Below are positions 1 to 64,000 of a stretch of 64,000 bases of DNA, in pieces; position 1 is the stretch's first letter; every line of letters begins with the position of its first letter. The notes under the pieces were generated by a model. The model saw only the letters and a list, made by a program, of their open reading frames with translations. It had not been told where the DNA came from and did not search any database. The DNA lies in assembly GCA_030427585.1 (NCBI GenBank), contig JAUIBW010000029.1, forward strand, positions 1 to 64,000, read 5' to 3'. The translations under genes and the position numbers were made by a program. Source of the stretch: Bacteroidia bacterium. Its GTDB lineage: Bacteria > Bacteroidota > Bacteroidia > Flavobacteriales > Flavobacteriaceae.

Positions 1-1
1 A

Positions 2-205
2 TATTTTATAATCTGGTATGCTAAACCTTCAAAAATCTTATGGGAAACTTTGGCAATTGCAATAACCATAGGCTATTCTTCTGCTATTTTAGTTCATTTT
101 GCTATCGGGTATTTAAATTTTTCTCATCTATTTCCTGCGTTTTTAGGTTTATTCATTTTTATTACGGGTCTCTTCTGGATAGAAAATGATTGGTCAAAAA
201 AATAA
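2..205 (+). CDS. C-terminal fragment of a membrane protein (5' cut by window edge)
   Basis: The frame is open from the first bases and stops with TAA at 203-205, giving about 67 residues. They are very hydrophobic, with at least two membrane-spanning stretches (around IAITIGYSSAILVHFAIGY and FPAFLGLFIFITGLFWI) and a charged tail ending NDWSKK. This looks like the last part of an integral membrane protein. I do not recognise the family from the fragment. It lies upstream of and codirectional with gldA, about 135 bases away. Confidence 0.5.
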   Translation, partial: YFIIWYAKPSKILWETLAIAITIGYSSAILVHFAIGYLNFSHLFPAFLGLFIFITGLFWIENDWSKK

Positions 206-303
206 CACTTGGTCTTCAATTAATTTAACGCAAATAATGGATAAAGAAAATTTACATTAAATATTTTTTCCTAGTTTCTCACACAATACATATATGAATT
301 ATG

Positions 304-311
304 TATTTTTG
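304..311 (+). promoter_or_regulatory. Possible Bacteroidota -7 box (TATTTTTG) before gldA
   Basis: TATTTTTG fits the TAnnTTTG -7 consensus of Bacteroidota and lies 29 bases before the gldA start. I see no clear TTG -33 element at the usual 17-23 base spacing, so support is weak. Confidence 0.3.
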
Positions 312-340
312 GATATAAACAGACCTCATACTCATTCTAT

Positions 341-1240
341 ATGTCTATTTCGGTATCTAATATTTCTAAATTTTATAATGATCAAAATGCACTTAATGCT
401 ATTTCTTTTGAAATAAAACAAGGTGAGGTTGTTGGTTTTCTAGGCCCTAATGGAGCAGGTAAATCGACTATGATTAAAATTCTAACCACTTATCTTGATC
501 CTTCTGAAGGTTCTGCCATTGTTAATAATTTTGACATACACTCCCAACCCATAGATGTACAAAAAAGTATAGGATACCTTCCTGAACATAACCCCTTGTA
601 TCTGGAAATGTATGTACGAGAGTATTTAGGATTTAATGCCCAAGTATATAAAATCTCAAAATCCAGAATTGAAGAAGTAATCAAATTAACGGGGTTAACT
701 CCCGAGGCTAATAAAAAAGTCGGACAACTTTCTAAAGGGTATCGCCAACGGGTTGGTTTGGCATGTGCATTACTTCATGACCCTCAAGTTTTAATACTGG
801 ATGAACCTACAACTGGTCTAGATCCTAATCAACTAGTAGAGATTAGAGAATTGATAAAAACAATTGGTAAAGAGAAAACAGTTTTTTTATCGACTCACAT
901 AATGCAAGAGGTAGAAGCGATGTGTGATCGGGTCATTATTATTAATAAAGGAGAAATTGTTACGGACAAATATCTGGATGAAATAGCCGATGAGACCGAG
1001 CAGGTCATCGAGGTAGAATTTGATTATCGTATAGAAGAAGCTTTTTTACAAAAACTGCCGAATGTAAATGATGTAAAAAATATTCATGGGTTTATCTATC
1101 AAATCACTTTTGACACCAAAACAGATATGCGCCCAGTGGTTTTTGACTTTGCCCATGATAATAAGTTGAAAATATTACAACTATCCCGAAAAAATAAAAA
1201 CCTGGAGAGTTTGTTTAGAGAACTCACTAACCCTTCATAA
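341..1240 (+). CDS. gldA: Gliding-motility ABC transporter ATPase GldA
   Basis: A 299-residue cytoplasmic ABC ATPase. Walker A GPNGAGKST is at residues 35-43, the signature LSKGYRQR at 130-137, Walker B VLILDEP at about 150-156, and the switch histidine lies in LSTHIMQE. Length and the phrase IGYLPEHNPLYLEMYVREYL match GldA of gliding Bacteroidota, which pairs with the permease GldFG and is needed for gliding in some species. No permease gene follows: the next gene is convergent 21 bases away, so GldFG would be encoded elsewhere. A related ABC-2 export ATPase is the alternative, but GldA is the best fit. Confidence 0.85.
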   Translation: MSISVSNISKFYNDQNALNAISFEIKQGEVVGFLGPNGAGKSTMIKILTTYLDPSEGSAIVNNFDIHSQPIDVQKSIGYLPEHNPLYLEMYVREYLGFNAQVYKISKSRIEEVIKLTGLTPEANKKVGQLSKGYRQRVGLACALLHDPQVLILDEPTTGLDPNQLVEIRELIKTIGKEKTVFLSTHIMQEVEAMCDRVIIINKGEIVTDKYLDEIADETEQVIEVEFDYRIEEAFLQKLPNVNDVKNIHGFIYQITFDTKTDMRPVVFDFAHDNKLKILQLSRKNKNLESLFRELTNPS

Positions 1241-1261
1241 GCTAGTTTCTATTTCAATTTA

Positions 1262-1672
1262 TTACCAATGATTTGCCTGTTCTAAATCATTTAAAATCTC
1301 TTTGAGTTTTTCTACAGAAATAGGCTTAACGATATAATCGCTTACACTTTCAAAAGATTTAGCTCTTATAATATCTTCTGGATCAACAGACGAAGAAACG
1401 ACATAAATAATTATTTTCTTTTTGCATGGCACTTTTACGAATTCTTCCAAAAACTGTATCCCATCAAGCACTGGCATATTTAAATCTAACAAAATAACAT
1501 CTGGGAGTTTCTCTTTTGCCAAAATAATCGCTTTTAGATTATTTAATGCTTCTTCTCCATTTCGGAAGACCATAAAACCATTGCAAAAATCAACAAGTTC
1601 CATTATTTTTTTAACACCAAATACAAAAATTGGATCATCATCAATAATACAAGCTATATCAATTTTTTTCAT
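1262..1672 (-). CDS. Single-domain response regulator (CheY-like receiver)
   Basis: A 136-residue receiver domain with no output domain. Acidic cluster D11-D13, phosphoacceptor D63 in ILLDLNMP, the conserved Ser/Thr region in VVSSSVDPED and Lys in IVKPIS are all present. It is read after the PAS kinase at 1659-4388 and overlaps its end by 14 bases, so the two are surely co-translated. It probably receives phosphate from that kinase and acts by protein contact. Single-domain regulators of this type are common next to PAS kinases in Flavobacteriaceae. Confidence 0.85.
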   Translation of the reverse strand: MKKIDIACIIDDDPIFVFGVKKIMELVDFCNGFMVFRNGEEALNNLKAIILAKEKLPDVILLDLNMPVLDGIQFLEEFVKVPCKKKIIIYVVSSSVDPEDIIRAKSFESVSDYIVKPISVEKLKEILNDLEQANHW

Positions 1673-4388
1673 GTTTCATATAAATTTTAAAAGTTGTTCC
1701 TTTATTTACTGTACTTTCTACTTCAATTTTACCTCCCATGGCTTCTACCTGGTTCTTGGTAATAAACAGTCCTATACCTCTAGCTTCCTTATTATTATGA
1801 AAAGTCTTATACATTCCAAACAGTTTGGCTTTATGTTTTTTTAGATCAATACCCAATCCATTATCCTTGATATTCAAAACCACAAAATCGCCTTCTATTG
1901 TAGTACTTAAATCGATATAGCTATCTCTTTGATCAGAACTATATTTTATTCCATTAGTTATAAAATTGAGTAAAATACTATCTAAATATGCTGGGATTCC
2001 CAAAATATTGATGTCTGGTTGTGTTTTATTATTTATAGCTACCATAGTCTCTTTTGCAATAGCAGAAACGCTTTCGGTCACTTTATTAATTGCTTCATAT
2101 AAATTCAACCCGATTAAATTCTCATCAACAGAAGTATTCATTAAGACTACTTCATTTAAATGCACTATGGTTTCGGTAAGGTTCTCGGATGCTGTTTTAA
2201 AAAGTTGAATGATTTCATTATCCTCAATCTCTGGATTTTCCTGAATAAACAAGTCTAGCAACATTTGAAAATTTCCAGAATGTGATTTTAGATTATGCGA
2301 AACTATATGTGCAAAATTACGCAGTCTTTTATTTTGATCTTCTGCAACCGTTAACCATGATTTTAAATCCTGTTCTACTTTTTTAATTTCACTAATATCA
2401 GTTGCTACCCCAAGATATCCACTAATCACTCCTTCGTTTTTTATGGGAGACAATGTAACCTGGACAGGAAAACAAGCTCCATCTTTTCTTACGTGAGTCC
2501 ACTCTTTTACATCATATTCTTGACTCTCTAGCAATGTGGTAAAAACCTCAAAGCCTTTAATCTCTCGATTTAGCAATAACGATAATTCTTTCCCTCTTTT
2601 TTCTATTTCTTCTTTTTGGTGTAATAGTAAGAGTGATTTTTTTAATATTATTTCCTCTTTGGTATACCCTAACAGGTTTTCTGCTCCTTTATTGAATGTA
2701 GTGATCAAGCCATTCTTATCTGTACCAATTATACTTACCTGAGTTATATCATCGATTATACTTTTTAGTTCACCAACGGTATTCTGCAGTTTTTGCCTGG
2801 CAATAATTTTATGGCTTATATCTGCAATTTGAGCAATAAAATAGGTAGGTTTATTGCTTTCTCCTTTAATAACAGAAACCGAAAGATTGATATATACAAT
2901 ATGACCATCCTTATGAAAGCATCTTTCTTCCATATTATTATACAAAATTTCTCCCCTAAAAAGTTTTTGAAATAACGTATCACTGATTGCTAAATCATCT
3001 GGATGAAGAATATCTTTAAAAGCTAGTTTTGTTAATTCTTTATTAGAATACCCAAGAATCTCACAGAGTTTATAGTTTACTTTTGTAAAATGACCTTTTT
3101 GATCTAGCATGACCATTCCTATGGCAGCATTCTCAAAATTTCTTCTAAACATTTCTTCACTAATACGTAGGCCTATTTCTGCCTTTTTGGTTCTAGTGAT
3201 ATCAGCGGTATGCATTAAGACACCTCCTATTTTATCTTCGTCGGTAAACCATGGTCTTAATTCCCAGGTAAGCCACTGTACAGATCCATCTAACCGTTCA
3301 AAACAATCTTCTTCACTTTTTAATACTTCTCCATTAAGGCATCTTTTATAATCATCTTTCCATTTTTCTCCTATTTCGGGAAAAACATCATAATGAGATT
3401 TACCTATAATAGTATCATCACTAATATTATAATCTTCATACCATTTTTGAGAAACCGCCAAGTAGCACATATTAGTATCGAACATTGCTATAGCACTTGG
3501 GGCTTGTTGTATAAATAATTTATTTTTTTCTAAATCCTTCTTACTCTTAGTAATTTCTTGATGTGAACCAATCATCCACTCTGGGTTTCCTTCTGAGTCC
3601 CAACTCACTACTTTTCCACGGTCCAGAACCCATATCCACTCTCCATTTTTATGTTTCATTCGAGCTTCACATTCATAAAAAGGCATTTTTCCAGAAAAGT
3701 GATCTTGTAACAGTTGATTAGATTTCTTCAAATCTTCGGGATGTGAAGCTTCTATCCATGTATTGATAGAAACTGGTTCTAACTCTAAGAGGGTATATCC
3801 CACTATATTAGCCCATCTCTCATTGAATATGGTTTCTCCTGTTTTCACATTCCATTCCCAAGTCCCCAAATGTGTACCATCAATAATATGCTGATAGCGA
3901 TCTACCTGTCTTTTTAGTTGTATTTCTACTTTTTTTAATTTAGTAATATCGGTATGAGCACCCAACATTCGCACCGGTTTTCCTTTGCTATCGCGTATTG
4001 CCAATCCTCTGCAGTGAATCCATACAGTATGTCCAAGTTTATGTTTATATCTTACAATTTGATCATAAGGGTGTGAAGGATCTTTACAATGTTTTGTAAA
4101 ATTAAAAAATACTACTTCTAGGTCTTCTTTATTAATTATATCCTGCCATGCAGAAGCACTGTGAGGCATCTTGTTAGGATCATATCCCAAAGTGGTCCAA
4201 AACTTAGAATTCATCCATTCGTTTTCGGGGTTATCTAAATCCCAAAACCAAAGGCCATCCAAGCTCGATTTTTGTATAAAATCAAAAATATAATCGTCTT
4301 TCTTAATAAGAGCATACAGTTCCTCTTTAAGATAATTTTCTTCTACATTCTCAACATCTTGGGTCTTATCAAACTGATTTTGAATCAT
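1659..4388 (-). CDS. Multi-PAS hybrid-free sensor histidine kinase
   Basis: A 909-residue kinase with no membrane segment, so a cytoplasmic sensor. Five PAS/PAC units can be read in order (roughly residues 35-155, 165-285, 290-405, 410-535 and 540-675), each ending in a PAC-like tail such as GAHTDITKLKK or GVATDISEIKK. The kinase core follows: phosphoacceptor His near residue 698 in FAHIVSHNLKSHSGN, N-box LNFITNGIKYSS, G1 DNGLGID and G2 GIGLFITK. The repeated PAS folds suggest sensing of redox, light or a small molecule, but no cofactor can be assigned from sequence alone. It forms an operon with the receiver at 1262-1672. Confidence 0.85.
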   Translation of the reverse strand: MIQNQFDKTQDVENVEENYLKEELYALIKKDDYIFDFIQKSSLDGLWFWDLDNPENEWMNSKFWTTLGYDPNKMPHSASAWQDIINKEDLEVVFFNFTKHCKDPSHPYDQIVRYKHKLGHTVWIHCRGLAIRDSKGKPVRMLGAHTDITKLKKVEIQLKRQVDRYQHIIDGTHLGTWEWNVKTGETIFNERWANIVGYTLLELEPVSINTWIEASHPEDLKKSNQLLQDHFSGKMPFYECEARMKHKNGEWIWVLDRGKVVSWDSEGNPEWMIGSHQEITKSKKDLEKNKLFIQQAPSAIAMFDTNMCYLAVSQKWYEDYNISDDTIIGKSHYDVFPEIGEKWKDDYKRCLNGEVLKSEEDCFERLDGSVQWLTWELRPWFTDEDKIGGVLMHTADITRTKKAEIGLRISEEMFRRNFENAAIGMVMLDQKGHFTKVNYKLCEILGYSNKELTKLAFKDILHPDDLAISDTLFQKLFRGEILYNNMEERCFHKDGHIVYINLSVSVIKGESNKPTYFIAQIADISHKIIARQKLQNTVGELKSIIDDITQVSIIGTDKNGLITTFNKGAENLLGYTKEEIILKKSLLLLHQKEEIEKRGKELSLLLNREIKGFEVFTTLLESQEYDVKEWTHVRKDGACFPVQVTLSPIKNEGVISGYLGVATDISEIKKVEQDLKSWLTVAEDQNKRLRNFAHIVSHNLKSHSGNFQMLLDLFIQENPEIEDNEIIQLFKTASENLTETIVHLNEVVLMNTSVDENLIGLNLYEAINKVTESVSAIAKETMVAINNKTQPDINILGIPAYLDSILLNFITNGIKYSSDQRDSYIDLSTTIEGDFVVLNIKDNGLGIDLKKHKAKLFGMYKTFHNNKEARGIGLFITKNQVEAMGGKIEVESTVNKGTTFKIYMKHEKN

Positions 4389-4627
4389 TTTTAAATATAA
4401 AATTTGGAATAAAATCCTGGTGTCTTATAAAGTTAGGCATTAATTTCTATTAAAAAGATTTAAATTCCGCAAACTTTTTATGGTATTTCCTTACTGGTTT
4501 TTAGGCAAATTTTATTGAAATCAGTTCGAAATTGAAACGATACTATAGATGAAAAAGAAATTCAAAAGCAAGTATAGAAAATACAAATATTCTATTTATC
4601 AATACTAACAAAAGCGTATTGAATACT

Positions 4628-4792
4628 TATACCATTTCCGACTTAAATTTACCCACTAAAATTTGCCCTTTTTCATTTATGCTTCAAAATAAAACTAAAC
4701 CGTAGCTAGGGCTATGCTTGATTTTTCTTTTTTCGCCCAATCAAAAAATGACTGCTTTTTATTTGAGTATTTTTAAATTAGAACTGGTATTA
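4628..4792. mobile_element. MITE-like palindromic element, copy 1
   Basis: About 165 bp with imperfect terminal inverted repeats: left ATACCATTTCCGACTTAAAT and right, read on the other strand, ATACCAGTTCTAATTTAAAA. The middle forms a hairpin around AAAATAAAAC...GATTTTT with a conserved CCGTAGC...GGCTATGCTTG loop region. A second copy lies at 14189-14350. No coding frame is present, so it would be a non-autonomous element moved by a transposase elsewhere. It fills most of the roughly 400-base gap upstream of the kinase gene; the rest of that gap (4389-4627) shows nothing I can name. Confidence 0.65.
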
Positions 4793-5563
4793 TTGAAATA
4801 TAAGTTTTCCTGTAAAAAAGGCTTCTACTTCGACAATTGAAGGTCTGTTTACCGAAATTACATCTCCTGTACTTCGTATCTCTCCTGTAATTGATTGTTG
4901 AGGGTTTACTATAATTTTATTAGTTCCTCTATGAAAAACCAGAACATTCTCGGCTACTAAATTGTTTCCTTCAAATCTTCCGGTTCCCGAAGCAAAATTA
5001 ATATCTAATGTTTGTACTGTTCCGGTTATGAAAAATGAAGTAATATTATTTCCAATTATACCCATTGTTTCACAATCGACGCTCAAATTGAATGTTCCTG
5101 TTGTTGTTTCTGTATTTTCACCAAAATCCTCGGATAATAATGTTAAAGAAGTATAGTTTAATATCCCATCGGATGAGATATCGAATTGTGTTCCGCTCCT
5201 TATTTCTGTGAGGTTAGGGGCAGTAACAAAAACCTTAGTTTTATTAAAATCCCTAAAGAATGCACAATCATTGGTATTACTAAGTATTAAACGATCATCT
5301 TCAACTATTGCCGAGACTTCGTTTAGCAAATTATCTCCTGTTTCAATAATTACCGAAGTAGTAGCTCCTTCTTTTATAATTAATTCTACATTTGGATTCA
5401 CCAAAATGCGTGTAAAATCAGCAACTTCAATTTCTTTTCTAACTATTGTTCCTGTTCTTTGAAAACAATCTGATGCATTTTCAGAATCACAACCAAACAA
5501 AAATAACACTACCCATATCCCAATACATATTACCGCTATATGTTTTAAAAAAGACTTCGACAT
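4790..5563 (-). CDS. Lipoprotein with GIN/DUF2807-type beta-helix domain
   Basis: A putative exported lipoprotein of 257 residues from the preferred start. A hydrophobic leader ends in the lipobox LFGC, with Cys25 followed by DSEN. The rest matches the head-GIN-domain (DUF2807) pattern: FTRILVNPNVELIIKEG, VIIETGDNLL and repeated short strands predicted to form a right-handed beta helix. Function in the family is unknown. An upstream ATG at 5608 would add 15 polar residues before the leader; I prefer the ATG at 5563 because it gives a normal signal peptide. The stop codon lies at the end of MITE copy 1, so the C-terminus may have been altered by that insertion. Confidence 0.7.
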   Translation of the reverse strand: MSKSFLKHIAVICIGIWVVLFLFGCDSENASDCFQRTGTIVRKEIEVADFTRILVNPNVELIIKEGATTSVIIETGDNLLNEVSAIVEDDRLILSNTNDCAFFRDFNKTKVFVTAPNLTEIRSGTQFDISSDGILNYTSLTLLSEDFGENTETTTGTFNLSVDCETMGIIGNNITSFFITGTVQTLDINFASGTGRFEGNNLVAENVLVFHRGTNKIIVNPQQSITGEIRSTGDVISVNRPSIVEVEAFFTGKLIFQ

Positions 5564-5710
5564 ATTAAGCCCAACGTTTTGTCTTTTTAAACTTATATTA
5601 AGATTCATCTGTTCTTTTTTATTGTTTTTTTAATTGTCAGGTGGAATTCAACATTTAACATCCCGGTTGGCACCCACACAATTGTTATGGCTCATTTTAT
5701 AGTAATACTT

Positions 5711-6808
5711 TTATAATCTATATCCTATCGAAAACTCCATAGCCTCGGCTTTGGCAGCATGAGATCTAACGGTTAATGAGCCAAATATGTTTTTAGTAAA
5801 ATAATATTGAACTCCTGCCCTAAGATACGTTTGGCCTTCAAAGTCGTAAGGGTAATATACATAATATCCTACTTGTGTAAGTACAGAAATTCTATTTACC
5901 CTTAATTCGTGCCCCAGGAACATCCCTACTCGTTTAGCATCTTCGTCGCCGGTAGTTCCGTCATTAAACCCTCCTGTTGCCCTAAAATTTATATAACGCT
6001 CTAAAGCTTTAGAAAAAAACACTTCTGCTCCTAACTGAATGGCGCTTTTTTGATTCAACCTTTTATCAACAAAACCTCCAAATGTATAAAAAGGAAACCG
6101 TCCTGATCCTACTACATCACTTTCATTAACTCCACTTCTAAAAATAAAACCGTAACTAATTGGTTCTCCTCCTTTAAGTGCTCCTTCTTCTTTCTCTATA
6201 TATTCTGGGGTTTTCTGGTCTAATGCATAGGTTACTCCTGCATTAATAAATAACGTATTTGTACTTTTGTTTGGTGCTTTAGAATTTCCATTAGAATAAT
6301 GAACGACCCCCAAGCCTGCTTGCAATCCAAAACCTTTAAAAAAGTTTTCTTTTTTAGCTTGTAATAAAACATATGTTCCGCTGGATAAATGTGTCCCGTG
6401 GGCTATATTTCTATAATTATCATCTTCATCATAAGGATTTGTACTATATCCTATTCCTTGGCCTATTCTTAGATTTAGGTATCGTTTTAAGAAATAAAAA
6501 TTATAATGAACAAATAGTCCTAAATGTGTTCCTAAAAACTCATTATCCATATCTTGATATAAAAAGGAAACACCATAATCGGGATAATTATACAATCGCT
6601 GCCATTTTTCATCTCCAAATGTTTTGCGCTGAAGGGAAAGAATCATACCATATGGATGACCCGTAATTAAATGCGAGATATCGGGATTATGTTTCAGTAT
6701 CGTGCCATAAAAGTTATTGACATCCAGCGTATAATGTATTTTCGATTCTGTCTGAGCATACATGCCAAAATGAACGATAAAGATGAGTACATAAATCCTT
6801 TTTATCAT
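5711..6808 (-). CDS. PagL-like acyloxyacyl hydrolase / lipid A 3-O-deacylase family outer-membrane protein
   Basis: About 365 residues from the start at 6808, giving the signal peptide MIKRIYVLIFIVHFGMYAQ; an in-frame ATG at 6847 would place 13 extra residues ahead of it. The segment VVHYSNGNSKAPNKSTN matches the PagL active-site pattern, in which His and Ser of H-[YF]-S-N-G are catalytic. Alternating aromatic strands and a terminal YRL fit an outer-membrane beta barrel. Members remove an acyl chain from lipid A, modifying the outer leaflet; the true substrate here is inferred. It is longer than proteobacterial PagL, as usual for Bacteroidota members. Confidence 0.7.
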   Translation of the reverse strand: MIKRIYVLIFIVHFGMYAQTESKIHYTLDVNNFYGTILKHNPDISHLITGHPYGMILSLQRKTFGDEKWQRLYNYPDYGVSFLYQDMDNEFLGTHLGLFVHYNFYFLKRYLNLRIGQGIGYSTNPYDEDDNYRNIAHGTHLSSGTYVLLQAKKENFFKGFGLQAGLGVVHYSNGNSKAPNKSTNTLFINAGVTYALDQKTPEYIEKEEGALKGGEPISYGFIFRSGVNESDVVGSGRFPFYTFGGFVDKRLNQKSAIQLGAEVFFSKALERYINFRATGGFNDGTTGDEDAKRVGMFLGHELRVNRISVLTQVGYYVYYPYDFEGQTYLRAGVQYYFTKNIFGSLTVRSHAAKAEAMEFSIGYRL

Positions 6809-7081
6809 CTGGCAAAAGTATGATAGACCTTCGAAGTTTCCAAACACTGATAGACTTGGTTTTACTTTAACATCGCTTCAACCAGTTAAATAGTTAAAAA
6901 TAAAGCATCTAACAAGGTTAATAACATTACTTCAAAAGGCAATAAATCTATAGCAAATCTTATAAAGACCCTAGATTCTTGCTCAAATCTGAACTTAGGT
7001 AGATCTATTTAAATATATATCAAAAGCTCCTTGAAAACGGCAATAATTACCGTTCTCTTACTTTTTAGGGAAGAATGTTTT

Positions 7082-8035
7082 TTAAAAGACTCCTTCGGCA
7101 ATCTTTCTAATATTATCAGATTTACCCATAGAATAATAGTGCAATACAGGAACTCCAAACTCCATCAGTTCTTTAGATTGTTGTATTGCGAATTCGATCC
7201 CTACCTCCCTAACTTCTTTATTGGTTTTACATTTCTCTACTGCTCTCACCAATTCATCAGGCATATCTAATTTAAAGACTTGGGGTAATAATTGTAAATG
7301 TCTTTTTACCGCTACGGGTTTAATCCCTGGGATAATAGGTACATTAATTCCTGCTTCTCTAGCTTTTTTTACGAAATCAAAATATCTTTTATTATCAAAA
7401 AACATTTGGGTCACTACATAGTCTGCTCCCGCATCTACTTTGTCTTTTAATCTTCTAATATCAGAATCTACAGAAGGTGCTTCCATATGTTTTTCCGGGT
7501 AGCCGGCAACCCCTATACAAAAATCAGATTTATTGTCTGTTTCAATCACTTCATGAAGAAATTTTCCTTTATTCATATTCAATATTTGTTCTACCAATTC
7601 ATTAGCATAGCTATGCCCTCCTTTGGTAGGAGTAAAATATTTTTCCTCTTTCATTGCATCACCACGTAAAGCCATTACATTTTCGATTCCCAAATAATGA
7701 CAATCTACCAATAAGTATTCTGTTTCTTCTTTGGTAAACCCACCGCACAACACATGAGGTATTGTATCTACATTGTATTTATGAGTAATCGAAGCACAAA
7801 TACCTACAGTACCTGGTCGCATACGGGTTAGTTTTTTATCTAACAACCCTTCTCTATCGATATAAATAAATTCCTCTCGAGATGTAGTTACATCAATAAA
7901 AGGGGGGTTAAACTCCATTAATGGATCAATATTATCATATAATTCTTGTATGCTTCTTCCTTTTTGAGGTGGTATTAATTCAAAAGAAAACAATGTTTTT
8001 TCTTTGGCTTTTTTTATGTGATCTGTTACTTTCAT
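7082..8035 (-). CDS. metF: Methylenetetrahydrofolate reductase
   Basis: A 317-residue flavoenzyme reducing 5,10-methylene-THF to 5-methyl-THF, the methyl donor for MetH. The N-terminal SFELIPPQKG, the DVTTS motif, LALRGD-like VMALRGD and GAGADYVVTQMFFDN are characteristic. Length fits bacterial MetF. It lies downstream of the split metH on the same strand with a gap of about 390 bases, so it may be partly transcribed from the SAM-I-controlled metH promoter or have its own. Confidence 0.93.
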   Translation of the reverse strand: MKVTDHIKKAKEKTLFSFELIPPQKGRSIQELYDNIDPLMEFNPPFIDVTTSREEFIYIDREGLLDKKLTRMRPGTVGICASITHKYNVDTIPHVLCGGFTKEETEYLLVDCHYLGIENVMALRGDAMKEEKYFTPTKGGHSYANELVEQILNMNKGKFLHEVIETDNKSDFCIGVAGYPEKHMEAPSVDSDIRRLKDKVDAGADYVVTQMFFDNKRYFDFVKKAREAGINVPIIPGIKPVAVKRHLQLLPQVFKLDMPDELVRAVEKCKTNKEVREVGIEFAIQQSKELMEFGVPVLHYYSMGKSDNIRKIAEGVF

Positions 8036-8427
8036 TAACTGTTTATTTCTATAGTTCCTGTGTATACAAAAATTTGATCTTTTTATTTTAGATGTTACAG
8101 GTTACATCTTGATTAAGCAATCTAGCCATTATAGCCAGTAATTTGTTTTTATTTACAGGTATTATCCAAAGGATTGTTCACTTAAAACATTATAAACACT
8201 AATCCCCGCAGCTTTTTTAATCATCACCATTATAGAATTTGATATCACCATAATAGAATTTATATTCATCATATAGTATTTATCAATACACATATATTAT
8301 TTTACCTTCACCATTAAGATGGTTTTTATGTTGATAATGGTGAATATTAACTTTATCATGTTTCTTTCTATTATAGTATTGGAAATTATCATATCTATTG
8401 TTATAAAATATTCATCTTATAATAGGT
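8036..8427. other. AT-rich intergenic region between metF and metH with one clear hairpin
   Basis: There is no convincing gene here. A perfect 10-bp inverted repeat (TTCACCATTA / TAATGGTGAA, 8307-8344) encloses an 18-base loop, and several near-repeats of TATAGAATTT and CACCAT lie around it. The hairpin lacks a following U-run on either strand, so it is not a standard terminator. It could be an mRNA-processing or attenuation structure between metH and metF. Confidence 0.35.
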
Positions 8428-11166
8428 TTATATTTCTATATTAGGGCCCAACCATTTCTTAGCATACTCAAGATCTACATCTTTACGTTTGGCAAAATCT
8501 TTTACCTGATCTTCTTTTACTTTTCCTAATCCAAAGTATCGAGCTTCAGAATTGGCAAAATAATATCCGGATACAGATGCTGCAGGCCACATAGCGAGGC
8601 TTTCTGTTAATTCTACTCCGATTTGTTCTTTAACCCGAAGTAACTCCCAAATTGTTATCTTTTCGAGGTGATCTGGGCAAGCTGGATATCCTGGTGCAGG
8701 TCGAATACCTTTATATGCTTCTTTTATTAATTCTTCATTGGTTAATGATTCATCATTAGCATATCCCCAATCTTCTTTACGTACTTTTTTATGCAAATAT
8801 TCTGCAAAAGCTTCGGCTAAACGATCTGCTAATGCCTTAATCATAATAGAATTATAGTCATCATGATCCGCTTCGAAAGCTTCAGCAAGTTCCTTAGTTC
8901 CAAAACCTGTTGTAACACAAAAACATCCCATATAATCTTGAATTCCGCTTTCTTTTGGGGCGACAAAATCAGACAAAGCAAAATTGGGCTTACCTGCATA
9001 TTTTTTTAATTGCTGGCGTAGTGTTCTGAATATAAAAGTCCCCTCTTCTGAAGACACCTCAATATCATCATCATTTATGGTATTAGCCTCGAACAATCCA
9101 TAAATAGCTTTGGCTCCTAATAATTTTTCATCAAATACTCTTTCTAATAATTCTCGCGCATCTTTAAATAAAGATGTAGCTTGTTCACCAACTACGGCAT
9201 CATTTAAAATAGCAGGGTATTTACCATGTAGATCCCAGGATCTAAAAAATGGTGACCAATCGATATACGGTTCTAGTTTTCTTAAATCAAAATCTTCTAT
9301 AACCTGAACTCCTAATTGATTTGGTGTTATAATTTCAGAGGCTTGCCAATCAATCAAATATTTGTTCTTTCTAGCCTCTTTAATACTCAGATATTCTTTT
9401 TGTTTTGTTCTTTTTAAGAACCCTTCTCTAAATTTCTCGTAATCTTCTTTGAGATCACCTATATATTTCTGATTGCTTCTTTTGTTTAACAAATCACCTA
9501 CAACCGTTACTGCTCTTGATGCATCATTAACATGCACTACAGCGTTTTTATATTGCGGATCAATCTTAACTGCTGTATGAGCTTTTGACGTGGTAGCCCC
9601 ACCTATTAATAATGGAATCTTAAAGTTCTTACGCTCCATTTCTTTTGCCAGGTGAACCATTTCATCTAATGATGGGGTTATTAAACCACTTAACCCAATG
9701 ATATCTACTTGTTCATCGATTGCAGTTTGAATAATTTTATCTGGCGGAACCATTACACCAAGATCTACGATTTCATAATTATTACATCCTAATACTACCG
9801 AGACAATATTTTTACCAATGTCATGCACATCTCCTTTTACTGTTGCCATCAAAATACGACCATTAGAATCATTTTCTTTTACTACACGCCCAGAAAGTGC
9901 ATTCTTTTTCTTTTCTTCTTCAATAAACGGAAGTAAATATGCTACTGCTTTTTTCATTACCCTGGCAGACTTTACTACCTGAGGTAAAAACATTTTACCA
10001 GATCCAAAAAGATCACCAACTACGTTCATCCCTGTCATTAAATGCCCTTCTATAACCTCTATTGGTTTATCTACGCTTAACCTTGCTTCTTCTACATCTT
10101 CTACTATAAACTGATCAATCCCTTTTACCAGGGCCTTGGTAATTCTATTTTGCAGTGATTCTTCTCTCCATGAAAGGTCAACAATCTGTTCCTTTTTGGT
10201 TCCTTTAACGGTTTCTGCAAAATCTAATAGTCGTTCGGTAGCATCATCGCGTCGATCCAGAATTACATCTTCTACATATTCTAATAGATCTTTAGGAATA
10301 TCATCATACACCTCTAACATTGCTGGATTTACGATTCCCATATTCATCCCTGCCTTAATGGCATGATACAGAAAAACAGAATGCATAGCCTCTCGAACCA
10401 CATTATTTCCTCTAAAAGAAAACGAAACATTACTTACACCTCCACTCACACTACTGTGTGGTAGATTTTCTCTTACCCATCGTGTAGCTTCAATAAAATC
10501 AATAGCGTTTTTACGATGCTCTTCCATTCCGGTTGCAACCGGAAATATATTGAGATCAAATATGATATCTTCTGGCGGAAATTTTACTTTATGAACCAAT
10601 AGATCATAGGATCGTTTTGAGATTTCTATACGACGTTCATAATTATCTGCTTGTCCAACCTCATCAAATGCCATGACAATTACAGCCGCCCCATATCTTT
10701 TTATGGCCTTTGCATGTGATATAAACTCTTCTTCTCCTTCCTTAAGGCTAATAGAATTTACCACACATTTTCCTTGTACTACCTGAAGCCCAGCTTCGAT
10801 GATTTCCCATTTAGAGCTATCGATCATAATGGGTACCCGGGCGATATCCGGTTCGGCCATTATAAGATTAAGAAACCTTATCATCGCATCTTTACCATCG
10901 ATTAAGCCATCATCCATATTGATATCAATGACCTGTGCTCCTCCTTCTACCTGATGTCTTGCTATATCTAAAGCTTCATCAAATTTTTCTTCCTTCACCA
11001 AACGCAAAAACTTGCGTGATCCCGCCACATTAGTTCGTTCTCCAACATTAATAAAATTCGTGTCAGCAGAAACAACCATTGGTTCCAGGCCAGAGAGCTT
11101 TAAGTACTTTCTGGTTGATTGTTTAGAGTTATCGGTTGATAGGTTTTGTGATTTATTTTCTATCAT
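8428..11166 (-). CDS. metH: Methionine synthase, C-terminal part (pterin, cobalamin and activation domains)
   Basis: A 912-residue protein equivalent to the second half of cobalamin-dependent MetH. The N-terminal pterin-binding barrel (residues about 20-300) has [14 protein letters not shown] and [11 protein letters not shown]. Next come the helical cap and the B12 domain with DVHDIGKN (His is the lower Co ligand). The reactivation domain at the C-terminus carries [12 protein letters not shown] for SAM binding. The homocysteine-binding domain is encoded separately at 11534-12538. Together they transfer methyl from 5-methyl-THF to homocysteine. A split MetH is common in Bacteroidota. Confidence 0.93.
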
Positions 11167-11169
11167 AAC

Positions 11170-11523
11170 TTATAGGTTTTTATAATAGTTGATAAATCCA
11201 TTTAATAACTTTTTACATTTTAAAATTTGGGCTAACAGAATCTGATGCTGTTTTATTTCAAAATAATTTTGATCCAAAGCCAAATATGATTGTGTTTCTA
11301 ATTCATACAATGAACCTCTTGAAATATGTAAAAACTGAAGTGTATCTGCAGAAGTCCTTCTTCCGCATCCCTCAGCGATATTTGACGGTATTGAAATCGT
11401 GCTTCTTCTCATTTGATTTGTTAATCCATATAATTCATCCTTAGGAAACGTTTTTGTAATTTCATAAAGATTATTAACTAATATTCTTGACTCCTTCCAA
11501 ACTTCTAACTCTTTATACTCCAT
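11170..11523 (-). CDS. Four-helix-bundle (S23 / IVS-type) protein between the metH halves
   Basis: A 117-residue protein with the family hallmarks ELEVWKESRILVNNLYEIT, PKDELYGLTNQMRRSTISIPSNIAEGCGR and LYELETQSYLALD. Such proteins were first noted in 23S rRNA intervening sequences and form pentameric four-helix bundles. Their cellular role is unknown. It sits 3 bases from the downstream metH part and 10 bases from the upstream part, so it is translated within the methionine synthase operon. I infer a hitch-hiking insertion rather than a function in methionine synthesis. Confidence 0.85.
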   Translation of the reverse strand: MEYKELEVWKESRILVNNLYEITKTFPKDELYGLTNQMRRSTISIPSNIAEGCGRRTSADTLQFLHISRGSLYELETQSYLALDQNYFEIKQHQILLAQILKCKKLLNGFINYYKNL

Positions 11524-11533
11524 AATCTATCAA

Positions 11534-12538
11534 CTAAAAACTATCAACAGTCAACTTTCTTGGTTTATACTCTTTTGCTAACTCTGCTATTGCTTTAATA
11601 TGCTCTGGAGTGGTACCACAACAACCACCTATAATATTTACTAAGTTTTTTTCCATGTATTCTTTAATCTGTTCTGCCATTTGTTCAGGTGTTTCATCAT
11701 ACTCTCCAAAGGCATTTGGTAATCCGGCATTAGGGTGTGCAGATATTCCAAAACTTGCTTTCTGAGCCAAAACTTCTAAATAGGGGGTCAATTGATTTGC
11801 CCCCAATGCACAATTAAATCCAACGGACAACATCGGAACATGAGATAGTGAAATTAAAAATGCTTCTGCAGTTTGGCCTGATAATGTTCTACCACTTGCA
11901 TCTGTTATCGTACCACTTACCATAATCGGAACATCGATATTTCTTTCGTCTTTTACCTCTTCAATTGCAAAAAGTGCTGCTTTGGCATTTAATGTATCGA
12001 AAATAGTTTCTACCAGTAAAATATCTACTCCTCCATCTAGTAATGCTTCAACCTGTTGTTTATAAGCGATTCTTAATTCATCAAAGGTTACTGCTCTATA
12101 TCCTGGATCATTTACATCAGGAGACATACTTGCTGTTCTATTTGTTGGACCAATAGATCCTGCTACAAACCGGGGTTTATGAGGTTCTTTTTCGGTCAAC
12201 TCATCTGCTACTTCTTTAGCGATTTTTGCCGACTGATAATTTAGTTCATAGACCAAATCTTCCATTTCATAATCAGCCATGGCAATGGTTGTTCCCGAAA
12301 AGGTATTGGTTTCTACGATATCTGCTCCTGCTTCAAAATAAAGTCGATGTACTTCTTTTATTGCTTCGGGTTGGGTGATACTCAATAAATCATTATTTCC
12401 CTGCACAGGAACAGGCCAATCCTTGAATCGCTCTCCTCTAAAATCTTCTTCTGTAAACTTATACTTTTGCAGCATGGTTCCCATGGCCCCATCAAGAACA
12501 AGGATTCTTTCTTCTAGTATTTTGTTTATGTCTTTCAT
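11534..12538 (-). CDS. metH: Methionine synthase, homocysteine S-methyltransferase domain
   Basis: A 334-residue (beta/alpha)8 barrel of the homocysteine methyltransferase family. [11 protein letters not shown] opens the domain. The zinc ligands are Cys in SVGFNCALG and the paired Cys in [11 protein letters not shown]. It supplies the zinc-thiolate half-reaction for the split enzyme whose other half is at 8428-11166. It is the first gene after a SAM-I riboswitch (12692-12793), with about 150 bases of leader between the aptamer and the ATG. Confidence 0.93.
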
Positions 12539-12691
12539 TAATTATCAAGTATTATTGTAGATTCCGACCGTAATCTATATTAAGCATAGATCAAGTATTG
12601 GAATAACAAAACATTATTAATTCTTTATCAAAATAAAAAATTAGTGTATCAAGAAAAGTAAATGGAAAATATAGCAGAGCTATAAGTTTTG

Positions 12692-12793
12692 GTTATCTAT
12701 ACCGCTTAACGGATAGAATGTAGCACCTTCTTTACAAGGATAAAGGGTTGCTAAGGTTTCATAGGGTCTATTCCCTCCACCTTTCTTGATAAC
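12692..12793 (-). ncRNA. SAM-I (S-box) riboswitch upstream of metH
   Basis: Read on the minus strand the region has the S-box core: GGTGGAGGGA, then ACCCTATGAAACC and TTAGCAACC, followed by AAGGTGCTA. The closing P1 helix pairs GTTATC at the 5' side with GATAAC at the 3' side. SAM binding should lower expression of the split metH and possibly metF. Downstream (12670-12684) a short TATAGC-tct-GCTATA hairpin followed by UUUU could be part of the expression platform, but it is weak. Confidence 0.92.
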
Positions 12794-12840
12794 AATTAAA
12801 ATATATATGAACTAAACAACTCTTGCTGTTAATTTAACTG

Positions 12841-12871
12841 CAAATAAAAGGCATAGCCTTTTGTTATGCAA
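12841..12871 (-). promoter_or_regulatory. Candidate promoter of the metH riboswitch operon
   Basis: On the minus strand TTG (12869-12871) is followed after 20 bases by TTTATTTG (12841-12848), one mismatch from TAnnTTTG. The spacing is right for Bacteroidota sigma-70, and transcription would start about 40 bases before the SAM-I aptamer. The spacer contains a 17-bp palindrome, AAAAGGCATAGCCTTTT (12846-12862), which could be an operator. Confidence 0.35.
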
Positions 12872-12901
12872 GTTTATTTATCAATTTCACCTCGTATTAA
12901 C

Positions 12902-12929
12902 AAAAAAAGATTACCTAAAAAGGTAATCT
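12902..12929 (-). terminator. Rho-independent terminator of the 12955-13803 lipoprotein gene
   Basis: An AGATTACCT / AGGTAATCT stem with an AAAA loop is followed on the minus strand by a run of seven U. It lies 26 bases after the stop codon. Confidence 0.75.
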
Positions 12930-12954
12930 CTATTCTACATGTATATACTTTATA

Positions 12955-13803
12955 TTACCTTCGGAGCTCTGAGCCTCCAAAACCTCCTGTATTATGCCCT
13001 AGCGAGATGTAATTTGGCCCTTCGACAAATCCTCTTAGAATTCCATCGTTATTTGTATTCCCTTTAGGAACATCAACCCAATCTAACCACAACTGGCTAT
13101 AGAAACGACTCCCCCAGGCAACATTGGACCAGGTAGGGCGACCATTTACAAAATTGCGCTCTCCGAACCAAACAACCCTATTACCTATTTGTCTGATATA
13201 ATAAATCCCTCCATCGTCACCAACCCATCGACCAGTAATATTATTACTATCATTTACAACTCCAAATCCTGCCTGACGTGGACGAGGGAGATGCGAAGGC
13301 CTTGCTGTTTTTGTCCAAACAGAACCCCCAAAATTACTCCCGGACACTTTAGTAAATCCACTTCCAAAACAACCTATAGACAACGTTAAATTTCCACTTC
13401 CTGCTATTTTACCTTTAGGTACATCATAAAAACTACCGGTAATTGTTTTACCATTTATACTTCCTTTAAAAACATTGGCCCAAATACCCGATGGATGTTC
13501 TCCAAACCAATACACATTATTTCCAATATGCCTAACATAATAATGCCCTCCATCATTGGCATAATAATACCCAGACAAATTTGGTATAATAGAACACCAA
13601 TCAATATCTATAATATCGATATTGATTCCGTTTTCCTTCAGATAATCCTCTTTCGCTTTAGCGAGGAATTTTTCTTGTTCTGTATTTATTGTATTTAATT
13701 CTTGATCTATAACTGATTCTTTTTCACAATTTGTAAATAATAACATACTTGCTATTAAAAGAATGGAAACACCTAAATTAAATCTACTTTTTTTTGTTCT
13801 CAT
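12955..13803 (-). CDS. Lipoprotein with two copies of a Gly/Tyr/Trp-rich domain
   Basis: A 282-residue exported lipoprotein: leader then lipobox LFTNC with Cys26. After a charged linker come two related units (about residues 77-143 and 190-268). Both follow the pattern G.Y/W...DGG.YY.R.IGN.V.WFGE...W.NV..G......DVPKG. I do not know a named family for this. The repeat suggests a small beta-sandwich that binds a ligand or carbohydrate at the cell surface. The gene stands alone, with its own terminator downstream. Confidence 0.65.
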   Translation of the reverse strand: MRTKKSRFNLGVSILLIASMLLFTNCEKESVIDQELNTINTEQEKFLAKAKEDYLKENGINIDIIDIDWCSIIPNLSGYYYANDGGHYYVRHIGNNVYWFGEHPSGIWANVFKGSINGKTITGSFYDVPKGKIAGSGNLTLSIGCFGSGFTKVSGSNFGGSVWTKTARPSHLPRPRQAGFGVVNDSNNITGRWVGDDGGIYYIRQIGNRVVWFGERNFVNGRPTWSNVAWGSRFYSQLWLDWVDVPKGNTNNDGILRGFVEGPNYISLGHNTGGFGGSELRR

Positions 13804-14068
13804 ACCCCTTTAGTTTTTGTTTTTTCTATACTTCAGACATGCTAATTCTCATTAAAATACCACTTATAATACTCTTCAAACTTATTTTTTCAATTCAAAA
13901 ATACAATCAAAACCAATCAAAAAGCGGGGTCAAAAACCCCATTTTCTATAAGTGTAATACAGCCATCGCCAGAGGAAAACACCTTTTACCTCTAGTGATT
14001 ATTGCAACAACTATATTTAACAAAGGGTCTTTGTAAAGAAAGGCTTAACAACAACACTATTAGCTATC

Positions 14069-14650
14069 ATGAATGAATTAATTTCAAAAAAAAGCTGGTG
14101 GAATCGAAACTGGAAATGGGTACTCCCTATGACCGGGATAACTGTTTGTGTACTCGTATTTTTTATGATGACGGGTAATGCTGTATTTATACCATTTCCA
14201 ATCTAAATTTACTCAATAAAACCGCGTCTTTTTGTCTAATATTTCAAAATAAAACACAACCGTAGCCCTGCTATGCTTGAATTTTATTTTTCATCTAAGC
14301 CAAAAATCCATCATTTTTCTTATGAGTAAATTTAAATCAGAACTAGTATTAGATATGGATCTGTTTATGTTCAACCCAATCTTACGGAAAATGCTCTTGA
14401 AATAGTTAAAAAAAATGATCGTGTTATTGAAAAATTAGGCGAGCTATCTCCAATAGATTTCTTTCGGTTACTAGAAGGAGAAGTCGAATATGCTAATCAC
14501 AATACTTCAATTGCATTAACTGTTGGAATTAGAGGCACCAAAGGAAAAGGTAAACTGGATATCGTAGCCTCTAAACAAGGAGCTAACTGGGAATATCAAA
14601 AAATTACTGTTAGAATTAAAAACCAAAAAAAGAATCTATTGAAATCCTGA
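14069..14650 (+). pseudogene. Coa1-family protein gene interrupted by a MITE
   Basis: The frame from ATG 14069 encodes a short N-terminus with one membrane helix (VLPMTGITVCVLVFFMMTG) and hits TAA at 14204, inside the inserted element. Beyond the insertion, from 14351, the same frame resumes and runs to TGA at 14648, encoding RYGSVYVQPNLTENALEIV... through IRGTKGKGKLDIVASKQGANWEYQKITVRI. This matches cytochrome-oxidase-assembly-factor Coa1 family small proteins (one TM helix plus a TIM21-like domain). Removing 14189-14350 (162 bases) restores one continuous frame. The gene is therefore very probably inactive, unless the element is spliced or excised. Confidence 0.75.
14189..14350. mobile_element. 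MITE-like palindromic element, copy 2 (inside a Coa1-like gene)
   Basis: About 162 bp; ends are ATACCATTTCCAATCTAAAT at the left and, on the other strand, ATACTAGTTCTGATTTAAAT at the right. The inner hairpin AAAATAAAAC...TTTTATTTT carries the same CCGTAGC...GCTATGCTTG region as the copy at 4628-4792. The host gene reads in frame on both sides, which fixes the insertion borders to within a few bases. No target-site duplication longer than about 2-3 bases can be seen. Confidence 0.75.
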
Positions 14651-14663
14651 GAGATTAATATGA

Positions 14664-14984
14664 TTAAGACTCTGGGGCTAATTCTATTTCTAATCCATCC
14701 AACTCGGGAGTGATAGGGATTTGACATCCCAATCTACTATTATCCTCTACATAAAAGGCTTCTGCCAACATCAAATCTTCATCCTGTCCCATTTCTGGTA
14801 ATTCATGATCAGATAAAATATAGCATTGACAAGAAGCACACATGGCCATTCCCCCACAAGTTCCTTCTACCGGTAATTCGTAGGCCTTACAAACTTCCAT
14901 TAAATTCATAGCCATATCGGTAGGTGCTTGTATCTCATGTACTACACCTTCTCTATCTTTTATTTTTATGGTAACATCTGACAT
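14664..14984 (-). CDS. 2Fe-2S ferredoxin (adrenodoxin type)
   Basis: A 106-residue ferredoxin. The cluster ligands are Cys in EGTCGGMAMCASCQCY (C-x5-C-x2-C spacing) and a fourth in RLGCQI. The acidic C-terminus ELDGLEIELAPES fits an electron carrier. Possible partners are the FNR-like flavoprotein at 17924-18979 and the siroheme sulfite reductase, both in the next operon but not co-transcribed with it. An ISC-type housekeeping role is equally possible. Confidence 0.88.
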   Translation of the reverse strand: MSDVTIKIKDREGVVHEIQAPTDMAMNLMEVCKAYELPVEGTCGGMAMCASCQCYILSDHELPEMGQDEDLMLAEAFYVEDNSRLGCQIPITPELDGLEIELAPES

Positions 14985-15003
14985 ATCTTTTTATTTCTGT
15001 TTA

Positions 15004-15045
15004 CAAATATAATCAAAGACCTTACCGGTTTTATCTAAGGTCTTT
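15004..15045 (-). terminator. Hairpin terminator overlapping a ferredoxin promoter box
   Basis: AAAGACCTTA / TAAGGTCTTT (15015-15045) is a perfect 10-bp stem with an 11-base loop. On the minus strand it would end transcripts coming from 15301-16473. Directly after it lies TATATTTG (15004-15011), which fits TAnnTTTG and is placed 20 bases before the ferredoxin ATG. The rest of the 14985-15300 gap shows nothing else I can name. Confidence 0.5.
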
Positions 15046-15300
15046 TACATTTTATTTTAAATTGTTTAGCGTATTTTATTTAAGAGTTGTATCCCGTTTT
15101 TTTAAACCTGTAATTATGAAGATTTTGAAGGTTCAAATATACTGAATCTTATAAAAAATCATTCAAATAATAATCATTTATTAGCATCAATTTTACAAAA
15201 AGTAAATCAACAGAAAAGTGTGCCTCTTAATGAAAAAAGTAAAGTCAATACTATTTTTTATCTTTATTATGCTAAAAAACAGACCAAAACAAAGAAGATA

Positions 15301-16473
15301 TCATAGTTTTAGCTTGTATTTTTTTTGTTCTAACCACCCAGTAAAAACAACAACTAATAAAGAAAAAATAAAAGATATAAATAATCCTAAGCAAGAAGAG
15401 TTCAACATATCAGGAAACTTAATATCGGTAATAGCATATATTGGATACAAAAGATAAGGGATCATATAACATGTTAATGTTGCTGTACCTGCCGGAGCAA
15501 TTATCTTTGCCCAGCTAGTTTGTTTTTTCACATCTGTGATGTAATACAATATTGCAAACATAAGAAAACCTATCCCTGTACAGATAGCTAACCAAGATGG
15601 TGTTCCTTGTATTTTAGAAATCCCCCAATATGGCCTGGTTGCTATTCCGTAAATAATATGTATTATTCCTAATCCTATTAAACTTATAAACCGCCATTTT
15701 ATATTGGTTCCTGACAACTTCTTAAATACCAAAGTTGCTACTATACCAGCAGTAGTAAATGCAGGAATAGTACCGGTATATAATGTAGAAAACAAAGTAA
15801 TACTATCATTTTCAAAAATTAACTTATCGGTCTGATTCAATATAGAGAGTAGATTAAAAATGATCCATAAAATAATTATTATTGTAATGTTTCCTTTACT
15901 AAATAAGTAAATTAACCCATTGATGACATAAGCCCAACCAATAAGTCCCAAAATCCCCCACCATTGTATTTTCATCCAACTCTCTCCTTGAGAACCTCCA
16001 TTGTATATAATGGCTAAAAAAATAAGTATAATAAATCCAAAAGTTTGAAAATAAACATGCCATTTTTTTTGAATTGGACTTTTTTTCCAATTCATCCAAA
16101 TTAATAATACCGCCAAAGCCATAAGTAGACCCCAAAAATATTTCCCAATAAGAATGCTTTCATGATGAGCCGTTTCATAGTTTACCATAAAAAAACCAAT
16201 TAACAGCAATGATAAAGATCTTATAATTATATGCCTTGCTATTAAAGTTTTACTTTCATTTTTAGCAAGTCTATTTTCTATTGCATAAGGAATACTAAGT
16301 CCAACAATAAACAAAAACAACGGGAAAATAATATCAGAAAATCCCATATAATCTTCACTGGCAGTGGCATGTTTAAGCCATTTAGGAATATCTGTAAGTG
16401 TCCAGAAGTCATTTACCCAAATCATTAAAACCATGGTCAAAGCTCTAAAAATATCTATTGAGGCTATTCTCAT
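15301..16473 (-). CDS. Membrane acyltransferase of the DUF5009 / HGSNAT-like family
   Basis: A 390-residue integral membrane protein with about ten hydrophobic segments. The N-terminus RIASIDIFRALTMVLMIWVNDFW matches the heparan-alpha-glucosaminide N-acetyltransferase-like (DUF5009) family, and FSDIIFPLFLFIVGLSIPYA is the second conserved stretch. Members are thought to move acetyl groups from acetyl-CoA onto sugars across the membrane. It follows the GHL10-like lipoprotein gene on the same strand with a 56-base gap, suggesting a shared role on cell-surface or imported glycans. Confidence 0.8.
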   Translation of the reverse strand: MRIASIDIFRALTMVLMIWVNDFWTLTDIPKWLKHATASEDYMGFSDIIFPLFLFIVGLSIPYAIENRLAKNESKTLIARHIIIRSLSLLLIGFFMVNYETAHHESILIGKYFWGLLMALAVLLIWMNWKKSPIQKKWHVYFQTFGFIILIFLAIIYNGGSQGESWMKIQWWGILGLIGWAYVINGLIYLFSKGNITIIIILWIIFNLLSILNQTDKLIFENDSITLFSTLYTGTIPAFTTAGIVATLVFKKLSGTNIKWRFISLIGLGIIHIIYGIATRPYWGISKIQGTPSWLAICTGIGFLMFAILYYITDVKKQTSWAKIIAPAGTATLTCYMIPYLLYPIYAITDIKFPDMLNSSCLGLFISFIFSLLVVVFTGWLEQKKYKLKL

Positions 16474-16529
16474 ATTTAAAACCTATTTTTTTTTAAGTAT
16501 AATAACTTAGGCATATGGTTTAAAAGATA

Positions 16530-17675
16530 TTATTTAGTAAAATCTGTATTCATTGTTTTTTGCAAAACCTCCCAATGCGCATCTGTCATTCTATTGGGTG
16601 TAAACAAACAAATACCTGTGGCTCCATTTTGAATAGATTCAATAATTGCAGCTTCTAATTCTTCAGGTAGTAAACCATGATTTTCGGGATCTGCTTCGTT
16701 TGCCTTATTTTTAGGTTTCGGGCAAATGAATAAACCGCTATAAACGGGTTTCTTGTTATTAGCAGCTGTTACTTCTTCTTTTGTTAGCTCGCCGATCCAT
16801 TTTGTATCTTCTAGATAGAAGTCATTATAATTCATAGGAAAAAATGCATCTAAATTCCATTTATTCCACTCTTGTCTTACTAGTTTTTTTGCGATAGAAT
16901 TTGGCCCTGGAAACACCGCTGCATTAATCACCTTATTTTTATCATGCACTACATTTGCCAATCTATTCACCACTTTAGTTATCAAATCATAACGAAATTG
17001 TTTCCATTCTTTGATTTGCGAAGGATCTTCGACATCTTTAATATCTATACCAGATAATGATTTAAAATCATGAACACATTTATCACAGTAACAATAATCA
17101 AATTGAGGATATTCTTTATCCATTACCAGATTATATTTTTCCCATAATCCTTTTGCTAAAATCACATCTGGAAACCGGATATAATCTAGATGAATTCCAT
17201 CTACTTCTTCTACCTCGGCAACACTACTGTATAGATTTTTAAGAAAATCATATACCTCATCTTTATTAGGGCATAAAAACTGGTAGTGCGAAACATATGC
17301 AGGTTTATCATATGCAGATTCATCATTTCGATTAATAGCGTACCATTCTGGTTTTAATTTTGGATTAGAGTTTTGTATCATGGTCGGTATCCATGCATGA
17401 AACTCCATTCCTGTTTGCTTAACAATTTTACCTACTCTTTTATAAATTAAAGGATCATGGCCTGCAGAATACATTAAACCATCTATTCCTTTATTTTTTA
17501 ATTCCTGAAATTGTTTTCTTAACTCTTCGTCTGATATATTTTCGGGTAAATGTGCCCATGCATAAACGGGTATTTTGTTTTTAGTGATGGTATTCTTTTT
17601 AGTTTCAGTTTCAGCTTTATTTTTACAGGCAATTAACACAAAAACAATCGAAAGAATAGAGAATAGCTTTTTCAT
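16530..17675 (-). CDS. GHL10-type (family 10-like) glycosyl hydrolase lipoprotein
   Basis: A 381-residue lipoprotein with lipobox VLIACKNK near residue 17. The barrel domain has GIDGLMYSAGHDP, FHAWIPTM, VDGIHLDYIRFPDV (typical of glycosyl-hydrolase-like 10 proteins), FPMNYNDFY and a C-terminal GATGICLFTPN. The substrate is unknown; relatives act on peptidoglycan or surface glycans. It is probably co-transcribed with the downstream membrane acyltransferase. Confidence 0.8.
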   Translation of the reverse strand: MKKLFSILSIVFVLIACKNKAETETKKNTITKNKIPVYAWAHLPENISDEELRKQFQELKNKGIDGLMYSAGHDPLIYKRVGKIVKQTGMEFHAWIPTMIQNSNPKLKPEWYAINRNDESAYDKPAYVSHYQFLCPNKDEVYDFLKNLYSSVAEVEEVDGIHLDYIRFPDVILAKGLWEKYNLVMDKEYPQFDYCYCDKCVHDFKSLSGIDIKDVEDPSQIKEWKQFRYDLITKVVNRLANVVHDKNKVINAAVFPGPNSIAKKLVRQEWNKWNLDAFFPMNYNDFYLEDTKWIGELTKEEVTAANNKKPVYSGLFICPKPKNKANEADPENHGLLPEELEAAIIESIQNGATGICLFTPNRMTDAHWEVLQKTMNTDFTK

Positions 17676-17866
17676 AAGAACGTTTAAAAAAAATTAGAAT
17701 CATAGGTAAAGAAAAAAAACAGGTTTTAAAATTTTTTTCTACAAAACACATCTTTTTATAGAAATACAACCAGTTTTGCATCCTATTATACCATTTTTAA
17801 CAACGCTAAAAACAGGATATTGAAACAATTCAATCTTTATTCACAGGGTCTAAAAGAAAAAGGCAT

Positions 17867-17890
17867 ATACCGAAAACTAATATTCGGTAT
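17867..17890 (-). terminator. Terminator of the cys/siroheme operon
   Basis: ATACCGAA / TTCGGTAT is a perfect 8-bp stem with an 8-base loop, 34 bases after the FNR stop. On the minus strand it is followed by a U-rich stretch (GCCUUUUUCUUUU). It marks the end of the long operon 17924-25865. Confidence 0.65.
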
Positions 17891-17923
17891 ACACCTGTTT
17901 TTATTTTTAAAGTAAACTCTTTT

Positions 17924-18979
17924 CTAATTAATGGCTTTTACCACTTCTTTTTTAGCTTCTTTTTTAGTTCCATCAAATCCTTCTACTCCACCAACGGTTG
18001 TATATTTCATCACATACTTTTTATCTGGAAAGATTCTTTGGTAAGCACTCTGACACATAATCGCTGCTTCATGAAAACCAGAAAGAATTAATTTTAGCTT
18101 TCCTTTATATGTATTTACATCGCCAATAGCATATATTCCCGGAATATTGGTTTGATAATCGTATGAATTATCTACTTTGATCGCATTTTTTTCGATTTCT
18201 AATCCCCAATCTCCTATTGGTCCTAATTTTGGAGACAATCCAAATAACGGGATGAAGTAGTCTGTATCTAAAACAATTTCACCTTTTGTTTTGTGTTTTA
18301 TGCCAACCGCAGTAATATGATCATCACCTTTTAATTCTTTTACTTCAGCTTCAGTAATCAGGTTAACCTTTCCTAGTTTAGAAAGTTCTGCTACTCTTTC
18401 TACAGAATCTAAAGCTCCTCTAAATTCATTTCGTCTATGTACTAGTGTCACTTCACTAGCTACATCTGCCAGGAAAATCGACCAATCTAAAGCAGAATCT
18501 CCTCCTCCTGCAATTACAACTCTTTTGTCTCTATACACTTCTGGATCACGTATAATATACGCTACTCCTTTATCTTCGAAATCTGCAATATTTGGGATGG
18601 GTGGTTTACGAGGCTCGAAAGAACCCAATCCTCCTGCAATTGCAACTACCGGCGCATTATGTTGTGTTCCTTTATTGGTAGTTATCAAAAAAGTATCATC
18701 TTCTAATTTCTCGATAGTTTCTGCTCTTTCGCCAAGGGTAAACCCAGGTTTAAAAGGTTTTATTTGTTCCATCAGGTTATCTACCAATTCTCCTGCAAGT
18801 ATTTCTGGAAAACCAGGAATATCATATATTGGTTTTTTGGGATATATTTCTGAGCATTGCCCACCTGGTTGTGGTAAGGCATCAATAAGATGCGTCTTTA
18901 ACTTCAGTAATCCTGCTTCAAAAACAGTAAATAATCCTGTTGGTCCCGCTCCGATTATTAAAATATCAGTCTTGATCAT
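17924..18979 (-). CDS. Ferredoxin--NADP reductase, thioredoxin-reductase-like type
   Basis: A 351-residue FAD/NAD(P)H flavoprotein. The FAD site is IIGAGPTGLF near the N-terminus, the NADPH site VIAGGGDSALDW near residue 165, and the flavin-contact motif is GIYAIGDVNTYKGKLKLI. It lacks the CxxC of thioredoxin reductase, which fits type-2 FNR. Being last in the sulfate-reduction operon, it probably supplies electrons via ferredoxin to the sulfite reductase. Its start overlaps the precorrin-2 dehydrogenase gene by 14 bases. Confidence 0.88.
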   Translation of the reverse strand: MIKTDILIIGAGPTGLFTVFEAGLLKLKTHLIDALPQPGGQCSEIYPKKPIYDIPGFPEILAGELVDNLMEQIKPFKPGFTLGERAETIEKLEDDTFLITTNKGTQHNAPVVAIAGGLGSFEPRKPPIPNIADFEDKGVAYIIRDPEVYRDKRVVIAGGGDSALDWSIFLADVASEVTLVHRRNEFRGALDSVERVAELSKLGKVNLITEAEVKELKGDDHITAVGIKHKTKGEIVLDTDYFIPLFGLSPKLGPIGDWGLEIEKNAIKVDNSYDYQTNIPGIYAIGDVNTYKGKLKLILSGFHEAAIMCQSAYQRIFPDKKYVMKYTTVGGVEGFDGTKKEAKKEVVKAIN

Positions 18980-19568
18980 TTTTCAACTTCTTTTTTCCTA
19001 TTAATCCTTTGGTAAATTCGTTTAGTGTCTCCACTTTTTCTTCAAAATTACCTTTTATTGTTTTTCTGTACTCGTTTAAATTTTTAACTAAATCATCAAT
19101 ATTTTCGGGTATCGCTTCCTCAAAAAACTGACGTAATCGTTTGGCTGTAGTTGGTGATTTCCCATTAGTAGAGATTGCCACTTTTACATTGCCTTTGGTT
19201 ACAATCGCACCCATATAAAAATCACAATACGGTGGATTATCTGCTACATTAACCAGTATACTTTGTTTCCTGCAGTCTTTATACACCTGCATATTAACTT
19301 TGGGAACATCTGTAGTAGCAATCACAATATGTTTTCCTTTGAGAAAACGTTTGTGATATTTTTTATGTATCATTTCCACTCCAAACTTTTTTGCTAATAC
19401 TATTGTACCTTCTCTAAACATCGATGATACTATAGTTACTTTGGCGTCTGGGCTGGACTTTAATAAGAACATAAGTTTTTCTTCTGCTACATTTCCTCCT
19501 CCTACGATAAGGGTTTCAAGGTTTGCAGCCTTTAAAAAAACCGGATATAAATTGTTTCTTTCTTTCAT
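18966..19568 (-). CDS. Precorrin-2 dehydrogenase / sirohydrochlorin ferrochelatase
   Basis: A 200-residue protein of the SirC/Met8/CysG N-terminal type. The NAD site LIVGGGNVAEEKL is followed by the dimer-and-chelatase part with ISTNGKSPTTAKRLRQF. It oxidises precorrin-2 to sirohydrochlorin and may insert iron to make siroheme for the sulfite reductase. It lies between the SUMT gene (21-base gap) and the FNR gene. Whether this short form has the chelatase activity cannot be decided by eye. Confidence 0.88.
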   Translation of the reverse strand: MKERNNLYPVFLKAANLETLIVGGGNVAEEKLMFLLKSSPDAKVTIVSSMFREGTIVLAKKFGVEMIHKKYHKRFLKGKHIVIATTDVPKVNMQVYKDCRKQSILVNVADNPPYCDFYMGAIVTKGNVKVAISTNGKSPTTAKRLRQFFEEAIPENIDDLVKNLNEYRKTIKGNFEEKVETLNEFTKGLIGKKKLKNDQD

Positions 19569-19589
19569 TTTTAAGCTGATCCCGAACTA

Positions 19590-20372
19590 TTAAGATACAA
19601 TTTCTTCCTGAACTTCATTATAAATTGAAGCTAGTCGAACTCGTTGGTTTACTACTTCTCCTATTATAATAATGGCTGGCGAGGATAATTCTTTTTCTAA
19701 AACTATTTCCTCAATATTTTCTATTGTACCGTATCCAAACTTCTCTTTTTCTGTGGTTCCGTTTTGGATAATAGCTACCGGAATGTCTTGCTTATTTTCG
19801 GCAGCAAAGATACTAACTATTTCATTCAACTTACTCATTCCCATCAAAATTACCACAGTTGCATTTGATTTTGCTGCCAGGCATATATCCTGTGATAATT
19901 TGTGGGATTTTGTAGTTCCTGTAATCACCCAAAAACTTTCTGAGGACCCTCTTTTTGTTAATGGGATTCCCTGATATGCCGGAACGGCTAAGGATGATGA
20001 TATACCGGGAACCATATAAGACGCTATATCAAACTGTTGCACATAATCAATCTCTTCTGCTCCGCGCCCAAAAATAAAAGGATCTCCTCCTTTTAATCGC
20101 ACTACATGTCCATGACTTTTAGCTCTACTTACTATTAATTCATTAATCTGTTCTTGTTGATATGCATAACATCCTTTTCTTTTACCGACAAATATTTTCT
20201 CTGCTTTAGGTGCATAACTCAATAAGGTTTCATTAATGAGCGCATCATATAACACCACATCTGCAGATTCTAAAGCTTTAATTGCTTTAAGAGTGATCAA
20301 ATCCGGATCTCCCGGACCTGCTCCTACTACTGTTAATTTTGGTGTTCTATTATTCATTATTTCTTTATGCAT
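19590..20372 (-). CDS. cobA: Uroporphyrinogen-III C-methyltransferase
   Basis: A 260-residue SUMT that adds two SAM-derived methyl groups to uroporphyrinogen III to give precorrin-2. Motifs: VVGAGPGDPDLITLKA, VVLYDALI, VRLKGGDPFIFGRG and VPGISS. It begins within the end of the sulfite reductase gene (8-base overlap), so siroheme synthesis is directly coupled to the enzyme that uses it. Confidence 0.93.
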   Translation of the reverse strand: MHKEIMNNRTPKLTVVGAGPGDPDLITLKAIKALESADVVLYDALINETLLSYAPKAEKIFVGKRKGCYAYQQEQINELIVSRAKSHGHVVRLKGGDPFIFGRGAEEIDYVQQFDIASYMVPGISSSLAVPAYQGIPLTKRGSSESFWVITGTTKSHKLSQDICLAAKSNATVVILMGMSKLNEIVSIFAAENKQDIPVAIIQNGTTEKEKFGYGTIENIEEIVLEKELSSPAIIIIGEVVNQRVRLASIYNEVQEEIVS

Positions 20373-22455
20373 TTTCTACTTCAATGGCTCTAAACTCCTG
20401 TACTTTTTGCAAAAATTGTTCTGCATTTTTAATATAATCTACTGCAAAATCTCTGGTAGGTGCATTTTTTTGAAGCTGATAAATCAAATCTGTAAATGTT
20501 CCTTCTAATTGTACTTTTCCGCTTACCACAAATTCTTCATCAAACTGACTTATAATTCTTGCGTGAGTGTTTGTCTTTTTGTTTTCGGCCAATAACAACG
20601 CTTTTGCAGAGTTTACTAATGAGCTGTATGCATGATACACAGCATCTGAGTACACCTCATTCTTAAAAGATATTTTTGCGTTTTCTATTTTCTCTTCACT
20701 TTCTAAGAACAGGGTAGCTATTAAATCTATAACTACTCCAGCACATTCTCCCACGCCAATTGCCTTTACATAATTCTCTTCTGTTCCCCAATCGATAAAG
20801 TCTTCTTGAGTAAGGTTATCTACATTGGATAAATCGGTAAGAAAGTCATAGAAATACTTTTCACCTTGATTTGTGTAGTACTCTATAAAGGTTTTACCAT
20901 TTGCATTTGCTTCAAAATCATTAAGAATCCTGCGTAATGCTTCTGGCCCTCTTCTACTAGGTATTTTCACTACTTTATCTGCAAAACGGCCATTACCATC
21001 TCCCAAATTCCCTCCTCCTAATAGTACTTGTAATGCAGGTGCAACTAATTTATCTTTGGTACGTACGGACATTCCCTGAAAGCCAATATTTGCCATATTA
21101 TGTTGCCCGCAAGCATTCATACATCCGCTAATTTTGATTACTAAATCTTCCTTTTCGAGATATTGAGGGTATTCTGTCTTGATAACACGTTCTAGCTCCT
21201 CGGCAATACCTGTACTACTAGCTATTCCTAAATTACAGGTATCTGTTCCCGGACAAGCTGTTATATCTACTGCTTTGTTATATCCTGATTCTACAAACCC
21301 TAATTTCTCTAATTCCTGATAAAAGAATGGCAACGCATCTTCTTTTACAAAAGGGATCAAAATATTCTGACGCAATGATAGTCGTATCTCTCCTGCTGCA
21401 TATCTCTCTACTAAATCCGCCAGCAACCTGGCTTTATCGGTATAAAAATCGCCTAATAATACTTTAATACCTATAGCTACATACCCTTTTTGTTTTTGAG
21501 CAATTACATTGGTAGATTTCCACAAATCAAAAGCTTTTTGATTTTTGATCTGTACCTGAGGTATTTCGACTTCAACAGGAGTTGATATTTTATATGATTC
21601 TGCATCGATCACAACAGTTTTTTGGGCTATTGCATTTTGTTCTGCTTGTACTAATTCTTTGAACGCTTCAAGACCTATGTCTTTAAGTAAAAACTTCATT
21701 CTTGCTTTGGCTCTACTTTTACGTTCTCCATGGCGATCAAAAACTCTTAATACTCCCTCCATTAAAGGAATGATCTTTTCTGATGGTAAGAAATTATATA
21801 ACTCATCTGCATGTCTTGGTTGCGACCCCAGTCCACCACCTAGCATTACTTTAAATCCTCGAACTCCATTTTCTATTTTAGCAATAAAGCCCAGATCATG
21901 CATGTAAGAAAGCCCGGTATCTTCTTCTGTTCCTGAAAAAGAGACTTTAAATTTACGTCCCATTTCCTGGCAGATAGGATTTCTTAAAAAGAAACGAAAT
22001 AACGCATCTGCATAAGGAGATACATCAAAAGGTTCTTTTGGATCAATTCCTGCAGTTTCTGATGCGGTTACATTACGTACTGTATTACCACAAGCTTCTC
22101 TTAAGGTTACATCATCTTTTTCTAATTCTGCCCAAAGTTCTGGAGTTCTATTTAAATCTACATAGTGAATCTGAATATCCTGACGTGTAGTGATATGCAG
22201 TCTTCCCCTAGAATACTCATCAGAAACTTCGCAAATACGCCTTAGTTGGTTACTCAACACTTTACCATAGGGTAGCTTAATACGAATCATTTGCACTCCT
22301 TCCTGGCGTTGACCATATACACCACGTGCCAAACGAAGGCTACGAAACTTCTCTTCATCAATCTTACCCTCATGAAACTGCTCAATCTTATTAGCTAATT
22401 CTATAACATCTTTTTGAACAATTGGATTTTCTATTTCGGTTCTAAAACTTTGCAT
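20365..22455 (-). CDS. Siroheme sulfite reductase with a C-terminal HEPN-like domain
   Basis: A 696-residue enzyme with the nitrite/sulfite reductase layout: ferredoxin-like and siroheme domains in tandem. The 4Fe-4S/siroheme cysteines are in TACPGTDTCNLG and SGCMNACGQH. The siroheme arginine-rich part is RLHITTRQDIQIHYV. After about residue 585 comes an extra helical part (ENAKISFKNEVYSDAVYHAY...LVNSAKALLLAENK) that looks like a HEPN domain without an evident R-x4-6-H RNase motif. Its place in the cys operon makes sulfite, not nitrite, the likely substrate. Confidence 0.88.
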   Translation of the reverse strand: MQSFRTEIENPIVQKDVIELANKIEQFHEGKIDEEKFRSLRLARGVYGQRQEGVQMIRIKLPYGKVLSNQLRRICEVSDEYSRGRLHITTRQDIQIHYVDLNRTPELWAELEKDDVTLREACGNTVRNVTASETAGIDPKEPFDVSPYADALFRFFLRNPICQEMGRKFKVSFSGTEEDTGLSYMHDLGFIAKIENGVRGFKVMLGGGLGSQPRHADELYNFLPSEKIIPLMEGVLRVFDRHGERKSRAKARMKFLLKDIGLEAFKELVQAEQNAIAQKTVVIDAESYKISTPVEVEIPQVQIKNQKAFDLWKSTNVIAQKQKGYVAIGIKVLLGDFYTDKARLLADLVERYAAGEIRLSLRQNILIPFVKEDALPFFYQELEKLGFVESGYNKAVDITACPGTDTCNLGIASSTGIAEELERVIKTEYPQYLEKEDLVIKISGCMNACGQHNMANIGFQGMSVRTKDKLVAPALQVLLGGGNLGDGNGRFADKVVKIPSRRGPEALRRILNDFEANANGKTFIEYYTNQGEKYFYDFLTDLSNVDNLTQEDFIDWGTEENYVKAIGVGECAGVVIDLIATLFLESEEKIENAKISFKNEVYSDAVYHAYSSLVNSAKALLLAENKKTNTHARIISQFDEEFVVSGKVQLEGTFTDLIYQLQKNAPTRDFAVDYIKNAEQFLQKVQEFRAIEVENA

Positions 22456-22561
22456 TTTTTTTCGTATTTCTGCCTTTAAAAAAGGTCATAGTTATGACTT
22501 TTGTATGATGGTTTTACGGGTTCTATTTTTCTGTTTTTCTTCCTATAAAAAATGACTTCTA

Positions 22562-23809
22562 TTATTCTATAAAGCCAACTCCTGAAGTAGTATTAGTTTG
22601 TGAATCTATTAATATAAATGACCCTGAAGCTTTGTTTTTAACATAAGAGTCAATCGCTAAAGGTTTGCTCAACTGCATCTGAACTTTTCCTATTTCGTTT
22701 AAACTCAAAGCATTTTTTGAAGTATCTTCTCCAGAAAAATCAGTTGCTATGGTTCCGTCTATGCTCTTCACTTTTGCTAGAATTCTATTACTTCCACTTT
22801 GTATAAAATAATTTGTTCCTGGATTTAGGTCTTTACTGTCCATCCAGCATACTGTTGCAGTAAGTTGTTTTTCTACACGAGGTTTTTCTGATGATTTTAC
22901 AATCATATCTCCCCGACTTACATTTACATCATCTTCTAATGTAATTGTACAAGAACTCCCTCTACCTGCAGTATCAAATTTCTGATCGAAAAAGTAAATT
23001 TCTTTTACTTTTGATGTAGTTAATGAAGGCAAAATTGTTACTTCATCCCCAACCGAAAGATCGCCTCCATATAATTTACCTGCATATCCTCTAAAATCAT
23101 GAAATTCATCTTTTTTAGGACGAATTACGGTTTGAATTGGAAAACGTACCTGAGCTTTTTCATATACATCCTGAGCATCTAATTTCTCTAAGTGCTCTAG
23201 TAAAGTTTGCCCGGTATACCATGGGGTGTTCTCAGATTTATCTACCACGTTATCGCCCTGCAATGCACTTACTGGGATAAATGTTATATTCTGTTCTTTG
23301 TAATCGCTTTTTTCGATTAATGTTTTAAAATCGGCTTTAATAGCTTTATATTTTTCCTGAGAAAAATCTACTAAATCCATTTTGTTAACGGCTACAATTA
23401 CGTCTTTAACTCTTAACAGATTATTGATAAAAAAGTGACGATAGGTTTGTTCTATTACACCTTTACGAGCATCTACCAGAATGATAGAGGCTTGTGATGT
23501 CGATGCTCCTGTAACCATATTTCTGGTATATTCGATATGCCCAGGGGTATCGGCTATAATATAACTTTTGGTCTTTGTAGAAAAGTAGATATGGGCAACA
23601 TCTATAGTAATTCCTTGTTCACGTTCGGCTACTAATCCATCTGTAGCCAACGAAAAATCTAAATAATCAAAACCGTTAGCTTTGCTTCTGGTTTCAATGG
23701 CTTCTAATTTATCTGTAGTTAATGATTTAGTATCATATAGAATACGACCGATCAAGGTACTTTTACCATCATCTACACTTCCTGCTGTTGCTATTTTTAA
23801 TACATCCAT
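22562..23809 (-). CDS. cysN: Sulfate adenylyltransferase subunit 1 (GTPase)
   Basis: A 415-residue GTPase from the start at 23809, which gives the typical MDVLKIATAGSVDDGKST; an in-frame ATG at 23851 would add 14 atypical residues. G motifs: AGSVDDGKST, DTPGHIEYTRNM, AVNKMDLVDF. It drives CysD-catalysed adenylation of sulfate by GTP hydrolysis. There is no fused APS kinase at the C-terminus, which ends near VGFIE. Confidence 0.93.
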   Translation of the reverse strand: MDVLKIATAGSVDDGKSTLIGRILYDTKSLTTDKLEAIETRSKANGFDYLDFSLATDGLVAEREQGITIDVAHIYFSTKTKSYIIADTPGHIEYTRNMVTGASTSQASIILVDARKGVIEQTYRHFFINNLLRVKDVIVAVNKMDLVDFSQEKYKAIKADFKTLIEKSDYKEQNITFIPVSALQGDNVVDKSENTPWYTGQTLLEHLEKLDAQDVYEKAQVRFPIQTVIRPKKDEFHDFRGYAGKLYGGDLSVGDEVTILPSLTTSKVKEIYFFDQKFDTAGRGSSCTITLEDDVNVSRGDMIVKSSEKPRVEKQLTATVCWMDSKDLNPGTNYFIQSGSNRILAKVKSIDGTIATDFSGEDTSKNALSLNEIGKVQMQLSKPLAIDSYVKNKASGSFILIDSQTNTTSGVGFIE

Positions 23810-23957
23810 CTTATTTTGGTTGATGGTTAATAGTTTTTTATTGAAGGCCATTTTTATGACTTATAAAAGACTCCCTTACTAATACTATCACCAATTATTT
23901 TGATCCTTAATTTATATCTTCACTAATTATTAGAAAACTAATAACCTGCAATTAATT

Positions 23958-24917
23958 TTAGAAATATCCTTGTTGTTTTCGTTTTTCCATCGCGGCTTCT
24001 GATCGTTTATCATCAATACGGGCTCCTCGTTCTGAAATTGTAGATTCTCTGATCTCTGATACTACTTTATCTATAGTGATTGCATCAGAAAGGACAGCTG
24101 CAGTACATGACATATCACCAACAGTTCTAAAACGCACCATTCTTTCTTCTACCACTTCATTATCCTCTCTATACACCACATCATCTTCGGCAGACCAAAT
24201 CATCCCATCTCTTACGAATGTTTTGCGGGTATGGGCAAAATATATAGACGGAATTTCGATTCCTTCTTTCTGGATATAACTCCATACATCTAATTCTGTC
24301 CAGTTACTAATTGGAAATACTCTTACATTTTGACCTAAATCAATTTTTCCGTTAAGGTGATCAAACAACTCAGGACGTTGGTTTTTCTCATCCCATTGAC
24401 CAAAATCATCTCTAACAGAGAATATACGTTCTTTGGCTCTGGCCTTTTCTTCATCTCTACGAGCTCCACCAATAGCTGCATCAAACTTAAATTCTTCCAG
24501 AGCATCTAAAAGTGTGGTAGTTTGTAAACTGTTACGGCTAGCATATTTTCCTTTTTCTTCTATAACCTTGCCTTGATCAATAGAATCCTGAACGTTACGA
24601 ACAATAAGTTCTACTCCTAATTCTTTAACTAATCGATCTCTAAATTCTATAGTTTCGGGAAAATTATGTCCCGTATCAATATGTAATAAGGGGAAAGGAA
24701 TTTTTCCGGGATAAAATGCTTTCTGAGCTAATCGCACTAAAGTAATAGAGTCTTTCCCTCCAGAAAAAAGTAATACTGGTTTTTCAAACTGTGCTACTAC
24801 TTCTCTAAAAATATAAATTGCTTCACTCTCCAAAGGATTTACCTTAAGAACAGATGCTCCAGCCAGATTACCTGCTGTCCCTTCTAATTGTTCTATTTTC
24901 TTTTCTAGTATTTCCAT
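23958..24917 (-). CDS. cysD: Sulfate adenylyltransferase subunit 2
   Basis: A 319-residue PP-loop ATP pyrophosphatase with LLFSGGKDSITLVRLA at about residue 50, forming APS from sulfate and ATP together with CysN. The C-terminus ends with RIDDKRSEAAMEKRKQQGYF, as in typical CysD. It is placed between cysH and cysN. Confidence 0.94.
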   Translation of the reverse strand: MEILEKKIEQLEGTAGNLAGASVLKVNPLESEAIYIFREVVAQFEKPVLLFSGGKDSITLVRLAQKAFYPGKIPFPLLHIDTGHNFPETIEFRDRLVKELGVELIVRNVQDSIDQGKVIEEKGKYASRNSLQTTTLLDALEEFKFDAAIGGARRDEEKARAKERIFSVRDDFGQWDEKNQRPELFDHLNGKIDLGQNVRVFPISNWTELDVWSYIQKEGIEIPSIYFAHTRKTFVRDGMIWSAEDDVVYREDNEVVEERMVRFRTVGDMSCTAAVLSDAITIDKVVSEIRESTISERGARIDDKRSEAAMEKRKQQGYF

Positions 24918-24938
24918 TCTTATCTTTTTCGTAATTTA

Positions 24939-25565
24939 TTAGTTAGTATGTAACCCACACTCTCTATTCTCCAACACTTTAGTTGGATCAAAATATTTAA
25001 ATTCGTTAGGTAATTTATGTTCTTCTAAATACACATCTAACTCTTCATCACTGTAATAGTAAAACGGGCTTACTTTTAAAATTCCATCTTTACCCATACT
25101 TACAATATCCAGCGAATCCCTAAGCGCTGTTTGCCCTTTTCTAAGGTTTGTAAACCAAACATCGGGAGTAAAATCAGACATTGCTCTTCTAAATGGTTCT
25201 AATTTTACTTGTTCTGTAAAAATTTTGTGTTTGGGATCATCAATATCCGGAATCCCCATAGTTACATCTCTATATGCTGCGGTCTGTTTAGGTACGTATA
25301 ATTTAATATTTAGCCCTAACATATCAATAATCTCTTCTGCATGTCTGTAGGTGTTTGGAGTATTATATCCAGAGTCACACCATATTACTGGAATGTCTGA
25401 TAATGCTTTTGAGCAAACATTAAGAATTGCAGCTTCATATGGTCTAAAATTAGTAGTTACAACAGGAGTCTTTGCTTTTAAAACTGCCCATTGCGTAATT
25501 TCTAAAGGTGTTTTATCCTTTAGAGACTTATTTAAATTTTCTATTTCTTTTTCTGTTAAACTCAT
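24939..25565 (-). CDS. cysH: Phosphoadenylyl-sulfate (PAPS/APS) reductase
   Basis: A 208-residue reductase with IPVIWCDSGYNTPNTYRHAEEI and the catalytic C-terminal Cys in RECGLHTN. I find none of the paired CC/CxxC cysteines that bind the 4Fe-4S cluster in plant-type APS reductases, so it resembles the cluster-free PAPS type. It reduces the activated sulfate to sulfite using thioredoxin or glutaredoxin. No APS kinase gene is seen in this operon (see findings). Confidence 0.88.
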   Translation of the reverse strand: MSLTEKEIENLNKSLKDKTPLEITQWAVLKAKTPVVTTNFRPYEAAILNVCSKALSDIPVIWCDSGYNTPNTYRHAEEIIDMLGLNIKLYVPKQTAAYRDVTMGIPDIDDPKHKIFTEQVKLEPFRRAMSDFTPDVWFTNLRKGQTALRDSLDIVSMGKDGILKVSPFYYYSDEELDVYLEEHKLPNEFKYFDPTKVLENRECGLHTN

Positions 25566-25598
25566 AGCCTACTATACTTGTTTTTTATACTATAGCAA

Positions 25599-25865
25599 TT
25601 ATTTTCCCCATTTAATACGGTTCCAAATTCTTTCGTGAAAAAAATACAGAATCATTTTTGTCACAAAATCAATAGATGCAATCGAAGTAGCAAGAGCGAT
25701 CTCTCCTGTCAACACATAAGACACTATTAACGTATCTAATGTACCTACAACTCTCCAGCTTACTGCTTTTGCGATACTACGTATTGGTTTCTCAGAGGTT
25801 TTATCACCTTGATACGTTGTTTTCTGCGTAGCCACTTTATCTAATATCATTTGATCTAAAATCAT
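25599..25865 (-). CDS. DUF2061 small membrane protein at the head of the cys operon
   Basis: An 88-residue protein with the DUF2061 pattern KPIRSIAKAVSWRVVGTLDTLIVSYVLTG followed by two hydrophobic segments and FFHERIWNRIKWG. The function is unknown. It is the first gene of the operon, 33 bases from cysH. DUF2061 genes are often near sulfate assimilation genes in Bacteroidota, which suggests a link to sulfate or sulfite handling at the membrane. Confidence 0.85.
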   Translation of the reverse strand: MILDQMILDKVATQKTTYQGDKTSEKPIRSIAKAVSWRVVGTLDTLIVSYVLTGEIALATSIASIDFVTKMILYFFHERIWNRIKWGK

Positions 25866-25887
25866 TTTTTTCTACAAAACTCTATTA

Positions 25888-26028
25888 CCCTATCGGAATA
25901 GTAGATTATTAAACAAATGTATATATAATATTTTGTTTATAGCATAAAAATCTCAAAAGTTCTTATAGAAAATCATAAGAATTACGATATCTTTAACAAA
26001 AACCCTAGTAACTTAGTAGATTATTAAA
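25888..26028. repeat. Spaced direct repeat CCCTA-N6-TAGTAGATTATTAAA
   Basis: The block CCCTA, six variable bases, then TAGTAGATTATTAAA occurs at 25888-25913 and again at 26003-26028, 115 bp apart. In both copies CTA-N6-TAG is kept. A partial inverted copy, AATCTACTATT, lies at 26062-26072. All fall in the 335-base divergent gap between the cys operon and the lipoprotein gene at 26201; nothing else is evident in that gap. Confidence 0.6.
25890..25921 (-). promoter_or_regulatory. Promoter box and candidate operator of the cys operon
   Basis: On the minus strand TACATTTG (25914-25921) fits the TAnnTTTG -7 box, placing the start of transcription near 25907. Just inside the transcript lies the palindrome CTATCGGAATAG (25890-25901). 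An operator at about +7 to +18 would suit a repressor. No good -33 TTG is seen at the usual distance, so the promoter may need an activator. I cannot name the regulator. Confidence 0.45.
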
Positions 26029-26200
26029 TCAATCTTTGAATCATTAGATATTTTATTAAAGAATCTACTATTAAACTTTTATTAATTATCCTTAAAAATC
26101 ACATAAAAAGAGATTTCGTCTAGAAAAAATGACAATATGTAAATTTCTAATTCGTTGATGAGTTGATAAAAGTAATATTAACCCAAAATATATAATCGAA

Positions 26201-26740
26201 ATGAAAAGATTTGCAATGCTTTTATGTTTAGCGACTACTTTACTATTTGTTTCTTGCAACAATGATGATGCTCCAATTGAAATTGATCAATCTCTAATCC
26301 CTGGAGAATGGAGTCTCACAGAAGTCAAATCTGAAAATGGAAAAGTTACTGCTACTATCGAAAATATACCTGTGAATGGTGATTATTCTATATCAGGTAA
26401 GGATTATACTGCAGAAGCTATTTTTACAGAAGTTTCTGATGCTACTAAACCCAATACTTTTGTTAGTTCTGGAGGGTTTACATTAGTGGCAAAAATAACT
26501 ATCCCCACACAATCTATTGATTATGAAGAATCAATTCCAGATTTTATTGGAGCAGGAGAGTGGAAAATAGATGGAACTAAATTAATTACTATTGTTGCTG
26601 AAAAAGAAGTGTCGTTTGATATTATGGCATTAACAGCGCAAACTATGAATATAAAAAAAGACATCAAAGAAACGATAGAACAACAAGGAATCGCTTTTGA
26701 AGTTACCGGAAGTCAAATTTTTACTCTCACAAAAAAATAA
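26201..26740 (+). CDS. Small lipocalin-like lipoprotein
   Basis: A 179-residue lipoprotein with lipobox LFVSCNND (Cys19). After a short Asp/Asn-rich linker the sequence LIPGEWSLTEVKSENG and alternating strands ending ITGSQIFTLTKK-like resemble the lipocalin-like domain of Bacteroidota lipoproteins. No function can be given. It is followed by a strong terminator and stands alone. Confidence 0.7.
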   Translation: MKRFAMLLCLATTLLFVSCNNDDAPIEIDQSLIPGEWSLTEVKSENGKVTATIENIPVNGDYSISGKDYTAEAIFTEVSDATKPNTFVSSGGFTLVAKITIPTQSIDYEESIPDFIGAGEWKIDGTKLITIVAEKEVSFDIMALTAQTMNIKKDIKETIEQQGIAFEVTGSQIFTLTKK

Positions 26741-26770
26741 GGTTATAAGCTTCTTAATTCTTTGAATAAA

Positions 26771-26799
26771 AAAACTGAGAAATTTCTCAGTTTTTTTTA
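26771..26799 (+). terminator. Rho-independent terminator after the lipocalin-like gene
   Basis: AAAACTGAGAAA / TTTCTCAGTTTT is a perfect stem running into eight T, about 30 bases after the stop. Confidence 0.9.
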
Positions 26800-26846
26800 T
26801 TTGCTCATTTTCCTAAAACCTGTTTCTATAATCAAAAATACATATT

Positions 26847-26892
26847 CCCCTGTTTACAGGGGTCTACATACTATATTGAAATTTTAAATTTG
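26847..26892 (+). promoter_or_regulatory. Hairpin and possible -7 box upstream of the Cys-rich peptides
   Basis: CCCCTG-ttta-CAGGGG (26847-26862) is a GC-rich palindrome in very AT-rich DNA, and TAAATTTG (26885-26892) fits TAnnTTTG. The distance from palindrome to box would place a bound regulator at the -33 region, where no TTG is visible. The ATG is 88 bases further on. Confidence 0.35.
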
Positions 26893-26979
26893 AGAAACTA
26901 AATTATAGAATTGTTCATTTAACCAATAACACCCCAATTTAAAGGTGCAATTCTATTCATTCTTAAAACAAATTATATT

Positions 26980-27165
26980 ATGAAAAAAATTTTAAACTTG
27001 AGAGGAGTTTCCTTATTAAGTAAAAATGATCAAAGTCAAATTTTGGGTTCGCGCAGCGGGACTCCTTGTTTTCAAAACGGAAATCTGTGTTGTATAGATA
27101 CTGGCAATGGAAGTATCTGTGATACCGGACACTGCCTTCCTAATGGATATTGTCTATTTTCTTAA
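26980..27165 (+). CDS. Cysteine-rich leader peptide A (GG-type, RiPP- or bacteriocin-like precursor)
   Basis: 61 residues. The leader MKKILNLRGVSLLSKNDQ then SQILGS is almost the same as that of the next gene and follows the LSKxEQxxIxG(G/S) pattern of Bacteroidota double-glycine-type leaders, so export and cleavage after Gly-Ser by a C39 peptidase-transporter is likely. The core has six Cys in the order C-x6-CC-x8-C-x4-C-x5-C and ends LFS. No modifying enzyme or transporter gene lies nearby in the window. It may be a disulfide-bonded secreted peptide or a RiPP. Confidence 0.7.
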   Translation: MKKILNLRGVSLLSKNDQSQILGSRSGTPCFQNGNLCCIDTGNGSICDTGHCLPNGYCLFS

Positions 27166-27178
27166 AACAAATTATATC

Positions 27179-27370
27179 ATGAAAAAAATTTTAAATTTAA
27201 AAGGAGTTTCCTTATTAAGTAAAACCGAACAAAGTTCAATCTCCGGTTCGGGAGGAAGAGGTTCTGGCTGTTATCAAAACGGATATCAATGTTGTACCTG
27301 GAGAGGTGGAGTACGTTTATTTTGTGATGCAGGTACATGCATGTCAAATGGGCGTTGTCATTTTATATAA
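27179..27370 (+). CDS. Cysteine-rich leader peptide B (paralogue of A)
   Basis: 63 residues from the ATG at 27179; an upstream in-frame ATG at 27107 lies inside peptide A and is not used in this reading. The leader is MKKILNLKGVSLLSKTEQ then SSISGS, and the core has C-x6-CC-x9-C-x4-C-x5-C. Even the DNA ahead of both ATGs is repeated (AAAACAAATTATAT(T/C)ATG), showing a recent tandem duplication. It is 13 bases from gene A, and both end at a strong terminator. Confidence 0.7.
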   Translation: MKKILNLKGVSLLSKTEQSSISGSGGRGSGCYQNGYQCCTWRGGVRLFCDAGTCMSNGRCHFI

Positions 27371-27391
27371 CCGTAATAATTAATTTTCATT

Positions 27392-27435
27392 AAAAAAAAT
27401 GCTCTGAAAACTGATTTTCAGAGCATTTTTTATTT
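27392..27435. terminator. Bidirectional terminator between peptide B and metZ
   Basis: ATGCTCTGAAAA / TTTTCAGAGCAT forms a 12-bp stem with a CTGA loop, flanked by A-run and T-run, so it can work for the peptide genes on plus and the metY-metZ operon on minus. Confidence 0.9.
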
Positions 27436-27467
27436 TATATCAACACTATTAAGAAGTTTTATAGCTT

Positions 27468-28646
27468 CTATATCTTTTCTAATGCTTGTTCTAAATCCGA
27501 TATAATATCCTCAATATGCTCTAACCCCACAGAACAACGTACCATTCCATCTGTAATTCCAACAACAAGCTTATCTTCATCAGCTAGTTTACTATGTGTT
27601 GTTGAAGCAGGATGTGTAATTATGGTTCTCGTATCGCCAAGGTTAGCAGACAAAGAACACATTTGTACACTATCAAAAAAAGTTTTACCTCCTTGTATCC
27701 CTCCTTTTACTTCAAAGGCAACAATATTACCTCCCATTTTCATTTGCTTTTTGGCAACTGCATATTGCGGGTGAGATTTCAAAAATGGGTATTTTACCCA
27801 GTTTATTTTAGGGTGTGATTCTAAAAACTCTGCTAACTTTAGTGCATTCTCACAGTGACGATCTACTCGAACTGCTAAGGTTTCTAAACTTTTAGACAAT
27901 ACCCACGCATTAAAAGGCGATAGCGATGGCCCCGTGTTACGCGAAAAGAGGTAAATTTCTCTTATCAGCTCTTTTTTACCAACAGTCACTCCTCCCAGAA
28001 CTCTTCCTTGACCATCAATTAGCTTAGTTGCAGAATGAATTACCAAATCTGCACCAAACTTAATTGGATTTTGCAAATATGGAGTTGCAAAACAATTATC
28101 AATAACCAAAAGCAGGTTGTGTTTTTTTGCGATCCCTCCCAACAATTCTAAATCTAAAACATCTACTCCCGGGTTTGTTGGGGATTCGGCATATATAATT
28201 TTTGTATTGGGCTGGATCAAACCTTCTATTTTATCCACCTTATCTACCCTAAAATAACTAGTTTCGATATTCCATTTTGGCAAATATTTGGTAAACAAAG
28301 TATGAGTAGAACCAAATACAGATCGAGCCGAAATAATATGATCGCCAGCATCTAATAACGCAGCAAATGTAGAAAATACGGCTGCCATACCTGTTGCAAA
28401 TGCATACCCGTCCTCTGCTCCTTCTAATTTACAAATCTTATCTACAAATTCTGTTGTATTAGGATTGCTAAAACGGCTATATAGATTTCGTTCTTTCTCT
28501 TCTGCAAAAGAGGCTCTCATCTCTTCGGCATCTTCAAAAACAAAGCCCGAGGTTAAATACATCGGTGTAGAATGCTCTAAAAATTGTGTTTTATCAGTTT
28601 GCGTTCTTACCGCTTGTGTTTCAAAATTTAAACTTTTAAGACTCAT
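27468..28646 (-). CDS. metZ: O-succinyl/acetylhomoserine sulfhydrylase
   Basis: A 392-residue PLP enzyme of the Cys/Met metabolism family. The PLP lysine is in VIHSATKLIDGQGR; the N-terminal YSRFSNPNT and the C-terminal HPASTTHSKL with SVGLEHIEDI are typical. It makes homocysteine directly from an activated homoserine and sulfide. It is last in the SAM-controlled operon and overlaps osmC by 4 bases. Cystathionine gamma-synthase activity is possible, but the operon with metX suggests sulfhydrylation. Confidence 0.88.
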   Translation of the reverse strand: MSLKSLNFETQAVRTQTDKTQFLEHSTPMYLTSGFVFEDAEEMRASFAEEKERNLYSRFSNPNTTEFVDKICKLEGAEDGYAFATGMAAVFSTFAALLDAGDHIISARSVFGSTHTLFTKYLPKWNIETSYFRVDKVDKIEGLIQPNTKIIYAESPTNPGVDVLDLELLGGIAKKHNLLLVIDNCFATPYLQNPIKFGADLVIHSATKLIDGQGRVLGGVTVGKKELIREIYLFSRNTGPSLSPFNAWVLSKSLETLAVRVDRHCENALKLAEFLESHPKINWVKYPFLKSHPQYAVAKKQMKMGGNIVAFEVKGGIQGGKTFFDSVQMCSLSANLGDTRTIITHPASTTHSKLADEDKLVVGITDGMVRCSVGLEHIEDIISDLEQALEKI

Positions 28647-29068
28647 ACTTCTTTATTGTTAACCACTACCTTGTACTCTATTGTAGCTGTAGGTTCTAAT
28701 GTTTTGGATACCGAGCAATATTTCTCAAATGACAATTCTGCCGCTCTCTGTGCTTTTTCTGGAGTAATATCACCTTCGAGATAAACACTTACTGTAATTT
28801 TTTTAAATGGTTTTGCTCCATCAATTTCTTCGCGAGTACCATCTACTTCTGCTCTATAGTCTGTAATTTCCTGTCGTTGTTTCTTCAAAATAGAAATTAT
28901 ATCAATAGCACTACATCCTGCTACTCCCATCAATACATATTCCATTGGACTTGGTGCCTGATCATGTCCTCCAACTTTGGCAGTACTATCTATATAGGTT
29001 ACATGCCCTCTTTCATTTTTTAACTCGAAATGATAATCGTTGTCTATTCTTTTTAGTTGTATTTTCAT
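28643..29068 (-). CDS. OsmC/Ohr-family protein
   Basis: A 141-residue OsmC-fold protein. The conserved cysteine motif is PMEYVLMGVAGCSAIDIISIL, and a second Cys lies in EKYCSVSKTL, the pair used for thiol peroxidase or hydroperoxide reduction. Its place between thrA and metZ suggests a role with sulfur compounds. It may be a redox or persulfide handling partner, but this is inference. Confidence 0.85.
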   Translation of the reverse strand: MKIQLKRIDNDYHFELKNERGHVTYIDSTAKVGGHDQAPSPMEYVLMGVAGCSAIDIISILKKQRQEITDYRAEVDGTREEIDGAKPFKKITVSVYLEGDITPEKAQRAAELSFEKYCSVSKTLEPTATIEYKVVVNNKEV

Positions 29069-29081
29069 TATATATCGTTTT

Positions 29082-29202
29082 GGGCGTTCCCCTAACCAAT
29101 TAGGGGTCGGGCTTTCAGCTATATCTTTTATAATCTAAAAGCCTTTCGATACTATTCTAGGCTAACAGGATTATAAAAGGATGCCACTTCAATCCCTAAC
29201 GC
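29082..29202 (+). repeat. Structured dispersed repeat, copy 1 (osmC-thrA gap)
   Basis: The 121-bp element opens GGGCGTT and closes AACGC, so the ends pair (GCGTT/AACGC). Inside are CCCCTAA-ccaa-TTAGGGG, then CGGGCTTTCAGCTATATC, a long stem ATCTTTTATAATC / GATTATAAAAGGAT with an inner AGCCT/AGGCT stem, and ATGCCACTTCAATCCCTAACGC as the tail. The 3' half is shared with the copy at 53193-53289. I recall that similar elements are widely scattered in Flavobacteriaceae; whether this one equals an Rfam motif such as Flavo-1 cannot be decided here. Confidence 0.6.
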
Positions 29203-29212
29203 AATTATTATT

Positions 29213-31627
29213 TCATCCTTTTTCTGCTAATCGTAAGACATCTCCAAACACTCCTCTTGCTGTTACGGCTGCTCCGGCACCAGCTCCCTGAATTACGATA
29301 GGTTGATCGCCATATGATTCTGTATAAATCTCGAATATAGAGTCGGAACCTTTTACTTGTCCTAACGCACTACTTTGAGGTACAGAAACTAATTTAACAT
29401 CCAAATTTCCTTTCTCTTGTGACAAATCACCCCAAAGATCACCAATATATCGCAATACATGATCAGGTTTTTGTTCTTCTTTAACTTTTTTATAAACAAC
29501 GTCTAATTCTTTTAGTCTTTCTAAAAACTCTTTTGCTTCTCCAGCCCTTAGTTCTTCAGGAATTAGATTATGAATATTAATATCTTCAAATTCGTTGCTT
29601 AAATCCAATTCCCTTGCTAGAATTAATAATTTTCGTCCTACATCATTACCACACAGATCTTCTCTAGGGTCAGGCTCAGTAAACCCTTTATCAATTGCCT
29701 CTTGCAATACCTCACTAAACGGTCGTTCTTCTACAGAAAAAGTATTAAATAAGTAACTTAATGACCCAGAGAAAACTCCTTTAATTCGAGTTATATTCTC
29801 TCCCGACAAATGCAGTAACTTAATAGTATCAATCAACGGTAATCCAGCTCCTACATTAGTTTCGTACAGATATTGTTTTTGATTTTCATCTAGTTTAACT
29901 CTTAATTTCTTATAAAAATCAAAACTTAATGTATTGGCTACTTTATTAGAGGATACCAAATCAAAACCATGTTCTACCAAATTGATATAGTTTTCTGTAA
30001 ACTCCTGACTAGCTGTATTATCAATAGCGATTAGGTTTTCTAAATGATGATCATCTGCAAATCGAATCACATCTTCTACTGTATATGCAATTCCTTTTTC
30101 ATCGATAGCATTTTTCCAGTTTTGCGCTACCCCGCTTTTATCTAAGAGTACTTTCTTAGAATTTGCTACTGCAAAAATATTGAGGTTGATCTTTTTTCGT
30201 TTTTCGATCTGTTCTGAAGATTTTAAGATTTGATCTATCAACGTGCCTCCTACTAATCCATGACCAAATATGGCTATATTGATTTTTTTAGAAATTTCGA
30301 AAATCTCACCATGAATCACATTTAAGGCACGATGTAATTGTTCTTTTCGCACCACCAAACTCACATTTTTTCCTGTAACCGTATTATTAAACAATAATGG
30401 GATTACCTGATTCTTAATCAGTGCATTATATGGCTTATGAAATGTACTTAGATCCTGGCCAATAATAGAAATCACAGAGACGTCTTTTTCTATCGAAATA
30501 CCACTAACATCACGTTTATAAAAATCTGATTCGAATTCTTGCTCTAATATAGATTTGGCTTCTTTTGCTTTATCGGCTTCAACAACAAAACCTATCCCCC
30601 TTTCTGATGAACCTTGCGAAATAATACTAACACTAATATTTTTATGGGCTAGTGCTTTAAATATTCTTGCATCTACTCCTACTTTTCCCAAAAGCCCTCT
30701 TCCTTCGAGATTGACTAGAGCTACATTTTCTAAAACAGAAAGAGATTTGATTCCTTTTTCACTCGGTTCAGATGTAATTAGAGTTCCTTTATTTTTATGA
30801 TCAAAAGTATTTAAAATCCTTAGCGGGATATTCTTTTCTATTAATGGGATTATTGTTTTTGCATGTAAAATATTAGCTCCAAAATATGCTAATTCATTAG
30901 CCTCTGTAAATGATAGCTTCTCAATTTTTATAGCATTGGGTACTAAGTCTGGGTTTGCTGTATAGATCCCGTTTACATGAGTAAAACTTTGTAATTCTTC
31001 TGCTTCTAGATAATTTGCTAGCAATGATGCAGTATAATTACTTCCATTTCTTCCTAAAGTGGTCGTTTCATTTTTGGTATTAGACGCTATAAAACCTGTG
31101 ACTATATTTACCGTAGCCCCATTATATGTTTGAAAATGATTAATTACATTTTCTTTGGATAGTTTATCGAGAGGCTGGGCATCTCCAAATTGGGCATCTG
31201 TGATAATAAGGGCTCTACTATCGGTAAAATTAGCTCTGATGTTTTTTTCTTTAAGAATTTGCGTTACCAATTTGGCCGAAATAACTTCGCCCTGTGATAG
31301 TACTTGATCTTTTATCCTCTTACTATAGTCTCCTAAAAGTGAAACTCCTTCAAAAAGTTTGTCTAATGTTTCGAACTCCTGGTTAAAATCAGCATTATTA
31401 AAATCTGCAATTTGATATTTTTTAAGTGCTTCTAGTTGTTCCTGGTATTCTTTTCCCTTAACAGCTTTTTCAAGAATTTCTTCAAGCTCATCGGTTGTAT
31501 TACCACGAGCAGAAAGGACAACGGTAATCTTTTCACCATTTTTAACCTTATCTTCAATTATATCTATCACTGCATGAATTCCTTTTCCGTTAGCAAGTGA
31601 TTTCCCTCCAAATTTTAAAACTTTCAT
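29213..31627 (-). CDS. thrA: Bifunctional aspartate kinase / homoserine dehydrogenase
   Basis: About 804 residues from the start at 31627 (MKVLKFGGKSLANG); an ATG at 31651 would add eight residues and overlap metX. The kinase half has KFGGKSLANG and TTLGRNGSNYTASLLA, the middle holds ACT repeats (VALVNLEGRGLLGKVG), and the dehydrogenase half has IAIFGHGLVGGTLIDQ for NAD(P) and ITRIKGVFSGSLSYLFN. It converts aspartate to aspartyl phosphate and the semialdehyde to homoserine, the acceptor for MetX. It is in the middle of the metY operon. Confidence 0.94.
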   Translation of the reverse strand: MKVLKFGGKSLANGKGIHAVIDIIEDKVKNGEKITVVLSARGNTTDELEEILEKAVKGKEYQEQLEALKKYQIADFNNADFNQEFETLDKLFEGVSLLGDYSKRIKDQVLSQGEVISAKLVTQILKEKNIRANFTDSRALIITDAQFGDAQPLDKLSKENVINHFQTYNGATVNIVTGFIASNTKNETTTLGRNGSNYTASLLANYLEAEELQSFTHVNGIYTANPDLVPNAIKIEKLSFTEANELAYFGANILHAKTIIPLIEKNIPLRILNTFDHKNKGTLITSEPSEKGIKSLSVLENVALVNLEGRGLLGKVGVDARIFKALAHKNISVSIISQGSSERGIGFVVEADKAKEAKSILEQEFESDFYKRDVSGISIEKDVSVISIIGQDLSTFHKPYNALIKNQVIPLLFNNTVTGKNVSLVVRKEQLHRALNVIHGEIFEISKKINIAIFGHGLVGGTLIDQILKSSEQIEKRKKINLNIFAVANSKKVLLDKSGVAQNWKNAIDEKGIAYTVEDVIRFADDHHLENLIAIDNTASQEFTENYINLVEHGFDLVSSNKVANTLSFDFYKKLRVKLDENQKQYLYETNVGAGLPLIDTIKLLHLSGENITRIKGVFSGSLSYLFNTFSVEERPFSEVLQEAIDKGFTEPDPREDLCGNDVGRKLLILARELDLSNEFEDINIHNLIPEELRAGEAKEFLERLKELDVVYKKVKEEQKPDHVLRYIGDLWGDLSQEKGNLDVKLVSVPQSSALGQVKGSDSIFEIYTESYGDQPIVIQGAGAGAAVTARGVFGDVLRLAEKG

Positions 31628-31640
31628 TTTTTCTTTTTCT

Positions 31641-32603
31641 TTAAAACACATCTTTCAATAATGCATTCAATTGTTCAAATTCTATTAAAAAGGCATCGTG
31701 ACCATGAACCGAGTTAATTATGTTATGAGTAACATTTTGTTTTACTCTTTTCAGTTTTTTAAATGTAACTCTATCTTCTTCCGCTGTAAAAAATATATCA
31801 GAATCTACACTGATGATATGAATATTGGATTGGATTGATGCGGCTACTTCATTAAAATCTCCACGTCCTTCGGTTATATCTATATTTGCCAGGATATGAT
31901 TTAGTTCCTTATACGCAGAAAGCGCAAATCTACCATCTAGTTTTTCTCCGTGATACAATAGCCAGCTCTCTATATTATACATATCTTTCTCGTCGTTATA
32001 AGTGCGATTAAATTTTTGCTTAAATGATTCTGGAGATCTATAGATCAACATGGCATGTAATCTGGCATCATGAACAGGGTTTTTAGAATTCAATAAAATC
32101 TGTTCTTGTACCAAACAATTGGCTTTTAACCAATCTGTAGATTTCCAATCTGCAGCCACCGGGATTAGGTGAGTAATTAAACTGGGATTAAGAGCTGCTA
32201 ATTCCCATGCAATTCCCCCACCGACCGATCCTCCAATTACAGCATAAAGTTTATCAATGTTCAATAGTTTTAGCCCTTCAGAGAAAATTGCAGCAATATC
32301 TCGTGCATTAAACATTTGATACTCTTCAATTAAGTTGTCTTCTTTTCTATCATATCCATTTCCAGGAATATTAAAGGATAGAATGGTATATCTATTGGTA
32401 TCAATACACTTATTTTCTCCTATCAAACCATTCCACCAACCATACTCTCCACACACAGTAGAATTACCAGTAAGTGCATGGTTAACTAAAACAATTGGTG
32501 CTGTATAAAGAGGCTTCCCAAATACTTCGTATGTGAGACAGAGCTGATCAATAGATCTTCCCTTTATCGTGGCATAATTTAAGATGTCTAATTCTTGAAG
32601 CAT
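31641..32603 (-). CDS. metX: Homoserine O-acetyltransferase-like alpha/beta hydrolase
   Basis: A 320-residue alpha/beta hydrolase. The nucleophile elbow is VIGGSVGGGIAWE, the oxyanion part VNHALTGNS, and the acid/base pair lies in SVDSDIFFT and SVHGHDAFLIE. These are the MetX landmarks. It activates homoserine with an acyl-CoA for MetY/MetZ. It is somewhat shorter than classical MetX (about 350-380 residues), so the acyl donor is not certain. It sits between metY and thrA. Confidence 0.85.
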   Translation of the reverse strand: MLQELDILNYATIKGRSIDQLCLTYEVFGKPLYTAPIVLVNHALTGNSTVCGEYGWWNGLIGENKCIDTNRYTILSFNIPGNGYDRKEDNLIEEYQMFNARDIAAIFSEGLKLLNIDKLYAVIGGSVGGGIAWELAALNPSLITHLIPVAADWKSTDWLKANCLVQEQILLNSKNPVHDARLHAMLIYRSPESFKQKFNRTYNDEKDMYNIESWLLYHGEKLDGRFALSAYKELNHILANIDITEGRGDFNEVAASIQSNIHIISVDSDIFFTAEEDRVTFKKLKRVKQNVTHNIINSVHGHDAFLIEFEQLNALLKDVF

Positions 32604-32683
32604 TATTTATAATTTCTATGAGGGTATTTTGACACCTCTTTTATTATAAATCCTTTTAGAAAAGGATACCGATTTTGGATCTT

Positions 32684-33970
32684 TTAAATTTTGACTTTCA
32701 CTTTATTAAAAGCTTCTTTTAAATCTTCTTTTAGATCTTCGATATCTTCGAGTCCAACAGATAATCTTATCAAATCCTGAGTTACTCCAGTAGATTCTTG
32801 TTGTGCAGGGTCTAGTTGTTGGTGCGTGGTACTGGCTGGATGTATGATTAAAGATTTAGAATCTCCTATATTTGCCAATAAAGAGAAGATTTTTGTTTCA
32901 TCTACTACTGTTTTAGCCGAGTCAAAACCACCTTTTACTCCAAAAGTAATGATCCCACTTTGCCCTTTTGGCAAGTATTCTTTAGCTAATTTATAGTAGG
33001 TATCATTTTGGAGTCCGGGGTACTTTACCCAACTTACCTCTTCTTGGTTTTCTAACCATTTAGCAAGTTGCAATGCATTTTCGCTATGTTTTTTTATTCT
33101 AATTTCTAAGGTTTCCAAACCTTGCAAAACCTGAAATGCATTAAATGGGCTTAATGCGGCTCCATGATCTCGCAATCCTTCTATTCTGGCTTTTGCTATA
33201 AATGCTGCTGGCCCTAATGCTTCGTGATATACTAACCCATGGTATCCTGGTGAAGGTTCTGTAAACTCGGGGAACTTACCACTAGACCAATCAAAAGTTC
33301 CTGCATCGATAATTGCTCCTCCCAGAGATGTGCCATTACCGCTAATATATTTTGTAAGGGAATGAATTACAATATTAGCCCCATACTCAATAGGGTTAAG
33401 TAATGCCGGTGTGGCTACTGTGTTATCGACTATTAGAGGCACTTTATAGGTTTTAGCTTCAGACGAAATTGCTTTTAAGTCTAAAACATCCAGCTTTGGG
33501 TTTCCTAATGATTCTACAAAAAATGCACGTGTATTCTCTTGTACAGCATCTTTAAAATTATTTGGATTTGAAGGATCTACAAAAGTTGTAGTAATACCAA
33601 ATCTAGGCAATGTAACATTTAACAAGTTGTATGTTCCGCCATATAAACTACTCGATGCAACGATATGATCACCTGTTTTTAATAAGGTTAGTAAAGTAGT
33701 ATTGATTGCTGCTGTACCAGATGACGTTACTACTGCTGCAATACCTCCTTCTAATGCAGCAAGGCGTTGTTCCAGGATATCATTTGTTGGGTTATTCAAT
33801 CTCGTATAAATAAATCCTGTTTCAGACAAATTAAATAGATTGGCGGCATGATCAGAATTGTTAAAAACATATGATGTTGTTTGATAAATTGGTACTGCTC
33901 TTGTTCCACCATTGGCAGACACATCATGACCTGCATGCAAAGCTCCTGTTGCAAATTTTTGTGTACTCAT
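32684..33970 (-). CDS. metY: O-acetylhomoserine sulfhydrylase
   Basis: A 428-residue PLP enzyme with IVIHSLTKYISGNGTSLGG (PLP Lys), YTRLNNPTND, and a C-terminal SLIIHPASTTHQQL. The size and the insert after the PLP lysine mark it as the MetY type, rather than the shorter MetZ type at 27468. It forms homocysteine from O-acetylhomoserine and sulfide. It is the first gene after the SAM-I riboswitch at 34092-34196. MetY and MetZ in one operon give two parallel sulfhydrylases. Confidence 0.92.
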   Translation of the reverse strand: MSTQKFATGALHAGHDVSANGGTRAVPIYQTTSYVFNNSDHAANLFNLSETGFIYTRLNNPTNDILEQRLAALEGGIAAVVTSSGTAAINTTLLTLLKTGDHIVASSSLYGGTYNLLNVTLPRFGITTTFVDPSNPNNFKDAVQENTRAFFVESLGNPKLDVLDLKAISSEAKTYKVPLIVDNTVATPALLNPIEYGANIVIHSLTKYISGNGTSLGGAIIDAGTFDWSSGKFPEFTEPSPGYHGLVYHEALGPAAFIAKARIEGLRDHGAALSPFNAFQVLQGLETLEIRIKKHSENALQLAKWLENQEEVSWVKYPGLQNDTYYKLAKEYLPKGQSGIITFGVKGGFDSAKTVVDETKIFSLLANIGDSKSLIIHPASTTHQQLDPAQQESTGVTQDLIRLSVGLEDIEDLKEDLKEAFNKVKVKI

Positions 33971-34091
33971 AATTTTCTATTTTAAATTTTAAACAAAATT
34001 CAAATACATCAAACACATGATTTACAGTGTATGTAAATAGAAAATTAAAAAGAAAGGAAAACGACAATTAGAGAAATCATAATTGTATCGA

Positions 34092-34196
34092 GTTATCTTT
34101 TCCCGATTAATCGGGATAGAATTTAGCACCTTCTTTAATAAATCAAAGGGTTGCTAAGGTTTCATAGGGTCTATTCCCTCCACCTTTCTTAATAAC
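34092..34196 (-). ncRNA. SAM-I (S-box) riboswitch upstream of metY
   Basis: The minus-strand core is nearly the same as in the metH copy: GGTGGAGGGA, ACCCTATGAAACC, TTAGCAACCC and AAGGTGCTA. P1 pairs GTTATT with GATAAC. A CCCGATTAATCGGG hairpin forms the arm before the 3' P1 strand. It controls metY-metX-thrA-osmC-metZ. It faces away from metK, which therefore is not regulated by it. Confidence 0.92.
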
Positions 34197-34225
34197 TTAC
34201 TAATATGTATAAGAAACTTTGGGGA

Positions 34226-34254
34226 CAAATCTAGTGATTATTTTTAAACCGCAA
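34226..34254 (-). promoter_or_regulatory. Promoter of the metY operon
   Basis: On the minus strand TTG (34252-34254) is followed after 18 bases by TAGATTTG (34226-34233), a full match to the Bacteroidota TTG/TAnnTTTG pair. The transcript would start about 20 bases before the SAM-I aptamer. Confidence 0.65.
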
Positions 34255-34269
34255 AAGATTTCTCAAAAA

Positions 34270-34300
34270 AACCTTGAAGGTTTTGTAAACCTTCAAGGTT
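34270..34300. repeat. REP-like perfect hairpin (AACCTTGAAGGTTT)
   Basis: AACCTTGAAGGTTT-tgt-AAACCTTCAAGGTT, a 14-bp perfect stem. A related, less perfect hairpin occurs at 53309-53335. It lies in the 501-base gap between metY and metK, just upstream of the metY promoter. Similar CCTTGAAGGTTT-type hairpins are scattered in Bacteroidota genomes. Apart from the riboswitch and promoter the rest of this gap holds nothing else I can name. Confidence 0.6.
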
Positions 34301-34471
34301 TGATTACCTTTGCCAAATATTTTTCAGGGAAAGATTTGACTGATTGCAACCCAAATACTGAAATATTTTTTTTACAGTATAAAAAATGCTAAAGCAGTTC
34401 GATTAAGATGTTCTGTCGAAAGCTTCACATTGCAATTACGTCTAAGTATTTTTCCATAAAAACAATAAAGA

Positions 34472-35728
34472 ATGGCATATTTATTTACTTCAGAAAGTGT
34501 ATCTGAAGGACACCCAGATAAAGTAGCAGACCAGATAAGTGATGCATTATTAGATAACTTTTTAGCTTTTGATGCTGACTCTAAAGTAGCCTGCGAAACG
34601 CTTGTTACTACTGGTCAGGTAGTACTTGCTGGAGAAGTAAAATCAAAAACATATCTCGATGTACAATATATAGCAAGAGATGTCATTAATACAATTGGAT
34701 ACACCAAAGGTGCCTACCAATTTAGTGGTGATTCTTGTGGAGTAATCTCTCTTATTCATGAACAATCGCAAGATATTAATCAAGGGGTTGACCGTGAAAA
34801 TAAAGAAGAGCAAGGTGCTGGTGACCAGGGAATGATGTTTGGGTATGCTACCAAAGAAACTGCTAATTACATGCCTTTGGCTCTTGATATTTCGCACAAA
34901 ATATTAATCGAATTAGCCAAATTAAGACGAGAAGGTACAGAAATTCCTTATTTGCGTCCTGACTCTAAAAGTCAGGTAACTATCGAATATAGTGATGATA
35001 ATGTACCTCAACGTATTGTTGCGATTGTAGTTTCTACACAGCATGATGATTTTGATAGTAATGATGATGTAATGCTAAGTAAAATAAAAAGTGATATCAT
35101 TTCTATTTTAATGCCTAAAGTAATTGCTCAATTGCCTGATTATGTTCAACAATTATTTAATGATCAGATCACATATCACATTAACCCAACCGGAAAATTT
35201 GTAATTGGTGGTCCTCACGGAGATACCGGTCTTACCGGAAGAAAAATTATAGTTGATACTTATGGTGGTAAAGGTGCTCATGGTGGAGGTGCTTTTTCGG
35301 GTAAAGACCCAAGTAAAGTAGATCGTTCTGCTGCATATGCATCCAGACATATTGCCAAAAATCTTGTAGCTGCAGGAGTAGCGAATGAAGTATTGGTACA
35401 GGTATCTTATGCAATTGGTGTTGTAGAACCTACTTCTATTTTTGTAGATACTTACGGAAGTAGCTCTCTTGGATTAACCGATGGCGAAATTGCAGAAATA
35501 GTAGGTAAAATCTTTGATATGCGTCCAGCGGCTATCGAGAAACGTCTTAAATTACGTAATCCTATTTACCAAGAAACAGCTGCTTATGGCCATATGGGTA
35601 AAGAACCTCAAACCATTACTAAGGTTTTTGAAAGCCCATATTCTGGTAAAATCGAAAAGGAAGTAGAGCTATTTACCTGGGAGAAACTTGACTATGTAGA
35701 AGCTGTTAAAAAAGCCTTTAATATCTAG
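34472..35728 (+). CDS. metK: S-adenosylmethionine synthetase
   Basis: A 418-residue enzyme making SAM from methionine and ATP. Characteristic: [54 protein letters not shown] and [19 protein letters not shown]. The length is slightly more than usual (about 385-400), as in many Bacteroidota. It diverges from the metY operon, so SAM formed here is the ligand of both riboswitches in the window. Confidence 0.96.
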
Positions 35729-35946
35729 TTTTTATCTGGTTTTATAGTTATTCATCGAAAAATTGAGTGAAGCCCTGAAAAAATGAGGTTTTCCCGTATT
35801 ACGAAATCAAGTATTATCATTACATTTATCCCGTTAATATAAAGTAAGATACATAAACATATCTATTTTGGAGGGAAAATAATTTTGATATGTTTTTTAG
35901 AGTTTTAGTGTATCACTATTGATTAATACATTTTAAATTTAGGGAA

Positions 35947-36312
35947 ATGAAATTAAAATTTGCATTACATATTGCTTTTTTATTCGTATTTGGTATGTCT
36001 TTTGGCCAGGATTTTAAAAATGGTTTGACTTCGGTAAAGTCTATTGATAATCAAATTCAAGAGGAACAATATAGCACTGATGAAATTACTATGACAGATC
36101 GTTTGGTAATACATGCTCCTATAAAAATGAAGGATAAGGATTTTTATAGCAAAAAAGAGTGGCGAAAAATAAAAAAACAACTCAAAAAAAATAAAAGAAG
36201 AGCTTCTAATGCAAAACATAGTATCTACACTTCAAAAGTTATGGATACTATATATATAGATATTCCGGCATATAATATAGGTAGTGGTCAATCTCGTTTA
36301 TCAGGCTGGTAG
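35947..36312 (+). CDS. Small secreted protein, SRLSGW family, member 1
   Basis: 121 residues. The signal peptide MKLKFALHIAFLFVFGMSFGQ ends at a probable signal peptidase I site. A variable middle is followed by a basic part KKEWRKIKKQLKKNKRRAS, then TSKVMDTIYIDIPAYNI, and the sequence ends QSRLSGW. The same C-terminal order occurs in the gene at 36812. I do not know a family name. The basic helix and the fixed Arg-Leu-Ser-Gly-Trp end suggest a binding or anchoring tail. Confidence 0.65.
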   Translation: MKLKFALHIAFLFVFGMSFGQDFKNGLTSVKSIDNQIQEEQYSTDEITMTDRLVIHAPIKMKDKDFYSKKEWRKIKKQLKKNKRRASNAKHSIYTSKVMDTIYIDIPAYNIGSGQSRLSGW

Positions 36313-36431
36313 ATTAATTAGGCCTAAATAAGCTAAAAGAAAATAACTTATTTCACTTTAATTAATTTAATAGTTATTTCTTTTTGTACAACATTTGACG
36401 TTTTTCACCATTTTGTGAAATAAAAAACAGG

Positions 36432-36479
36432 CTGATTTTCTTGAAAATAATGCTTTTTTCAAGAAAATCAGTTTTTTTA
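36432..36479 (+). terminator. Terminator between the two SRLSGW-family genes
   Basis: CTGATTTTCTTGAAAA pairs with TTTTCAAGAAAATCAG and runs into seven T. It lies 120 bases after member 1. Confidence 0.85.
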
Positions 36480-36811
36480 TTCGATATTCCAAAATAGCTT
36501 TCGTCCCTTATTATCACTTGATTAGCTCAATATTTTATGTTTTTTACAAGAAAAAAATAAAATAAATTTTTCGATTAATATTTAGAAAAAAATACGAGTA
36601 ACCACAGTGCTTTTCGGCTCTTTTCAGGGGAAAAATCCCTGTAGTATATTGCGGTTTTTCCGTAGTCAGAATTGAATTAGTATAACTATCTTAGTAATTG
36701 AAGATCAGGTGTTTATTTAACATCTGGATTATAAAAACTAATCTTATTTAAACCTATATAAATAACTTCAATTTTATACTTATGATTACTAACCCCCAAA
36801 AATCTAAAAAA
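36480..36811. other. AT-rich gap before SRLSGW member 2
   Basis: Only weak structures are seen: CAGGG/CCCTG at 36625-36641 with a loop of seven, and GCGG...CCG next to it. No gene and no clear -7 box of the TAnnTTTG type could be found. Confidence 0.3.
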
Positions 36812-37159
36812 ATGAAAATGAAAATTGCTATGACTACAGTACTATTACTATGCATATCGTATTCATCGATAGGACAAAGTAACACAACTGATTTTAAATC
36901 TATTTCTAATAATACGTTACAAAAGCAAGCCTCTTCTTATACTACTACTTCGGTAGAGGTAAATGAAAATATAGATCAGCAATCAAAAAATACTACTATC
37001 TATAGTGAAAAGAAGTGGAAAAAAATAAGAAAGCAAATCGAAAAGAATAAAAAAAGAGCTTCTAAATACAAAAGCGATGTTTACGCTTCAAAAAAAATAG
37101 ATACTATATATTTAGACATTCCCGCCAATAGTGGTAAATCTCGCTTATCGGGATGGTAA
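36812..37159 (+). CDS. Small secreted protein, SRLSGW family, member 2
   Basis: 115 residues from ATG 36812 (MKMKIAMTTVLLLCISYSSIGQ signal peptide); an ATG at 36782 would put ten extra residues before the signal. It has KKWKKIRKQIEKNKKRASKYK, ASKKIDTIYLDIPAN and the end KSRLSGW, like member 1. The shared tail with diverged middles indicates an old tandem duplication under selection on the C-terminal half. The function is unknown. Confidence 0.65.
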   Translation: MKMKIAMTTVLLLCISYSSIGQSNTTDFKSISNNTLQKQASSYTTTSVEVNENIDQQSKNTTIYSEKKWKKIRKQIEKNKKRASKYKSDVYASKKIDTIYLDIPANSGKSRLSGW

Positions 37160-37168
37160 AAAAATAAA

Positions 37169-37204
37169 AAAACCGCTTCACAAAATTGAGCGGTTTTTTA
37201 TTTT
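37169..37204. terminator. Bidirectional terminator between SRLSGW member 2 and doxX-like gene
   Basis: AAACCGCT / AGCGGTTT stem with A-run before and T-run after, placed between convergent genes. Confidence 0.8.
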
Positions 37205-37239
37205 CGAAATGTACTACACTCCTTATTTTGTTTTTAGTT

Positions 37240-37662
37240 TCATTGTTGCATTTTTAGATAGTAATCTACAGAATGTTTCCCCGAACCGTAGAACAAGAAA
37301 AACACACATAATAACAAAATTATACTAGCAATAACGAGGTTTGCCACATTCATCTCTCCCATAAAATTGATAAGAACTGCTCCAATTAATAATGGAAGCT
37401 GTGCTGTAACCGACCATCGAGTAAGTAAACCAAAAGAAATAAGTAAACCTCCTATTAAATGTGCTGGAGCTACATAATGAATTATGATCATAGCACCCGC
37501 AAGGTTTTGAACAGGTTTAATAAGATCTACCAGAATCTGGCTATTACTAATAAAATTTATTCCTTTTATAAATAAGAAAACTCCTAATGCAATTCTTAAC
37601 AAATCTAAAGGATAATATGTATGTGCATTAGCCCATTTGTTTAATGATTTTATTGTTGGCAT
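37240..37662 (-). CDS. DoxX-family membrane protein
   Basis: 140 residues with four hydrophobic segments. LDLLRIALGVFLFIKGINFI, VAPAHLIGGLLISFGLLTRW and the C-terminal SIILLLCVFFLFYGSGKHSVDYYL are typical of the DoxX/terminal-oxidase-subunit-like family. The specific role is unknown. It is followed on the same strand by no close partner; the acyltransferase gene upstream is about 90 bases away. Confidence 0.8.
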   Translation of the reverse strand: MPTIKSLNKWANAHTYYPLDLLRIALGVFLFIKGINFISNSQILVDLIKPVQNLAGAMIIIHYVAPAHLIGGLLISFGLLTRWSVTAQLPLLIGAVLINFMGEMNVANLVIASIILLLCVFFLFYGSGKHSVDYYLKMQQ

Positions 37663-37752
37663 GACAAAATGAGTATTGATTAGACCACTATAAGATACTG
37701 ATTTTTAACCTAATAAAAAACACAATGATTAATCAATCTAAAGATAACTATA

Positions 37753-38937
37753 CTATCGCCTTGAATATCTAATGTTTCGATATGTGCGAATAATAGCATT
37801 TTTAAATAACATAAAAACTTCTGGCAAGGTAGCCTTCATCTTCTGGTTTGCCGAATTAAGCATATAATGTGCTTGAAACTTTAGTGCTTCTTCATATTTA
37901 TAATAATACAAAACTGTTGCACATATACTAATTATAAAGAAAAATGCTCCTGTAAAAGTTTGTACCGGTGTTAAACTATGATAAAAAAAGCGACTAAGCC
38001 CCAGTCCGAACCAACTTCCATAAAGTACAAAAAAGTGGACTATATAGATTGATAATGTTCTTCCTCCTATTTTAGTTATCATCTGGCTTGAAAAATAGTT
38101 TTTCATTAAAATAAATATAGAAAAAAGGATACACACATTTCCTAATCTTATAAATAAGAAGTTGTTATAAGCTACTGATTTAAAAACACCAATATCTGTT
38201 ATACTATAAATAACCATTAGTATAGCTGAAGAATAAAACACCAATAATACACCTACGAATAAAAGTATGATAATGGCGTATGGGTAAAACATTTTTTGTT
38301 TTCCGTATTTTAAAAACAGGTTTGCCATAAAACTACCAATACATACATATCCAAACCAGGGTAATAATGTAAAAATAGAACCATTCCTATTTGTAAAATA
38401 ATTTGCAACTGTTTGTGGTAAAAACTCTAGTATGCAGCTACCATACATAGGCTGCAAAAGAAAAACAATCACGCCAATACCTAACATTACATTTTGAAAC
38501 CAGGTTTCATTAATTCGACACAAAACAAGATATATTCCTATCAATAGCAACAATGATGTACCTATACATTGTAATACATCTACATAGAAAAACGAAGGGT
38601 TTACTCTTCCTGTAAAGACTGCATAAAAGCTTAATCGCAATAAATACCCCCAAAAAATAACTTTAACAGCCCGCTTTATGCCTTTTAAAACTCTTGGATT
38701 ATCTATTCCTTTTACGTTTTGTTTTAGTAGTAAATATGTAAAAATAAAGCCTGTTATTGTAAAAAAGGTTGGAGCAGTCATACCTCTAAAATATTCCCAG
38801 GTCGCGTATACAATATTATTTTTATCCCTATATACATCTCCCAAAAGAGAATGCACAAAATGTCCTTGAAGCATCATAAGAATTGCAAATGCCCGAATTG
38901 CATCAAGAAAATGCAATCGACTAGTACGTTTAGTCAT
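37753..38937 (-). CDS. Membrane acyltransferase (DUF1624 / HGSNAT-like)
   Basis: A 394-residue membrane protein with about ten hydrophobic segments. The start RLHFLDAIRAFAILMMLQGHFVHSLL has the family His, and APTFFTITGFIFTYLLL follows. This matches heparan-alpha-glucosaminide N-acetyltransferase catalytic-domain-like (DUF1624) proteins. The acceptor is unknown. It is a distant relative of the protein at 15301-16473. Confidence 0.75.
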   Translation of the reverse strand: MTKRTSRLHFLDAIRAFAILMMLQGHFVHSLLGDVYRDKNNIVYATWEYFRGMTAPTFFTITGFIFTYLLLKQNVKGIDNPRVLKGIKRAVKVIFWGYLLRLSFYAVFTGRVNPSFFYVDVLQCIGTSLLLLIGIYLVLCRINETWFQNVMLGIGVIVFLLQPMYGSCILEFLPQTVANYFTNRNGSIFTLLPWFGYVCIGSFMANLFLKYGKQKMFYPYAIIILLFVGVLLVFYSSAILMVIYSITDIGVFKSVAYNNFLFIRLGNVCILFSIFILMKNYFSSQMITKIGGRTLSIYIVHFFVLYGSWFGLGLSRFFYHSLTPVQTFTGAFFFIISICATVLYYYKYEEALKFQAHYMLNSANQKMKATLPEVFMLFKNAIIRTYRNIRYSRR

Positions 38938-39148
38938 TATTGTGGTTTGGTTAGGTTGTCCTCAAAAAACGAGTTTTCGGGTTCTATTATTGCTTAAAAA
39001 AGTGCAAATCTAGGTAATTTTTATTGGTTTTTGTATTGGTTTTAAGGCATTTACTTCATTAAGCTCTAATATATATAAGATTGCATATAAAGAAAGTTAG
39101 ATTTTGGCACCTTTATTGGTGTTTTTTAGCAAACAAAAACCATACATT

Positions 39149-39490
39149 ATGAAAACTGATACTTATACCAGGTTTACAATCACAGTTATCGCTATTTGCC
39201 TCGTTGTTATTGTAATACGAGATATAGATATTTTTCCAAAAGCATATGCAAACAATACTCCTACAACAAACTATGGGTTAATCCCTATTAATGATGATGG
39301 ATCAATAACGGTTAGGCTAAGCAATACTGATGAGATCGATGTAAACATTAAAAACATTGATACTTATGATAAGCTTAAAGTAGATCTTAACAGTATCAGT
39401 ACACAAGATGAATTGGATATTAATATTGATGAAATAGGTGGGAGTTATGTATCTAGCGGAGGCCCAATTAAGGTAAAGCTACAAAACTAG
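39149..39490 (+). CDS. Small membrane-anchored protein of unknown function
   Basis: 113 residues from the ATG at 39149; an earlier in-frame ATG at 39104 gives a longer unlikely N-terminus. One hydrophobic helix (FTITVIAICLVVIVI) follows a short N-terminus, after which the chain is Asp/Asn/Thr rich with repeated short strands (VRLSNTDEIDVNIKNIDT, LDINIDEIGG). This type is common in Flavobacteriaceae. No function can be given. Confidence 0.55.
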   Translation: MKTDTYTRFTITVIAICLVVIVIRDIDIFPKAYANNTPTTNYGLIPINDDGSITVRLSNTDEIDVNIKNIDTYDKLKVDLNSISTQDELDINIDEIGGSYVSSGGPIKVKLQN

Positions 39491-39524
39491 CCTCCAGAAA
39501 TAAATGATATGTATTCCTGAAGGC
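39490..39524. terminator. Imperfect hairpin between convergent genes
   Basis: GCCTcCAGaAAT ... ATtCCTGaAGGC pairs with several mismatches between the small anchored protein and the DUF302 gene. T-richness after it is modest, so this is a weak call. Confidence 0.35.
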
Positions 39525-39568
39525 ATTTATATTGAATATTGGGCTAACTCAAGTATCCTAATAGATTA

Positions 39569-40087
39569 TTATATTCCTGTAGCTCCTTTTGAAAGATTGT
39601 CTAAAGCTTTGGAAATAATTGTTAAGATCTCCTCTTTACCTGTAATCTCATGGCGAAGTTTTAAAAATTCGGGATCATTGTACGAAACATTAACCACACC
39701 ATTATCATCTTGCCATATTAGAATCTTTTGAGGAAGATCTAATCCCGTAATTTGAGAATTCTGCATTAAAGGAGTTCCTAATTTAGGATTACCAAACATA
39801 ATTACTCGTGTAGGATTCAATTTTAGATCTACGGATGCAGCATTAGCTTGATGGTCTAATTGCGCTATAATCCTCAGGTTAGGATTATTGATAATGATTT
39901 CGACTAATGTATTATACGTATCTTCAAAATTCTTAGAGCTTACTTTTGTGATTATGCCTTGTGTCCTGGTAATTTCCATTTGTTCTTGTGAATTCGTTTG
40001 CATATCCTTAGACGTATTTTTTTGGCTTTGATTACAAGATATCATCACTATCAAAAACAAAAACCACAATACTTTATATGTTGTCAT
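39569..40087 (-). CDS. DUF302 lipoprotein
   Basis: 172 residues; lipobox VMISCNQS with Cys18. The body matches DUF302: SKNFEDTYNTLVEIIINNPNLRIIAQLDH, PTRVIMFGNPKLGTPLMQ, LDLPQKILIWQDDNG and VSYNDPEFL. Function in the family is unknown. It follows the outer-membrane receptor gene by 50 bases on the same strand and may be read with it. Confidence 0.85.
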   Translation of the reverse strand: MTTYKVLWFLFLIVMISCNQSQKNTSKDMQTNSQEQMEITRTQGIITKVSSKNFEDTYNTLVEIIINNPNLRIIAQLDHQANAASVDLKLNPTRVIMFGNPKLGTPLMQNSQITGLDLPQKILIWQDDNGVVNVSYNDPEFLKLRHEITGKEEILTIISKALDNLSKGATGI

Positions 40088-40137
40088 TACATTTTTCTTA
40101 GAGTACTTCTAATTGGTCGTAATCATCTACACTATAA

Positions 40138-42882
40138 TTACAGATTATATTTAATACTTAAAATCCAGTAACGAGGTTGGATCACATAACTCGACGTGCT
40201 GTTGTATAATTCATTAAAATTATCTTGATTGATACTTTTGGTATCCAGAATATTGGTTACCGAGAGTTTATACTCCCATTTGCTATTGGGCTTTTGATAA
40301 AACAAATCTGCATCCCAAAAACTATAGTCGTTTAGAATCACTTTTGTGTTGCGATAATCATAATACCTGTACGATGATTTTATTAAAAAACCTTTGGCGA
40401 AAGACCAATCTAATCTTGCAAAAGGCTGACTGGTATAAAATGTATTTTTGGCTCCATTATTATCATAATCATTGACTGTAAGGCTATATCCTAAATCAAA
40501 ATTTGGTCCTTTTTTAAAATTGGTTGACCATTCTGTACTATACACTTGTGTAAAACTTATACTTTCGCTTGGGAGTGTATTTACGATATTATTAAAACTA
40601 GACCAACTTATATTTGCTCTCAGGTTTCCTTTTATTTTTCCAAAAGTACGAGTAACATCTCCATTGGCAGAAAGTATTTGATCTTCTATAGTAGAATTAA
40701 TAGGTGTATCTACCCTATTTATTCCTGTAATCATACTAGTATTCTTAATCGGATTACGTCTGTTACTATACGATATCTGGGCAAAAATGTTAGTGTAATT
40801 AAACATATTAAAATTGAAATAGTTTAATGAATAATTATCATATAATGAATTTTCCAGATTTCGGTTTCCCTGAAATAATGAATTGTAATTATTAAACACA
40901 TACCCAGCTGCCAAACGATTAATATCGGTATACTCTGCGGTTATCGAGTAATTAAAACGTAAGCTTTCATTTTGCCTTAATTGCGCTAAAACAAAAAGAT
41001 CTGGTAACACCTGCCATTCATTCTGAGTTATTTCGGTTCCCAATTGCTGATCTTTTAAGCTATAATTATGCACGCTCACCCCCGGATTAAATGTAAAAAT
41101 CCCTTTAATAAACTTATAATGTAGACCAACATATAGATCATTAAAGCTGTATTTTACATCATTAGTAAATTCATTAGCTTCAAAGTTATTTTGGTTTCCA
41201 TTATCTAAAATCTGAAAAATATTAGAATCAAACCTTTGAGTGCTTAGTGTGCTTCCGAAGGTGAAATTAAGGTTACTTTTCTTATTTAACACATAATAAT
41301 AATCCAGTTTTGCATCTAGTTTATTTGTTTTCACCTCTTTTTGTTGATTAATACTATAATTTTCAGATTCTTCTAATGGGTCAAAAGTATTTGTATCAGG
41401 GAGCAAAGGATCATTTATTTGTGTAAAAATTCCCCTAAAAGGGATTTCTGATCGTATTGCATTATAAAAAGGATCTTCATTTTGAAATAGATGTTGTGCT
41501 TCTAATGAAAATATATGTTTTGTCCCTAATGTATAGTATGCATTCATATTTTGCTGGATCGAAAATGTAGAATTTTCAAGTTTTTCATTTATATCTTCAG
41601 AAACCGTTGATCTTATAGATCGAAAAGTACCATCTTCTTTTTGCCTGGAAAGTTTTCCGAAGATATCATAATCCATTCTAAAATCGCTGTTCGGTCTATA
41701 ACTTGCACTTAATTTTAACAAGCCCAATTTACTTCGTTGCCGGGTGTTATCAATTGTTTCTTCTATGGTGTTATCTGTAGGATCCGAAGTATCATCAATA
41801 TATACCCTCTGCGAGTTAGTGATCAAATCAATTCTGGTATCACTTGCGATTCCATAACCGCTAAGATCGAGTTTTTTATTAGCCGTAAGGCTAAAGTTTG
41901 CCGCACCAAATTTGGTATCAACTTCATTAGCTCTATTATTTTGTAATGTGGCAAAGACCAGATCATCTGTAGAGATACTAAAAGTAGTGCCCCCCCGGCC
42001 TAAATTTCTAAAACCTCCTGTGAAATTAAAATAATCCCTCATCGTAAAAGGGACTTCGCCAATATCATTAATATCTGTAAGCACATTAATACTGTACTTT
42101 GGGCTATAATAAAACAGTTTAGGTTTTATGATATAACGTTCGGTCTCTCCTACTCCAGAACCTGCGGTTATATCACCAAACCAGAAGTTCTTTTTTCCTT
42201 CCTTTAATTTTATATTAATGGCTACCTGATCCTGCGAATTGCGCACCCCGCGCATCTGCCCTACATCTTCATAGTTTCTAAGCACTTCAACTTTATCTAA
42301 TGCATCTGCAGGAATATTTTCTGTTGCCAGTTTAGAATCTCCGTCAAAAAAATCTTTTCCTTCTACCATCACTTTAGAAACAGTTTTACCTTCGACTTCA
42401 ATTTCACCATTTTCATTAATATCAATGCCTGGTAGTTTTTCTAACACATCTCCTAATTTCTTTTCTGTACCATTCACAAAAGAATCTGTATTATAGACTA
42501 AGGTATCCCCTTTTACCACCACTGGCATTTCATAAACGATTTCTACTTCGTCTAAACTGTTTTCTTCAGATTCCATTTCAAAATCTGAAATTACATCTTT
42601 GGTAGTTACTGTAATTGATTTTGTTTCTGCGGTAAGACCAATAAAACTAACTTTTAGCAGATACGTTTCATTATTAGGAACTAAAATTTTATACTTACCC
42701 TGATCATTCGTAATACCGTAGCTGGTCATAGCATTATCCAACTTTTTATACGCAATAACATTAGCCATTGCAATAGGGGCACCTAATGAATCTTTTACAA
42801 AACCAGTAATTTGTACTTTTTGAGCAGTAGATGCCAGGGATACCCCTATAAGGAATACCAATAGTCCTAATTTTTTATGCAT
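40138..42882 (-). CDS. TonB-dependent-receptor-like outer-membrane protein with CarboxypepD-reg domain
   Basis: 914 residues. Signal peptide, then a CarboxypepD-regulatory-like domain (VQITGFVKDSLGAPIAMANVIAY), a plug-like region (VLEKLPGIDINENGEIEVEGKTVSKVMVEG) and a large beta barrel of the OMP_b-brl_3 type ending in an aromatic-rich tail ILSIKYNL. No SusD partner is present. It forms an operon with the GLPGLI protein upstream, a pair commonly found together in Bacteroidota. The ligand is unknown. Confidence 0.85.
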   Translation of the reverse strand: MHKKLGLLVFLIGVSLASTAQKVQITGFVKDSLGAPIAMANVIAYKKLDNAMTSYGITNDQGKYKILVPNNETYLLKVSFIGLTAETKSITVTTKDVISDFEMESEENSLDEVEIVYEMPVVVKGDTLVYNTDSFVNGTEKKLGDVLEKLPGIDINENGEIEVEGKTVSKVMVEGKDFFDGDSKLATENIPADALDKVEVLRNYEDVGQMRGVRNSQDQVAINIKLKEGKKNFWFGDITAGSGVGETERYIIKPKLFYYSPKYSINVLTDINDIGEVPFTMRDYFNFTGGFRNLGRGGTTFSISTDDLVFATLQNNRANEVDTKFGAANFSLTANKKLDLSGYGIASDTRIDLITNSQRVYIDDTSDPTDNTIEETIDNTRQRSKLGLLKLSASYRPNSDFRMDYDIFGKLSRQKEDGTFRSIRSTVSEDINEKLENSTFSIQQNMNAYYTLGTKHIFSLEAQHLFQNEDPFYNAIRSEIPFRGIFTQINDPLLPDTNTFDPLEESENYSINQQKEVKTNKLDAKLDYYYVLNKKSNLNFTFGSTLSTQRFDSNIFQILDNGNQNNFEANEFTNDVKYSFNDLYVGLHYKFIKGIFTFNPGVSVHNYSLKDQQLGTEITQNEWQVLPDLFVLAQLRQNESLRFNYSITAEYTDINRLAAGYVFNNYNSLFQGNRNLENSLYDNYSLNYFNFNMFNYTNIFAQISYSNRRNPIKNTSMITGINRVDTPINSTIEDQILSANGDVTRTFGKIKGNLRANISWSSFNNIVNTLPSESISFTQVYSTEWSTNFKKGPNFDLGYSLTVNDYDNNGAKNTFYTSQPFARLDWSFAKGFLIKSSYRYYDYRNTKVILNDYSFWDADLFYQKPNSKWEYKLSVTNILDTKSINQDNFNELYNSTSSYVIQPRYWILSIKYNL

Positions 42883-42993
42883 TTTATAATGATTTTATCT
42901 ATTTCTATAACCAGAGTTATAGAAACAGTAACCCGTGATGAAGAGTAGAGTTACTGCTTTTCAATTAGTATTATTTTAGGTTTGAATATGAAT

Positions 42994-43818
42994 TTATCCT
43001 CCGATTCGTATTTCGAAATCTCCACTATCTCGTCGTGTATTCATTCTATCTCTCATTTCTTTCATTTTCTTCTCCATTATTTTTTCAAATTTTTCTTCTG
43101 TAACAACCTTACCTTTTGTAGGTTCTTTGATGTCTGTTTTCTTTTTTGAATTCAATACCAATTTAGTACTTAGTATACTTTGATCCCCATCATTGATTTC
43201 TAATATCAAACCAGGAAGCCCCCAATAATTTTCGGGTCCATTAGAGATTGGTATTTCTGGTGTATACCATGCTGTAATTGTAATTTCTTCTTCTTCAGGC
43301 TCTCTCATTTCTTCATCACTATTGACACTAATTGTCATACTGCGCATACGTTGCCCCATTCGTTTTGCTGTTGCTTTATAACACGTATAGTTTCCTATTT
43401 TTTTTGTTTCATCTTCGAGCTTCCAGTCTAATTTTTCTAGCTTGTCTTTTACCAGAAATAGCTTACCCATCATATCTTGTTTTCTGGTAAAGCGTTTTTC
43501 TTTAATATTTTTATACAAAGTATTAGATGCCCCAGATCCTGCAATTACAATCTGAACCCCAGAGGCTGGTTGTGGTGCTCCCAGGCTTTCTTCTTCTTTA
43601 TATATCGATTCTGAAGTATTAAAATTTAATACATACTCTTTTTGAAATTGCTTTTTCAACATCTCCTGAAGTTGCTTTTGCATATCAGCATTCATTTTAG
43701 AGTCTTCCATATTAAGATCCACTTTTCTATTGGTCTTATACGTTACAACACCTTGAAAATCCTGAGCAAATAAGCTTTCAAACATAAATAGTGTTATCAA
43801 TATTATAATTCGTACCAT
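42994..43818 (-). CDS. GLPGLI-family protein
   Basis: 274 residues with a signal peptide (IIILITLFMFESLFAQ) and the defining stretch YWGLPGLILEINDG. YKNIKEKRFTRKQDMMGKLFLV and NYTCYKATAKR are also typical. The role is unknown; such genes accompany outer-membrane receptors with a CarboxypepD domain. It precedes the receptor gene by 111 bases and diverges from the sensor kinase at 43942. On the minus strand CATATTTG just before its start resembles the -7 box with one mismatch. Confidence 0.9.
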   Translation of the reverse strand: MVRIIILITLFMFESLFAQDFQGVVTYKTNRKVDLNMEDSKMNADMQKQLQEMLKKQFQKEYVLNFNTSESIYKEEESLGAPQPASGVQIVIAGSGASNTLYKNIKEKRFTRKQDMMGKLFLVKDKLEKLDWKLEDETKKIGNYTCYKATAKRMGQRMRSMTISVNSDEEMREPEEEEITITAWYTPEIPISNGPENYWGLPGLILEINDGDQSILSTKLVLNSKKKTDIKEPTKGKVVTEEKFEKIMEKKMKEMRDRMNTRRDSGDFEIRIGG

Positions 43819-43875
43819 GATTAGATTTTTTTGATTAATACATTACAAATATGAAAACTGAATCCTAACCAGAAG

Positions 43876-43901
43876 GTTAACCAGTGTTAACGTATGTTAA
43901 C
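43876..43901. promoter_or_regulatory. Three GTTAAC words at exact 10-bp period (candidate response-regulator operator)
   Basis: GTTAAC occurs at 43876, 43886 and 43896, with a weaker CTAAC at 43865. Such a tandem helically phased array is typical of OmpR/PhoB-family binding sites. It lies in the shared region between the GLPGLI gene and the two-component operon, just upstream of the -33 element of the latter, and the operon encodes an OmpR-type regulator. Confidence 0.65.
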
Positions 43902-43904
43902 CGA

Positions 43905-43937
43905 TTGGCTTTATATAAGATAAGAACCTTACTTTTG
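43905..43937 (+). promoter_or_regulatory. Promoter of the two-component operon (near leaderless)
   Basis: TTG (43905-43907), 22 bases, then TACTTTTG (43930-43937), a full TAnnTTTG match. The ATG of the kinase is only 4 bases after the box, so transcription should begin at or within a few bases of the start codon. Confidence 0.65.
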
Positions 43938-43941
43938 AAGT

Positions 43942-45453
43942 ATGCAAAAGAATCGTTATAAGAGCATATTGTATTTTATTTCAGCCGTTATTCTGGTTAC
44001 CTTAGTGATTCAGATATACTGGAATTTCAAAAATTATCAGGCTTCGAAGCAACAACTGGTGAATGAAGTACAGATTAGTTTAGACAATGCTGTTGACCAG
44101 TATTACGAAGAATTAGCCAAAAACCAGACCTTTAGCTTTATATCCAACGCAAAAAACTTAAATTATTTCTCAAACAAACAACTTGATAAAATTTTAAAAC
44201 GAATTGATTCTACCAAAAAACATTTTAGTAGATCTAATCTATCAGATTCTATCAAAACTTCAGAAATATCATTCTATAGAAATAAAAATATTGATTCGAC
44301 AAAACAATTTATAAAGGTTTTACAACTCTCTGATTCTATTGAAACTATGCTAAATATATCAGAGCATGACTCGATTACAATTTCTACCCATACAAATCCG
44401 TTTGAAGCCTTGACTTCTAAAATTGTTATTTCTATAAGCCAGGATGAAGTTAATCTCAATACAATAGATAGCCTATTAAATGTTGAACTGGTTCGAAAAA
44501 AAGTTTCTGCTGATTACACCTTAAAATATACCAATGGACTAGAGCAATTACATAATAATAATATATGTGACACCATAACGATTCATAAAAACCAATTATA
44601 CACTCAATCTAAATCTTCATATCTTCCTCCGCATAGTTCTCTAAAACTTTTTTTTACAAATACTACAATTACTATTCTGAAGAAAAACCTGCTTGGCATA
44701 CTTTTATCTTTTATATTAATGACTGCCGTAATTGGTTGTTTATTGTATCTATTGCAAATCATCACCCATCAAAAACATCTGGCAGCACTTAAAAACGATT
44801 TAATAAGTAATATCACTCACGAATTTAAAACCCCTATTGCTACTATAAGTGCCGCTCTGGAAGGTATTCAAAATTTCAACCAGGAAAACGATCAGGAAAA
44901 GACAAAAAAGTATCTCAACATGTCTTCGGGTCAATTAAACAAACTTAATACCATGGTCGAAAAGATCCTGGAAACGGCTACACTAGACAGCGATGAATTA
45001 CAGTTAAATCTGGAAGAAACTAATCTAACACCTTTAATTCATACGATTGCAGAAAAGCATAAGGTAAATTCGCCTGAAAAAAACATAACCTTTACCAATT
45101 CTCATGAAAATATTTGGAGAAAAATAGATGTATTTCACTTTGAAAATGCCATAAATAATATGGTTGATAATGCAATTAAATATGGAGGAAACTCAGTAGG
45201 TATTAGTATTATAAATACAGATTCGCATATTCTCATAGAAATTAGAGATAATGGAACAGGATTAACCAAAGCCCATAAAGAGAAAATATTCGAAAAATTC
45301 TATCGTGTACCTAAAGGAAATACGCATGATGTTAAAGGTTTTGGCATTGGTCTTTTTTATACCAAAACTATTATTGAAAAACATAAAGGAACCATACAAT
45401 TATCATTAGATCAAGGGTTAACCAATTTCAAAATTACTTTACCCAATGGCTGA
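43942..45453 (+). CDS. Membrane sensor histidine kinase
   Basis: 503 residues. TM1 (about residues 8-28), a periplasmic sensor of about 220 residues with no recognisable fold, TM2 (about 250-272, LLGILLSFILMTAVIGCLLYLL), then HisKA with phosphoacceptor His293 in SNITHEFKTPIATI, N-box AINNMVDNAIKYGG, and G boxes DNGTGL and GFGIGLFYTK. No HAMP is evident. The overlapping regulator gene (8 bases) is its partner. It probably monitors the envelope or the receptor operon opposite. Confidence 0.92.
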   Translation: MQKNRYKSILYFISAVILVTLVIQIYWNFKNYQASKQQLVNEVQISLDNAVDQYYEELAKNQTFSFISNAKNLNYFSNKQLDKILKRIDSTKKHFSRSNLSDSIKTSEISFYRNKNIDSTKQFIKVLQLSDSIETMLNISEHDSITISTHTNPFEALTSKIVISISQDEVNLNTIDSLLNVELVRKKVSADYTLKYTNGLEQLHNNNICDTITIHKNQLYTQSKSSYLPPHSSLKLFFTNTTITILKKNLLGILLSFILMTAVIGCLLYLLQIITHQKHLAALKNDLISNITHEFKTPIATISAALEGIQNFNQENDQEKTKKYLNMSSGQLNKLNTMVEKILETATLDSDELQLNLEETNLTPLIHTIAEKHKVNSPEKNITFTNSHENIWRKIDVFHFENAINNMVDNAIKYGGNSVGISIINTDSHILIEIRDNGTGLTKAHKEKIFEKFYRVPKGNTHDVKGFGIGLFYTKTIIEKHKGTIQLSLDQGLTNFKITLPNG

Positions 45454-46126
45454 AACAATCGAAATACTACTTGCAGAAGATGAACCTTCTCTAGGTCAAA
45501 TCATTAAGGAGAGCCTTGAGACCAGAAGTTTTAAAGTACACTTGGCTAAAAATGGTGAAGAAGCTTATGACCTATACAAATCTGTACAGCCTCAATTACT
45601 TGTTCTGGATGTTATGATGCCTAAAAAAGATGGTTTTACGCTCGCCAAAGAAATTCGACAAGAAGATAATACCATTCCTATCATATTTCTTACTGCTAAG
45701 TCTCAAACACAAGATGTGGTAGAAGGATTTACCATTGGTGGTAATGATTACCTAAAAAAACCTTTTAGTATGGAAGAACTGATTGTAAGAATTAATAATT
45801 TACTGCATCGTATTACCTTACAACAGAGTGCAGAAATTATTAGCATTGGCGCCTATACTTTCGATTTCCCTAAGCAATTACTTACTTATAAAGAAGAAAC
45901 ATTACAACTTACACATAGAGAAGCCCACCTATTGTTTCACCTTATCAAAAACAAAAATCAAGTACTGGATCGTTCTATGATTCTTAAAAAACTTTGGGGT
46001 GATGATGATTTCTTTAGCGGTAGAAGTATGGATGTATTTATCACTAAACTTCGTAAAAAATTAAAACAAGACGAATCCATTCAAATTATTAATGTAAGAG
46101 GATATGGATATAAATTAGTATGCTAA
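45446..46126 (+). CDS. OmpR/PhoB-family response regulator
   Basis: 226 residues. Receiver with phosphoacceptor D55 in LLVLDVMMPKKDG, acidic pair ED at 11-12, Lys in YLKKPFS; then a winged-helix DNA-binding domain with LTHREAHLLFHLIKNKNQVLDR and FITKLRKKLKQDESIQIINVRGYGYKL. It is the partner of the kinase at 43942. The three GTTAAC repeats upstream of the operon are the obvious candidate binding site. Confidence 0.93.
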   Translation: MAETIEILLAEDEPSLGQIIKESLETRSFKVHLAKNGEEAYDLYKSVQPQLLVLDVMMPKKDGFTLAKEIRQEDNTIPIIFLTAKSQTQDVVEGFTIGGNDYLKKPFSMEELIVRINNLLHRITLQQSAEIISIGAYTFDFPKQLLTYKEETLQLTHREAHLLFHLIKNKNQVLDRSMILKKLWGDDDFFSGRSMDVFITKLRKKLKQDESIQIINVRGYGYKLVC

Positions 46127-46299
46127 AATCAATTAGTATACGTTACTTACTATTAATTAAACAAGCACTTAGGTTTTTAAAATGTGCATCTTACCGAAAT
46201 TCTTTTCTATCCTTTTTATGTTACTCATAAAATCCACTATATTTACGCCCAAAGTTTAACGCACATTTTTACAAAACCTCTCAAGAAAAATAATCAACT

Positions 46300-46914
46300 A
46301 TGCATATAGCAATAGCTGGAAATATCGGAGCCGGAAAAACTACATTGACCCGATTACTTGCTAAACATTATAAATGGGAAGCTCATTTTGAAGATGTATT
46401 AGAAAACCCTTATCTAGAGGATTTTTATAATAAGATGGAGCGTTGGTCTTTTAATCTTCAGATTTATTTCCTTAATAGTCGTTTTAGACAAATATTAGAT
46501 ATTCGTGAAAGCGGAAAAGATATTATCCAGGATAGAACGATCTATGAAGATGCATACATTTTTGCTCCAAACTTACATGCCATGGGGCTTATGACTAATC
46601 GGGATTTTGAAAACTACAGATCACTCTTTGACCTTATGGAAAATGTAGTAGAAGGCCCTGATTTACTTATTTATCTTAGAAGTAGTATTCCTAATCTCGT
46701 AAATCAGATACATAAACGTGGGCGCGAATATGAAAATACCATTAGTATTGATTATCTAAGCAGGCTTAACGAACGATATGAAGCCTGGGCACATGATTAT
46801 GATAAAGGTAATCTTCTTATTGTAGATGTAGACAATATTAATTTTGTAGACAATCCAGAGGATTTGGGAAATATTATAAATCGCATTGATGCCGAGTTAA
46901 ACGGGTTATTCTAA
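46300..46914 (+). CDS. Deoxynucleoside kinase
   Basis: 204 residues. P-loop IAGNIGAGKTTL at residue 5, the DRTIYEDA motif (DRS-like catalytic segment), and the LID region HKRGREYE. This fits the dNK/deoxyguanosine kinase-like family phosphorylating deoxynucleosides for salvage. DUF2461 gene follows after 15 bases. Confidence 0.9.
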   Translation: MHIAIAGNIGAGKTTLTRLLAKHYKWEAHFEDVLENPYLEDFYNKMERWSFNLQIYFLNSRFRQILDIRESGKDIIQDRTIYEDAYIFAPNLHAMGLMTNRDFENYRSLFDLMENVVEGPDLLIYLRSSIPNLVNQIHKRGREYENTISIDYLSRLNERYEAWAHDYDKGNLLIVDVDNINFVDNPEDLGNIINRIDAELNGLF

Positions 46915-46929
46915 ATCTTTGGATCAAAA

Positions 46930-47586
46930 ATGGATTTTAATGCACTCTTTCAGTTTTTGCAAGATTTACAGGCCAATAATCATAAAGAATGGATGGATGC
47001 TAATAGAAAGCAGTATCAAACTATTCGTAATTCGTTTATACAATGGTTAGATGAATTGGATGAAAAATTAGCGGCAATAGATCCAAATTACTACCCTACT
47101 TCGGGTAAAAAAGGAATTAATCGTATTAATAACAATTTACTTTTTCATCCAAATAAACCCGTATACAAAGATCATTTTGCAGCAGGACTAGATCAGCGTA
47201 CCAAACAAGGTGATTTTTATATTCAAATTGGGGTTAATGAATGTGAGTTAGCTGGTGGTTACTGGAGGCCAGAAAACAAGATGCTAAATAGTATTCGAGA
47301 AGCAATTGATTATAATGGCGAAGAACTGATGAAAATTTTAAACAAAAAAAGCTTTAAACAGACCTTTGGAGGGATGTATCTAGATAAAGACAAACTAAAA
47401 ACTACTCCCAAAGGATACTCTTCTGATCATGAATACATTGACTTGCTACGTCATAGAACATTTGCTGTCATTCATCCTTTAACTCAGGAAGATATACTTA
47501 AAGACGATTTTATGGATAAGGTGATTACTGTATATAAAGAAATGCTTCCGTTTAGACGATATTTTAATCAGGCTGTTACCGTATAA
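46930..47586 (+). CDS. DUF2461-domain protein
   Basis: 218 residues matching DUF2461/TIGR02453: LFQFLQDLQANNHKEWMDANRKQYQ, RINNNLLFHPNKPVYKDHFAAGL, YIQIGVNECELAGGYWRPE and FAVIHPLTQEDIL. No activity is known. It is read with the nucleoside kinase. Confidence 0.9.
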   Translation: MDFNALFQFLQDLQANNHKEWMDANRKQYQTIRNSFIQWLDELDEKLAAIDPNYYPTSGKKGINRINNNLLFHPNKPVYKDHFAAGLDQRTKQGDFYIQIGVNECELAGGYWRPENKMLNSIREAIDYNGEELMKILNKKSFKQTFGGMYLDKDKLKTTPKGYSSDHEYIDLLRHRTFAVIHPLTQEDILKDDFMDKVITVYKEMLPFRRYFNQAVTV

Positions 47587-47627
47587 TTAAAAGTTTTTAT
47601 TCTTTGTTGTTTTTAACAGCTTTCGTT

Positions 47628-48869
47628 CTAATTAATTTTCTTGATCAAATACTCCATAATCCTTCCTGTAGCACCCGTGTTACTATTGATAAAATGACCA
47701 GAAATCATTCCTGTTTTTTCTCTAAATTTTTTATCCTCGACAAGTTTATTTAGTATTTGGTTAAATTCACCAGCATTCGAAACCGAAAATAAGCCCGCCA
47801 ATTTTTGAAGTTGCCTGGCTTCTCTAAATTTTTCAAAATTCTTCCCAATAACAATAGGAATTCCGAACGTTGCCGGTTCTAAAATATTATGTAACCCTCC
47901 CGTTCCCATAGCTCCACCAACATATGCTATATCTGCATAACTGTATACCCGAGATAAGTATCCTATAGTATTCATTATAAATACCTCTTGATCCCTCAGT
48001 GCTATTCCTTCTTTTTCAGAATATAAAACGGTTTTCTTTTTAATCTTTCGTTTTAGTGCATTGGCACTACTATCTTTTATTTCGTGAGGAGCAATAATAA
48101 AACAAACCTTATCCGAAGCTTCGTTTATATAGTCTATAAAAATTTCTTCATCTTCTGGCCATGAGCTTCCCATTACTATACAAAGTCGCTCATTAACAAA
48201 TTCTGAAATAAAATCAACATGATTATCCATTTCTATTTGGTGTGATACCCGATCAAATCGCGTATCTCCACTCAATATAACATTGGTAAAACCTTGTTTT
48301 TTTATTAACGCTTGCGATATTGTATCCTGAACAAAAAAGTGATCCACGGTTTGTAAGGCTTTTCTCATAAAACCACCATACCATTTAAAAAATGCCTGGT
48401 CTTCTCTAAATGTAGCAGATATAAATACTGCGGGAATATTCCTGTTTTGTAATACCCTCAAGTAATTAGGCCAAAACTCATATTTCACAAAGACAGCAAT
48501 TTCGGGTTTTACCAATTGAATAAACCGAATAGCATTTGCATTGGTGTCCATAGGCAGATATACTATAATATCAGCCAGTGTGCTATTTTTTTTAGCTTCG
48601 TAACCCGAGGGGGAAAAAAAAGTAACTAGTACTTTATGGTCAGAATACTTTTTCTTTAATTCCTCAATTACAGGAACACCTTGCTCATATTCTCCCAAAG
48701 AAGCACAATGAAACCAGAGGACACGGTCTTGAGTAGGAAAATGCTGCTCAAGAGTTTCGAAAACTCCTTTCCTTCCATTTGCAAATAATTTAAGTTTAGG
48801 ACTTAACAAACCTATTATAGGAAGTATACTATTAAATATTGCAATAAAAATGTTATATAAAATGCTCAA
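47628..48869 (-). CDS. waaA: 3-deoxy-D-manno-octulosonic acid (KDO) transferase
   Basis: 413 residues, GT30 family. Motifs: LWFHCASLGEYEQGVPVIE (catalytic Glu region), FFSPSGYE, VKYEFWPNYL, and GGAMGTGGLHNILEPATFGIPIVIG. A hydrophobic N-terminal anchor is present. It attaches KDO to lipid IVA at the inner face of the inner membrane during LPS synthesis. It diverges from the DegT aminotransferase gene. Confidence 0.93.
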   Translation of the reverse strand: MSILYNIFIAIFNSILPIIGLLSPKLKLFANGRKGVFETLEQHFPTQDRVLWFHCASLGEYEQGVPVIEELKKKYSDHKVLVTFFSPSGYEAKKNSTLADIIVYLPMDTNANAIRFIQLVKPEIAVFVKYEFWPNYLRVLQNRNIPAVFISATFREDQAFFKWYGGFMRKALQTVDHFFVQDTISQALIKKQGFTNVILSGDTRFDRVSHQIEMDNHVDFISEFVNERLCIVMGSSWPEDEEIFIDYINEASDKVCFIIAPHEIKDSSANALKRKIKKKTVLYSEKEGIALRDQEVFIMNTIGYLSRVYSYADIAYVGGAMGTGGLHNILEPATFGIPIVIGKNFEKFREARQLQKLAGLFSVSNAGEFNQILNKLVEDKKFREKTGMISGHFINSNTGATGRIMEYLIKKIN

Positions 48870-48922
48870 AAATGATAATTTTTATGAATTGCTAAAATAC
48901 ATTTCTTTTATCTAAAATTACA

Positions 48923-48953
48923 TTGGCAATAGTATCAATATTTTGTACTTTCG
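48923..48953 (+). promoter_or_regulatory. Promoter of the DegT aminotransferase gene
   Basis: TTG (48923-48925), 20 bases, then TACTTTCG (48946-48953), one mismatch from TAnnTTTG. The ATG follows after 21 bases. Confidence 0.55.
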
Positions 48954-48974
48954 TGAGGTTACAATAAAACATTT

Positions 48975-50120
48975 ATGAAGAAGATACAAATGGTTGACCT
49001 TAAGGGTCAATATGAACAAATCAAAGAACGCATAGATTCATCTGTTCTCGATGTTGTGCAATCTACAGCTTTTATTAATGGCCCCGAAGTGCATAGTTTT
49101 CAAAAAGAACTAGAGGATTATCTTGGTGTAAAACATGTTATCCCTTGTGCAAATGGTACAGATGCATTACAAATTGCTATGATGGGATTAGGTCTACAAC
49201 CAGGTGATGAAGTAATAACAGCTGATTTTACTTTTGCTGCTACGGTAGAGGTAATTGCCTTACTACAGCTTACTCCTGTACTCGTAGATGTAGAGACAGA
49301 TTCTTTTAATATTGATCCCGAAGCTATAAAAAAAGCAATTACTCCTAAGACAAAAGCTATTGTACCTGTACATTTATTTGGGCAGTCTGCCAATATGGAT
49401 GCAATTATGGCTATTGCCAAAGAGCATGACCTATATGTAATTGAAGATAATGCCCAAGGTATTGGAGGAAATTACCATTCTAAAGATGGAAACACTTCAA
49501 AATCAGGAACGATTGGTCATGTAGCTTCTACTTCTTTTTTCCCTTCGAAAAATTTGGGGTGTTATGGAGATGGAGGTGCGATCTTTACTAATGATGATGA
49601 TTTGGCACATATCATAAGAGGAATTGTAAACCACGGAATGTATACGAGATATCATCATGATGTTGTAGGTGTAAATTCTCGTCTGGATTCTATTCAGGCA
49701 GCAGTGCTAAGAATAAAGCTTCCTAATCTGGATCGATATAATAATGCCCGACGAAAGGCAGCAAAAAAATATACGGCGGCTTTTGCCAATCAGGAGCATA
49801 TTATTACTCCTGTTGTAATTGATAAGGAAGACACACATGTGTTTCATCAATACACGCTTAGAGTGATCGATGTAGATCGAGATGCTCTGGTTAAACATCT
49901 AAATGATAACGGAATTCCTTGTGGTGTTTATTACCCTATTCCTCTACACAGTCAAAAAGCATATCAGGACAAACGCTATAATGAAGCTGATTTCCCTATA
50001 ACCAATCAATTGGTAAAAGAGGTTATTTCTTTACCCATGCATACAGAATTAGATGATGAACAAATTGATTTTATCACCAATACTGTTATCAATTTTGTAG
50101 GCAAATCTGTTACTATCTAA
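48975..50120 (+). CDS. DegT/DnrJ/EryC1/StrS-family aminotransferase
   Basis: 381 residues, PLP fold type I sugar aminotransferase. The PLP lysine is in STSFFPSKNLGCYGDGGAIF; also VIEDNAQGIGG, PCANGTDALQIAM, and a C-terminal FPITNQLVKEVISLPMHTELDD. It likely amino-modifies a nucleotide sugar for surface polysaccharide; the divergent neighbour is the KDO transferase. The exact sugar is not known. Confidence 0.9.
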   Translation: MKKIQMVDLKGQYEQIKERIDSSVLDVVQSTAFINGPEVHSFQKELEDYLGVKHVIPCANGTDALQIAMMGLGLQPGDEVITADFTFAATVEVIALLQLTPVLVDVETDSFNIDPEAIKKAITPKTKAIVPVHLFGQSANMDAIMAIAKEHDLYVIEDNAQGIGGNYHSKDGNTSKSGTIGHVASTSFFPSKNLGCYGDGGAIFTNDDDLAHIIRGIVNHGMYTRYHHDVVGVNSRLDSIQAAVLRIKLPNLDRYNNARRKAAKKYTAAFANQEHIITPVVIDKEDTHVFHQYTLRVIDVDRDALVKHLNDNGIPCGVYYPIPLHSQKAYQDKRYNEADFPITNQLVKEVISLPMHTELDDEQIDFITNTVINFVGKSVTI

Positions 50121-50148
50121 AATAGTTAAAAAACTAAAAAAATTATAT

Positions 50149-50200
50149 AAAATCGAAAAACGTTGAAGAAGAATTTCTTTGATGTTTTTCGATTTTGTTT
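50149..50200 (+). terminator. Terminator after the DegT gene
   Basis: AAAATCGAAAAAC pairs with GTTTTTCGATTTT; the inner part GAAGAAGAATTTCTTT can extend the loop. It lies 29 bases after the stop. Confidence 0.7.
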
Positions 50201-50272
50201 GAAAATGAAAGAAGAAAAAGAAATTTAATCTTCTCAACACCTAATTTAATCCCTTAAACTTATCCCTTTTTC

Positions 50273-53173
50273 ATGGATTCACTTTGCATCTGCTATAATC
50301 TTGTTGATCATAATTTACCTGAAATACCACTCTTACCAGAAGCATATGTAGTACCCGTAACTAATGGTCATCTTGGTTATGTAGAAAAACAAGCGATTCC
50401 CGAAACTTTGGAAAGCTACAATATAGAATTTTTGGGCACTCCTCATGAGCAATTACTAGACATATGTTCGCATCTAAAAATTAAAGCATTAGAGCAACAG
50501 TTTATGCCTATAAAAAGGAGAAAAAGTTTACGTTTTCCTGATGTGTTAAAAGATCAAAAAATAAAAGAGGTTGTACTTGATTATATAAGCAAGAAGTTAT
50601 CTATTTTCTATTCCTTGATTGTTACCCATCAATATGCAATAACTAGTAACGCTCAAAGAAAAGATCCTTTCGAAAATCATAAATTATCGATTGGTAATAC
50701 GACACTCAAGCCTATTCTCGAATTCACTAAAACAGATGAAGGTATTGAATACGCTTTCTCTCTAAAAAATAAAGACACGCTCATTATCCCTAAAAATAAT
50801 GACATCAGAATATTACTTAATGAGCCATCCTGGATTATTGTAGATCAATACCTATACCAAATTGAAAACCTAAATGCTAATAAACTAAAACCATTTTTTG
50901 AGAAAGAAAAAATTACTATTGCCCATAAGCATATCAAAATTTACCTGGAAAAAGTAATCATCCCAATAATCAAAAATATAGATGTTATCACTCATGGTTT
51001 TGATATCATTACCCATAAAAATATAGCATCTTATGGGATAGAAATTGTTCAGGATTTTATTCAGAATACTTATGTAGCTAAGGTCATTTTTGAGTACAAC
51101 ACCGTTCTTTTTGATTATAATAGTACAAAAACTACCGTTTCTAATGTGCTTCTGGAAGATGATGATCAAATTCAGATTATACAAATCAAACGTGATCCGG
51201 AAGCCGAACAGGAAATCATTAGTTTACTTACTTCCAAAGGGCTGCAGGTAAACAATAATTTACTATTGGAAACCAAGGCTTCTGATGATCCTTTTGAAAT
51301 TCTAAATTGGTTAAAATCGAACAAAGCTCAATTAGAAACCGATGGATTTGAAATAAAACTACCTATATTGGATGACAGGACAGTTACTATTGCTTCATAT
51401 ACTATCGAAATCGGCAGCAAACAAGAGAACGATTGGTTTGACATTAAAGGGGCTGTTACTATCGGAGATCAGGAAATTCCTTTTTCAAAATTCATCCCAT
51501 ACATCAGGCAAAATAATCGTTTTTTTCCAATGGATGAAGATCAGGTTTTTATTATTCCTGGCGAATGGATGACACGGTATAAAAAGCTTGTAGATTTTGG
51601 TCAGGTACAAGATAAAAGTATACGTATCACCAAAAGTAATTACATCTTGCTAAAGGATATTGTTCCGCCAGAAGAAATTAGTATAGACGATGCTACCGAT
51701 CATCATTATAAACCATCATCAAAACTTAAAGCAACATTACGTCCTTACCAGGAAGAAGGAGTGCAATGGTTAGTTAATCATTATTACAATAAATTAGGTG
51801 CATGTCTAGCAGATGACATGGGTTTGGGAAAAACTTTGCAAACTATTGCAATGTTGGTATACGCAAAAGAACAGCTAGAACCTGTGGATAAAAAGATCGA
51901 AAAAATTCGGCTAGACCTTTTTAGCGATCCTCTCGAAGTAAAAACCTATCTCAAAGCTTTGATCTTACTCCCCTCTTCTCTTGTATTTAATTGGGCACAG
52001 GAGATAATAAAGTTTGCACCACATCTCAATATTGTTAAATACACAGGTCCTGATCGTAAAAAAATCACTCCATACCTAGAAACTTACGATATCATTCTTA
52101 CCACCTATACTACAGTATCAAAAGACATCGCTGCCTTAGAAAAAATTAATTTCACCTATCTGATTACAGACGAAAGTCAACAGATCAAAAACAAAGAATC
52201 TAAAATATTTCGGGCTATAAATAATATACATACTATCCATAAGGTTTCTCTAAGTGGTACCCCAATAGAAAATTCATTATCCGATCTTTGGTCCCAGATG
52301 GAATTTATTAACCCGGGAATGTTAGGCAGTTATTCTTTTTTTAAAAATCGCTTTAAAATTCCGATAGAAAAACACCAGGATCCGGAATGTATTAAAGAAT
52401 TAAAAGCATTAATAGACCCCTTTATATTAAGAAGAACCAAAGAACAGGTTGCCAAAGATCTTCCCGAGTTATCAGAACAGACCATATACACAGAAATGCT
52501 TACTGAACAGAAAAAACAATACGAATCCCAGAAATCTGCAGCCAGAAACCTGCTCCTGGGTATTGATCCTACCTCAACCAATAAGATTCATATTCTTAAT
52601 ACGTTAACCAAACTGCGCCAGATCGTAAATCATCCTAAACTTGTAGATGATAAAACAAAAGATCAATCAGGAAAATTTCAGGATGTTACTCATTACCTTA
52701 GTACATTGGTCAAAGCCCATAAAAAAGTACTGGTATTTAGTTCTTTTGTATCTCACCTTAATCTGTATCAGGAGTGGTGTGCGACAAATAACATACCCTA
52801 TCTAACATTAACCGGGCAAACCAGGAGCACTGATCGAGAAGCTATTGTAAATGAGTTTCAGCAAAATGATGATATCAATTTGTTCTTTATTTCATTAAAA
52901 GCAGGAGGTGTTGGATTAAACCTTACCAAAGCATCCTATGTAGTAGTATTAGACCCCTGGTGGAACCCATTTATCGAAAAGCAAGCCATAGCCAGGTCCC
53001 ATCGTATAGGACAAACCAATAATGTGATGGTTACTCGATTTATTACTAAAAATACGATCGAAGAAAAAATACTCCAATTACAGGAAAAGAAAAAAGGTTT
53101 ATCTGATGAGATTATCGATATTAATGCTATCCCACAGTATATCGAACAAGATTTAGAAGAGTTATTAACGTAA
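50273..53173 (+). CDS. SNF2-family helicase-like ATPase
   Basis: 966 residues. The first 490 or so residues form a poorly conserved region without a named domain. The SNF2 core follows: LRPYQEEGVQWL, Walker A DDMGLGKTLQT, motif II TDESQQIKN (DESQ instead of the usual DEAH/DEAQ), SGTPIENSLSDLWS, and in the second half TGQTRSTDREAI, LKAGGVGLNLT, VVVLDPWWNP and RSHRIGQTN. It presumably remodels DNA-protein complexes with ATP hydrolysis. No zinc finger SWIM motif is seen. Confidence 0.88.
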   Translation: MDSLCICYNLVDHNLPEIPLLPEAYVVPVTNGHLGYVEKQAIPETLESYNIEFLGTPHEQLLDICSHLKIKALEQQFMPIKRRKSLRFPDVLKDQKIKEVVLDYISKKLSIFYSLIVTHQYAITSNAQRKDPFENHKLSIGNTTLKPILEFTKTDEGIEYAFSLKNKDTLIIPKNNDIRILLNEPSWIIVDQYLYQIENLNANKLKPFFEKEKITIAHKHIKIYLEKVIIPIIKNIDVITHGFDIITHKNIASYGIEIVQDFIQNTYVAKVIFEYNTVLFDYNSTKTTVSNVLLEDDDQIQIIQIKRDPEAEQEIISLLTSKGLQVNNNLLLETKASDDPFEILNWLKSNKAQLETDGFEIKLPILDDRTVTIASYTIEIGSKQENDWFDIKGAVTIGDQEIPFSKFIPYIRQNNRFFPMDEDQVFIIPGEWMTRYKKLVDFGQVQDKSIRITKSNYILLKDIVPPEEISIDDATDHHYKPSSKLKATLRPYQEEGVQWLVNHYYNKLGACLADDMGLGKTLQTIAMLVYAKEQLEPVDKKIEKIRLDLFSDPLEVKTYLKALILLPSSLVFNWAQEIIKFAPHLNIVKYTGPDRKKITPYLETYDIILTTYTTVSKDIAALEKINFTYLITDESQQIKNKESKIFRAINNIHTIHKVSLSGTPIENSLSDLWSQMEFINPGMLGSYSFFKNRFKIPIEKHQDPECIKELKALIDPFILRRTKEQVAKDLPELSEQTIYTEMLTEQKKQYESQKSAARNLLLGIDPTSTNKIHILNTLTKLRQIVNHPKLVDDKTKDQSGKFQDVTHYLSTLVKAHKKVLVFSSFVSHLNLYQEWCATNNIPYLTLTGQTRSTDREAIVNEFQQNDDINLFFISLKAGGVGLNLTKASYVVVLDPWWNPFIEKQAIARSHRIGQTNNVMVTRFITKNTIEEKILQLQEKKKGLSDEIIDINAIPQYIEQDLEELLT

Positions 53174-53192
53174 TATCTTTATAGTTATTTTA

Positions 53193-53289
53193 GCGTTCAA
53201 GACGGGCTATTCGCTATATCTTTTTCTCATTAATTTCGAAAAGTTATTCGAAATAATAATAAAAAGGATGCCGCTTCTATCCCTAACGC
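53193..53289 (+). repeat. Structured dispersed repeat, copy 2 (after the SNF2 gene)
   Basis: A shorter relative of the element at 29082-29202, in the same orientation. It opens GCGTT (53193-53197) and closes AACGC (53285-53289). It shares CGGGCT, GCTATATCTTTTT and AAAAAGGATGCCGCTTCTATCCC with copy 1 but lacks the CCCCTAA hairpin and has a different inner stem (TTTCGAAAAGTTATTCGAAA). Confidence 0.55.
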
Positions 53290-53308
53290 ATTCAAGGTCA
53301 TCGATAAG

Positions 53309-53335
53309 ACCTCAGGTTTGTGAAACCTGCGAGAT
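53309..53335. repeat. REP-like imperfect hairpin
   Basis: GACCTCAGGTTT-gtg-AAACCTGCGAGATC, with one mismatch in the stem, related in form to the hairpin at 34270-34300. It lies in the gap between the SNF2 and amidohydrolase genes, 20 bases past the structured repeat. Confidence 0.45.
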
Positions 53336-53468
53336 CTATAAAAACTAACCCATATTTCTAAAAGAAATCATAATCCCCCTTTTAATCACAACAATTTATT
53401 TTAAATTGTTCCTTTTGTATATTCAAAAACTCAATTTTAATTTATAATAATTTTTCACACTATCACAC

Positions 53469-54743
53469 ATGAAATATCTATACACCATATTTTTTATATG
53501 TATAAGCACTACTATTTTTGCTCAAGACACCTATTTACAATGCGGAAAGCTAGTCGATACCAAAGCAGGTAAAATTCTTACCGAAAAAACAATTGTCATC
53601 TCTGGAAATAAAATTATTAAAGTAGAAAATGGCTTTATTGCCGGTAAAAAAAACGATATCACTATTGATCTTAAAAATAAAACAGTACTGCCCGGCTTGA
53701 TCGATATGCATGTACACCTGGAAGGTGAAACAAATCCAAAGGCGTATTTACAAAAATATACAGATAGCGAAGCAGATGTTGCTTTTAATTCGGTTCAGTT
53801 TGCCAAAACGACATTAATGGCAGGCTTTACCACAGTTCGGGATTTAGGGGGAAGCGGAGTAAACATTTCGCTTAAAAAAGCAATTAAAAGCGGACGTATA
53901 AAAGGCCCCAGGGTATTTACAGCCGGTAAGTCCCTGGCTACCACTGGCGGACATGCAGATCCTACCAACGGAAGCAAAAGGTCATTAATTGGTGATCCTG
54001 GCCCAAAGGAAGGTGTGGTAAATAGTGTCGAAGATGCAAAAAAAGCAGTACGACAACGTTATAAAAATGGTGCAGATCTTATCAAAATTACAGCTACAGG
54101 TGGTGTATTGAGTGTAGCAAAAAGTAGTTCTAACCCTCAGTTTACTGTAGAAGAAATTAAAGCAATATGCGAGACTGCAAAAGATTATGGATTTCATGTT
54201 GCCGCACATGCACATGGTGACGAAGGGATGCAACGTGCTATTTTGGGTGGTGTAAAAACTATTGAGCACGGTACATTAATGAGTGAAAAAACCATGGATT
54301 TAATGAAACAGCATGATGCTTATCTGGTACCCACTATTACTGCCGGAAAAGAAGTTACCGAAAAAGCAGCTATTGATGGTTATTATCCCGCTATTATTGT
54401 TCCTAAGGCCCTGGAGATTGGACCAAAAATCCAAAACACATTTAAAAAAGCATATGATCGTGGTGTAGGTATCGCATTTGGTACTGATGCCGGAGTATTT
54501 AAACACGGACAAAACGGAAAAGAGTTTGGTTTTATGGTCGAAGCAGGTATGCCTGCAATAGCTGCCTTACAAAGTGCAACGACCACCAACGCCAAAATCC
54601 TGAATATGCAAGATCAGATCGGGCAAATTACTCCTGGCTATTTAGCCGATATTATAGCCGTAAATGACGATCCAACCCAAAAAATAAACACTATGGAGAA
54701 TGTAGTGTTTGTAATGAAAGATGGAAAAATATATAAGAACTAG
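53469..54743 (+). CDS. Secreted metal-dependent amidohydrolase
   Basis: 424 residues. Signal peptide MKYLYTIFFICISTTIFAQ. Amidohydrolase motifs: LPGLIDMHVHLE (metal His pair), HVAAHAHGDEGMQRAI, KTIEHG and GTDAGVFKHGQN. The ends PGYLADIIAVNDDPTQKI fit the imidazolonepropionase/prolidase-like group. The substrate, perhaps a dipeptide, is unknown. It is followed after 6 bases by the phosphodiester glycosidase gene. Confidence 0.88.
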   Translation: MKYLYTIFFICISTTIFAQDTYLQCGKLVDTKAGKILTEKTIVISGNKIIKVENGFIAGKKNDITIDLKNKTVLPGLIDMHVHLEGETNPKAYLQKYTDSEADVAFNSVQFAKTTLMAGFTTVRDLGGSGVNISLKKAIKSGRIKGPRVFTAGKSLATTGGHADPTNGSKRSLIGDPGPKEGVVNSVEDAKKAVRQRYKNGADLIKITATGGVLSVAKSSSNPQFTVEEIKAICETAKDYGFHVAAHAHGDEGMQRAILGGVKTIEHGTLMSEKTMDLMKQHDAYLVPTITAGKEVTEKAAIDGYYPAIIVPKALEIGPKIQNTFKKAYDRGVGIAFGTDAGVFKHGQNGKEFGFMVEAGMPAIAALQSATTTNAKILNMQDQIGQITPGYLADIIAVNDDPTQKINTMENVVFVMKDGKIYKN

Positions 54744-54749
54744 TAGATA

Positions 54750-55490
54750 ATGAAAAAACCTATTGGTTCTATAGTACTACTTGCTTCCCTAATACTATTA
54801 ACCAGTTTCTTTTTTGTTAAGAAATCAGAAGCTCAGGTTGAAAAATCCAGGTTTTTAAGCTATGAGGTAGATCCTTTGCAACAAGAGTTACATTTCTATT
54901 GGAAAAATAAGGACAATATTAATTACAAAAGCTTCCGGAAGTTAAAATCAGGGCTTGAAAAAGAAAACAAGGAATTGGTTTTTGCCATGAACGGGGGGAT
55001 GTATCATAAAGATTTATCTCCCCAGGGGCTTTATATTGAAAACGGAGAAACCAAAGCCAGGATTGATACATCCCAAAGCGGATATGGCAATTTTTACCTT
55101 CAACCCAATGGGATATTCTATGTAACCCAAAAAAACAAACCTGTCATTTGTACTACAAAAATGTTTAGACCCAATACGCATATCAAATATGCAACACAAT
55201 CTGGCCCTATGCTTTTGATTGACGGAAAAATCCATCCCAAATTTAGAAAAGGGTCTTCTAATGTTCATATCAGAAACGGAGTAGGAATCTTACCCAATGG
55301 AAATTTACTTTTTGCAATCTCTATAGAGAAAACAAACTTTTATGATTTTGCTTCCTATTTTAAGCAAAACGGTTGTAAAAATGCCTTGTATCTCGACGGA
55401 TTTGTATCCAGAATATACCTCCCTGCTAAAAATCAGAATCAATTAGACGGAAACTTTGGTGTAATTATAGGAGAAACGAAAATAAAATAA
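54750..55490 (+). CDS. Phosphodiester glycosidase (NAGPA-like) family protein
   Basis: 246 residues with an N-terminal hydrophobic anchor or signal (IGSIVLLASLILLTSFFF). FAMNGGMYHKDLSPQGLYIENGE, QSGPMLLIDGKI, RNGVGILPNGNLLFAIS and NALYLDGFVSRIY are the family pattern. It may cleave sugar phosphodiesters, the substrate being unknown. It is co-transcribed with the amidohydrolase. Confidence 0.85.
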   Translation: MKKPIGSIVLLASLILLTSFFFVKKSEAQVEKSRFLSYEVDPLQQELHFYWKNKDNINYKSFRKLKSGLEKENKELVFAMNGGMYHKDLSPQGLYIENGETKARIDTSQSGYGNFYLQPNGIFYVTQKNKPVICTTKMFRPNTHIKYATQSGPMLLIDGKIHPKFRKGSSNVHIRNGVGILPNGNLLFAISIEKTNFYDFASYFKQNGCKNALYLDGFVSRIYLPAKNQNQLDGNFGVIIGETKIK

Positions 55491-55680
55491 CAGATCTAAA
55501 GGGAAAGTTGTGGCCTACGCTAAGGTCATACCAATACAGAAAATATTGCTATGCTATAAGGTATGTTTTTCTATTGTTTTAGTAATTAAAGTGATTTAAA
55601 AGATAACTTAATCGCGATAATATATAGATAGGAATTTCATTTTATAAAACTAGAAAAAGATATACAGAAGGTACTTACAA

Positions 55681-55820
55681 AGTACCCTCCCCCTACTGCA
55701 GAAGTACCCCTCCCCCAGTACAAACAAAGGCCAATCCTATGTAAAACAGAGGTAGCACCTCTGTTGAACACAAGTGCTGCTTCTGATTGAAGTACCCCAC
55801 CCCTCTAATCGAAGTACCCC
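55681..55820. repeat. GC-rich island with GAAGTACCCC repeats
   Basis: In very AT-rich DNA, AGTACCC(T/C)(C)C occurs at 55680, 55703, 55785 and 55811, mostly as GAAGTACCCC. Between them lies AACAGAGGT-agc-ACCTCTGTT (55745-55765), a perfect 9-bp hairpin. It ends against the left end of the IS. The 378-base gap from 55491 holds no gene; a CATACC...GGTATG pair at 55527-55565 may be a weak terminator of the glycosidase gene. Confidence 0.5.
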
Positions 55821-55868
55821 TAACCAGGTGTCTTGTCCTGAAATAGGTTTACACAAACAGTGTAAAAA

Positions 55869-56240
55869 ATGGAAAGATATTCAAAACCATCTTCATCAAA
55901 AAGGCAATCTAGATACAGTGAAGATTTTAAGCAGTTTATTTGTAATGAACATTTAAGAGGAGGTCATTCTCTAACTTCTCTTAGGATACGATATAATATT
56001 GGAGGCAAAATGACGATTTCCAGATGGTTAAAAACTCTTGGTTATTTAACTCCTAAATTAGTATCTTCCTGTGGTATGGCATCTGAAGAATTAAAATCAT
56101 CCAATCCGGATAAATCACGATCTGAATTAGAACAAGAATTGCAGGAGGCTAAATTATTAGCTGCAGCTTACAAGAAGATGATTGAGCTTGCTGAACAGGA
56201 GTTTAAGATCAAGATTATAAAAAAGTCCAATACCAAGTAA
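55869..56240 (+). CDS. IS3-family transposase OrfA
   Basis: 123 residues. A helix-turn-helix of the transposase-8 type (RYSEDFKQFICNEHLRGGHSLTSL, then GGKMTISRWLKTLG) with a leucine/glutamate-rich coiled tail (SRSELEQELQEAKLLAAAY). It binds the IS ends and gives the first part of the OrfAB fusion. Confidence 0.9.
   Translation: MERYSKPSSSKRQSRYSEDFKQFICNEHLRGGHSLTSLRIRYNIGGKMTISRWLKTLGYLTPKLVSSCGMASEELKSSNPDKSRSELEQELQEAKLLAAAYKKMIELAEQEFKIKIIKKSNTK
56219..56225 (+). other. A6G slippery heptamer for -1 frameshifting
   Basis: AAAAAAG sits in the orfA frame as (at)A-AAA-AAG near the end of orfA. The -1 frame is open from about 56207 through orfB. Slippage here would fuse the HTH of OrfA to the DDE domain of OrfB. 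This is the classical signal in IS3-type elements. Confidence 0.75.
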
Positions 56241-56248
56241 TCCAAGAG

Positions 56249-57151
56249 ATGAAAAACACGTACCCAAAGATAAGTTTAGGCAGGTTCTGCCGATTACTTG
56301 GAGTGACTCGTCAGGCATATTATCAACATTTTTGGCATAAAGAACAAATTACTTTAGAAGATAATCTAATCATTTGTGAAGTATTACGGTTTAGGAAGAA
56401 TCATCGTCATATAGGCACCAGAAAACTATATGAGCTCTTACAACCTTTTTTAATGGAACATCAAATAAAGATGGGGAGAGATCGATTATTTGATTTGTTG
56501 GCAGCGAATAATTTATTAATCCGGCGTAGAAAAAGAAGGTTATATACTACCAACTCCTTTCATCGGTTTAAAAAGTATCCAAACCTCATTAAAAATTTTG
56601 TAGCTACAGCAACAAATCAATTATGGGTGAGTGATATCACTTATTGGAGAATTGATAGTGGATTTATATACATTAGTTTGATTACAGATGTTTATTCCAG
56701 AAAAATAGTCGGATATCATTTAGCAAATCACTTACAAACTACAGCCACTATTGAAGCTTTACAAATGGCAATATCAACCTTACCTGAGCATCATTCATCG
56801 CTTATTCATCATTCAGATAGAGGAACTCAGTATTGTAGTAATGAGTATGTTGAAGTATTGAAAAACTACAATATTAATATCAGTATGACACAACAAGGAG
56901 ATCCGTTAGAAAATCCAATTGCAGAAAGAGTTAATGGGATTATAAAAGAGGAGTATTTAAATGATTATCAAGTAGAAAATCTACAGCAAGCAAAAGAATT
57001 ATTAAACACAGTAATAAAACTATATAATAATGAAAGACCCCACATGAGTATAGGAAACCTTACTCCAAATCAAGTACATCAAACTAATATGAAAACTGAA
57101 AAACTATGGAAGAATTATTATGTGAAAAATCCTATTATTGTAAACCAATAA
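56249..57151 (+). CDS. IS3-family transposase OrfB (DDE integrase)
   Basis: 300 residues. The catalytic triad is D in NQLWVSDITYWR, D in LIHHSDRGTQYCS and E in NPIAERVNGIIKEEY, with the YNNERPHMSIGNLTPNQV ending. It is in the -1 frame relative to orfA. It performs strand transfer; the full-length active enzyme is probably the frameshift product. Confidence 0.9.
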   Translation: MKNTYPKISLGRFCRLLGVTRQAYYQHFWHKEQITLEDNLIICEVLRFRKNHRHIGTRKLYELLQPFLMEHQIKMGRDRLFDLLAANNLLIRRRKRRLYTTNSFHRFKKYPNLIKNFVATATNQLWVSDITYWRIDSGFIYISLITDVYSRKIVGYHLANHLQTTATIEALQMAISTLPEHHSSLIHHSDRGTQYCSNEYVEVLKNYNINISMTQQGDPLENPIAERVNGIIKEEYLNDYQVENLQQAKELLNTVIKLYNNERPHMSIGNLTPNQVHQTNMKTEKLWKNYYVKNPIIVNQ

Positions 57152-57231
57152 TAGGATTAAATAGTAACAGTAAACATATATCAGGATTTAAATAAAAACT
57201 GTAAACTTTTTTTAGGACGATACACCCTTCA

Positions 57232-57265
57232 TTATATGGGGGGGACCCCATATCGATATGGGGGC
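57232..57265. repeat. G/C-rich overlapping palindromes right of the IS
   Basis: CCCCATATCGATATGGGG (57246-57263) is an 18-bp perfect palindrome, and ATATGGGG...CCCCATAT just before it offers an alternative pairing. The rest of the gap to 57447 shows nothing else. Confidence 0.5.
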
Positions 57266-57447
57266 GGGCTATTTTGAAGTTGCATAGAAAGTAGGGGTAT
57301 TCTTTCTCGATACTTCCCTTCTTTGTTAGATCGAATTGATTTTGTTGCGTCAAATTCGGGTTTATAAATACCATAGTATTAATGGTGTTTTACCAGAATA
57401 TCCTTCAAAAATTTCTATATTGCTTATTTCAATTAGAACTATAAAAG

Positions 57448-58314
57448 ATGGATAGTATATCGACAATTATTTTAGCTTTATCTCTTATTATTATAATGTT
57501 AGGAATGGGATTATCGCTGGTTGTTGATGATTTTAGAAGAATATTTATATATCCTAAAGCAATACTGTTAGGATTGACCAATCAAATACTAATTTTGCCA
57601 GTATTAGGATTTGCATTAGCATCTTTATTTCCTATTCAACCCGAGATTGCAATCGGAATAATGATTTTAACTGCGTGCCCGGGTGGGCCGACGTCTAATT
57701 TGATATCTCATTTGGCAAAAGGGGATATAGCATTATCTGTTACCCTTACTGCATTAAGTAGTTTTATTACTATTTTAACTATACCTTTTATTATAAATTT
57801 TGCACTTCTTCATTTTTTGGAAGAGGGGCAAATGATTAAATTAGATGTAGTAACAACTATTGTTCAGATATTGGTAATTACTATTATTCCTGTTAGTATT
57901 GGGATGTCAATTAGAAAATATAATGAGCGGTTTGCTTTAAAAATGGCTAAACCTGTTCGGCGAGCTTCCGGAATTGTGCTTATACTTGTAATTGCGGGTA
58001 TCACCATTAAAGAAAAAGATAATATTGTGTCTTACTTTCAGCAAGCAGGAATAGTTGCTTTATGCTTAAATGTTATTACAATGATTGTGGGGTATTATTC
58101 TGCTAAATTATTTAGTATTAAAGATAAAAGAGCGATTTCAATCGCAATAGAGTCAGGAATCCAAAATGGAACTTTAGCAATAACTATTGCTGTTGTTTTG
58201 CTTGAAAATACCTCGTTTGCAGTTGCTCCGGCAGTGTATAGTTTATTAATGTTTTTTACAGGAGGTATTGCTGTTTATTTGGGTATTAAGAAAAGTAATA
58301 CCCAAGAAAATTAG
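57448..58314 (+). CDS. Bile acid:sodium symporter family (BASS) transporter
   Basis: 288 residues with eight or nine hydrophobic segments. ILTACPGGPTSNLISHLAKGDIALSVTLTA and the later GIQNGTLAITIAVVLL are the two crossover motifs that bind sodium in the family. It probably takes up an organic anion; the substrate is unknown. It stands alone after the IS. Confidence 0.88.
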   Translation: MDSISTIILALSLIIIMLGMGLSLVVDDFRRIFIYPKAILLGLTNQILILPVLGFALASLFPIQPEIAIGIMILTACPGGPTSNLISHLAKGDIALSVTLTALSSFITILTIPFIINFALLHFLEEGQMIKLDVVTTIVQILVITIIPVSIGMSIRKYNERFALKMAKPVRRASGIVLILVIAGITIKEKDNIVSYFQQAGIVALCLNVITMIVGYYSAKLFSIKDKRAISIAIESGIQNGTLAITIAVVLLENTSFAVAPAVYSLLMFFTGGIAVYLGIKKSNTQEN

Positions 58315-58420
58315 TAGTACCGATCCCGTTGGGCGGGATGCATATCCAAAAGACGGTCAGATGTGCTAACAATTGTACCACAGTACATACTATATGATAT
58401 TGGTTCTGGTATTAGGGCCT

Positions 58421-58452
58421 TATCAAAAAAAGCGCCCAATTCTTTGGGCGCT
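58421..58452 (-). terminator. Terminator of the beta-propeller amidohydrolase gene
   Basis: AGCGCCCAA / TTGGGCGCT stem with a 4-base loop, followed on the minus strand by seven U. It lies about 105 bases after the stop. Confidence 0.85.
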
Positions 58453-58556
58453 TGGTTATATTTAATTTTTGTTTTAAATCACTTCCGTTATAAAAATATT
58501 AATAGTTTCTTTATTGTTTTCAAATATTAACTGAAATTAACTCCATTTTCACGTGC

Positions 58557-61500
58557 CTACTTCTTAATTCCAGGTAATCCATTCGGTTTTTTGGTTTGCC
58601 AATAAAAAGCTTCTGCTTTTTGTTTTTTTGGCCACACTTCATCCAAGGTATTTGCATTATATACTCTTCCATTTTTGATGACATGGGTTAGTGTATTCGT
58701 GTTTCTGATATTTTCTAATGGGTTTTTTGATAAAATTAAAATATCGGCTAGTTTTCCGGCCTCAATACTTCCCAAGTCATTATCTAATCCCAATGCTTCA
58801 GCACCAAGTGTCGTAGCAACTCTAAGCGCATCATGATTTTTCATTCCGCCACTACCCACAGACCATAATTCCCAATGAAACCCGAGTCCTTGTAATTGTC
58901 CATGACTTCCTACTCCAGCCAAACCACCTGCTTCTACCAAGTCTTTCATAAAGGCTGCATGTTTTTTAAATATATGTTCTTCTTCCATAAACCAACCTGG
59001 TCTTCTTCTTGATTTTTGTGCTAATTCTTCATAAGGTGTGAAATATTGTATTTTTTGATCACTCCAAACATTTTCACGTGAGTAATAATAATTTTCTGCC
59101 CAGGGGCCACCATAGGATACTAATAAAGTGGGGGTTACTGCCATTTTTGAATCTGCTACGGTTTTTACGACATCTTTATAGATAGGGTAAATAGGTAGGG
59201 AGTGTTCATGACCGGGATAACCGTCTAGGAGCTGAGTCATATTTAGTTTAAAATCTAACCCTCCCTCGGTAGTAGGCATTAGTTCTAATTCTTTGGCAGC
59301 CATCATAATCCATTGTCGGTGTTTACGGTTGCCCACCAAATACATTTTGATACTCTTGGTATTGTAATACTCGCTATACTGTTTTAATATATCTTTGGCA
59401 TGATCCAGGCTTTCGACTTGATATTTCCAAAACCCAACTCCCGGGCCAGTACTATATACACGTGGACCATTAATCATACCAGATTCTACCATATCACTAT
59501 AAGTAAGCACATCTGTTGTAGCAGTTTGTGGATCCCTGGTAGTGGTAACACCATAGGCCAGGTTTGCAGAATACATCCACACCTGGTTTTTATGAACGCC
59601 CCAATTAGGCCACATATGGGCATGAGTATCAACAAATCCAGGAACTAATGTTTTTCCAGAAACATCAATAGTTTGGGTACCTGTAGGAATGGTTAAGCTT
59701 CCCGAAATACCAACAGCTTTAATTCTATTGTTCTCTATAAGAATATCCCCTTTTTTGATAACATCGTATCCTTTCATAGTAACAATATGACCTCCTTGTA
59801 ATAATAAAGATCCTTTAGGGATATCTTTTTTATAATTTACTTTGATTTTAAATTCTTCAGCTTCAAATTTTGGTTCTTTCTTTTTTTCATCTTCTTTTTT
59901 CTCTGTTTTTGTAGTATCAGATTTTTTAAGTTCTTCTTCTTTTTTTTTGGCAGCAGTTAAGCTATCGGTAAACTTTTTTCCTGCTTCCAGATCATATCTA
60001 AAATGACTTGCACCTAGGGACCAATGTACTTTTTTACTATTCGAGGACCAGGCAGGAAACTCGCCCCCCATAATTGTTAATTTCATAGCCGGAAATGCAG
60101 CTCCGCTAACTTTGGCAACAGAAACCGAAGGTGTTTTACCATATCGAGGAATAATTACTGTATAAATATCATTATTAATTAAGGCAAGTGCAGTTTTCCC
60201 ATCTGGCGAGATCTGTATTTCTGATGGTTTAGAAGCTTTACTTTTATCACGCCATCCTTCTTCTGCAGATGGTAGCGCAGTAGAAATAAAACCGTTAAGG
60301 TTGTCTTCATGATGATCTTTACCAAAAATATCTTGAGAACCATAAGTAGTGATTCCGGTTAATTTTAGATGCTCTTTTTCATCAGATCCATCCCAACGAA
60401 TAGAAATTAGCCCTTTTTCATTGCTACTTAGATAAATACGGTTATCTATTTTGGTAAAATGAGGATTTTGCCTTCCTTTTGTTTTATCTATCATATTGAT
60501 AGTACCTCCATCAGCATTTATCCATACTAAATCTTCTTGTGCTCTATTTGAAAATGGATTAATTGCATCATCATAGGTTTGAGCTACCCCTCGATGAAAT
60601 GCAATTCTATTCGAAGAATAAGACCAGGAAGGTTTTGTATAAATACCGGGTTGTTTGGTTAATTGTACAGGCGCAGAGCGACCATCATGACTTACTTTAA
60701 ATAAATGACCGCCTCCTTGTTTCCAGGTAGTGAATACAATATGTTTTCCATCAGGAGACCAGGTAGGTTGTGCTTCTGTAAAATTATTTGTAGTTAAACG
60801 TCTGGGAGTACCATTAGGTAAATTCATTACATATAATCGATTCAGTGCAGTAAATGCCAGTTTCGAACCGTCTGGTGAGGGCTTGGCATCACGAATCTGG
60901 GTTACCAATGCATTTTCTGTATCTTTTATAGGATATTTGAAAGCTAGTTTTGGCCCTAAATCAAGTTTTACATCAACTTGAAAAGGGATTTCTTTAGCAG
61001 TGTTATTTTCTACAGAAACAGCATATATTTTTCCACCATACGAAACAATCAGGTTCTTATTATCAGGAGTAAATGACATTGCCGGAAGTACTCCCAGAGG
61101 AGCAATTGATTCTTGCTCATCTCGTTGAACCGGGTATGCTAACCATCGTTCTTTTCCTGTTTTTAAGTTTCGCAATACAAGCCCGGTTTCTTCTTCAAAA
61201 CGAGTACCATACACTAACCAATTGCCATCATTAGATAAAGTAGGAGTAAAAGCAGAACCATATCGAGAAGTTATTACTGCCATATCACCATCTTCCATGT
61301 CATAAGTCCCTATTTGATATTGTGGTAATTGTGCATTGTAGTTCCATGAACCTTTTCGCTGAGAGAAATACAACAATTTACCATCGGCACTAAAAGCAGG
61401 ATCAATAGCTTTAATATCTTTAGGTTTTTCAAACAATTGACCCCCAGAGCCACCTTCTTTATGATAAATATGTAGTTTAATATTTCTACGTCCTTTACCT

Positions 61501-61967
61501 CCTACAATATATTCGCCATCGGTAGTCCATTCAGCAGAAAAGAAATTGTGCTTTTCTTCTTTGGTAATCTGTTTATCCTCTTTGGTAGCCAAATCCAGGG
61601 TCCAGATATTATCAGAACCACTTTTATCCGAGATAAAAACCAGAGATTTGCCATCAGGACTATATCGGGGATGTACATCATATGCCATACCACTAGTAAT
61701 TTGTGTTGCTTTACCACCACTAATAGGAATGGAATAGATATCACCCATTAGATCAAAAACAATAGTTTTTCCATCCGGACTTACATCTAGCGAAATCCAG
61801 GTTCCCTGATCAGTTGTAAAGGATATGGTACGTTCAGGTTCTAAAGGAAGCTCCTCAGTTGCTTTTTTGATCGAATCTTTTTCCTTTTTAGCATTTTGAG
61901 AAAATGTAGTGAGCGTGCATAAAAATAAAATTAGGGAAGTAACTCTTAACGTGATGTGTGAATTCAT
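58557..61967 (-). CDS. Secreted PD40/TolB-like beta-propeller fused to an amidohydrolase
   Basis: About 1136 residues from the start at 61967 (MNSHITLRVTSLILFLCTLTTFSQ signal); an ATG at 62009 would add 14 residues. Residues roughly 40-670 contain repeated propeller blades (SPDGKSLVFISDKSG, SPDGKHIVFTTWKQG). A Lys/Glu-rich linker follows (EEELKKSDTTKTEKKEDEKK). The C-terminal amidohydrolase has PGFVDTHAHMWPNW and PGLAD-like GKLADILILSKNPL. It is a large exported hydrolase, probably for peptides; the substrate is not known. Confidence 0.88.
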   Translation of the reverse strand: MNSHITLRVTSLILFLCTLTTFSQNAKKEKDSIKKATEELPLEPERTISFTTDQGTWISLDVSPDGKTIVFDLMGDIYSIPISGGKATQITSGMAYDVHPRYSPDGKSLVFISDKSGSDNIWTLDLATKEDKQITKEEKHNFFSAEWTTDGEYIVGGKGRRNIKLHIYHKEGGSGGQLFEKPKDIKAIDPAFSADGKLLYFSQRKGSWNYNAQLPQYQIGTYDMEDGDMAVITSRYGSAFTPTLSNDGNWLVYGTRFEEETGLVLRNLKTGKERWLAYPVQRDEQESIAPLGVLPAMSFTPDNKNLIVSYGGKIYAVSVENNTAKEIPFQVDVKLDLGPKLAFKYPIKDTENALVTQIRDAKPSPDGSKLAFTALNRLYVMNLPNGTPRRLTTNNFTEAQPTWSPDGKHIVFTTWKQGGGHLFKVSHDGRSAPVQLTKQPGIYTKPSWSYSSNRIAFHRGVAQTYDDAINPFSNRAQEDLVWINADGGTINMIDKTKGRQNPHFTKIDNRIYLSSNEKGLISIRWDGSDEKEHLKLTGITTYGSQDIFGKDHHEDNLNGFISTALPSAEEGWRDKSKASKPSEIQISPDGKTALALINNDIYTVIIPRYGKTPSVSVAKVSGAAFPAMKLTIMGGEFPAWSSNSKKVHWSLGASHFRYDLEAGKKFTDSLTAAKKKEEELKKSDTTKTEKKEDEKKKEPKFEAEEFKIKVNYKKDIPKGSLLLQGGHIVTMKGYDVIKKGDILIENNRIKAVGISGSLTIPTGTQTIDVSGKTLVPGFVDTHAHMWPNWGVHKNQVWMYSANLAYGVTTTRDPQTATTDVLTYSDMVESGMINGPRVYSTGPGVGFWKYQVESLDHAKDILKQYSEYYNTKSIKMYLVGNRKHRQWIMMAAKELELMPTTEGGLDFKLNMTQLLDGYPGHEHSLPIYPIYKDVVKTVADSKMAVTPTLLVSYGGPWAENYYYSRENVWSDQKIQYFTPYEELAQKSRRRPGWFMEEEHIFKKHAAFMKDLVEAGGLAGVGSHGQLQGLGFHWELWSVGSGGMKNHDALRVATTLGAEALGLDNDLGSIEAGKLADILILSKNPLENIRNTNTLTHVIKNGRVYNANTLDEVWPKKQKAEAFYWQTKKPNGLPGIKK

Positions 61968-62708
61968 TGATTGAGAATGTTGAATTATTTTAAAAGTAAA
62001 TATAAACAATAAATTGATGGGCTCTCTTCTTGTTCAAGGCCTTAAGTACTAAAGTTTTGTGAAATGTATTGCTTTTTTAAGTTCTCTAAAAGGAAATTAA
62101 TAAGATTATCTTTAATAAAATCATTAAACCGACACATATTAAAAAAAGTTGATAAATATCAGGATTTGGATTGATGAATTCGAGAATTTGAATGATGATA
62201 AGAAAGTATTTTTGAATCATTATTAGTTACAGATCTACACAAGCTTATGAAAACCAGTAAAGTACTCTCATTTTCAACTTTTGTATACGACCATTCATTA
62301 CAAATTTACATTCCTAAATGTTAGAAAAAAGGAAAAGCCGCACTACAGCTTTATAAAAGCACATAGCATTTTTATAAAAATGAATTCAGTTTAAGAAAAT
62401 AAACTATCATCAGGATAGATGTAGTCTATAGTATTGGTCTATAATCTATATGATGATAAAAACTTTATTCAAATAAAAAAATAATGAACTAGGGGGTAAT
62501 TATGATTAATACGTCATAATAAATAGACACAACCATTTTAATTAGTAACCAAATTAAAACCTATGAATACTCAAAAAACCAGAAGGAACAAAACAAAAAT
62601 TATTATTTCCCGACCCCAATGTCTTTTTTGGACATAAAAGGTTTTTATCAGAAAAACCTTGAACTAATTTCTCTAAACACACAATCTTAATTAATTAAAA
62701 CTCAACTT
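61968..62708. other. Long AT-rich gap without a gene
   Basis: No convincing reading frame: the longest small one (62563, about 24 residues) has no support. The only clear structure is AAGGTTTTT-atcag-AAAAACCTT (62638-62660), a 9-bp perfect hairpin about 50 bases before the S8 peptidase ATG. It may shape the leader of that mRNA. Confidence 0.4.
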
Positions 62709-64000
62709 ATGAAATCAAGGAAGAGTATATTCCTCCTTATTCCTTTTTTGTTGTTTTCGATATTCGTTAACGCACAAAATCAGAATGATCGAGAGAATAT
62801 TAAAAAGCAGACCAATTTACAAGCCTTACAAAGGATTGTTGACAGGTCTAATAATGTAAATAATGCCAATAGGGCCAAAATTGCAAATCAAAAAGTTCCT
62901 CTTACTAAGACTACCGCAGATGGTCGATTAGGAGTTTTTTATTCTTTTAATGAAAAAGGTGAAGCCATTTATGCATATGATGATAATGTTGATGCAGCTG
63001 CTTCGGGACGTACAAATAAAATTTGGACAGGAGGTTCATCTGGGCTCAATCTTACTGGTGCTGGCATCGAAATAGGTGTATGGGAAAGTGGTTATGCCAG
63101 GCCGACTCATCAGGAATTTGGAGGCAGAGCCTCTAATGGAGGTGATGGTGGATCAGTTACCAGTCATGGAACACATACAGGAGGTACATTAATTGCCAGT
63201 GGTAACGATCCGTCAGCCAGAGGAATGGCTTCTGGAGCAACTATAAAAAATTACACAGCGTCTGGGATGGTAACAGAAGCGGCTTCATTTGCTGCTGCTG
63301 GAGGAATTTTGGCTAATAATTCTAATACCCCAAGTGGTTCGGCAGGTGTTTATGACGCTACTGCCCGTGATATGGATGAAGTTACTTATAATGCCCCATT
63401 TTATCTGCATTGTAAATCTGCAGGAAATAGCGGAAATAATTATGGAGTAGTAAAAACAAACCAGCTTGCAAAGAATTTACTGGTTGTCGGAAATTGTAAT
63501 GATGTACTAAACTATACCGGACCTTCTTCGGTAAGTATGTCTTCATCTAGTTCTTATGGCCCTTCTGATGATTGGAGAATTAAACCAGATATTACTAATA
63601 ATGGAACTTCGGTATATTCTTCAGATAGTACCAATGATACAGATTACGGCACTAAGAGTGGTACTTCGATGTCTACTCCAGCTACAGCAGGTACTATTGC
63701 TTTGCTACAAGAGCATTATAAAAATATTAATGGAGTGTACATGAGAGCTGCTACAGCTAAAGGATTGATTATTGATACCGCTGATGAAATGGGGGCCAAT
63801 GATGGCCCTGATTTTGCAAGTGGATGGGGACTGGTAAATGCAGAAAGAGCTGCTCAGGTAATTACTAATAATGGTACTACATCTATTATAGATGAGTTAA
63901 CCTTAAATAATGGAAGCACATATACCAGAGCTATTATTTCTAATGGATCTACTCCATTAGCCTTGACTATCGTATGGAATGACCCTGCAGGAGCAATAGG
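62709..64000 (+). CDS. S8 (subtilisin-like) serine peptidase, 3' end cut by the window
   Basis: The frame from ATG 62709 stays open to the window end (430 codons and more). Signal peptide KSIFLLIPFLLFSIFVNAQ. The S8 landmarks: H153 in TSHGTHTGGT, oxyanion N240 in CKSAGNSG, nucleophile S320 in SGTSMSTPATAG. At the position of the catalytic Asp the sequence is IGVWESG, so Glu126 replaces Asp. A jelly-roll region begins near the end. In this phylum such proteins usually end in a type IX secretion signal, which would lie outside the window. Confidence 0.85.
   Translation, partial: MKSRKSIFLLIPFLLFSIFVNAQNQNDRENIKKQTNLQALQRIVDRSNNVNNANRAKIANQKVPLTKTTADGRLGVFYSFNEKGEAIYAYDDNVDAAASGRTNKIWTGGSSGLNLTGAGIEIGVWESGYARPTHQEFGGRASNGGDGGSVTSHGTHTGGTLIASGNDPSARGMASGATIKNYTASGMVTEAASFAAAGGILANNSNTPSGSAGVYDATARDMDEVTYNAPFYLHCKSAGNSGNNYGVVKTNQLAKNLLVVGNCNDVLNYTGPSSVSMSSSSSYGPSDDWRIKPDITNNGTSVYSSDSTNDTDYGTKSGTSMSTPATAGTIALLQEHYKNINGVYMRAATAKGLIIDTADEMGANDGPDFASGWGLVNAERAAQVITNNGTTSIIDELTLNNGSTYTRAIISNGSTPLALTIVWNDPAGAI

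What the first reader, a model, noticed from the sequence alone, without database searches (positions are those of the whole stretch)
26980..27370. Tandem cysteine-rich peptides with a shared GG-type leader
Two adjacent genes have nearly identical leaders (MKKILNL(R/K)GVSLLSK, then Q and a Gly-Ser end) and diverged cores. Both cores keep the same six-Cys pattern: C-x6-CC-x8/9-C-x4-C-x5-C. Even the DNA before the two ATGs is repeated. Conserved leader plus diversified core is typical of secreted precursor families. No transporter or modifying enzyme lies nearby in the window, so they would use a remote exporter. The cysteine pattern differs from the classic knottin order (C-C-CC-C-C).
Basis: partly seen in the sequence, partly recalled or inferred. 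Interest (0 to 1): 0.72.

Follow-up and report, generated by a model that had tools for sequence, protein, structure and literature searches.

The report
Six-cysteine secreted peptide family in Aquimarina
Two neighbouring genes in a marine bacterium encode precursors of small peptides that are probably exported and held together by three disulfide bonds; they belong to a large family, apparently undescribed, whose genes mostly stand away from any exporter and whose sixth cysteine sits at one of two places.

Summary
In five relatives chosen for a match, gene 1 stands at the same place in all and gene 2 in three; both are under purifying selection (pooled dN/dS 0.16 and 0.10). The genome holds eight such genes plus a leaderless remnant. 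42 of 52 Aquimarina genomes match (39 strongly), and Tenacibaculum has relatives. Of 142 distinct peptides, 140 have six core cysteines, in two layouts that differ in where one cysteine sits. The leader fits the double-glycine register, with Ala or Ser usually at -1. No C39 exporter or VKOR homologue lies on the window's contig. Ten fetched genomes with peptides and a single C39 exporter (PCAT) all carry the orthologue of this genome's C37 copy. A VKOR-thioredoxin enzyme with an inactive C39-like domain co-occurs with the family. Relatives stand downstream of a PCAT in one Aquimarina genome and directly after a VKOR enzyme in another. Best reading: exported, disulfide-bonded, probably antagonistic peptides, nearest in kind to bacteroidetocins but not members. 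Export, cleavage, disulfides and activity are inferred, not shown.

The parts
26885..26892 (+). promoter-like TAnnTTTG box (TAAATTTG), 87 nt before the first ATG
   Evidence: Present in the window and, as TAAATTTG (4) or TAAGTTTG (1), at the same place in 5 of 5 syntenic relatives. That TAnnTTTG is the Bacteroidota -7 consensus is recalled.
26980..27165 (+). gene 1: precursor of 61 aa; leader 26980-27051 (24 codons ending G-S), predicted mature core 27052-27162 (37 aa, six Cys), stop 27163-27165
   Evidence: at the same place in five relatives chosen for having it; pooled dN/dS 0.16
27179..27370 (+). gene 2: precursor of 63 aa; leader 27179-27250, predicted mature core 27251-27367 (39 aa, six Cys), stop 27368-27370
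   Evidence: found in 3 of those five relatives; pooled dN/dS 0.10
26960..26979 (+). 20-base sequence before ATG 1, repeated before ATG 2
   Evidence: read; 19 of 20 bases agree with 27159-27178
27159..27178 (+). second copy of the pre-ATG sequence; overlaps the end and stop codon of gene 1
   Evidence: read
27394..27431 (+). intrinsic-terminator-like hairpin with T tail after gene 2 (17 pairs), so genes 1 and 2 look like one transcription unit
   Evidence: 6 terminator-like sites in 26700-27500, two of them overlapping inside gene 1, against 0.2 in shuffles; this one has the most pairs

Best explanation
Genes 1 and 2 are a small operon for two precursors of secreted, disulfide-rich peptides. 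The leader is read as a double-glycine leader by a C39 peptidase-containing ABC exporter (PCAT) encoded elsewhere. The best candidate is the PCAT at C37:137508 with its HlyD-like neighbour, orthologous copies of which were found in every peptide-bearing genome with a single PCAT that I fetched. The exporter cuts after G23-S24 and releases cores of 37 and 39 residues. Their six cysteines are oxidised to three disulfides, most likely by an inner-membrane VKOR-thioredoxin protein with an inactive C39-like domain (copy at C41). The mature peptides probably act outside the cell as antagonistic, bacteriocin-like peptides. Shown here: genes, leader register, family, selection, co-occurrence, and nearness of relatives to a PCAT and to a VKOR enzyme. 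Inferred: export, cleavage site, disulfides, and antagonism, the last being the least certain.
For: Leader: Gly at -2 in 132 of 132 scored leaders (the pattern requires it; 8 of 140 were dropped); -1 is A 85, S 26, G 12, T 6 of 132; Ile/Val/Leu at -4 in 132, Leu at -12 in 130, Val/Ile/Phe/Leu at -15 in 131. Core: 140 of 142 distinct peptides over 50 bits have six core Cys (they were picked by a profile that includes the cysteines, so this is partly by construction). Selection: dN/dS 0.16 and 0.10. Exporter: PF03412 in 48 of 52 genus genomes, three copies over the cut-off here. Eleven genomes match the peptides and have one PCAT; the ten fetched all carry the orthologue of C37 (71-73% identity), each beside a HlyD-like gene. 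The eleventh, G047 (55% complete, one weak peptide match), was not fetched. Linkage: in L185 a VKOR-C39-like enzyme is followed after about 110 bases by a six-Cys relative spaced 6-0-9-4-4; in L186 two six-Cys relatives lie about 1.1 kb downstream of a PCAT. Co-occurrence of peptides with any VKOR-C39-like homologue (both, peptides only, VKOR only, neither): 42/0/2/8, p 6e-8; genomes at least 90% complete 39/0/2/5, p 1.5e-5. Counting only the 39 genomes with a match at E up to 1e-10: 39/0/5/8, p 1.7e-6. With the closer orthologue only: 38/4/1/9, p 1.8e-6. C41 protein: VKOR and thioredoxin domains over cut-off; its six cysteines are 193, 201, 268, 271, 381, 384, all outside the C39-like part. 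Against lanthionines: 18 of 132 cores have no or one Ser/Thr.
Against: No expression, mass or activity data. No exporter, VKOR or recognisable immunity gene beside the window pair. The conserved PCAT also occurs in G003, which lacks the peptides, and peptides against any PCAT gives only p 0.15 among genomes at least 90% complete. Co-occurrence was not corrected for relatedness; G003 and G039 have a VKOR homologue without the peptides, and G013, G017, G023 and G037 have peptide matches but lack the closer orthologue. Three of the 42 genomes match weakly (G013, G022, G047; E 1e-7 to 2e-4), perhaps by leader alone. Core-only scores of the PCAT-linked peptides are weak (E 0.0045 and 0.017 at Z=10000), a 98-aa minus-strand ORF may lie between them and the PCAT, so that kinship rests on leader plus cysteine pattern. 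At -7 the leader has Gln (124 of 132), not the hydrophobic residue usual elsewhere (recalled). No NCBIfam or Pfam family names them.
Confidence: 0.6

Rival explanations
1. The peptides are exported in the same way but act as signals (double-glycine pheromones) rather than antagonists.
For: Small size and double-glycine leader. Purifying selection on the core suits a receptor-matched ligand. No immunity gene recognised among neighbours.
Against: No receptor or regulator was recognised among the recurrent neighbours (25 clusters printed, most judged by eye). Up to 36 matches per genome and three-disulfide cores are unusual for pheromones (recalled).
Confidence: 0.15
2. The cores are modified RiPPs (lanthionine or other ring-forming chemistry) made by a remote enzyme; this genome does hold LanB/LanC-type and grasp-with-spasm-like loci.
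For: LanB/LanC-like and ATP-grasp/SPASM-like genes stand next to the PCATs on C50, C56 and C37 (read from sequence). Two of 34 members match the grasp-with-spasm precursor model and one a class I lanthipeptide leader model, weakly.
Against: Mean 3.8 Ser/Thr per core for six Cys; 18 of 132 cores have none or one. The precursors at the C50 locus have a different leader. No modifying enzyme was recognised among recurrent neighbours of the arrays.
Confidence: 0.08
3. The peptides act on eukaryotes (algae, invertebrates or fungi), like small cystine-rich toxins of animals and fungi.
For: Size, charge (mean +1.9) and three probable disulfides in a small beta fold. Aquimarina and Tenacibaculum live on marine hosts (recalled).
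Against: PDB fold searches gave no match better than E 3.4. The cysteine order is not that of inhibitor cystine knots. No direct evidence.
Confidence: 0.12
4. The cysteines bind metal and the peptides are metal carriers or stores.
For: Six cysteines in 37-39 residues, including an adjacent pair.
Against: An export-type leader, co-occurrence with a VKOR enzyme and an even number of Cys in 142 of 142 peptides (six in 140, four in 2) point to disulfides.
Confidence: 0.03

Closest known systems
Bacteroidetocins (proposed class IIf bacteriocins; Coyne et al. 2019, PMC6671954, passages seen)
   Same: Bacteroidota; short precursor with a glycine-ended leader; C39-type ABC exporter; a thiol oxidoreductase thought to make disulfides; small Cys-containing mature peptide (42 aa for A and B); no obvious immunity gene.
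   Different: Their leaders are 15-16 aa ending GG and they have four Cys (A, B) or at least two; here 24 aa usually ending G-A or G-S and six Cys. Their exporter, a membrane protein and mostly the oxidoreductase are linked to the peptide gene; the window pair and main arrays are not. Killing is shown for them, not here. No direct sequence comparison was made.
NCBIfam NF047798 leader_Chryseo (bacteriocin-like protein)
   Same: Leader resemblance: 16 of 34 members match at E up to 1, best E 0.011.
   Different: Weak matches only; the window's two peptides give none at E up to 10.
Pfam PF14406 Bacteroid_pep
   Same: 4 of 34 members match weakly, best E 0.042.
   Different: Not significant.
Class IIa bacteriocins with a disulfide accessory protein, such as pediocin (recalled)
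   Same: Double-glycine leader, C39 exporter, disulfides (recalled).
   Different: Gram-positive, YGNGV motif, two to four Cys (recalled); none of these here.
Inhibitor cystine knots / knottins (recalled)
   Same: Six Cys in about 35 residues.
   Different: Order C-C-CC-C-C in knottins (recalled); here C-CC-C-C-C or CC-C-C-C-C. No fold match found.

Membership tests
Double-glycine-leader (PCAT substrate) peptides | Leader with Gly at -2, Gly/Ala/Ser at -1 and hydrophobic -4, -12, -15 | tested here: met
   132 of 140 leaders scored (8 dropped by the pattern, which bars Gly at -6 and -5); -7 is Gln in 124 of 132, not hydrophobic
Double-glycine-leader (PCAT substrate) peptides | Peptide gene linked to a PCAT | tested here: inconclusive
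   Not on the window's contig; two relatives lie about 1.1 kb downstream of a PCAT in L186
Double-glycine-leader (PCAT substrate) peptides | Cleavage after the -1 residue and export | not testable with these tools
   needs mass spectrometry of culture fluid
Bacteroidetocins (class IIf) | Leader of 15-16 aa ending GG | tested here: not met
   24 aa, ending G-A or G-S in 111 of 132 and G-G in 12, against PMC6671954
Bacteroidetocins (class IIf) | Linked PCAT, membrane protein and, in most, thiol oxidoreductase | tested here: not met
   no C39 or VKOR match on the window's contig; none recognised beside the main arrays
Bacteroidetocins (class IIf) | Kills Bacteroidales | not testable with these tools
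   no assay
Lanthipeptides | Enough Ser/Thr to pair with the Cys; linked dehydratase and cyclase | tested here: not met
   0 or 1 Ser/Thr in 18 of 132 cores; no such gene recognised among recurrent neighbours
Inhibitor cystine knot (knottin) | Cysteine order C-C-CC-C-C | tested here: not met
   83 cores CC-C-C-C-C and 57 cores C-CC-C-C-C of 140
NF047798 leader_Chryseo | Score over the curated cut-off | tested here: not met
   no match for the two window peptides at E up to 10; for the 34-member set the cut-off was not shown, best E 0.011

The most novel reading that the evidence does not exclude
One three-disulfide scaffold in which five cysteines are fixed and the sixth can sit at either side of the first loop (position 2 or 7 counted from the first Cys), bonding the same partner from either place. 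Aquimarina often keeps both forms side by side in one array, so a strain would release a mixed set of disulfide-rich peptides, all served by one shared PCAT and by a VKOR-thioredoxin enzyme that may recognise the common leader through its dead C39-like domain.
Probability: 0.3. Interest if true: 0.75.

Novelty: new variant of a known kind. Interest (0 to 1): 0.58.

Why it matters
If right, these marine bacteria carry a large set of disulfide-rich peptides that cluster-based mining would miss, because most of the genes stand away from exporter and enzymes. The family gives a natural series for testing how a disulfide scaffold tolerates moving one cysteine, and it points to a VKOR-type oxidant with a dead C39-like domain as a possible leader-recognising foldase.

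Tried and rejected
Fold searches in the PDB with the two AlphaFold2 core models (pLDDT 73 and 79) gave nothing better than E 3.4, and the second look for the type A model no Z of 2 or more among 58 chains; a fungal antifungal protein (PAF) tops one list at E 4.4 and is not evidence of anything. The viral structure library was not searched. Profile searches of PDB sequences: best E 8.4 and 0.084, rejected. NCBIfam and Pfam: nothing for the window peptides at E up to 10.

Shared neighbours as a clue to function: 34 of 35 named Aquimarina array loci have an endonuclease I gene next door and 27 have ackA/pta-like genes; 14 of 14 Tenacibaculum loci lie between a nucleoside transporter and thyA/DHFR-like genes; the window pair lies between sulfur-assimilation and methionine genes (ackA, pta, thyA and DHFR named by eye). 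I take these as different resting places, not as partners.

Literature: searches (129 papers, 20 listed; 26, 15 listed; 15, 10 listed; 10 listed) showed no title or abstract start that describes this family; searches returned no paper. Only open-licence PMC papers are held. PMC9323603, PMC10734526 and PMC10352776 were seen only as passages; PMC8939145, which names Aquimarina and double-glycine leaders, was seen only in the listing. So 'undescribed' holds for these searches only.

Limits of the searches: one search scored at most 16 candidates per genome and at most 19, and 83 and 84 listed the same genomes, so the findings outside Aquimarina and Tenacibaculum are lower bounds. The five syntenic regions were fetched because they had a match, so gene 1 being in all of them is by selection; a further candidate (L064) proved to be the main array, and L209-L212 were fetched and not examined.

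Full report
Observation. The 24-residue leaders agree at 19 positions and end G-S; the cores have six cysteines each, spaced 6-0-8-4-5 and 6-0-9-4-5. The 20 bases before the two ATGs agree at 19 places. A TAAATTTG box lies 87 bases before the first ATG and is kept (once as TAAGTTTG) in 5 of 5 syntenic relatives, and a strong terminator-like hairpin follows gene 2, so the pair looks like one transcription unit.

Constraint. Five Aquimarina regions were fetched because they held a match; in all five the same neighbours (86-100% identical proteins) flank the same place, with gene 1 in 5 of 5 and gene 2 in 3 of 5. Pooled pairwise counts give dN/dS 0.16 for gene 1 (6 sequences; 0.15 leader, 0.16 core) and 0.10 for gene 2 (4 sequences, few changes) (the pairs are not independent). 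The cores are held by purifying selection here.

A family. The genome has six more members: four in tandem on C56, one on C5, one on C33, plus a leaderless remnant beside the C56 array. In the genus 42 of 52 genomes match at E up to 0.001, 39 at E up to 1e-10, with up to 36 matches each, some of which are other leader-sharing peptides. A scan of named genomes returned 49 loci, 35 of Aquimarina and 14 of Tenacibaculum. In Tenacibaculum 8 of 58 genomes match at E up to 1e-9. Of 397 sampled genomes of the taxonomic family 15 match at E up to 1e-6: three Aquimarina, one Tenacibaculum and eleven others, whose peptides mostly share the leader only as I read; one of them (L136) has the same core pattern. 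Core-only searches of 395 genomes each at order and phylum level found it in this genome and two Tenacibaculum genomes (the two lists show the same genomes, and candidates per genome were capped).

The cysteine rule. Of 142 distinct peptides over 50 bits, out of 201 at E up to 0.001, 140 have six core cysteines; the two exceptions, both from Tenacibaculum sp. M341, have four. The profile includes the cysteines, so the rule is partly by selection. The 140 fall into two layouts: A, pair first, 83 peptides; B, pair second, the window's kind, 57 peptides. The commonest spacing is 0-5-9-4-5 for A (23) and 5-0-9-4-5 for B (28): equal length, with one cysteine moved from position 2 to position 7 counted from the first Cys. 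Other members differ in loop length, so an alignment with a gap, in which the third Cys of A stands for the second of B, is also possible. All 21 Tenacibaculum six-Cys peptides are B; 23 of 35 Aquimarina loci hold both, 11 only A, 1 only B. On a tree of the 140 peptides built without that loop the layouts need 5 changes (at least 2 forced by well-supported branches) against 44.6 on average for shuffled labels (55 columns, 69 of 136 inner branches unresolved). In the two four-Cys peptides one cysteine of the pair and the fourth cysteine are missing together by my reading, which hints that these two bond. AlphaFold2 gives both layouts small four-strand models of middling confidence (pLDDT 73 and 79); partners could not be measured.

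Leader and export. In 132 leaders that fit the scoring pattern (8 of 140 did not) position -2 is Gly in all, as the pattern requires; -1 is Ala 85, Ser 26, Gly 12, Thr 6; -4 is Ile/Val/Leu in 132, -12 Leu in 130, -15 Val/Ile/Phe/Leu in 131; -7 is Gln in 124. This is the double-glycine register (recalled) with an odd -7. This genome has three C39 matches over the cut-off, none on the window's contig; in the genus 48 of 52 genomes have at least one at E up to 1e-10. Eleven genomes match the peptides and have exactly one. I fetched ten (G006, G017, G023, G024, G026, G028, G038, G043, G048, G051); all ten carry a PCAT 71-73% identical to the C37 copy here, beside a HlyD-like gene named by eye. The eleventh, G047, is 55% complete with one weak peptide match and was not fetched. 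The orthologue also occurs in G003, which has no peptide match. It is the best candidate for a shared exporter. In G008 a further PCAT, 47% identical to the C37 one, has two six-Cys relatives about 1.1 kb downstream, with a possible 98-aa minus-strand ORF between (L186).

Oxidation. A 529-residue protein on C41 has VKOR and thioredoxin domains over the Pfam cut-offs and a C39-like N-terminus below it. Its six cysteines all lie in the VKOR and thioredoxin parts, so the C39-like part has no catalytic cysteine. A diverged copy on C50 reads with one stop. Peptides with related leaders flank the C41 protein here and its counterparts in several relatives. Peptides and any homologue co-occur 42/0/2/8 in 52 genomes (p 6e-8), 39/0/2/5 among those at least 90% complete (p 1.5e-5), and 39/0/5/8 (p 1.7e-6) or 38/0/3/5 (p 4e-5) if only strong peptide matches count; with the closer orthologue 38/4/1/9 (p 1.8e-6). 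None of this is corrected for relatedness. Peptides against any PCAT: 42/0/6/4, p 8e-4, but p 0.15 among genomes at least 90% complete. In G016 a diverged VKOR copy is followed after about 110 bases by a six-Cys relative spaced 6-0-9-4-4 (L185). I infer that this enzyme makes the disulfides.

Function. Nothing here shows activity. Antagonism is favoured by analogy: bacteroidetocins combine a glycine-ended leader, a C39 exporter, a thiol oxidoreductase and Cys-containing 42-residue peptides, without an obvious immunity gene (PMC6671954, passages). The present family fails two of their defining features (leader length and ending; linked gene set), so in my reading it works like them without being one of them. 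Lanthionine chemistry is disfavoured by the lack of Ser/Thr.

Verdict. A sound finding: a large family of export-type, six-cysteine peptides, unnamed in the libraries and in the papers I could search, of a known general kind, with mostly unlinked genes and a moving cysteine as the unusual traits.

Noticed in passing
window 20365-32603: The pair sits, on the opposite strand, inside a block of sulfur-assimilation and methionine genes (sulfite/nitrite reductase-like, CysN, CysD, CysH-like, O-succinylhomoserine sulfhydrylase-like, OsmC-like, aspartokinase-homoserine dehydrogenase, MetX-like, several below curated cut-offs), the same in five relatives. A regulatory link to cysteine supply is possible but untested.
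   Followed up: partly
window 26201-26740: A putative lipoprotein with a borderline lipocalin-like match stands upstream on the same strand, separated by a terminator-like hairpin. It is kept in the five syntenic relatives; a protective role is only a guess.
   Followed up: partly
L019 about 7512-7616 (G000:C56:64511-64615, - strand): A leaderless remnant of a core with five Cys, next to the four-gene array: a decaying family member.
   Followed up: partly
L026 8395-12220 (C41): Around the VKOR enzyme stand several other leader-sharing peptides, among them four near-identical short ones without cysteines (VVGG.. then ..DPLTNEPV.DL..).
   Followed up: no
L031 (C50), L030 (C56), L032 (C37): Each strong PCAT of this genome lies in its own RiPP-like locus: a LanB-type locus with many GG-leader precursors, a LanC-like locus, and an ATP-grasp/SPASM-like locus (gene names read from sequence).
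   Followed up: no
L165, L166, L167, L170, L171, L174: Beside the shared PCAT these relatives carry another cysteine-containing leader family (MKKSEILKKIK.. ending ITGGY and variants) with a partner protein of about 425-432 residues, and in L165, L166, L167 and L174 a VKOR copy.
   Followed up: no
L083-L115 and L116-L131: 34 of 35 Aquimarina array loci have an endonuclease I gene next door (in L019 with a Por secretion tail), and 14 of 14 Tenacibaculum loci follow a nucleoside transporter gene: in both genera a gene that could serve nucleic-acid or nucleoside scavenging is near.
   Followed up: partly
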